A stretch of DNA of 26,990 bases from a virus, in the IMG/VR virus record IMGVR_UViG_3300016457_000232, positions 1 to 26,990 of that record. One strand, written 5' to 3'. This document shows, piece after piece, positions 1 to 26,990 of the stretch. Below the pieces are notes generated by a model. That model saw only the letters and a program-made list of their open reading frames with translations. It had not been told where the DNA came from and did not search any database. How positions within the stretch are numbered: position 1 is the stretch's first letter; every line of letters begins with the position of its first letter. The position numbers were made by a program, and so were the translations under genes.

Positions 1-394
1 CTTTAACTGTTTCCTCTTCTCCTTTTGAATTAATCTTTTTCATTATCAAAACACCATCAACTTTATATTTTTCAATTTGAGGATATATTTCAAAGTCTAT
101 ATTCAAACCTAAATCCCACGATAATATCGATGTAATTAAAACACAAATACGTGCCCAAATGTATCGTTCCACTTTCCATTCACCACTTTGCCCTTGTTTC
201 ACCCAATTTTCAGAGTTCAAAAAGAAATTATCAAAATTCTCTTTTGAAATAATCAAACGTAAATCAATGTCTCGCGGTTTATCAAAATGTAATGCTGAAC
301 CACACAAATAAAGTTCACCCTGAAAATACCTAACTATGAATCGTAAAATCTTGTTTTGTTCTAGTGTATCAATTAGGTTATTCACAAAATTCAT
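1..394 (-). CDS. Nucleotidyltransferase-fold protein, partial (C terminus beyond left edge)
   Basis: This open frame runs off the left edge, so only about 131 N-terminal residues are visible. Near residues 30-45 it reads LCGSAL...KPRDIDLRLII, the G-S...D-x-D signature of the polymerase-beta nucleotidyltransferase superfamily; a later LNIDFEIYP stretch could give the third acidic residue. Such folds act as nucleotide-adding enzymes or as MNT-type toxin/antitoxin components; nothing here decides which. Two adjacent ATGs exist at 397 and 394; I chose 394 because GGAGG (401-405) is then 6 nt away instead of 3. It follows the annealing-protein gene and has its own 26-bp dyad just upstream of the ribosome binding site, so it may be controlled separately. 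Confidence 0.7.
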   Translation of the reverse strand, partial: MNFVNNLIDTLEQNKILRFIVRYFQGELYLCGSALHFDKPRDIDLRLIISKENFDNFFLNSENWVKQGQSGEWKVERYIWARICVLITSILSWDLGLNIDFEIYPQIEKYKVDGVLIMKKINSKGEEETVK

Positions 395-408
395 CATACT
401 CCTCCTTT

Positions 409-434
409 TGCAATATAATATTTCTTATATTGAA
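409..434. promoter_or_regulatory. 26-bp dyad, copy A, upstream of the nucleotidyltransferase gene
   Basis: TGCAATATAA, six bases, then TTATATTGAA on the plus strand. The inner 8-bp arms (CAATATAA/TTATATTG) are perfectly symmetric. It ends 3 nt before the GGAGG of the gene starting at 394. The same 10-6-10 arrangement occurs at 4401-4426 and 23134-23159. It could be a DNA operator or an RNA hairpin that controls ribosome access. Confidence 0.6.
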
Positions 435-453
435 AACCTATAACTTGTGTAAA

Positions 454-474
454 CGGGGAGCCCGTTACTCCCCG
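454..474 (-). terminator. GC-rich hairpin over the stop codon of the annealing-protein gene
   Basis: On the minus strand CGGGGAG, a 7-base loop TAACGGG, then CTCCCCG form a perfect 7-bp stem. The TAA stop codon of the preceding gene lies in the loop. Only three T residues follow, so it would be a weak intrinsic terminator or an RNA 3'-end stabiliser. A similar stop-in-loop hairpin is at 17629-17648. Confidence 0.5.
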
Positions 475-1352
475 AAAAGCTCATTTTTGATATCTTTAAC
501 GTCTTTCTTTTGCATTTCTGGTTTTGGTTTTTCGTTGATTTGTTGTTCTTTTTGTTCCACTTTTTCTTCTACCGATTCTGATTGTTCATCTGATTGTTCT
601 TGTTGCACAGTCTGAGATAGAAGTTGTTGGATATCATCAGCGGGATGATCAACTACCTGTGGGCCAGCGGGTGCTGAATAAATAGGTCTGTCTTCAAATT
701 CATCATAAATTTCATCAGTTGCACCTATTGGGAATGCTCTTCTTAACGCTCTTCTCATTGCTTTTGTTCTGGCTTTCTCAGCGGGGTCTTCCATTTTATT
801 CCCTGTCGGTACTACATTAGCAATCCCTTCGTATGTTGCACCGTCATTTGTGATAACTGTACAAATAGAAGTCCAGCTTCCATCACTTTCTTTTTTGTCT
901 TTCCACTGCATTTCTTTCAAGTTTCCTGAGTTCTTAGCATAAAACAAGAAACCGTCTGCCTTTATGTAGATTTGATTGTTAACTGGTATCGTGTGTGATA
1001 GTGGTCTAAGGCCATAGTCTATTTCAGCCCTTGCCATTTCAAGAAGAATCAACTTCACATCATCCTCTGAAATCTTCACTTGATTGATTGGTTTCTTTAA
1101 CCTTCTTGCTTCCTGGTCTAACATCATTTCGTAAACTCTGCGTGCTATTCCAAATCTTAAATATTCATAAATTTTAGCTTGTACAAGCCCCTCGTATGTT
1201 ACCAGATCAACTTCTCCGAATGTTGTTTGTTTAGTTAGATTTTTCATGTTTTCATTTAGCTTTTGCACATCAAGTTCATAACCTACCGCTTCAAAGTATT
1301 CTTGCAAGCTTTTTGCTTTAAAAGGGCTTAATTCTTTCTTTTCTTCTGCCAT
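465..1352 (-). CDS. Putative phage single-strand DNA annealing protein (RecT/Erf-like)
   Basis: 295 residues. Its probable role is to anneal complementary single strands during phage recombination or replication. The support is context plus general shape: it directly follows a PD-(D/E)XK nuclease gene (TAATG overlap), as in phage exonuclease/annealase pairs. Residues about 110-215 hold a globular core with ...ARAEIDYGLRPL..., IYIKADGFLFYAKNSG and the basic run DPAEKARTKAMRRALRRAF, which resembles the closing helix of phage annealases. The last 65 or so residues are Gln/Glu/Ser-rich and probably disordered, ending in an acidic LFGE tip, like the partner-binding tails of single-strand-binding proteins. 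I do not see a full canonical RecT motif, so the family assignment is tentative. SD GAGGGG precedes the ATG. Confidence 0.55.
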   Translation of the reverse strand: MAEEKKELSPFKAKSLQEYFEAVGYELDVQKLNENMKNLTKQTTFGEVDLVTYEGLVQAKIYEYLRFGIARRVYEMMLDQEARRLKKPINQVKISEDDVKLILLEMARAEIDYGLRPLSHTIPVNNQIYIKADGFLFYAKNSGNLKEMQWKDKKESDGSWTSICTVITNDGATYEGIANVVPTGNKMEDPAEKARTKAMRRALRRAFPIGATDEIYDEFEDRPIYSAPAGPQVVDHPADDIQQLLSQTVQQEQSDEQSESVEEKVEQKEQQINEKPKPEMQKKDVKDIKNELFGE

Positions 1353-2410
1353 TATAACCCCTCCTCTTCAACATATTTAAATGTTTTCCGTTTGCGCTCT
1401 TCTATAAAATCTTGTAAGTCGTCTTTAAATTCTTCCAATGCTTTTGTCTCTAATTTTACATAATCAAATAAGTCTTTGTTGTGGTTGTTTATTAGTTGTA
1501 AAACTTTGTTTTGCAGTTCTTTGCGGTCGATTTTTCTCTTTGTTGTCAAATAACTTGAATACATAAGCTTATATTCTCCTTTATCAAGTTTTAATTTTCC
1601 AGTATCTTTTTGTTCGACATAACCGTTTAATGCTTTTTTGTATTTTTTAACTTTCTCTTCTAAAACCTTAATAGTTTTAAATACTTCTTGGGCTTCTTCA
1701 TCATTGCGAATGGCTGGTATATCTTTTGCTTTGATTGCTCCAGCAAGCGGACATTGACTAACATATGAACAATAAGCGCAATGGTTTCCTGGGGTTGGTT
1801 GCCACTTTGTATCATTCTCAATCTTCTTGATAAGCTTTTTCAATTTCATTTCTGCAAAGCCTATATCTTGCGGTGTTAGTTCAAATTCAAGGACTTCATT
1901 TGAACTTAAAAGAATATATCCAGCTTTTGTAACTGGTTGTTGTAACAATAACATAACCGCCCACGCGTACAACGCAACCTGAAATCTTGTGGGTTTTGAA
2001 TGGCCAGTTTTCCAATCCCAAATCTCATAATAACCCTTACTATTTCTGACAATAAGATCAATAATGCCTCTAAACCAAGCATCTTTTTCAAAAAAATCAG
2101 TTACTTTTAAGTCTTGTGTCAATGCAAATCTTGTTTCAATACCTACAATCTGGCCAAGATCTTTAGAATATTTTATAGCAGTCAATACCTTAATTTTTGC
2201 GTCTTCCATATCATCGTAAGGAAGATCAGCAAGTGTTTCTTCCCATTCTTGACCTCTTAAAGCCTTAGCTATTGCTTCATGTACTTTTCCTCCGAAAAAT
2301 CCTGCGTTTTCTACTATTTCTGGAAGTTTTTCAATGTACTTAAAATAAAACCTCCTTGGACATCTGTCATACTCCAAAACCCTTGACATACTGTACGGTG
2401 CTAAATTCAT
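1352..2410 (-). CDS. PD-(D/E)XK nuclease, Cas4/AddB-like with Fe-S cysteines
   Basis: 352 residues. The N terminus (YSMSRVLEYDRCPRRFYFKY) is the usual entry motif of RecB/AddB/Cas4-type nucleases. Visible motifs: GKVHEAI around H44, GIIDLI with D118, and WDWKTG with D132 and K134 as the metal-binding and catalytic residues. Q144 (FQVALYAW) matches the QxxxY motif. C17 with C211, C214 and C220 (CAYCSYVSQC) forms a four-cysteine set that in this family holds a 4Fe-4S cluster. The C-terminal 130 residues are charged and helical. It probably resects DNA ends for the annealing protein encoded next. It overlaps the upstream gene by ATGA and has a strong SD (GGAGGGG). Confidence 0.85.
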   Translation of the reverse strand: MNLAPYSMSRVLEYDRCPRRFYFKYIEKLPEIVENAGFFGGKVHEAIAKALRGQEWEETLADLPYDDMEDAKIKVLTAIKYSKDLGQIVGIETRFALTQDLKVTDFFEKDAWFRGIIDLIVRNSKGYYEIWDWKTGHSKPTRFQVALYAWAVMLLLQQPVTKAGYILLSSNEVLEFELTPQDIGFAEMKLKKLIKKIENDTKWQPTPGNHCAYCSYVSQCPLAGAIKAKDIPAIRNDEEAQEVFKTIKVLEEKVKKYKKALNGYVEQKDTGKLKLDKGEYKLMYSSYLTTKRKIDRKELQNKVLQLINNHNKDLFDYVKLETKALEEFKDDLQDFIEERKRKTFKYVEEEGL

Positions 2411-2946
2411 TTTATCCCCTCCTCTAAAAATTTTTGAGCTTTTTTAGCTAATTCAAGGTTATTAAACCCAATTACAATATGGCCAGCGTACTGGTCTAAA
2501 ATTTCATATGTTGTTGCTTTAGTTTGTTCGTCTTCAAGTATTCTGAATCCTAAGCTGGTATGTATGACACCACCAACTAATACTGAAGGTTTTTGACGGT
2601 AAACTATCTCAATACTCCATAAAGGGGCGAGATCTCCCAGCTCAACTGTTTTTGTTATATAAGGATATTTACACCCTATAGTACATAGCCATGCCTGAAT
2701 ATCAGTATCTCTTGAAGCGATTTTTGAATCAAGAGCTTGCAAATATTTTAATAAAGGGATTTCGAGCGTGCTTGGCTTTTTATATATAGGCCAATACGTT
2801 AATTCACACTGCATGTTTTCTAACTGTTTAAGGAGTTCATCACGAGAAACTGTTGTTATATAGCTGAAAAATTCAAATAAGTTATCAAAATGTAATTGTC
2901 GTTGCTGACGTTGTGAATAATTAAATATTCCATTGTAATGTATCAT
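2407..2946 (-). CDS. Hypothetical early phage protein
   Basis: 179 residues, unrecognised. The N-terminal 60 residues are rich in Gln, Tyr and Phe and predicted soluble; the C-terminal half has alternating strands (LWSIEIVYRQ, GHIVIGFNNLE) and ends in an amphipathic helix. No catalytic signature or membrane segment is visible. Its stop overlaps the nuclease start (ATGA), so it is translationally coupled to the recombination pair and may assist it. The SD is weak (GGCGGTAG) compared with its neighbours. Confidence 0.7.
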   Translation of the reverse strand: MIHYNGIFNYSQRQQRQLHFDNLFEFFSYITTVSRDELLKQLENMQCELTYWPIYKKPSTLEIPLLKYLQALDSKIASRDTDIQAWLCTIGCKYPYITKTVELGDLAPLWSIEIVYRQKPSVLVGGVIHTSLGFRILEDEQTKATTYEILDQYAGHIVIGFNNLELAKKAQKFLEEGIK

Positions 2947-2947
2947 A

Positions 2948-3331
2948 TTATCTACCGCCTTTTAGAGTAGATAATTTTTTCCAGTATTCCTGCAATTCTT
3001 TAACTTTGATTTCACCAGAAACTATCCTTTTTAAATATTGTTCTACTACAAAATTTGCAAAGTCATAAGCAAGTTCTTTGCTGTTGAAATGCTCAACAAG
3101 TTTTCTCATAATTCCTGCTTCGATCTTGAATGCAACTGTAACTTTGTTTCTAACATAGTGTGTTGCTCTGCGTAATAATTCTTCATCTAAGGCTTTGGCT
3201 TCTTCAGGTGTCAAAGCATACTTCTTTCCTTGTTTTGTAAACGTTAAACCGCGTTTTTCAAGCACCTTCATCACATTATATACATCTGCAAGTGTAACAT
3301 TGTATTTCTTTGCAAAATCCTTAGGTGTCAT
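2948..3331 (-). CDS. Small helix-turn-helix-like protein
   Basis: 127 residues from the chosen start. Residues 1-45 (PKDFAKKYNVTLADVYNVMKVLEKRG...KYALTPEEAKALDEE) look like a compact DNA-binding helix-turn-helix of the kind used in phage replication or excision proteins. The rest is helical and basic. Two in-frame ATGs exist, at 3337 and 3331; the second lies 9 nt from GGAGG against 3 nt for the first, so I chose 3331. It overlaps the end of the dNMP kinase gene by 11 nt. It could be a regulator or a replication accessory; no target can be named from the sequence. Confidence 0.7.
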   Translation of the reverse strand: MTPKDFAKKYNVTLADVYNVMKVLEKRGLTFTKQGKKYALTPEEAKALDEELLRRATHYVRNKVTVAFKIEAGIMRKLVEHFNSKELAYDFANFVVEQYLKRIVSGEIKVKELQEYWKKLSTLKGGR

Positions 3332-3929
3332 TTTCATCTACCTCCTTGTTGGTTGCAGTTATTTTATAACTGTATATTGTTTGTGTATACTTTGCTTTCA
3401 ATAAGTCGCTATCCAAATCACTTTTTGTGGCCACTAAACGTGAAGCAACAAGCAAATCAACATGTTTTTCAAGTATGTCTAATGTATAGACATTATTAAT
3501 AATATACTCTCCATCTTTGGGGTTTAATTCGTTTTCTGTTCTATGGTTTTCAAACTCTGGATTATACCCTGGACGTTTTGTTCTTATATATTGTGGTGCA
3601 TGAATATACACTGGAATAAAGCCGAGTTTTTTTAAATAGACATATTCTACTCTTAATCGCACATCTGAAATTACTACCCTTTCAGGATTATCTTTAAGAA
3701 TACGCTTCCAAGTGTATTCAGTCCAGACGGTTGGTTTAATTTCTCTCATCTTCTCGCCAATATCAATCAGCAATCGTCTGTCTTTTTCTTTCATGCCAAA
3801 ATATTTTTTTGCTACCTCGTAAACTCCTTCGGCTAACGCATACTTTTTGAATCCGTATTTACGCACAAGAATGTCTGCTGTTGTATCTTTCCCTGCTCTC
3901 TGTTTACCCATTAAGAAGATTTTAAGCAT
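3321..3929 (-). CDS. Deoxynucleoside monophosphate kinase (P-loop)
   Basis: 202 residues. The N terminus MLKIFLMGKQRAGKDTTADI carries a Walker A loop (G8-x-x-x-x-G13-K14-D15-T16) in the GKDT form seen in phage T4-type dNMP kinases and dephospho-CoA-kinase-like folds. DNPERVVISDVRLRVE (about residues 80-95) fits the acidic strand that binds Mg2+ and substrate; the region HRTENEL could be part of the lid. The enzyme would phosphorylate dNMPs to dNDPs to feed phage DNA synthesis. The ATG has a good SD (AAGGAGGG) inside the previous gene, which it overlaps by 8 nt. Confidence 0.75.
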   Translation of the reverse strand: MLKIFLMGKQRAGKDTTADILVRKYGFKKYALAEGVYEVAKKYFGMKEKDRRLLIDIGEKMREIKPTVWTEYTWKRILKDNPERVVISDVRLRVEYVYLKKLGFIPVYIHAPQYIRTKRPGYNPEFENHRTENELNPKDGEYIINNVYTLDILEKHVDLLVASRLVATKSDLDSDLLKAKYTQTIYSYKITATNKEVDENDT

Positions 3930-4194
3930 TCTTTCCCTCCTTTTTTGTTCCTTTTGATCTCTTTGCTAATATTTTCCTGATAGCAACTGCTGGTAATTCT
4001 CTATTACTAAAAACGTCATATACTGCAATATACACATGTGGTGCAAATAAATTACCGTTGTAATGGACTTGATATGTTTTGTCATTATGTTCAATGTTAA
4101 ACCACCCAATAAGATAAGTATGTGATAATTGTTGCATTCCATCTAAACTAGCTGTTCTGTGTAATTTCCAAAATTCCTTCCAAAGCAATTTCAT
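3922..4194 (-). CDS. Hypothetical small early protein
   Basis: 90 residues, unrecognised. It has an aromatic-rich centre (HTYLIGWFNIE, YQVHYNGNLFAPHVYIAVYDVF) likely to form a small beta-sheet, and a basic C-terminal tail (KILAKRSKGTKKEGKN) that could contact nucleic acid. It lies directly upstream of the dNMP kinase gene with an 8-nt overlap and has a GAGGG SD. Confidence 0.6.
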   Translation of the reverse strand: MKLLWKEFWKLHRTASLDGMQQLSHTYLIGWFNIEHNDKTYQVHYNGNLFAPHVYIAVYDVFSNRELPAVAIRKILAKRSKGTKKEGKNA

Positions 4195-4210
4195 GTTATC
4201 CCTCCTCGTA

Positions 4211-4387
4211 CTATTTTAAAAAGCCTATCCATAAACCAAGCTTTACATAATCCCAAAAACCCTGTGGTGCAATGTCTGGTTTAAGAATGCGTAAAATATT
4301 ATATCCAACCCAACCAGAGAACCATAAACCAAAAATAATACAGCAGATTATACCGATAGTAACTAATAATCCTTTTAAAATTTTCAT
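4211..4387 (-). CDS. Small membrane protein
   Basis: 58 residues from ATG 4387, placed 6-7 nt after GGAGGGG; a start at 4405 would lack this site. Residues 4-30 form one hydrophobic segment (LKGLLVTIGIICCIIFGLW...), and a second, weaker one is at the C terminus (YVKLGLWIGFL). It is probably an inner-membrane protein of unknown role in the early operon. Its SD is preceded at once by dyad copy B. Confidence 0.65.
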   Translation of the reverse strand: MKILKGLLVTIGIICCIIFGLWFSGWVGYNILRILKPDIAPQGFWDYVKLGLWIGFLK

Positions 4388-4400
4388 TTTTCCCCTCCTT

Positions 4401-4426
4401 TGCAATATAATTTCTGTTATGTTGCA
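4401..4426. promoter_or_regulatory. 26-bp dyad, copy B, upstream of the small membrane protein gene
   Basis: TGCAATATAA, six bases, TTATGTTGCA on the plus strand; symmetry extends by TT/AA on each side (4399-4428) with a single mismatch. It overlaps the last codons and stop of the 75-residue gene and ends 2 nt before CCTCC, the complement of the SD of the gene starting at 4387. Confidence 0.65.
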
Positions 4427-4644
4427 AATTTTCGGTCAACCTCACTAACATTTACCTTCATACTTCCATATGTTCGTCTAAAAATGTAATCATCTATTAT
4501 CTTATACTGTTCTTTGGCAACATCAGTATATCCGATTAATTTGCAACCTTTCTCATGAATTTCGTCACAACCAGCAAAACTTAAGATATCTAATCCTAAA
4601 TTCTTTTCCATCTCAGTTGTATACTTTATTTCAATCTTCAACAT
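4417..4644 (-). CDS. Hypothetical small early protein
   Basis: 75 residues, unrecognised. It has two cysteines (AGCDEIHEKGCKLIG, about residues 26-33) and a charged C terminus. No membrane segment is seen. The ATG follows GGAGGGG at a normal distance. Its 3' end overlaps dyad copy B. Confidence 0.6.
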   Translation of the reverse strand: MLKIEIKYTTEMEKNLGLDILSFAGCDEIHEKGCKLIGYTDVAKEQYKIIDDYIFRRTYGSMKVNVSEVDRKFAT

Positions 4645-4658
4645 TTTATCCCCTCCTT

Positions 4659-4937
4659 TTATTCTTCATCTAAATCTTCAATAACCCAATTTGCACCGTC
4701 CCAATAGAGTGTGAACTCTGCTGGATCAAAATATTCGTCTATATTCAAACCTTTTTCTTCAAAAACCTTTTTTGCATCTTCCCAATGAACTGCTTCTATC
4801 TTATCTATCACCATTCCTCTGTTTTTTAATGTATAGCAAGCAACTTTATCTCCAAAATCCTCCTGAGTTATGCCTAAAGTTTCTAATTCTGATAAAACAA
4901 AACCACTAAATAACAACAATTCGACCTTTTCACTCAT
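4659..4937 (-). CDS. Hypothetical small acidic protein
   Basis: 92 residues, strongly acidic, ending in IEDLDEE. Acidic small early phage proteins are often inhibitors of host enzymes or DNA mimics, but nothing in the sequence proves that here. SD GGAGGG precedes the ATG. It overlaps the upstream gene by ATGA. Confidence 0.6.
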   Translation of the reverse strand: MSEKVELLLFSGFVLSELETLGITQEDFGDKVACYTLKNRGMVIDKIEAVHWEDAKKVFEEKGLNIDEYFDPAEFTLYWDGANWVIEDLDEE

Positions 4938-5233
4938 TTCAATCCCTCCTCTGTAATATACCTAATTTCTTCTTTGGTTCTGTTATCTAGTATGACATAG
5001 TCTTTGCGCTTTAAATAGTCCATCAAAAATTTCTTATCCTTTTCTATTTGCTTATCAAAATGTTTTTTGTATTTGCACCAGCTTGGATACCCAACCGCAA
5101 ATTCATATACTTCTTCGCCGTCATAAATAGAAATTCTGTTTGGTTGTTCAAAGTTGCCTGATTGATAAAACACAACAGGTTTTTCTTCCTTTTTAAAAGC
5201 TTCCTTTGCCATTTGCATTTTGCGTTTTCTCAT
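4934..5233 (-). CDS. Hypothetical protein, first gene after the structured leader
   Basis: 99 residues from ATG 5233 (MRKRKMQMAKEAF...). The frame stays open upstream to 5377, but that part overlaps the stable RNA hairpins and has Arg/Gly/Ser-rich low-complexity sequence, and the ATG at 5377 has its purine run directly abutting; ATG 5233 has AAGGAGGGG at good distance. The protein has a basic N terminus, a short beta-rich centre (KPVVFYQSG...RISIYDGEEVYEFAVGY) and a charged helical end. Function unknown. It appears to be the first gene of the early operon. Confidence 0.6.
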   Translation of the reverse strand: MRKRKMQMAKEAFKKEEKPVVFYQSGNFEQPNRISIYDGEEVYEFAVGYPSWCKYKKHFDKQIEKDKKFLMDYLKRKDYVILDNRTKEEIRYITEEGLK

Positions 5234-5266
5234 ACCAATCCCCTCCTTTTTAAAAGTGATTTCTAA

Positions 5267-5335
5267 GCCCACCGTGGGACTTGCACCCACATTCTGGAAC
5301 CTTCTCCCAGTTCCAGAACCCACTTTGGAGTGGGC
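5267..5335 (-). ncRNA. tRNA-like cloverleaf in the early leader
   Basis: On the minus strand a 7-bp closing helix (GCCCACT with GGTGGGC) encloses a 9-bp perfect hairpin (TTCTGGAAC, 9-base loop, GTTCCAGAA) and a T-arm-like hairpin GTGGG-TGCAAGT-CCCAC that abuts the closing helix exactly as in a tRNA. The T-loop differs from the usual TTCRANY only by G at position 55. There is no D arm, no 7-base anticodon loop and no CCA end, so it is not a normal tRNA. The 5' strand CCCACT could instead pair with AGTGGG 4 bases downstream, which excludes the closing helix and suggests a two-state switch. It sits about 20 nt upstream of the SD of the gene starting at 5233. Confidence 0.45.
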
Positions 5336-5391
5336 AATTGTTTTTTTATGTTCTCTTCCCTGAACCCTTTCAGTCATCTCCCTTTTTGGTG

Positions 5392-5412
5392 AGCCCTACT
5401 CGGGCCAGGGCT
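5392..5412 (-). promoter_or_regulatory. Leader hairpin upstream of the cloverleaf
   Basis: On the minus strand AGCCCT, a 9-base loop and AGGGCT form a 6-bp stem. A smaller hairpin, CTGAA-AGGG-TTCAG, lies between this and the cloverleaf. Together they make an about 200-nt leader dense in secondary structure. Confidence 0.4.
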
Positions 5413-5773
5413 ATTCACTTTTCAAAGACCTTTCATTCAAGTTCAACTTTAGTATAACATATTTTTATAATAATGTGTGTTAAGCATAAGTAAAATATAA
5501 GTTAAAAGTAAGTAAATGTTTTAGAGTAAGAATTAGCATAAAAATATAGCATAATTGCACAAAAATTGCATAATATATGCACAAAAAAGCGCCTTTTTAA
5601 ATCGATTTTAAAGGGTGTTTTTATACACAGGATATGTAATAACATAGGAAAGTATTAGAAAAGGCGGTTATAGGCGAATATACAAAGAGACGAGAAATAT
5701 AGTATTTATGCGGGTTTATGTGAACTTGAAAGGGAAATAAATAGGCAGGGAAAAATATCCAGAATGATATAAG
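5413..5773. other. AT-rich intergenic region between late and early operons
   Basis: No supported gene on either strand. The stretch is very A/T rich. It holds short direct repeats (TAGCATAA twice, TGCACAAAAA twice, several AAGTAA units near 5480-5520), a near-palindrome TGCATA-ATA-TATGCA (about 5568-5582), and an imperfect dyad around AAATCGATTT (about 5590-5620). This composition is compatible with a regulatory region, replication origin or attachment site, but none is proven. Confidence 0.4.
5451..5459 (-). promoter_or_regulatory. Candidate extended -10 promoter for the early operon
   Basis: The minus strand reads TGT-TATACT, an extended -10 element (TGN plus a hexamer close to TATAAT). 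The -35 region is poor. It would start a transcript near 5445, about 210 nt upstream of the first early start codon at 5233, giving the structured leader. Confidence 0.35.
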
Positions 5774-5800
5774 AAAAATCTGCCCCCGAAGCTCGGGGGC
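5774..5800 (-). terminator. Strong intrinsic terminator of the late operon
   Basis: On the minus strand an 8-bp perfect GC-rich stem (GCCCCCGA, 3-base loop, TCGGGGGC) is followed by AGATTTTTC. This is a classic rho-independent terminator for transcription arriving from the lysis genes. Confidence 0.85.
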
Positions 5801-5944
5801 TCAGGAAAGGAGGGGGTTACAGTTGATATCAGTAATCGCGTCAAAAATATGAATTCGGACAAATAGTTACATTTGGTTCATGTTTTGTTTATATAACGGT
5901 CCTGTTCCAAAACGATTTTCAATAAAAAGTGTTCTGTTGTAGAA
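5801..5944. other. Untranslated 3' region of the late operon
   Basis: No gene is supported. A weak hairpin (GTTCT-ACAAC-AGAAC followed by ACTTTTT, minus strand, 5924-5945) overlaps the end of the 48-residue gene and may be a minor terminator. The plus strand has an SD-like AGGAGGGGG near 5808-5816, but the TTG after it opens only a nine-codon frame. Confidence 0.4.
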
Positions 5945-6091
5945 CTATTTCAAAAATCTTTTCAAAAAATGTGCAAGGCCATTTTCATTTCCGAGTTTCT
6001 CTTCTTCTGCATATCTCTTTTCTAAGTCAATCTTTAGAAATTCTCTATCTATAATATCATCTGCTTGTTTTTTTAGTTCAGAGTCCGTCAA
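5945..6091 (-). CDS. Small charged protein with TTG start, last late gene
   Basis: 48 residues (MTDSELKKQADDIIDREFL..., with TTG read as Met). The start overlaps the stop of the holin-like gene as TTGA, a translational-coupling arrangement, with GGGGATGAG upstream. The protein is highly charged and helical (EKRYAEEEKLGNEN) and ends in a basic amphipathic tip (HFLKRFLK). It has no transmembrane segment. It may be a lysis accessory or a small unknown protein. The frame is intact and the composition resembles the neighbours. Confidence 0.6.
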   Translation of the reverse strand: MTDSELKKQADDIIDREFLKIDLEKRYAEEEKLGNENGLAHFLKRFLK

Positions 6092-6345
6092 GGGTTTTTC
6101 TCATCCCCTTCGTCACCGATGTTGTGCATTTTTTTGAGTTCGTTTCCAACTGCAATTAACCAACTTCCAGCAGCATCTTCTATTTCATCAGCACTTGCTT
6201 CATTTCCTAAAACTGATTTTACTATAAGCTTTGAAATCCATTCTGCAACTTTTCTTGCGTTAGATTTTGCAAATACAAAACCAGCAACGGCAACGAGAAC
6301 CGCACCAACTAACGCACTTAAAAGCATTTGGACAACTTCATTCAT
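6088..6345 (-). CDS. Holin-like small membrane protein
   Basis: 85 residues. One strong N-terminal transmembrane segment (VVQMLLSALVGAVLVAVAGFVFA, residues 4-26), then an amphipathic helix (ARKVAEWISKLIVKSVLG) and a charged C terminus (HNIGDEGDEKNP). Size, topology and position after the lytic enzyme fit a phage holin that permeabilises the inner membrane. The SD is GGAGGCG. An antiholin or other lysis membrane protein is the alternative. Confidence 0.55.
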   Translation of the reverse strand: MNEVVQMLLSALVGAVLVAVAGFVFAKSNARKVAEWISKLIVKSVLGNEASADEIEDAAGSWLIAVGNELKKMHNIGDEGDEKNP

Positions 6346-6357
6346 AATTTCGCCTCC

Positions 6358-6519
6358 TTACTTTTTAAATATCAAACCAATCACTATAATTGGCCATAAA
6401 GCTGCAATTGTAAATACTTCTTTCATGCTCATGCTTGCACTAATACCAGATTGTGCAACACCTACCAAAGCAAAGAAACAAAAGCCAAGCAGGTAAATAA
6501 TAAGTATCCAAAGCCACAT
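6358..6519 (-). CDS. Small membrane protein, lysis cassette
   Basis: 53 residues from ATG 6519 (MWLWILIIYLL...). Two hydrophobic segments (residues 2-20 and about 33-51) with a short Ser/Met-rich loop and a terminal KK. Such two-segment proteins next to a lytic enzyme are candidate holins or antiholins. ATG 6519 follows AAGGAGAGATAAC, whose GGAG lies inside the transglycosylase 3' end. Confidence 0.55.
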   Translation of the reverse strand: MWLWILIIYLLGFCFFALVGVAQSGISASMSMKEVFTIAALWPIIVIGLIFKK

Positions 6520-6520
6520 G

Positions 6521-6997
6521 TTATCTCTCCTTTCTCCTGTTTTTATAATACGCATACCACCACATTACATCCAGGAGATGCTCTCTGGTTTCTTTCGGGA
6601 TAAATTCATCTATGTATCGATTATCGGGTTTTGTGTTTCGAAGCCAATTATTTACTATTCCAATACCGTAATTATATGCCATGATTGCGTAGTTAAGGGC
6701 AAATGGATTAAAAGGAAATTTGGTTGTGTAATAATCAAGCAGTCGTTTTAAATACAGAGCTCCCACTTTTATGTTTTTCTCAGGTTCAAACATTTCGTCA
6801 TAAGTATAGTCTAAACCATAACGGTCGTTGATTTCTTTAAGTGCGACTTTTGAAATTTGCATTAAACCTCGTGCATAAAGTGTTTCAGAGTTTGGGTTTC
6901 CAGCACTTTCAGTTTCAACCATTGCTTTGACAAGTGCTGGTTCTATTTCAATTTCTTTACAAACTTTATCAATTATTTTTTCAATCTCCTTTTTCAT
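6521..6997 (-). CDS. Lytic transglycosylase endolysin (SLT family)
   Basis: 158 residues from ATG 6997, preceded by GGGGAGG; the longer frame to 7084 has no good start. Motifs of soluble lytic transglycosylases are visible: VETESAGNP with the catalytic Glu at E30, ARGLMQIS (residues 42-49) and AIMAYNYGIG (motif with Asn-Tyr-Gly). The enzyme cleaves the beta-1,4 bond between MurNAc and GlcNAc, forming an anhydro sugar. No signal peptide is seen, so export through the neighbouring holin is expected. It could also work as a virion-associated lysin, but its place among small membrane protein genes favours host lysis. Confidence 0.85.
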   Translation of the reverse strand: MKKEIEKIIDKVCKEIEIEPALVKAMVETESAGNPNSETLYARGLMQISKVALKEINDRYGLDYTYDEMFEPEKNIKVGALYLKRLLDYYTTKFPFNPFALNYAIMAYNYGIGIVNNWLRNTKPDNRYIDEFIPKETREHLLDVMWWYAYYKNRRKER

Positions 6998-6999
6998 TT

Positions 7000-7185
7000 C
7001 TAATCCTCCCCTTTGGTAGTAATAATAAAGGCTATTGCAAGTAACAAGATAACAATTAAAAATTTCAACAAATCTGTTTGACATTTTGAAGTTAAATTTA
7101 CTGTTGTAGTAGTCATATGTTCTGTATCTTGCGTGGATTGTTTAATTGCCTCGTTAACAATAAACCAATCTAACCATGAGCACAT
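7000..7185 (-). CDS. Small tail-anchored membrane protein
   Basis: 61 residues from ATG 7185, 8 nt after GGAGG. An N-terminal soluble part with Thr-rich linker is followed by one C-terminal transmembrane segment (LLKFLIVILLLAIAFII, about residues 40-56) and a short charged end. It sits between the XhlA-like gene and the lytic enzyme and is probably part of the lysis cassette (holin, antiholin or spanin-like function undecided). Confidence 0.55.
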   Translation of the reverse strand: MCSWLDWFIVNEAIKQSTQDTEHMTTTTVNLTSKCQTDLLKFLIVILLLAIAFIITTKGED

Positions 7186-7186
7186 T

Positions 7187-7438
7187 TTAATTACCTCCTG
7201 CATATCTGGCAATTAACCAAACAACAAAGCTGAAAAATGAGCCCGAACCTACTATGCTCAAAAACAATTTTAAAAACCATCCACCCAACATCGATTTAAC
7301 TTTTGTTTCAATTTTTTTGTCTAAGTAGCCGTTTAGTTTTGTGTTGATTTCCTTAATGCTTTCCTTGATTTCTTTAATATCATCTTCAACTGCACCAATT
7401 CTAACATCATGTTCAATGATTTTGTCGTGGTAATTCAT
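7187..7438 (-). CDS. XhlA-like lysis membrane protein
   Basis: 83 residues. Residues 5-55 form a coiled coil with heptads (VEDDIKEIKESIKEINTKLNGYLDKKIE), followed by one C-terminal transmembrane segment (WFLKLFLSIVGSGSFFSFVVWLIA). This layout matches the haemolysin XhlA family of phage/PBSX lysis proteins that act with a holin at the membrane. SD GAGGTG precedes the ATG. Confidence 0.65.
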   Translation of the reverse strand: MNYHDKIIEHDVRIGAVEDDIKEIKESIKEINTKLNGYLDKKIETKVKSMLGGWFLKLFLSIVGSGSFFSFVVWLIARYAGGN

Positions 7439-7442
7439 AGTA

Positions 7443-8213
7443 TCACCTCGGTTTCAAGAATACTTCGTGGTGTTTTTGCTTTGTACCGTACAATCTGAGT
7501 AAAATAAACGCTTCAGAACTCGGAGGTAATAGCTTCTGTCTTGCGTATTTTTCTTGTGTCCATGCTGGAATAGTAATATGTTGCATGTTTTGAATGCCAA
7601 TTGTTTTATTTCGTGGATCATAACGATATACAGCAGTCATACTTGCTTGCGGAATATGAGTGTGTCCTGTAATATAAACATCAACGTTAGAAACCATACT
7701 CTGAAAATATCTGTGCTGTCTCATGGATTTTTCTGGAAATCTTCCACCGCTTTGCCCGTGATGGCAGGCAATAGCGTAATGAGTTCGTCCTTTGCTTCCT
7801 CGCCAGGTTTTTTCGTTTTTAATACCGATATCAACAATTAGTAAGTCATCAGCATATGGTATTTCAAACTGATCACAAATAAGTGCAATGGGGTCAATTC
7901 CTACTTTGCGCCATGTTCTTCGTTCATGATTTCCACCTACAACACCAAGAATCTGTTTCTGGTATTGTTCAAAAAGAGCTCTAATTTCTGCAACAGCTGT
8001 GTGTGGATTTTCTGTTTGTGTATAAACATCACCAAGACTGTCAACTATTGCATTATCGATAAGGTCTCCAAGTAAGATAATTTTTGCGTCTGGATGTTCT
8101 TTAAGTATGTTTAGCGCTCTACTATACTCACTTTCTTCTGAACCTAAATGCAAATCACCTAATGGGATGATATCAACATACTCTGCTTCAAATTCATAAG
8201 TTGCAACTTTCAT
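7443..8213 (-). CDS. Calcineurin-like metallophosphoesterase
   Basis: 256 residues. The complete metal-binding set of the family is present: PLGDLHLG (D20, H22), LLGDLID (D50), GGNHERR (N95, H96), CHHGQ (H151/H152) and TGHTH (H184, H186). It should hydrolyse a phosphoester using two metal ions; the substrate (DNA, nucleotide or cyclic nucleotide) cannot be told. There is no signal peptide. It lies between the tail-fibre genes and the lysis cassette, an unusual place for an enzyme, and is in the late operon with close spacing to both neighbours. SD AAAGGGGG. Confidence 0.85.
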   Translation of the reverse strand: MKVATYEFEAEYVDIIPLGDLHLGSEESEYSRALNILKEHPDAKIILLGDLIDNAIVDSLGDVYTQTENPHTAVAEIRALFEQYQKQILGVVGGNHERRTWRKVGIDPIALICDQFEIPYADDLLIVDIGIKNEKTWRGSKGRTHYAIACHHGQSGGRFPEKSMRQHRYFQSMVSNVDVYITGHTHIPQASMTAVYRYDPRNKTIGIQNMQHITIPAWTQEKYARQKLLPPSSEAFILLRLYGTKQKHHEVFLKPR

Positions 8214-8234
8214 TGGAAACCCCCTTTCGAATTG

Positions 8235-8489
8235 TTATTCATATTGGAGTAGCAAGTGTGTTATTCCCGCTAAATAATCAATGCTTTGTGTGACGTTTAT
8301 AATAGTTTTATCCTCTATAATGTTGTCGTCGTCATCTAAAATTTGTAATTGAATGTCAGATTTTGGTAACTCTGGAACATCAACTTGTTTAATACCAATA
8401 AAAAACTGCCTGGTGGTAACTGCTTTTCGTAACTCACTAAGGTTATCAAATACCAATTCTTGTGTTGAAAAAGTGATTTTTACTTTCAT
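8235..8489 (-). CDS. Hypothetical small protein after the tail fibre gene
   Basis: 84 residues, unrecognised, acidic, mostly beta in appearance (KVKITFSTQELVFDNL, IQLQILDDDDNIIEDKTIINV). It follows the HxH-repeat tail protein by 15 nt and has a strong SD (AAGGAGG). It may be a minor tail or fibre-assembly protein. Confidence 0.55.
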   Translation of the reverse strand: MKVKITFSTQELVFDNLSELRKAVTTRQFFIGIKQVDVPELPKSDIQLQILDDDDNIIEDKTIINVTQSIDYLAGITHLLLQYE

Positions 8490-8503
8490 ATAATCAACCT
8501 CCT

Positions 8504-11044
8504 TTAATACAGCATGTATTCTACAAAAATAAACACTTGTACTCTTGCAAGATTATCAGCAGAAATTGTTATTACATCACCGTCAGAAACAGGAACATTA
8601 TTTATATCTATCATATCATCTGTTGTAACTGTTCCTTTTGTTGTTGTTATAGGATTTTGTGGGTCAGAATTATCCGTATGTTTAATTGTTACTTGTGCTA
8701 TTACAGGTGATTCATATATTCCATAGTCCAAAGAATGTTTATGTGAAATATCTACAGTTGCATCAATTGAAAAATCATGTGAATGTTTCAAATCACTCAA
8801 TAAAATTGAATGCAGATGGTCTGGAATTGGAACATCATGAGTATGTTCACCGTCCGAATCAATAGTTACTGATGCATTATGTGTATGTGAACCCGATGTT
8901 CCAGTAGTCCCACTAACAGAATGCGTATGAGAACCCTTTGAGTCGGTCTGTCCAGCAACGCTATGGCTATGACCTCCTGCGCTTGAAGTGGTTGAAGTGC
9001 CATAGACTGTTTGGACTGTATGTGTGTGCGACTCTTCAACACCAGTCGAACCAGAAAGAGTATGATAGTGGTAACCGCTTGAAGATGAGGTCTCGCTAAA
9101 TGAATGCGAATGTGAACCAGCATTATCAACAGATACAGAGGCAGTATGCGTATGGCTTCCACCTGATAACGAAGAAACAGTAATATCATTAGGTGTAAGA
9201 GGTGTACCAGACATACCTGTTGTTGATATTTGAATTAATGAACCATCCCATATTGTGCTTGTTGTGCCACTATCTTTAATGTTTAACTCAGAAGAGCCAC
9301 CATATTCTGTAGCTTTTGAATAAGCCCTGAATTTTTCTGCCTTAACCTTTATTCTTGCTACACCTGTTGAATTTTCTGAACCATCAGCATTTTTTGGAAT
9401 ATAAATTGGAATTTCTAATGTTTTTTGTGAATCAATTTGGTCTACAAGGGAAATGTTATAAATTTGCCTAATTCCGTTTGCACCTAATAACAATTTATTT
9501 GTATTACTTTTAATTTGAATTTTTCCGTTATTTACTGAAATACCGTCTGTATTATCATCTAAAACTTCTTTACCCATTGCAACACTTGCACCTACAGTTA
9601 AAACATCATCAGTTAGATTATATTTTGTGGTTTGAGAACTACCTTGAATAGTTCCAATGATTTGTTCACCATGAATTACGTTCTTTTGTGGTACACTTCT
9701 TTTTTCAATACCAGAAGGCTCTACAAATGCATCTCTGTCTTGAATAGCACTAAGCGTTATTTTTGAATTCTTGTAATCAATTTTTATCGCCCTTATAACG
9801 TATCTGTGAGATAAACCAGTACTTGCATCATAAAGAATAACTTTATCGCCGATTGTAAAATTTAAACCTTCTGAAAAAGAAGTGATCGGCAATTCGACTT
9901 CTGGTCTAACAGCTAATTCTTCATATAGCCATTTAGCTAATGCAGTCGCCCATACTTTATCTGGAATTATTTCACTTTCAAAAGAATATTTTGTGTTAGA
10001 TGTAGTCGTTGGATAATAAGCAATTAAAGTTTCTTCTTCAACTTCTTTTCCGTAAATCTTGAAATCTGTGACTTGTTTATCTGTCCCTGTTGTGTTTGTA
10101 ATTTTTAGTGTTAATTTATAAGGATTTGCAGGAACGTGATTTGCAATATCCTGAAAGTTGCTTTCATAGGTTGTCTGGTCTAATGCTACCCCGCTTGGAG
10201 CTTCCCAATCAACGTTTGCATAATCATCAAGATACCAGATAGGTTTATCAAGCTGAGCGTAATAACCATCGTCGTTGTCTTCTGGTAGGCCAGCTGAAGG
10301 TACATCTAAAGGGTCATCAGCAGTTGCACCGACATAGATAGGTCTAAGTTTGTCTTTTAAAACCTTTGAATTTGTTTTTACTTCAACAAGGTCGTATTTT
10401 TCGCCTGAGTAACTTAGTTCAAGATCTGAAATTTTACTTACTGTAAATGTTGCTTTGGTTGTAGTAGAAAACGCAGATCTAAAACCAGCTTTAAATATGA
10501 GTATTCCATTTTCATCATAATATAATTGTCCACCGACACTTTTAACAAGTTCTGTTAAAGCATCAGTTAGCTTTTTATCATCTGCAACGTGCCAAAACGT
10601 TATAGTAAGCCCTGGATCTTCAAGGCTGGTATTTCCAAGACTTTCTCCACCTTGTTGAATCAAATCCTGCAAGACCGTTAAAAAGCTTGCGTTTAAATAA
10701 ACTTTGTTTTGACAATATTTTTTATCGAATTGTTTCCATTTATCTTTTGCTTTGATTTGAATTGTTTTGCGATTTACGCTTAATCTCGGTGAACGGTGAA
10801 CATAACCCGTAAACTTCCTAACACCGTCGATATCGATAGTTACCGTCAGGCCATCTTCAACAAGTTCAGAATAACCATTTTGAACATTTCCGCTTGTATC
10901 AAGTGTAAAAAAATCATCTGAATTATCTAAGAGAACGGTCGCCTCGTTAGCAACCAATTTTCCTAACCAGCTATCATTTATGTCAATTCGACAATCAAGA
11001 ACCCTACTTGAATAATCACGCCCTCCAATTATCACACTTATCAT
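8504..11044 (-). CDS. Baseplate/tail protein with histidine (HxH) repeat fibre region
   Basis: 846 residues. The N-terminal 400 or so residues (MISVIIGGRDYSSRVLDCRI..., FTGYVHRSP, QDLIQQGGESLG, ...ADFTIGDKVILYD-like segments) resemble siphovirus baseplate hub/Tal-type proteins with gp27-like barrels. Residues about 460-620 form a beta-rich linker. Residues 631-770 contain eleven HxH motifs (HTH, HSH, HYH, HTH, HSH, HTH, HTH, HTH, HLH, HSH, HKH) in Gly/Ser/Thr-rich repeats. In T4 gp12 and other tail fibres HxH motifs line the trimer axis and hold metal ions, so the region is probably a metal-stapled trimeric needle. The last 75 residues may be a tip or receptor-binding domain. It overlaps the upstream gene by ATGA. 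Confidence 0.75.
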   Translation of the reverse strand: MISVIIGGRDYSSRVLDCRIDINDSWLGKLVANEATVLLDNSDDFFTLDTSGNVQNGYSELVEDGLTVTIDIDGVRKFTGYVHRSPRLSVNRKTIQIKAKDKWKQFDKKYCQNKVYLNASFLTVLQDLIQQGGESLGNTSLEDPGLTITFWHVADDKKLTDALTELVKSVGGQLYYDENGILIFKAGFRSAFSTTTKATFTVSKISDLELSYSGEKYDLVEVKTNSKVLKDKLRPIYVGATADDPLDVPSAGLPEDNDDGYYAQLDKPIWYLDDYANVDWEAPSGVALDQTTYESNFQDIANHVPANPYKLTLKITNTTGTDKQVTDFKIYGKEVEEETLIAYYPTTTSNTKYSFESEIIPDKVWATALAKWLYEELAVRPEVELPITSFSEGLNFTIGDKVILYDASTGLSHRYVIRAIKIDYKNSKITLSAIQDRDAFVEPSGIEKRSVPQKNVIHGEQIIGTIQGSSQTTKYNLTDDVLTVGASVAMGKEVLDDNTDGISVNNGKIQIKSNTNKLLLGANGIRQIYNISLVDQIDSQKTLEIPIYIPKNADGSENSTGVARIKVKAEKFRAYSKATEYGGSSELNIKDSGTTSTIWDGSLIQISTTGMSGTPLTPNDITVSSLSGGSHTHTASVSVDNAGSHSHSFSETSSSSGYHYHTLSGSTGVEESHTHTVQTVYGTSTTSSAGGHSHSVAGQTDSKGSHTHSVSGTTGTSGSHTHNASVTIDSDGEHTHDVPIPDHLHSILLSDLKHSHDFSIDATVDISHKHSLDYGIYESPVIAQVTIKHTDNSDPQNPITTTKGTVTTDDMIDINNVPVSDGDVITISADNLARVQVFIFVEYMLY
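8735..9154 (-). repeat. DNA segment encoding eleven HxH repeats
   Basis: Imperfect tandem units of about 30-60 bases, each encoding Gly-x-His-x-His followed by Ser/Thr/Val-rich spacer. Codons vary between units, so the repeat is conserved at protein level and drifted at DNA level. It could recombine and change the shaft length. Confidence 0.7.
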
Positions 11045-11367
11045 ACTACCACCTCAATGAGTCTTAATTGTGCTGTATACATATATTCACCGTTAGCAAG
11101 CCTATACTGAGTCCAATTAATTTGGCCATCAATTCTAACATTGTATTTTTCTCCGTTATCAAGTACCATTTCAAATTTCTGGCCAATTAAACCTTCAAGC
11201 GCTCGTTTGTCTTCTTCTGATAAAAAGTCAATTGTTAAATTAAATTCTTTCCTTTGTCCAAAATAATAGCCGTAGACGGAACCGTCCACGGCCTCATTTT
11301 TGTTTTGCTTTATTACTGTTGTAGGTTGAAATTTAGATGGTTTTACTTGAAGAGTTCCTAACATCAT
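11041..11367 (-). CDS. Small tail protein after the tape measure
   Basis: 108 residues. Beta-rich, with KPSKFQPTTVIKQNKNEAVDGSVY and a C-terminal half LRLIEVVV. Its position between the tape measure and the baseplate hub and its LysM-free small size fit a distal-tail or tail-hub adaptor protein of siphoviruses. It starts at the ATGATG overlapping the tape-measure stop and ends with an ATGA overlap, so all three tail genes are coupled. A GC-rich hairpin (GCCGT...ACGGC, about 11269-11292) lies within the coding region. Confidence 0.6.
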   Translation of the reverse strand: MMLGTLQVKPSKFQPTTVIKQNKNEAVDGSVYGYYFGQRKEFNLTIDFLSEEDKRALEGLIGQKFEMVLDNGEKYNVRIDGQINWTQYRLANGEYMYTAQLRLIEVVV

Positions 11368-14300
11368 GTTACCACCTCAATTCCTTGCTCTTTGAGTACT
11401 TTGACAACAAGCTCTGCAAGTCTTCTTGCACCTTCGTCGTCTTCTGTGAGTAACATGTTATCTGAGAAATAGAAATTAAAGTTATTTGTAATTTGTTGTG
11501 TACTTCCTACTGTAAACTCTTCACCACTTGGGGATGTTCCTGTATCATAAAACCCTTCTAATCTTTCCTCGATTGATTTACTCATTTCTTTCTTTTGTGC
11601 CTCTGTTAAAAAGCCACCAATGAATGGCAATTTATTAACCCAAAGTACAACTTGGTCGATAGCCCAGCCGAACGCTGTAACAATCCAAACAACAGGATAC
11701 AAAGCAATTTTTAAAGCGTTTAATGCTGGTGCAAGTACTCCTGCGAGTAATCGTCCTATTGTTGAAAGTGCATCGGCAAATGGTTTGAAGATAGAATCAA
11801 TTACTGGTGAAAGTATACTAAACATTTCGTCAAGAATTGTTGTAAACGGATTAAGTACTTTGTTAACACTATCAATTGAAACCAAGAAACCTGCCAATGA
11901 ATTTATAATATTTGTAAAAATAGAATCCCAAGACTTAAATGTAAGCTTTCCTGTTTTTTTGTTATATTTAAGTAATTCAGAACTATCAGCAAGAATTTTT
12001 CGCCAATTATTAACCGTTTCAGTCATATCCCCAAATTCACTATTAAGCTTATCTGCTTCTTCTTGTAATTCATCAAATTGCGAAACGATATCATCAATAT
12101 TATTAGGTAAATCAATACCAAATTTTTCTTTTAATGTGTTAAGAAGCTGTTTTACTGCTGCTTCTCCTAATTTTAAATCGTGCATTAATGTTTCTATTAT
12201 TTGTCCCCACATCGTATCAATCATTGTTGGATAATATGCAATTTGATTTTGTTCATCAATTGTGAACCCTGTTTTGCCTTGTATCCAACCGCCGAATTGA
12301 TAGCCAACTAATCCACCTTGTTTATAACCTCTTCGTCTGATTGCTTCTAATAATCCAATTAAACTACTATATCTTTTAACCATCCATGCAGGTGCAACCC
12401 ATTCACCACCATGAACAACGCCTGCAACTTGATCAATTCCAACGTTTGCAGTAAAACCACCCATTTGATGTTGAGGATAATATTGATTTGAATATTCTCG
12501 TGCGGCATTTATAAAATCTTGTTCAGAAGTATTAGAAATTGTAAAAAGATTTTTAATAGTATCTGTAACGCTTTTTTTACCATATTTAATGCCAAGAATA
12601 ATTCCTGCAACAAGAGTTTCACCAAGCAACATTCCCTGATTAACAAGAGAAAGTCCCGCTAATGTATCTTCAAATGTTTTCTTTGCAACTTCGGCAAGCT
12701 TATCTGAGGGAGCTTGCCAGAGCATTACAGGCAAATTTTCTTGGGCCCATTGTCTTAAAGTTCCTTCAGCACCATATTGAGCATATTCTGTCCAAGCCCG
12801 CCATGCTTCTAATGCTTTGCGTCTGTTCCCGGTTCCGAGGAATAATTCTTTTCCTATTTGTAAAGTCAAAGCAATTGGAAGCGCAGCAGAAAATTTAGTT
12901 TTCGTAACCAACATTAAAAATCCCATTGCTTCTAAAGTACCCTTTAATGTGTTAAATACTTTCGTTTGCCAATCTGTCTTTTGAATTTCTTTTTCACCAT
13001 CACTAAAGATAAAGTCTGCTAATAATCCTAATCCGAATGCAATCCTCCAACTGCCTGTTATTAATCTTGCACCTAATGTAGTTGCTAAAATATTGACAAT
13101 ATCATCTAACACTGTAGTATCAAAATCTTCTGCTTTAACAAAACCGCTTAACACAAGTGTTGCTGGCATTTGATAAAGTTGTTTAGCTATTTCAAAAGCA
13201 GATTTCATTTTCTCAATTGGTGTATCGGCCTCTTTAAACTCATCAATTGTCTTTTTTAATTTTGCCAACGCATCATCAGTTTGTTGTATATATTGCTTTA
13301 CATCACCACCAAATGCATCAGTTAAAGCAGCTCCAATTGTCCTTGCACTTAACCAAGCAGTTAAAGCTAATGTTCCAAATGAAATTTTAATTTTATCAAG
13401 AAAACTTAAATCAGGATTTTTCCATGTTTCAACCAATTTATCCCAGGCTTTTTTCCAAATTGTTCCTAAACCATCATATTCGTTTGTTCCTTTCCAGATT
13501 TTACCCGCAATTAATCCTATGCTTGCAGCAACTTTTTCAAGGAATGAAAGATCTGGATCTTGCCAAACATCCTTCAGATCATCATAAGCACCACGCCATC
13601 CTGCTTTCATTGCGTCCCAAGCACCTAAGACTGTATCTCTGATGTTGAACCAATTATACCTCCAAGCTACTCTTAAGAGATACAATCCAGCAATTATCAG
13701 CACTGGCCATGAAAAGATTGTAGAAAGCACATTGACAATCAATTTACCACCTGATATAACAGCACTTGTTAACAAGCTCCACGCAGCACTTGCTATTTTT
13801 AATCCGATAAAAGCTCCAACTAATGCAACAACTCCCTTACCTAACAATGACATGCTATCCCAGACTTTTAATGCATAATCTTTTAGAGTTTGCATTACAG
13901 AACCGCTTTCTTGCACTCTGCTTGAGAATTCATACATCCAATCGGCCATTTTTGACACAATGGGGGCAAGCTTTGACCCCATTACTTCCCCAATGTCCCC
14001 AAGAGAAGCTTTAAATTTATCAATTGCTGCTGTTGTTGTCCCTGATAATGTTTCTTCAAGTCCTGTAAATTTCTTGACAATTAAGTCTATTGCTTCACCG
14101 TTTCTAAGTTGTTCTTCGGTTAAATTTCTGACTTCTGGAACATACCTTCCTAAGATTCCAACTGTACCCTCTAATGTTTGCGCGAAGCCTCTCATTAAGG
14201 TTTGTGCGTCTGTTCCAAGAACTTTAGAAAGCAAAATACTTGCTTTTGTAGCATCCTCTATTCTATCTCCTGTAACGCCCATCGAAAGTCCAATCGCTGC

Positions 14301-14636
14301 GAGGTTTTCAACATATTCATTACCAACGCCTATTTGTTTTTGCATATAGTTTCCTAATTGTTGTAAATTAGTCATTAATTGTTTATTACCCGATGCAAAT
14401 TGTTTAACTGCAAATGTAAGCTTGATCGTTGATTCTTCTTGTTTTGCCCACAAGTCCAGGTTTTTCTTCATTGTTGCAATAAAACCAGCCGTCCCAAAGA
14501 CGGCTGCTAAAGTCGTCCCAAGTTTCTTGATTGTATTTTCAAATGCATTTGCAGAACGTTGCATACTCTTTATTCCAGAATCAAATTTTTGAGATTGAAT
14601 ACCTACATTAAAGAATACTTCTCCAAGTAAAGCCAT
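11364..14636 (-). CDS. Tail tape measure protein
   Basis: 1090 residues, by far the longest gene. The N terminus (about residues 1-260) is helical with phage tape-measure features (QSQKFDSGIKSMQRSANAFENTIKKL, AAIGLSMGVTGDRIEDATKASILLSKVLG). Two to three long hydrophobic stretches follow (about residues 265-325 and 510-600), as needed for injection through the membrane. A Gly-rich stretch with GGFTANVGIDQVAGVVHGGEW...YKQGGLVGYQFGGW (about residues 730-795) is typical of the C-terminal half of many tape measures. The length predicts a tail of roughly 160 nm at 0.15 nm per residue. It follows the frameshifted chaperone gene by 4 nt. Confidence 0.9.
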   Translation of the reverse strand: MALLGEVFFNVGIQSQKFDSGIKSMQRSANAFENTIKKLGTTLAAVFGTAGFIATMKKNLDLWAKQEESTIKLTFAVKQFASGNKQLMTNLQQLGNYMQKQIGVGNEYVENLAAIGLSMGVTGDRIEDATKASILLSKVLGTDAQTLMRGFAQTLEGTVGILGRYVPEVRNLTEEQLRNGEAIDLIVKKFTGLEETLSGTTTAAIDKFKASLGDIGEVMGSKLAPIVSKMADWMYEFSSRVQESGSVMQTLKDYALKVWDSMSLLGKGVVALVGAFIGLKIASAAWSLLTSAVISGGKLIVNVLSTIFSWPVLIIAGLYLLRVAWRYNWFNIRDTVLGAWDAMKAGWRGAYDDLKDVWQDPDLSFLEKVAASIGLIAGKIWKGTNEYDGLGTIWKKAWDKLVETWKNPDLSFLDKIKISFGTLALTAWLSARTIGAALTDAFGGDVKQYIQQTDDALAKLKKTIDEFKEADTPIEKMKSAFEIAKQLYQMPATLVLSGFVKAEDFDTTVLDDIVNILATTLGARLITGSWRIAFGLGLLADFIFSDGEKEIQKTDWQTKVFNTLKGTLEAMGFLMLVTKTKFSAALPIALTLQIGKELFLGTGNRRKALEAWRAWTEYAQYGAEGTLRQWAQENLPVMLWQAPSDKLAEVAKKTFEDTLAGLSLVNQGMLLGETLVAGIILGIKYGKKSVTDTIKNLFTISNTSEQDFINAAREYSNQYYPQHQMGGFTANVGIDQVAGVVHGGEWVAPAWMVKRYSSLIGLLEAIRRRGYKQGGLVGYQFGGWIQGKTGFTIDEQNQIAYYPTMIDTMWGQIIETLMHDLKLGEAAVKQLLNTLKEKFGIDLPNNIDDIVSQFDELQEEADKLNSEFGDMTETVNNWRKILADSSELLKYNKKTGKLTFKSWDSIFTNIINSLAGFLVSIDSVNKVLNPFTTILDEMFSILSPVIDSIFKPFADALSTIGRLLAGVLAPALNALKIALYPVVWIVTAFGWAIDQVVLWVNKLPFIGGFLTEAQKKEMSKSIEERLEGFYDTGTSPSGEEFTVGSTQQITNNFNFYFSDNMLLTEDDEGARRLAELVVKVLKEQGIEVVT

Positions 14637-14640
14637 TACA

Positions 14641-14895
14641 TCACCCCACTTTCGGTTGGTGCGACTGTTTCTTCATCTTTTCGATTTCGTGTTCTTCTTT
14701 CATTGCTTTCATTTTTTCGTAATACAAATAGCGTAGTTTTTCCTTGTACGGCAAATTCTCCCAATACTCATAAGTGAAGCCAAAATCCTCACAAATTTTC
14801 ATTTCTATAAATCCCTGCGAAATATGTTCAACATCTTCTTCAAAGATTTCCCATTCAAAAAACTCTCTTATTGATTGCTCTGCCTCGAGCTTGGT
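14641..14895 (-). CDS. T part of tail assembly chaperone, made by -1 frameshift
   Basis: 84 codons in the -1 frame relative to the G gene, starting at the slippery site and ending at TGA 14641-14643. The peptide (TKLEAEQSIREFFEWEIFEE...) is helical, charged and rich in aromatic residues, like known T extensions, and has no good start of its own. Joined to the first 190 codons of G it gives a protein of about 261 residues counted from ATG 15425. In lambda and most siphoviruses the GT form binds the tape measure while G coats it; here the tape measure gene follows immediately. Stop codons are absent in this frame through the whole stretch. Confidence 0.75.
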   Translation of the reverse strand, partial: TKLEAEQSIREFFEWEIFEEDVEHISQGFIEMKICEDFGFTYEYWENLPYKEKLRYLYYEKMKAMKEEHEIEKMKKQSHQPKVG

Positions 14896-15425
14896 AAAAA
14901 ATCCAGGTCTCTAATTGCCTCCGCTATGTTTTGAATCTGATTTGCAGAAAAACCAAGCTCTTCTAAGAACTGTTCAAATTCATCTATCTTGTCAATTCCA
15001 AACTCTTCTACAACATCAAAAACAATCATCATCTGAATTGCCAAGAATTTCCTTTGCCATTCTTCAAGTTCTTTCTGATACTTCTCATCGGTTTGGTCGT
15101 AAATATTAGTCCATCTCCATTTTGGATTTGTTCTGACTTCTTGAATACTTACACCTGCGTCCGCTGGTGATTGCCCCGTTTCGATATTAATAAGTTCCCT
15201 TTTTACAGGTGGCTTTGGTTGTGGATATTTGTTTAAAAATTCTTTCTTCAACGGATGGTCTCCGATAGGTTTAATTTCAATTTTAATGATCTCTTCTTTT
15301 TGGTTTCCTTTCTCATCGATATAAGTTCTTTTTACAGCCGCATAACCTCTTGACGCAAAAAAGCCTTTTGCCTTTTCCCTGTTTTTCGCAAGTTCCTTAA
15401 TGTTTACTATCTTCTCTTTACCCAT
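14868..15425 (-). CDS. Tail assembly chaperone, G form
   Basis: 185 residues from ATG 15425, which has AAGGAGGGG at good distance; the longer frame to 15464 lacks this. The protein is basic at the N terminus (MGKEKIVNIKELAKNREKAKGF), then Pro/Lys-rich, and helical and acidic at the end (EFGIDKIDEFEQFLEELGFSANQIQNIAEAIRDLDF). Position directly before the tape measure and the frameshift site near the 3' end identify it as the siphovirus tail chaperone. The unshifted product stops 8 codons after the slippery site. Confidence 0.75.
   Translation of the reverse strand: MGKEKIVNIKELAKNREKAKGFFASRGYAAVKRTYIDEKGNQKEEIIKIEIKPIGDHPLKKEFLNKYPQPKPPVKRELINIETGQSPADAGVSIQEVRTNPKWRWTNIYDQTDEKYQKELEEWQRKFLAIQMMIVFDVVEEFGIDKIDEFEQFLEELGFSANQIQNIAEAIRDLDFLPSSRQSNQ
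14895..14901 (-). promoter_or_regulatory. -1 frameshift slippery heptamer TTTTTTA
   Basis: On the minus strand T-TTT-TTA, in the correct phase: TTT and TTA are codons 189 and 190 counted from 15464, and both can re-pair after a one-base back-shift. A small hairpin (GCTC...GAGC) lies a few bases downstream. It fuses the G and T frames. Confidence 0.8.
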
Positions 15426-15456
15426 AGTTCCCCTCCTTATTCTGGTGTTTTTGCTT

Positions 15457-16800
15457 TTAATCATACAAATCTGTACATCTTATAGTGATGTTTTCTGACC
15501 CGTCCATGTAATTCTTACTCCTGCTTGTGTCAAATTCACACATTGCAACGTATTCAACACTACTGTCTCGACTGTTGGTGATTATCATTCTGAATTTCTT
15601 ATCTCGATACTTTTGAATAAAGTTTTCTGCGTTCTCTATAAGGGCTTTGTTCAATGTTACCGTAAAATCTCTGCTCTTTACAACCTTTTTGAATGTGCCA
15701 TCGTCGAATTTAGCAGTAACAACATCGTCGTTTTCTGTGATTGAAAGTTCCGTGAATTGACTTAATGTTTCTTGCGTGCCCGATGGTTCATAAACTTTAA
15801 TTGCAGCACACCATAAAGTTTCTGGTGTTGCGTTATAGTAAACTTCTATGATTGCACCATTTCGTGGCGCGGTATCAAATACAACGCTTGTAGTATTTTT
15901 GGTTATTCCTTCTGTTATTTCAACACCGTTTACTTTTACAGAATAATTTGTGCTATTTGCGGTCTTACTTAAATTAAACGTTGTTGTTACTCCGTCTCCT
16001 GTAAATGTATCTTTGTCATATTTCGTTGCCAAAAATTGATTGTGTCCACTCCCTAAGGCTTTCATTGTTGAATGTATAGGAATTTTTGAAATTTCTGGTG
16101 TTGCTAATTGATAAATAATTGTATAAGTTCCATCTGGTGCACCTGTAGTTACACTTGTACCTGAAACTGTTCCATCGTATGGGACACCATCTGAATCTGC
16201 AACAAGAATACAAGTTCCTGTTCCTGTTTTACTAACTGTTCCTGATCCTGCTGTTATTGTTATACTTTCTCTTTGCCAGCGTTTAATTAACGTTCCATCA
16301 TCGTGTAATTCGTCATATATACCATTCATTCCAAACATTTCGCCATCAAATTCAATGTAATCGTTGCGTGGTGGTTCGTAGTCTGTGGCAGAAGAACCTT
16401 CTTCGAGTTGGATATTTGACAAAATTGACCCTGGAATTGCAACACTACCACCAGCATATACACCTATCCATACATATGGTTTAGTTGGTGTAAATGTAAA
16501 TGATTTAGTTTCATCTGTTGCATCGACTTGTGTAATACTACTTGCTATATCTGTGTTTAAATTTGTAAACGGAAAATCTTGTTCATAAACTTTTAATTGC
16601 AATGTTCCTGATACAGTAAAGGTTACTGCATATGTTTGGTTTGGTTTTAATTTTAAACTCCATCCCAGCATACCGTTCGCATCTTCTGTAATTAACACAC
16701 CATATCCATAAGGTTGAACACCAAAACCAGCATTTCTATAAACATTTGGTACCCCTTTAATTAAATTCTTCCCTCTGTTCTCTATTCTAATTACACCCAT
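15457..16800 (-). CDS. Tail structural protein with carbohydrate-binding-like and tube-like regions
   Basis: 447 residues from ATG 16800 (7 nt after GGAGG; the ATG 3 bases upstream is only 4 nt away). Residues 1-165 look like a jelly-roll carbohydrate-binding module (ENRGKNLIKGVPNVYRNAGF..., ending in SNIQLEEGSSATDYEPPRND, a sequence type common in phage receptor-binding proteins). Residues about 255-325 (DTFTGDGVTTTFNLSKT...VKVNGVEI) match a small beta domain of phage fibres. The last 125 residues (FTVTLNKALIENAENFIQKYRDKKFRMIITNS...) look like a tail-tube-type barrel. It lies between tail tube and chaperone genes, unusual for a receptor-binding protein. A decoration on the tail tube is my inference. 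Confidence 0.55.
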   Translation of the reverse strand: MGVIRIENRGKNLIKGVPNVYRNAGFGVQPYGYGVLITEDANGMLGWSLKLKPNQTYAVTFTVSGTLQLKVYEQDFPFTNLNTDIASSITQVDATDETKSFTFTPTKPYVWIGVYAGGSVAIPGSILSNIQLEEGSSATDYEPPRNDYIEFDGEMFGMNGIYDELHDDGTLIKRWQRESITITAGSGTVSKTGTGTCILVADSDGVPYDGTVSGTSVTTGAPDGTYTIIYQLATPEISKIPIHSTMKALGSGHNQFLATKYDKDTFTGDGVTTTFNLSKTANSTNYSVKVNGVEITEGITKNTTSVVFDTAPRNGAIIEVYYNATPETLWCAAIKVYEPSGTQETLSQFTELSITENDDVVTAKFDDGTFKKVVKSRDFTVTLNKALIENAENFIQKYRDKKFRMIITNSRDSSVEYVAMCEFDTSRSKNYMDGSENITIRCTDLYD

Positions 16801-17612
16801 CATATCCCCTCCCAAGCAAAGCCAAGCGAAGCTATTCCGTTCACATAGGGTAACAACTCTGCAAGCCAATCTTCACCTGTTTGCACTCTTCCATCTAATG
16901 CTTCAATGTTGCTATTAGTTGCTAAATCTTCCCATAGTTGTACGCCAGCTAGTGCAAAGTATTGCTGTAAACCGTATGGTAATGCACCCATGGCTGTGAG
17001 GTTGTAAAGTGCAAACATATCGTAATCTGTATTGACAGTTGCAGTTTGTGAATTATCATATCTATTGTATATTCCTAATGCATTTTTTGCTTCGGTAAGT
17101 GTTATTGTTTTATAAAACATGCTCCAATTATTAGTAGATGTGGGGTCACCTGTTAGTGTAAATTCATGTGAAGTGGTTCCTGCTAAAACAATACGAACTA
17201 AATCGGAAACTAAATCGCGCTTCATGCACGAAGTAAAGAATATAACATCACCAGATTGTAAATTTAACGAAAAAAAATTGATTTGTGCATAATGAAAACC
17301 GCCACTACCATCTAATGTGGTTGTAACTCTTTGTGAATTTCCTTTTAATCCTGAAACAATTGAACCAGAATTATACGCAGAACTATAAGGTAAAGACCAC
17401 CCGTCCGCAACCCCATCACCATTACTATCTGTCTCAAAATCACCATATTTTCCAAGTAAGTTGATAATTGTATAAGGATAAATTGTTATTTTTCCATCAG
17501 CTTTACCTTTGTTTGTCCTATCAACGTTGCCTTGTCCTACAATATAAACATTCTGCTTGGTAAGCTCTTCAACTTTCAAATCTATGTATCGTTTATTCCA
17601 AGTTTTTGACAT
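16800..17612 (-). CDS. Carbohydrate-binding-like structural protein
   Basis: 270 residues from ATG 17612 (8 nt after GGAGG). Residues about 50-210 read NLLGKYGDFETDSNGDGVADGWS...GLKGNSQRV..., the start of CBM4/9- or laminin-like jelly rolls found in phage and secreted proteins; DSNGDGVADG is a calcium-binding loop. The rest (WEDLATNSNIEALDGRVQTGEDWLAELLPYVNG) is Trp-rich. It may bind cell-surface polysaccharide on the virion. It overlaps the next gene by ATGA. The preceding gene ends in a hairpin just upstream of its SD. Confidence 0.55.
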   Translation of the reverse strand: MSKTWNKRYIDLKVEELTKQNVYIVGQGNVDRTNKGKADGKITIYPYTIINLLGKYGDFETDSNGDGVADGWSLPYSSAYNSGSIVSGLKGNSQRVTTTLDGSGGFHYAQINFFSLNLQSGDVIFFTSCMKRDLVSDLVRIVLAGTTSHEFTLTGDPTSTNNWSMFYKTITLTEAKNALGIYNRYDNSQTATVNTDYDMFALYNLTAMGALPYGLQQYFALAGVQLWEDLATNSNIEALDGRVQTGEDWLAELLPYVNGIASLGFAWEGI

Positions 17613-17628
17613 TATTGTCACCTCCAAA

Positions 17629-17648
17629 ACGGGGGATTACTCCCCCGT
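17629..17648 (-). terminator. GC-rich hairpin with stop codon in the loop
   Basis: On the minus strand ACGGGGG, loop AGTAAT, CCCCCGT, then TTT and the SD of the next gene. The TAA stop of the 68-residue gene lies in the loop. It may partially terminate transcription or protect the upstream RNA. Same layout as 454-474. Confidence 0.5.
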
Positions 17649-17843
17649 GTCAAGAACGTTTATTTCACCTGATAGAGCGTTTTCAGCTACACATTCAAGT
17701 ACTACTTTTTCATTCTTTACAAATTTTCCATCTGAAATTGTTACAGTTGAAGCCTGAATCGTAGGCTTTACGTTGTGAAATTCATATATAACATTACCAT
17801 TTACGTCTTTAATAATCACGTCAAAATTTTGCTTAAGCTCCAT
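17637..17843 (-). CDS. Small protein after the tail tube gene
   Basis: 68 residues, beta-rich, unrecognised (ELKQNFDVIIKDVNGNVIYEF...). It may be an Ig-like or minor tail component. SD AAGGAAG is moderate. It lies 13 nt after the tail tube gene. Confidence 0.55.
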   Translation of the reverse strand: MELKQNFDVIIKDVNGNVIYEFHNVKPTIQASTVTISDGKFVKNEKVVLECVAENALSGEINVLDTGE

Positions 17844-17856
17844 TTACATCACTTCC

Positions 17857-18420
17857 TTATATTGAAGTGATTTCTGTGTAAGTTCCTGAGAGCTGGAAAG
17901 TAAGTGTAATTTTTAAACCACCTGTATCTCCTGAAACAGTTGCCTGAATTGGTCTTACATATTTGTAATCTCTACCATGTGCGTTTTGATTTGCGCTATC
18001 AGTCCAGAGAATCTTCATTCCAATGGTAAAGATGTCACTTGGTAAACCGATATCTTTAAGTTCTCCAGAGTCAACATCTCTTGCTTTTGCACCACCGTCA
18101 TTTGTTGAAACTAAATCAGTTGTACCGTCTGCTGCTTTATGTTTGTTAAACCATTGCTCGATCGCATTTTTATCAGATGTCACAAGTGTGTCTATCATAT
18201 CAATTGTAATAGATACTTCTGGAAAGTCTATACTATCTTCTGCAAGCTCAACGTGACTGAATTGTCCTCTGTCTCTTTTTACATCAAGATCTCTTCTGAT
18301 AATAACATCAGGAAGATCTGGTAAATCTGAATATCCTGTGATGTCTAAAGTTGCAGGAGTTGTTTCGGTACCATCATAAAATTGAATCTGTACTTTTCTA
18401 AGTGGATAGCTTTTTGCCAT
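17857..18420 (-). CDS. Putative tail tube (major tail) protein
   Basis: 187 residues. Position after the tail-completion genes, size and beta-rich sequence (KVQIQFYDGTETTPATLDIT..., ITLTFQLSGTYTEITSI at the end) fit the major tail protein of siphoviruses. It contains YSDLPDLPDVIIRRDLDVKRDRGQF and SVDFPEVSITIDMID-type segments that alternate strands. Highly expressed tube protein would explain the hairpin near the end of the next gene. No exact family motif is recognised. Confidence 0.6.
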   Translation of the reverse strand: MAKSYPLRKVQIQFYDGTETTPATLDITGYSDLPDLPDVIIRRDLDVKRDRGQFSHVELAEDSIDFPEVSITIDMIDTLVTSDKNAIEQWFNKHKAADGTTDLVSTNDGGAKARDVDSGELKDIGLPSDIFTIGMKILWTDSANQNAHGRDYKYVRPIQATVSGDTGGLKITLTFQLSGTYTEITSI

Positions 18421-18434
18421 ATTATCGAACCTCC

Positions 18435-18836
18435 TTACTCATAAAATTTGTAATAAATCGTTAGATTTCTCACTGCATGACCTGTATCTAAGACTGTTAA
18501 GAACTTGTCTTCAATATGTTCAATTTCAAGATAGCCTATAATATTTTGCGTACCGCCATAAAAATCAAGCATGGTTATAACCATGTTTTGTAATCCTTCG
18601 ATAATCTCAGCTGCGATTGTATCAACCTGTGTCTTAGAATAAATATTTATGGAGATGTAGTCGTTCCACTTTGGCAAGACTACATCCTGGATTCTATTCA
18701 TGCTTTCTCTTACTGTGATAAAGTCATCTTTATCAATCGGTGCGTTTTCGTCAAAATACCACTCATATGTTGAATTGATGTTGAACAAGAAATTGCGAAT
18801 AGAATAAATAATATTGAGATAAAGCTCTTTAGTCAA
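18435..18836 (-). CDS. Putative tail terminator / completion protein
   Basis: 133 residues with a TTG start (no nearby ATG in frame; SD AAGGAAGTGAG precedes it). It lies between the HK97-gp10-type gene and the tail tube gene, where siphoviruses encode the tail terminator. Alpha/beta mixture with NSTYEWYFDENAPIDKDDFITV. Family inferred from gene order and size. Confidence 0.55.
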   Translation of the reverse strand: MTKELYLNIIYSIRNFLFNINSTYEWYFDENAPIDKDDFITVRESMNRIQDVVLPKWNDYISINIYSKTQVDTIAAEIIEGLQNMVITMLDFYGGTQNIIGYLEIEHIEDKFLTVLDTGHAVRNLTIYYKFYE

Positions 18837-18840
18837 GTTC

Positions 18841-19350
18841 TCACTTCCTTAAACCTTTAAATTTTTCCATTAACCATTTTGTAAGCTCTTCTTTGATTAT
18901 TGGTGGAGCCTTTAATACCCATTCTTGCAATGTGTTTCTTATAAATCCCTCTGAATTAGTTCCTTTTGGTGTGTATGTATAAACAATAACGCCATCGTTA
19001 TCTTGTAAAATACCTGTTGCAAAAAGATACTTTAAAGAGTTCTTTCGTTTTTCAGGATCTGAACTTAAAGGGTGTCCTTGTATTCCATATTCAAGATAAA
19101 TGATGTATCCTGTGGGGTTAGAAATTTTATAAGTAAAACCATTATTCAATGGTGCTATTGACCAGCTTCGTCTTGCACGTCCTGTATCAATTGGTGTTCT
19201 TGCAACTATATCTCTAAAAACTCCAAATGCAATCTTTTTGATAATTTGTTTTACTACCGACGGCGCTAAAGCCGATAGTCTTCTCAGAATTTTATTCAAT
19301 TCATCAACGTTGCTCTGGATTTCTACCTGAGCATCTCTTTTAGTAATCAT
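18841..19350 (-). CDS. HK97 gp10-like tail-component protein
   Basis: 169 residues. The motif SPIDTGRARRSW-type segment (ARTPIDTGRARRSWSIAP, residues about 53-70) and YLEYGIQGHP (about residues 86-95) are signatures of the HK97 gp10/neck family, which joins the head to the tail or prepares the tail end. It overlaps the upstream gene by ATGA and has SD AGGAG. Confidence 0.7.
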   Translation of the reverse strand: MITKRDAQVEIQSNVDELNKILRRLSALAPSVVKQIIKKIAFGVFRDIVARTPIDTGRARRSWSIAPLNNGFTYKISNPTGYIIYLEYGIQGHPLSSDPEKRKNSLKYLFATGILQDNDGVIVYTYTPKGTNSEGFIRNTLQEWVLKAPPIIKEELTKWLMEKFKGLRK

Positions 19351-19685
19351 TTTGGATTCACTCCTAAAACAACGATATTGCCTTTTACCTGCATGGTTGC
19401 TATAGTATACTCCTGCCCTTCAAATTGAACGATTGTATCAGGTGTTATAGTTACGTTTTCAAGAATCACCTTTCTGCTTTCTAAAGACAGCTTATCATTA
19501 GAGCTTGTTATCGTTCTTTCGTCAAAATATCCCACATAACCATACACCTGTTGAAGTGTATAATTAGGTGTTTGTTTTCTCGTTACGGGATCTAATGTGT
19601 AAGTTCCATCTGGTACTTTAAGGGTTATCGGCGTCTGCGGGAGACGCCGCAACCCATAATCTCTCAAATTATTCATTCTGAACAT
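19347..19685 (-). CDS. Putative head-tail stopper/head closure protein
   Basis: 112 residues, beta-barrel-like (PITLKVPDGTYTLDPVTRKQTP...YGYVGYFDERTI..., VQFEGQEYTIATMQVKG). Gene order between connector and gp10-like genes fits a head-closure protein. It carries a GC-rich 7-bp hairpin (GGCGTCT...AGACGCC, about 19630-19652) in its first codons. Two near ATGs (19685, 19676) are possible. Confidence 0.6.
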   Translation of the reverse strand: MFRMNNLRDYGLRRLPQTPITLKVPDGTYTLDPVTRKQTPNYTLQQVYGYVGYFDERTITSSNDKLSLESRKVILENVTITPDTIVQFEGQEYTIATMQVKGNIVVLGVNPK

Positions 19686-19689
19686 ACTC

Positions 19690-20175
19690 TCACATCCTGA
19701 CAGGTTTATAACTGTCTAAAATCTCTTTTACATTGTCTGGTATGCCAAATGTAACATTTGTGTTTTCAAAGCTTTGAGATTTAACTCCTTCTGGCCGATT
19801 ATAGTAATATTCTATCAATCGTAAAACAGCAAGTTTTATATCGTCTGGTGTTTCTCCTCCGTCGTATGTTACTTCGATAGTTTCAGAAATGCTTTCGAGT
19901 AATTTAAAATAGCCGTTTGACATGTATTCATATATGTTTAATTCTGTGCCATCTATCAACTTAGCACTTGTAATACTTGTCACAGGAGTATTAGCAAGCC
20001 AGCCTATCCCGTTTTCTACTAAAACATATTCTGTATATGTTCCAGCTTCAAATTCTCTACCACAATATTTTTTGACAAATTTTTCAGCTCCAGCTCTTAA
20101 TTGTTCAAGCAACGCATCGTCATCGTCACTTGTTATTTTGAGATACGTTTTCACTTCCGTTAGTGTTACTATCAC
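19690..20175 (-). CDS. Head-tail connector protein (gp6-like)
   Basis: 161 residues with GTG start at 20175, 9 nt after AAGGGAG; the ATG at 20184 would abut the SD. It starts MIVTLTEVKTYLKITSDDDD, the form typical for HK97 gp6/SPP1 gp15-like connector proteins, then has AGAEKFVKKYCGREFE and a C-terminal helical bundle (AVLRLIEYYYNRPEG). It would form the ring under the portal. It overlaps the upstream gene by 50 nt in another frame. Confidence 0.75.
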   Translation of the reverse strand: MIVTLTEVKTYLKITSDDDDALLEQLRAGAEKFVKKYCGREFEAGTYTEYVLVENGIGWLANTPVTSITSAKLIDGTELNIYEYMSNGYFKLLESISETIEVTYDGGETPDDIKLAVLRLIEYYYNRPEGVKSQSFENTNVTFGIPDNVKEILDSYKPVRM

Positions 20176-20341
20176 CAGTATCATCTCCCTTGACTTTCAC
20201 AACGTATCTTTTTCCAAGAGCTTTGAATGTATCTTCATCGAGTTCTAAAACTTCACCTATTTCGTGCCTACCATTTGCAACAAAAGCCCTTATAACTTTA
20301 ACTTTTATTTTCTTTGGTTTCTTTACTTGCTTTTCTGCCAT
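20126..20341 (-). CDS. Small basic protein between capsid and connector
   Basis: 71 residues from ATG 20341 (9 nt after GGAGG; the longer start is a TTG that overlaps the SD). The N terminus is Lys-rich (AEKQVKKPKKIKVKVIRAF), then a small beta domain (GRHEIGEVLELDEDTFKALGKRYVVKV) resembling short phage head proteins, and a disordered Asn/Ser-rich tail overlapping the connector gene. Function unknown. Confidence 0.55.
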   Translation of the reverse strand: MAEKQVKKPKKIKVKVIRAFVANGRHEIGEVLELDEDTFKALGKRYVVKVKGDDTGDSNTNGSENVSQNNK

Positions 20342-20366
20342 AAATTTCAACCTCCTTTTATCTTAC

Positions 20367-20765
20367 TTAAAATGGCCTTTGTGATTTTCCATAGAATACA
20401 CCTATAATACTAAGAATTGTGGTAGTTGAAGGCACCGCTTCAACAACAATATTTGGATAATTAACATCATGAATTACTTCAAATTCTAATATTCCCTGAG
20501 TTGTAGTCAACGTTGCTTCGTCTATAAGTGAGGTTGCACTTCCATCACCTTTATATACATTGATTTTCAAGGTTTCAGTTGCTGGTAATGTACCTGCAAC
20601 AAGAATGTGCATTCTTTCATAACCTTTAAGACTGACTACTGTTCCAGTTGCAACAGCACTTATGCTTTGAGGTTTCAATATCAAAGTTGTTTTTGTGTTA
20701 TCAAGAATTGAAAACGCAAATAAAATTGAAACTACAAATAACAAAACAATTATCATCTTCTTCAT
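20367..20765 (-). CDS. Protein with signal-peptide-like N terminus in the head module
   Basis: 132 residues. Residues 1-20 (MKKMIIVLLFVVSILFAFSI) are a typical export signal or membrane anchor with lysines then a hydrophobic core. The rest is beta-rich with Thr/Ser/Ile (IISAVATGTVVSLKGYERMHILVAG...), like a capsid decoration or an exported beta-sandwich. It sits between the capsid gene and the connector genes, downstream of a terminator-like hairpin. Secreted superinfection-exclusion and decoration roles are both possible. Confidence 0.6.
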   Translation of the reverse strand: MKKMIIVLLFVVSILFAFSILDNTKTTLILKPQSISAVATGTVVSLKGYERMHILVAGTLPATETLKINVYKGDGSATSLIDEATLTTTQGILEFEVIHDVNYPNIVVEAVPSTTTILSIIGVFYGKSQRPF

Positions 20766-20781
20766 ATTAATACCTCCCTTT

Positions 20782-20807
20782 AAAAAGGGCGGGTAAGTCC
20801 CACCCTT
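20782..20807 (-). terminator. Terminator-like hairpin after the capsid gene
   Basis: On the minus strand AAGGGTGGG, loop ACTTA, CCCGCCCTT form a 9-bp stem with one wobble pair, followed by a T run (TTTTT). It lies 5 nt after the capsid stop and before the SD of the next gene. Partial termination would make capsid mRNA exceed that of the tail genes. Confidence 0.65.
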
Positions 20808-20811
20808 AATT

Positions 20812-21933
20812 CTATGATGCAGCAGTCTTCAATACTGCAAAGGCTTTTGGTTGTCTTACGGCAATAGCTTCTCTTATTACCACTCTGAAGGCGGTCATAT
20901 CTTGTTCAAAGAGATTATTGCTTCCAACAGTTGCTTGATCTGCAAGCGCAATTGACATCTGTAATCTATCACCGAGTAAGATCTCAGAAAGGTCTCCAAA
21001 GATTACAAATGGAGTATCAGCAGCACTTGCAGCAAGTCCTGGCATTACATCACTTTCGAGAACAGGATAGCCGAATAATGTTTTATCTCTTGGATCAAAG
21101 ATGTATTGGCCGTTATTGTCTTTGAGTTTTCTTATTACTGCCAACACTTCTCTGTTGAGAATAAATACAGAATTACCAGCATACATTGCAGGAACAGCAT
21201 ATACAAGATCAAGTAAATTATCAGCTGTAATATCTGTAAAGCTTGTTTTAGTGGAATCCATAGTAACGGTGTTTACATTAGCATTTCCAAATACACCGAC
21301 AAATGGAGAACCAGTGCCAGCCAAGGATTGTTCGTCTTCTGAATATCCTTGGGCCCATGCAAAGATATCTGCTATCATGCTACTTAAATCAACTTTTGAA
21401 TCAGATAAGAGTTCGTTTGTTACAGGGATAATCAAACTTGCTTTCTTTGCTACCAAGACTATCTGACCATATTGTGGTTGATCTGATGGTATAGTGCTAC
21501 CTTCGTTAACCCAAGAAAGTTTAGGTTTGCTTGTGATTGTTGGGAAGTTAAGTGTATCAGAAGACATTTGTTGAATGGTGGCTTTTGGCCTTACAACACC
21601 ATATTTTTCAGTTACAAGATCAATTATTTTAGCGGAAAACTCTTCTGGTACAAGATAACCACCTGCTGAATCGGTACCCTCACTTAATGCCTTGGCGGAT
21701 ACAAAGTCTTTTTCGAACAAGGCTCTAAAGAATTTGTTCATGTCTTTCTTGGTGTCTTTACTCATTTCTGGTACTTTATTAACTTGACCAATTTGCATTT
21801 CGTGAATGATTTGTTTTACTACTTCTGGTGTAACTGCTTTAACTTTGGTTTCTACTACTTCATCAACTTCTTTTAAAAATTCTCCTTTGAATTCGCTAAG
21901 TCCTTCTTTTAAAAGTTCCTTTATGTTTCCCAT
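20812..21933 (-). CDS. Major capsid protein, HK97 fold
   Basis: 373 residues. An N-terminal acidic/basic helical delta domain (residues 1-75, IKELLKEGLSEFKGEFLKEVDEVVETKVK) probably acts as scaffold and is removed by the protease. The fold begins at LSEGTDSAGGYLVPEEFSAKIIDL, typical of the HK97 family, and continues with VTNELLSDSKVDLSSMIADIFAWAQGYSEDEQSLAGTGSP (spine helix and P domain) and AVRQPKAFAVLKTA at the C terminus. Position after the protease and strong SD (GGAGGG) support it. Confidence 0.9.
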   Translation of the reverse strand: MGNIKELLKEGLSEFKGEFLKEVDEVVETKVKAVTPEVVKQIIHEMQIGQVNKVPEMSKDTKKDMNKFFRALFEKDFVSAKALSEGTDSAGGYLVPEEFSAKIIDLVTEKYGVVRPKATIQQMSSDTLNFPTITSKPKLSWVNEGSTIPSDQPQYGQIVLVAKKASLIIPVTNELLSDSKVDLSSMIADIFAWAQGYSEDEQSLAGTGSPFVGVFGNANVNTVTMDSTKTSFTDITADNLLDLVYAVPAMYAGNSVFILNREVLAVIRKLKDNNGQYIFDPRDKTLFGYPVLESDVMPGLAASAADTPFVIFGDLSEILLGDRLQMSIALADQATVGSNNLFEQDMTAFRVVIREAIAVRQPKAFAVLKTAAS

Positions 21934-21935
21934 AC

Positions 21936-23117
21936 TTATCCCTCCTTCATGATTTCTTTAATGGTATCTTTGAGTAAGTTTTTAAGCTCTTCAGGTTTCA
22001 CTTCAAGTGTCGAGTTTACCTCAACGTTAGTTTCAGGCTGTACTTCTTTTTGTTTGAAAAGCTTCTCTTTAATTTCAACGAGTTCAGCTTTCAATTCATC
22101 GAGTTTTTCAAGGATCTTTTCCATGTCTACCATCTCCTCAGCCCAAGGCGGTGTTTTGTCCATCTTTTCGTAGTATTTTTCAAGTATCTTCTTTATCTTT
22201 TCTTTATCCGCATCAGGTATATCTACACCTCCCCTTGCACCTTGTATCGCTGCAGCCGATGCAAATATCGCTTTTGGTACGGCTTTAAGTCTATTGTCAA
22301 ATACATCGGCTATTGGTAACTTATAAGAGCCGAAGTTTTCAGGATTTTCAGCATCATACCACAAAAAGCCTTTTCTGTATTTCTTCCAATCCATCTTGTC
22401 TTTATCTCCTGAGCCATCGGAACTTGCCCATTTAGCAATATTCTTTCTTGCTTTTGCGGCGTCCCATTCTGTATCCATATCGGCAAGTGGCAAGTCTTGA
22501 TAAGGTACTACTGCTTTTCCTTCAACTTCTGGTTCTTCTTCTACATCTGAAGTACACGTATTAACATCTGCCTTCTTTTCAAGCTCCACACCCTCTGGGG
22601 CGGTCGTATCAGAAATTACGGTTTTTTCTGATTTCCTGCCTTGCTCTAACAGTGACTTATAAGTCATCATTAACGCTTCTTGGTTCGCAGGAACAAGTAC
22701 AGCGCTTATTTCAAGAAGTTCCTGTTTTTTAAACGTATAGCCACCATGTTCGTTTTGTTCGTATTCAATTGGAATAAAACCTACACTAAAAGCATTCAAG
22801 AAGCCTGTTTTATACATTTCAAAAATCATATCAGCAAAAGGATTAATTCCTTTTTCAGGAAATTTAGCGGTAAAAACAAGCTTCTTATTTTCGACTTTGA
22901 TGTCTGTTATCTTAGCTACTGGCGGTTGATGATAATCATGTCGCCAGGGCATAACAGGATTTTTTAAGAAATTGTCAAGCACCCATCCGTCTTGTAATAC
23001 CACGTCTCCATATCTATCTGGCGTTTCTGTACTTGCAACAGCTGTAATGGTTCGATTTTCTTCGTCAAATGCTTTCAGCTCTGGGTGCATATCCTTGAAG
23101 ACTTTCATCTTGTCCAT
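21936..23117 (-). CDS. Prohead protease with extra C-terminal module
   Basis: 393 residues from ATG 23117 (SD GGAGGTG 6 nt away). Residues 1-150 are an HK97-type serine prohead protease: TAVASTETPDRYGDVV, the catalytic His in WRHDY (H60), Ser in FSVGF (S111) and a likely acidic partner in LLEISAVLVPANQEA (E136). Residues about 205-305 (PLADMDTEWDAAKARKNIAKWA...YKLPIADVFDNRLKAVP...GARGGVDIP) form a separate module also seen fused to other phage proteases. A coiled coil ends the protein (KILEKLDELKAELVEIKEKLF), possibly scaffold. The protease cleaves the delta domain of the capsid protein. Dyad copy C precedes its SD. Confidence 0.85.
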   Translation of the reverse strand: MDKMKVFKDMHPELKAFDEENRTITAVASTETPDRYGDVVLQDGWVLDNFLKNPVMPWRHDYHQPPVAKITDIKVENKKLVFTAKFPEKGINPFADMIFEMYKTGFLNAFSVGFIPIEYEQNEHGGYTFKKQELLEISAVLVPANQEALMMTYKSLLEQGRKSEKTVISDTTAPEGVELEKKADVNTCTSDVEEEPEVEGKAVVPYQDLPLADMDTEWDAAKARKNIAKWASSDGSGDKDKMDWKKYRKGFLWYDAENPENFGSYKLPIADVFDNRLKAVPKAIFASAAAIQGARGGVDIPDADKEKIKKILEKYYEKMDKTPPWAEEMVDMEKILEKLDELKAELVEIKEKLFKQKEVQPETNVEVNSTLEVKPEELKNLLKDTIKEIMKEG

Positions 23118-23133
23118 TGCTTCACCTCCTTTG

Positions 23134-23159
23134 TGCAACATAAGATAAGTTATATTGCA
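23134..23159. promoter_or_regulatory. 26-bp dyad, copy C, upstream of the protease gene
   Basis: TGCAACATAA, six bases, TTATATTGCA on the plus strand, one mismatch. It fills the gap exactly between the portal stop (23160-23162) and the SD of the protease gene, ending 4 nt before CCTCC. Confidence 0.65.
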
Positions 23160-25136
23160 TTATTCAATATACGGCAAGCTCAAACATCTACAATTAATCG
23201 TGTTTTCTGGGCTTCCATTCGGATCTCCTGGATACATTAAATGCTCCCCACCTACAACAAACGGCTGGTTAGTTTCTACAACTTGTCCATCAGCGTCTAA
23301 ATGAGCTGGCCTTACTCTCTCATCACGCGCTGTTAACCACTCTTTTCTTTCTATTCCGTTCTCCACAAGTGTCATATGATGTGAACGATTAACTACGCCA
23401 AAGATTTCAGTTCTTGCTATCGTTCCAGCTCGTTGCCTTTTTGAAAGTGTCATGATATCTTCAACTCTCTTAGCAAGATCTCTCTCTCCTTCACCTGCAA
23501 TAAAGCCCTTTATTAAACTGTCTTTTAATTTTTTGTAAGTTGTGTTTTCAACTAATGTAGCAAATTTCTGTGAACGCTTTTCCAAGAATTCCATTGCACG
23601 CTCATCATAACCGCTTAATGAAACAAACAGTCCCCACCTTTGAGCATAATCTTCAGAAGCATCACTAAAAATCTCTGGCATTTGTTTAAGATAATAATCG
23701 GCCCAAAGTGTTATTTCGTTGTCTTCTAACAAAAATCTTAGTATCTCTTCCGCTAATCGTTCGGCTTCAGGTTGAGTGAGTTTGGTGATATGTTTGTTTT
23801 TTAAAGTTTCGTGTAAATTCTCTAATACAATTTCTTCTTGCTTAGTAAATCTTCTTGCGACCCAACCTTTAAAAAAACTCTCATTCCTCTCCTGCTTTGC
23901 TACCAGTTCATCCCAGTATTTTAATTTTTCTTCTTTGTCTAATCCCTTTTTCTTGGGTTCTTTAACACCAAACAAAATAGGTTGTGCTGGTTCGTCCCCC
24001 CACTCAACAGGTTCATAACCAAGCTCGGCCCTAATTTCATTTATCGTTAAGATGTTATTTTTTACATATTGCACATGTTTTGTAACTTCAAACTCCTCGT
24101 CCTGAGGAATAACACTATCAAAATCAAAAACAACATTTTCTTCAAAATGAGGTAAATAGTATTTATTCAACGTTTCTCTTATCATTACCAATTTTGGTGT
24201 TATTGTGTTTTTTGCAAATGTATAATCATTTACATATGCAGTTGCTTTGTTTGCGTTATCATTCAGTCCCAACTTAGTCAATGGAACACCAAATACCATT
24301 GCAATTTCTTCACGATTGAATTTTTTAAGATTGTAAAACTCCATATCTTTCTGAGACAATTGCAACGGTTTCACATCAAGACCATTTTCCAAGATAATTG
24401 CTTTATGCGCGTTGTCTATCCCCCTGAAATTCTTTTCTATCATTGTTTTTAATTTCTTAAATTGTTCATCAGTTAAAGGTTTATCGGTTATAAATGCAGT
24501 TCTTGGAGCAGCTGCGTTATAGAAAAAGTTCTTGTTCCATTGTGTTGCGTAGTAATCTGAATCAACCGTAATAGCCGCAGCTTCAAGTGGCGATAAACCT
24601 CTATAAACATCAGCAGGATTAGGATATTTAAAGAATACAACATCATCAAGTTCAAGCCTTATCTTTTTCGAGCCCGAATTGTATTCCCAGCTTTCTGGCA
24701 TATTATTCTGGTTTAATTTCAAAGTTAATTTCGTCGGGTTCAAAGGTACAATCCCAATAATCTGTTTCAAGTTATTTTTGATTAATAACCACATTGCCTC
24801 TCCTGTTAATTCAAGATGTTGTACCGTTAATAAGAATAATTCATATCGCGTCATAAATGGATTTGGATTATTAAAAAGCTTTAACGCAATATGGTCATCT
24901 ATTTCTTGCCAATCACTATTTGTCACTCGGTATAATCTCCAACTAGCAGCTGCAACAGTTTGCGCAACAACACGCACACAAGAGTATACCGTCACCACCT
25001 GACCGTAGTTTTTTAAATACTCTTCGGTAGTTCTTGATGGCGCATCTTTGAATGTTTGATATCTTACCGTAAAAGGTGGAATTTGAGTTTCATTCGTTTT
25101 TTGTTTTTTTCTGAAAAGCCAGTCGAACCAGCCCAT
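23160..25136 (-). CDS. Portal protein fused to MuF/SPP1-gp7-like domain
   Basis: 658 residues. Residues about 1-400 are an HK97-type portal (ETQIPPFTVRYQTFKDAPSRTTEEYLKNYGQVVTVYSCVRVVAQTVA..., FNREEIAMVFGVPLTKLGL). Residues about 400-658 hold helices (VAKQERNESFFKGWVARRF) and then the MuF/SPP1 gp7 signature near the C terminus: AGTIARTEIFGVVNRSHH, ARDERVRPAHLDADGQ and PGDPNGSPENTINCRC. Portal and MuF are usually separate adjacent genes; here they form one chain with no stop between. The MuF part may be ejected with DNA. Overlaps the methyltransferase stop region by one base. Confidence 0.85.
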   Translation of the reverse strand: MGWFDWLFRKKQKTNETQIPPFTVRYQTFKDAPSRTTEEYLKNYGQVVTVYSCVRVVAQTVAAASWRLYRVTNSDWQEIDDHIALKLFNNPNPFMTRYELFLLTVQHLELTGEAMWLLIKNNLKQIIGIVPLNPTKLTLKLNQNNMPESWEYNSGSKKIRLELDDVVFFKYPNPADVYRGLSPLEAAAITVDSDYYATQWNKNFFYNAAAPRTAFITDKPLTDEQFKKLKTMIEKNFRGIDNAHKAIILENGLDVKPLQLSQKDMEFYNLKKFNREEIAMVFGVPLTKLGLNDNANKATAYVNDYTFAKNTITPKLVMIRETLNKYYLPHFEENVVFDFDSVIPQDEEFEVTKHVQYVKNNILTINEIRAELGYEPVEWGDEPAQPILFGVKEPKKKGLDKEEKLKYWDELVAKQERNESFFKGWVARRFTKQEEIVLENLHETLKNKHITKLTQPEAERLAEEILRFLLEDNEITLWADYYLKQMPEIFSDASEDYAQRWGLFVSLSGYDERAMEFLEKRSQKFATLVENTTYKKLKDSLIKGFIAGEGERDLAKRVEDIMTLSKRQRAGTIARTEIFGVVNRSHHMTLVENGIERKEWLTARDERVRPAHLDADGQVVETNQPFVVGGEHLMYPGDPNGSPENTINCRCLSLPYIE

Positions 25137-26485
25137 TATTTCACCTCACTTCTAAACAACGGCATTTTATAGTCTTGTTTGTTGATTTGTTTAAATTGTT
25201 TAATAATTGCGTTTATTCTTTTCTTAGCTATTTCAATATACTCTTCGTTTATCTCAATCCCAATCCATTTTCTGTTTAGTTTCTCACATGCCATTGCGGT
25301 TGTTCCAGATCCTAAGAATGGATCAAGATATATCTGATTTTCGTTTGGCATTGAAGTAAGTTTTACTAAATACTCAAGCAATTTTAATGGTTTGACTGTT
25401 GGGTGAATGTTTTTTAAATCTTCGCTTAACCCCATATTTCTCTCTTTTGCACTTGCTTTTGCTACATAAAAGAAGCGGGAAGCACCGCCTGAATCATCAT
25501 ATCCGCACATATACCTTGTTGGTAAGTCAAATTTACCGTATATCTTATTATTAGTTACACCACCTCTTGCACTACATTGACTTTTACTTTCTCCACTCTG
25601 CTCATCCAACATCTTTGCAGCTTCTTCATCTAAGAGAATGTTTGCAGGAAAACGACCGTTAGATATATCCCAATTTCCTTGTTTGAAGGTATTGTTTCCA
25701 AAACCCTTAATTATTTTGTTGGTGGTTGGTTTCTTATTTGCTTTTCTTTTGACTTCTTCAACGTCTTGCTTTGATACTCCTATCCTCGCACCATCAATGT
25801 TCAATCCTGCAACGTTCCATTTTAAGGCATTTTCAGCATAACTTCCTTCGTTAGGTTTAATTGCCATGATGATTGGTTCATATGCAGGTTTGAGACTGTG
25901 AGATTTATAGCCGTCCCATTGTTTGGCTTCTTCAGTAGTTAAGAATATATCTTTACTTCTAACACCTGAATAATCACTTCTATAACCTTGCTTTGCTTGT
26001 AGTTTTACATAACCTGTTTTTTGCTTATAATAAGTTCCATCCAAATTTTTCCAATCACTCCAATTAGCAGACCCTTGTTTTATCTTACTTTCCACACCTT
26101 TAGCAATATCATACGCTTTTGGAAAACCAGAACCATATAGCCACATCAACGTGTCTTTTATCTCAAATCCTGCAAGTCTTAAACTCATCGCCATTAAATC
26201 TTGTGTTCTTGCACCTGCAAATACTAATATTGTTCCTCCAGGTTTCATTACTCTATAAACTTCTTTCCATAATGCAGGTGGTGGAACAAATGCGTCCCAT
26301 GCCTTCCCCATGAAACCTTTCTTTTTCGGAACATAATCTTCTTCACCATTTAACCATTTCCCAAGCACTTCTCTAATTGTTTTCTCTGAATGTTGGGATA
26401 ATCCATAAGGTGGATCTGTGATAACCGTATCTATTGAATTATCAGGCAATTGTTTTAAAACTTCTAATGCATCACCCAAGTGCAA
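25136..26485 (-). CDS. DNA methyltransferase (beta-class, N4-cytosine/N6-adenine)
   Basis: 449 residues from TTG 26485. Motif IV DPPYG is near the N terminus (D24-G28) and motif I DPFLGSGTTAMACEK is near the C terminus (from D388), with HPTVKP just before it, the order of beta-class amino-methyltransferases. The large middle (about 60-360) must include the target-recognition region. Start uncertain: the only strong SD (GAGGTG) sits near 26531-26536, and the frame extends to an ATT at 26527, 14 codons upstream; an AUU start is possible. It could protect phage DNA from host restriction. Its placement between two structural genes is unusual. Confidence 0.85.
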   Translation of the reverse strand: MHLGDALEVLKQLPDNSIDTVITDPPYGLSQHSEKTIREVLGKWLNGEEDYVPKKKGFMGKAWDAFVPPPALWKEVYRVMKPGGTILVFAGARTQDLMAMSLRLAGFEIKDTLMWLYGSGFPKAYDIAKGVESKIKQGSANWSDWKNLDGTYYKQKTGYVKLQAKQGYRSDYSGVRSKDIFLTTEEAKQWDGYKSHSLKPAYEPIIMAIKPNEGSYAENALKWNVAGLNIDGARIGVSKQDVEEVKRKANKKPTTNKIIKGFGNNTFKQGNWDISNGRFPANILLDEEAAKMLDEQSGESKSQCSARGGVTNNKIYGKFDLPTRYMCGYDDSGGASRFFYVAKASAKERNMGLSEDLKNIHPTVKPLKLLEYLVKLTSMPNENQIYLDPFLGSGTTAMACEKLNRKWIGIEINEEYIEIAKKRINAIIKQFKQINKQDYKMPLFRSEVK

Positions 26486-26540
26486 AACACCATTTCCAAT
26501 TGCATGTTTTTCTATATTTACACTAATATTCTCACCTCAC

Positions 26541-26990
26541 TTAATCTTCAATCATTGAAAACCTTACCAATACGTTCGTGTCAACTGTACCTAAGTTTGT
26601 GATTTTTATTAAATATGTCGTGTTTGGTAAAAGTCTAAATGGCAAAATAGCTTCTAACTCTGTGCCACCTTTACTTACGGGTCCATACGTTCCACCAGCA
26701 TAGAGTTCATCAATTTGCGAACCTTCATCAGTTACGGTTGGATTTTTTACTGCTGTTGCACTACATGTTAAAGAACTAACTCTATTTCTATTTATAAGGT
26801 TGATAGTTGTACCACCTGAAATTGTCGCGTTCTCAAACAGTTGTAAAGAAATCTTATCACCGTCTGTTACAAGTGTGTCAACACTAAACAAAACAGGATT
26901 ACTTCCTGTTTGAATAGCAAAATATGCATCGTCTTCCTGTAAAATAAAATCTTTAACAAAAGCACTATATACCTTTTCATCATACAATTT
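26541..26990 (-). CDS. Structural protein, partial at the right edge
   Basis: Frame open to the right end; only the C-terminal 149 or so residues are seen (…YDEKVYSAFVKDFILQEDD). Beta-rich, with SGGTTINLINRNRVSSLTC and NTTYLIKITNLGTVDTNVLVRF, a pattern seen in phage head or tail decoration proteins. It precedes the methyltransferase and portal genes. The N terminus lies beyond the window, so its size and start are unknown. Confidence 0.6.
   Translation of the reverse strand, partial: KLYDEKVYSAFVKDFILQEDDAYFAIQTGSNPVLFSVDTLVTDGDKISLQLFENATISGGTTINLINRNRVSSLTCSATAVKNPTVTDEGSQIDELYAGGTYGPVSKGGTELEAILPFRLLPNTTYLIKITNLGTVDTNVLVRFSMIED

Follow-up and report, generated by a model that had tools for sequence, protein, structure and literature searches.

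What is the structured RNA ahead of the first early gene of this phage, and what would it do? In the window, i.e. the whole 26,990-nt stretch of viral DNA analysed here, the late genes (e.g. those matching transglycosylase, tape measure, capsid and portal proteins) stop near 6088, before the region of interest. A terminator-like hairpin on the minus strand (5782..5800), an 8-bp stem followed by a T tract that is a consensus match only, closes the upstream (late/lysis) transcription unit. Beyond it, an extended −10 promoter for the early transcript, TGT-TATACT, was read from the sequence of the minus strand at 5451..5459. The original prediction was that this transcript begins with about 200 nt of hairpins ending in a switch-like, tRNA-like fold.

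Position of the leader and its relatives

The predicted structured leader is real and lies on the minus strand, where it extends for ~200 nt from about 5445 to 5234, ahead of early gene 1 (5233-4934). The Shine-Dalgarno (SD) sequence of gene 1, AGGAGGGG, was identified at 5240..5247 of the minus strand from sequence and fold. The order of elements from 5' to 3' is a boxA-like element, a conserved core closed by helix P1, an A-rich linker, a tRNA-like element (TLS), the SD and the AUG. Fold energy gave z = −2.53 for 5234-5460 on the minus strand and z = −3.64 for 5240-5445 on the opposite strand, so that energy alone is insufficient to fix the strand. Our promoter scan reported other hexamer pairs nearby, and the extended −10 at 5459-5451 was not among the reported pairs. 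At the equivalent place the distantly related phage contig L017 has TG-C-TATATT plus a −35-like TTTACA.

L017 contains the whole leader including the TLS, while a further viral contig, L018, has boxA, core and P1 without the TLS. Scans of viral and genome contigs gave no further leaders of this kind. BLAST of the window leader against phage records gave no match, and BLAST of the L017 and L018 leaders gave only 26-41-base matches at or near the gene start. Neither a gene 1 search in viral contigs nor the exact TLS pattern produced a match, an alignment of the phosphoesterase found no relative in genome contigs, and a RepA-type alignment found only L017, L018 and one weak third sequence in viral contigs. 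The phosphoesterase of the window shares 54-55% identity with those of three Marinitoga phages and 24-27% with 17 others (the best 20 of 26 records), and because of the identity to the Marinitoga phages the host of the window phage is probably a member of the Thermotogota. Among solved structures, the L017 ThyX protein best matched a ThyX chain (285 bits), and TM0449 (1kq4) ranked closely behind it, a result consistent with Thermotogota without being proof.

Two other interpretations of the leader were rejected. An 8-bp closing stem, AAAAGUGA/UCACUUUU, appeared in folds of the window; neither the L017 nor the L018 leader is followed by its 3' half, and the stem would also bury boxA. As for a coding leader, the frame preceding gene 1 is open for 54 codons in the window, compared to 4 in L017 and 11 in L018. 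The stretch that separates the late genes from the leader contains an A/T-rich, imperfect inverted repeat at 5583-5623, aaaaagcgcctttttaaa...ttttaaagggtgttttt, which is possibly a bidirectional terminator.

The boxA-like element and the conserved core

The first element of the leader, GGTCTTTGAAAAGTGAATA (5412..5430, minus strand), resembles GYTCTTTAANA. One study gives this sequence as the gamma-proteobacterial boxA consensus and describes use of boxA outside rRNA as well (PMC5725501). As the consensus is gamma-proteobacterial, the agreement of the window boxA, GGTCTTTGAAA, at 9 of 11 positions is a near match only, and the same reservation applies to the 10 of 11 positions matched by a Marinitoga variant, GCTCTTTGACA. 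All 19 bases of the element are identical in four phage contigs, i.e. the window, L017, L018 and G001, the last of which came to light when five related records were searched for the leader. An 18-mer of the element was present at 13 sites on 12 contigs of a viral collection, and nine of these sites lie 26-200 nt 5' of an SD-preceded open reading frame of at least 40 codons. Variants of boxA were found in all three Marinitoga phages, and with up to 3 mismatches there were 17 matches in eight records, compared to 5 for a reversed control. The Marinitoga variants, such as GCTCTTTGACAAGTTAATA, sit between early genes, although only in MPV1 is one directly 5' of a gene annotated as DnaD-like (replication). 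None of four unrelated genomes matched the variant pattern.

Immediately 3' of boxA, a stem-closed core spanning 5411-5358 is near-identical in the window, L017 and L018. Its closing helix P1 is formed by GCCCUGGCCC (5402..5411) and GGGUUCAGGG (5358..5367), both on the minus strand. In the folds, which used hand-set helices, P1 is fully paired in the three leaders by differing sequences. Within P1, the minus-strand segment GAGUAGGGCUC (5391..5401) contains AGTAGGGCTC, which is identical in all three leaders, and the opposing segment GGGAGAUGACUGAAA (5368..5382) has a single difference among them (ACUGAAA/ACCGAAA). The boxA-like element and the core are the better-conserved parts of the leader. 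Matches to the core pattern in genome contigs were taken as chance, as none of the 37 had boxA upstream. With a looser pattern, 8 of 10 viral matches were judged by eye from their context not to be such leaders, the remaining two being L017 and L018.

We consider it probable that boxA and core, referred to here as module 1, form a boxA-led antitermination signal, and this is likely the main role of the leader. Module 1, which the original prediction had left out together with any antitermination role, starts ~20 nt past the promoter and would most likely recruit host Nus factors to RNA polymerase leaving the early promoter. Polymerase carrying these factors would then resist termination, as in lambda nut, rRNA leaders and HK022 put. 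The mean unpaired probability of the first 11 bases of boxA at 37°C was 0.25 in the window, 0.53 in L017 and 0.63 in L018; the predicted helices that partly include boxA would, if real, hinder NusB/NusE binding.

Module 1 resembles lambda nut and rRNA operon leaders in having a boxA-like element shortly after an early promoter and ahead of an operon. In lambda the N gene follows nutL, as gene 1 follows the boxA site here. A hairpin does follow boxA, in the form of the core, but unlike in those leaders the analysis revealed neither a boxB-like hairpin to which a known antiterminator protein binds nor, in the scanned genes of the window, an N-like protein. A further difference is that the conserved segment after boxA is larger and of another kind, and that the TLS is added. 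HK022 put is likewise a structured cis-acting RNA just 3' of a phage early promoter. It consists of two adjacent stem-loops over ~70 nt that act without a phage protein, and the paper on it (PMC9378689) does not use the word boxA, whereas the core described here, compared by fold architecture, forms a single stem that follows boxA and has a conserved internal loop. LoaP/dfn leaders also contain a hairpin that may direct antitermination, but their UNCG hairpin bound by a NusG paralogue (PMC12691694) was not seen in the window leader.

Several occurrences of the boxA sequence lie in other contexts. On the 192-kb viral contig L020, the 18-mer is at ~2568-2585 (minus strand), directly 5' of a tRNA-Glu gene that belongs to a cluster with 8 tRNAs, which is the sole hint toward boxA of host rRNA operons. 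In G001 the 19-mer at 15201-15219 (L015 2202-2220) is shortly 5' of a helix-turn-helix gene and opposite a divergent repressor-like gene. L021 has two exact 18-mer copies at 5959 and 7948, in one orientation and 2 kb apart. A nearly identical sequence of ~70 nt, cctacccaaaggatacagctaaggtcggctgagggagc..., is directly 5' of the 18-mer GTCTTTGAAAAGTGAATA in both L019 and L024; an Rfam search with it gave no match, and it is possibly a further conserved RNA. A second boxA-like variant of Marinitoga viruses, TCTTTGGAAAGTGAATA (KP836356 2744; KP836355 46202 and 48103), precedes the short repeat ggttgcacaaggcaacc as well as convergent genes.

The tRNA-like element and gene 1

The TLS is a 69-nt element on the minus strand (5267..5335) defined by its fold, comparison with L017 and shuffles. 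As originally predicted, a 7-bp acceptor helix (5335-5329/5273-5267, with one U-G pair) directly abuts a T arm (5290-5274) of 5 bp with the 7-nt loop UGCAAGU. A D arm, an anticodon loop and CCA had been described as lacking. This is correct for the CCA, in place of which there is UUAG, but the minimum-energy fold contains a mini D-arm of 3 bp (CCA/UGG) with a 3-nt loop at 5328-5320 and, at the anticodon position, an 11-bp hairpin with a 7-nt loop (5319-5309/5301-5291). The T-arm and acceptor geometry with the T-loop consensus occurred once in the window, compared to 0.1 times on average in a shuffled strand of 27 kb. It was absent from 2000 shuffles of the 206-nt leader, and 21 of the 2000 had this geometry when any loop was allowed.

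The TLS shares with tRNAs (RF00005) the stacking of a 7-bp acceptor on a T arm that has 5 bp and a 7-nt T loop, but it fell short of the cutoff of this family. At gathering score Rfam had no match in the window, L017 or L018, and at E values up to 10 it returned only low-scoring unrelated families, every one below its cutoff. The weak L017 match to mascRNA-menRNA (RF01684) scored 14 bits compared to a cutoff of 42.5; no such match was reported for the window. ARAGORN called no tRNA in the window at standard settings and did not match the TLS with mitochondrial settings. At a 50% threshold, which also yields unrelated calls, it placed a tRNA at the TLS borders in the window (5335-5266, GAG) and in L017 (1455-1525, ggag). 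The TLS thus belongs to no known family and is no recognised tRNA at standard settings, which was one of the outcomes that the original prediction had asked about. A cobalamin-type riboswitch, an idea prompted by the sequence GGUGCAAGUCC, was rejected, as Rfam gave no match even when E values as high as 10 were admitted.

The original prediction had proposed a comparison with related phages for compensatory changes, and these were present between the window and L017. All 26 TLS pairs are standard in both sequences, and seven of them (one in the acceptor, five in the hairpin and one in the T stem) have changed on both sides. The T loop of L017 is the canonical UUCGAGU. In a control in which the partner was slid, 29-56% of cells were paired, and 6 of 500 shuffles reached the observed value. 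This comparison involves two TLS sequences, and that of the core three. A model built from the TLS, R1, recovered L017 and the window at E < 1e-29, the next best of 25 sources not being under E 0.2 (one source, L070, is the same contig as L017). Among 15 whole records R1 matched two, both of them sequences from which it was built.

Gene 1 (4934..5233, minus strand) encodes a 99-residue protein. An AlphaFold model with two-sequence input predicted an alpha-beta3-alpha2 fold with a mean pLDDT of 89.8. No Pfam family (E 0.001) or PHROG family was found, and fold searches of PDB and BFVD gave no match at E ≤ 0.001. The best VIA match had Z 5.2, and several ribosomal-protein chains were among the weak ones (Z about 3.4-4.4). 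The first gene that follows the TLS leader in the window is a homologue of its counterpart in L017, with 29% identity across 108 columns and a pairwise E of 4e-9. When eight early proteins of the window were queried against the L017 contig, gene 1 alone had a match. The first gene of L018, which has no TLS, did not match either of these genes at E 0.01, so that the TLS co-occurs with a homologous gene 1 in two phages versus one. All 26 pairs are kept, seven of them by two-sided changes, and both TLS leaders go with a gene 1 of the same descent, so that the TLS probably represents a cassette under selection rather than a decayed tRNA. That a distant phage keeps the shape with different letters suggests that the leader is probably a working regulatory device.

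Alternative pairings and possible control of gene 1

Pairing of the acceptor 5' strand with either of two GTGGG blocks, proposed from the window sequence, was seen in the folds. In both phages this strand has three possible partners: the acceptor 3' strand, a local repeat and the SD. The local hairpin, CCCACU-CCAA-AGUGGG (5319..5334, minus strand), excludes the acceptor helix, as does pairing of the SD region with the segment CAAUUGCCCACUCC (5327..5340, minus strand). The acceptor 5' strand within this segment is the strongest partner of the SD in the leader in both phages. Forced folds at 37°C with the TLS, the local repeat or the paired SD gave −40.2, −36.1 and −37.7 kcal/mol for the window and −46.0, −44.7 and −48.5 kcal/mol for L017, such that the TLS is favoured in the window and the SD-paired state in L017. 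When folding was constrained to each of the three states at temperatures of 37, 55 and 65°C, their energies stayed within 4.1 kcal/mol of one another in both phages, and at 65°C the forced folds differed by at most 1.4 kcal/mol. Pairing of the SD was as strong or stronger in 264 of 500 shuffled window leaders and in 112 of 500 shuffled L017 leaders, and is taken as a possibility and not as evidence of selection. The best SD pairing in L018 was only −6.6. Switch-like behaviour of the leader is energetically possible according to these calculations.

A non-functional remnant of a phage tRNA within the early leader, a decayed tRNA being one of the explanations offered originally, would account for the tRNA-like geometry and for the ARAGORN calls at the 50% threshold in both phages. 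It is very unlikely, since pairing was maintained throughout the element between distant phages by two-sided changes, both elements occupy the same place and depart from tRNA in the same way (by the mini D-arm, the 11-bp hairpin and the missing CCA), and ARAGORN with standard and mitochondrial settings had no match, the lower threshold also producing unrelated calls. We regard the proposed riboswitch as highly improbable. A multi-stem leader directly 5' of an SD would suit a metabolite riboswitch, and the T-loop module is found in some riboswitches, but nothing points to one here: no Rfam riboswitch appeared even at E up to 10, and the downstream phage genes are of unknown function, not metabolic. 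The conserved repeat beside the TLS could instead serve mainly to terminate antisense transcripts that enter the leader, with the tRNA likeness secondary, as its complement is a terminator-like hairpin in both phages (window plus strand 5319-5334; L017 minus strand 1471-1456). This explanation is very unlikely, as the T-rich tail starts only past an AATT-type spacer of 5-6 bases and as it would account neither for the T arm and its T loop nor for the 11-bp hairpin that covaries.

The main rival explanation, possible although we lean against it, is that the TLS is a processing signal cut by RNase P at the acceptor 5' end and perhaps by RNase Z at the 3' end. Processing would release a small RNA or detach the early mRNA from the antitermination leader. 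A U lies 5' of the acceptor in both phages, and RNase P and RNase Z together generate mascRNA, to which L017 has its weak sub-threshold match. The TLS has the 12-bp acceptor/T stack with a T loop that RNase P measures (PMC4919913). Non-tRNA substrates are also known, including phage C4 RNA (PMC11143913). On the other hand, the TLS has no 3' CCA, its D arm is compressed, and cleavage alone leaves the link between the TLS and one gene-1 family unexplained.

The reading that we prefer, with a probability of about 0.5, is that the leader is a cis-acting RNA of the early operon composed of a boxA-led nut/put-like antitermination module and a tRNA-mimic module acting on gene 1. The second module, the tRNA-like cassette between module 1 and gene 1, would most likely provide local control of gene 1. 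When the cloverleaf forms, the acceptor helix would hold the strand CCCACUCC; when it does not, CCCACUCC would be free to pair with the SD and block translation. The balance could be shifted by a tRNA-handling enzyme, the gene-1 protein or the order of co-transcriptional folding. For module 2, such a translational switch is slightly more likely than an RNase P/Z processing site, and the two roles are not exclusive. Of the original idea of a tRNA-mimic regulator, the structure has been borne out, and the idea stands only that far. By analogy, the leader would work like nut/put leaders and tRNA mimics, a likeness that does not establish membership in a named family. In mascRNA, plant-virus TLS and the phage C4 precursor an acceptor/T-arm stack or tRNA-like fold is also part of a longer RNA. 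Unlike these, the present element belongs to the mRNA leader of a phage, where an antitermination-like module precedes it and an SD follows, and it has no CCA and no family match above cutoff.

No description of boxA combined with a tRNA mimic was found in the accessible literature on phage leaders and antitermination. Whether the leader represents a new class of phage regulatory RNA, in which a tRNA mimic is wired to an antitermination leader, is doubtful at present; in such a class the choice of CCCACUCC between the acceptor helix and sequestration of the ribosome binding site would let translation of gene 1 report on the tRNA-handling machinery, binding of the gene-1 protein or transcription of the leader. 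Antitermination leaders are known from few phages. If our reading is true, Nus-type phage antitermination extends to phages whose hosts are probably Thermotogota, and the leader offers a small RNA switch, based on the tRNA fold, that can be tested directly. Together, boxA, core, TLS and gene 1 provide a defined element for finding other such leaders.

The loop at the anticodon position (window 5308-5302) contains GGAG in both phages, being GGGAGAA in the window and ACGGAGUG in L017. This GGAG is complementary to a CUCC ~20 nt upstream, and may form a pseudoknot or be a protein site.
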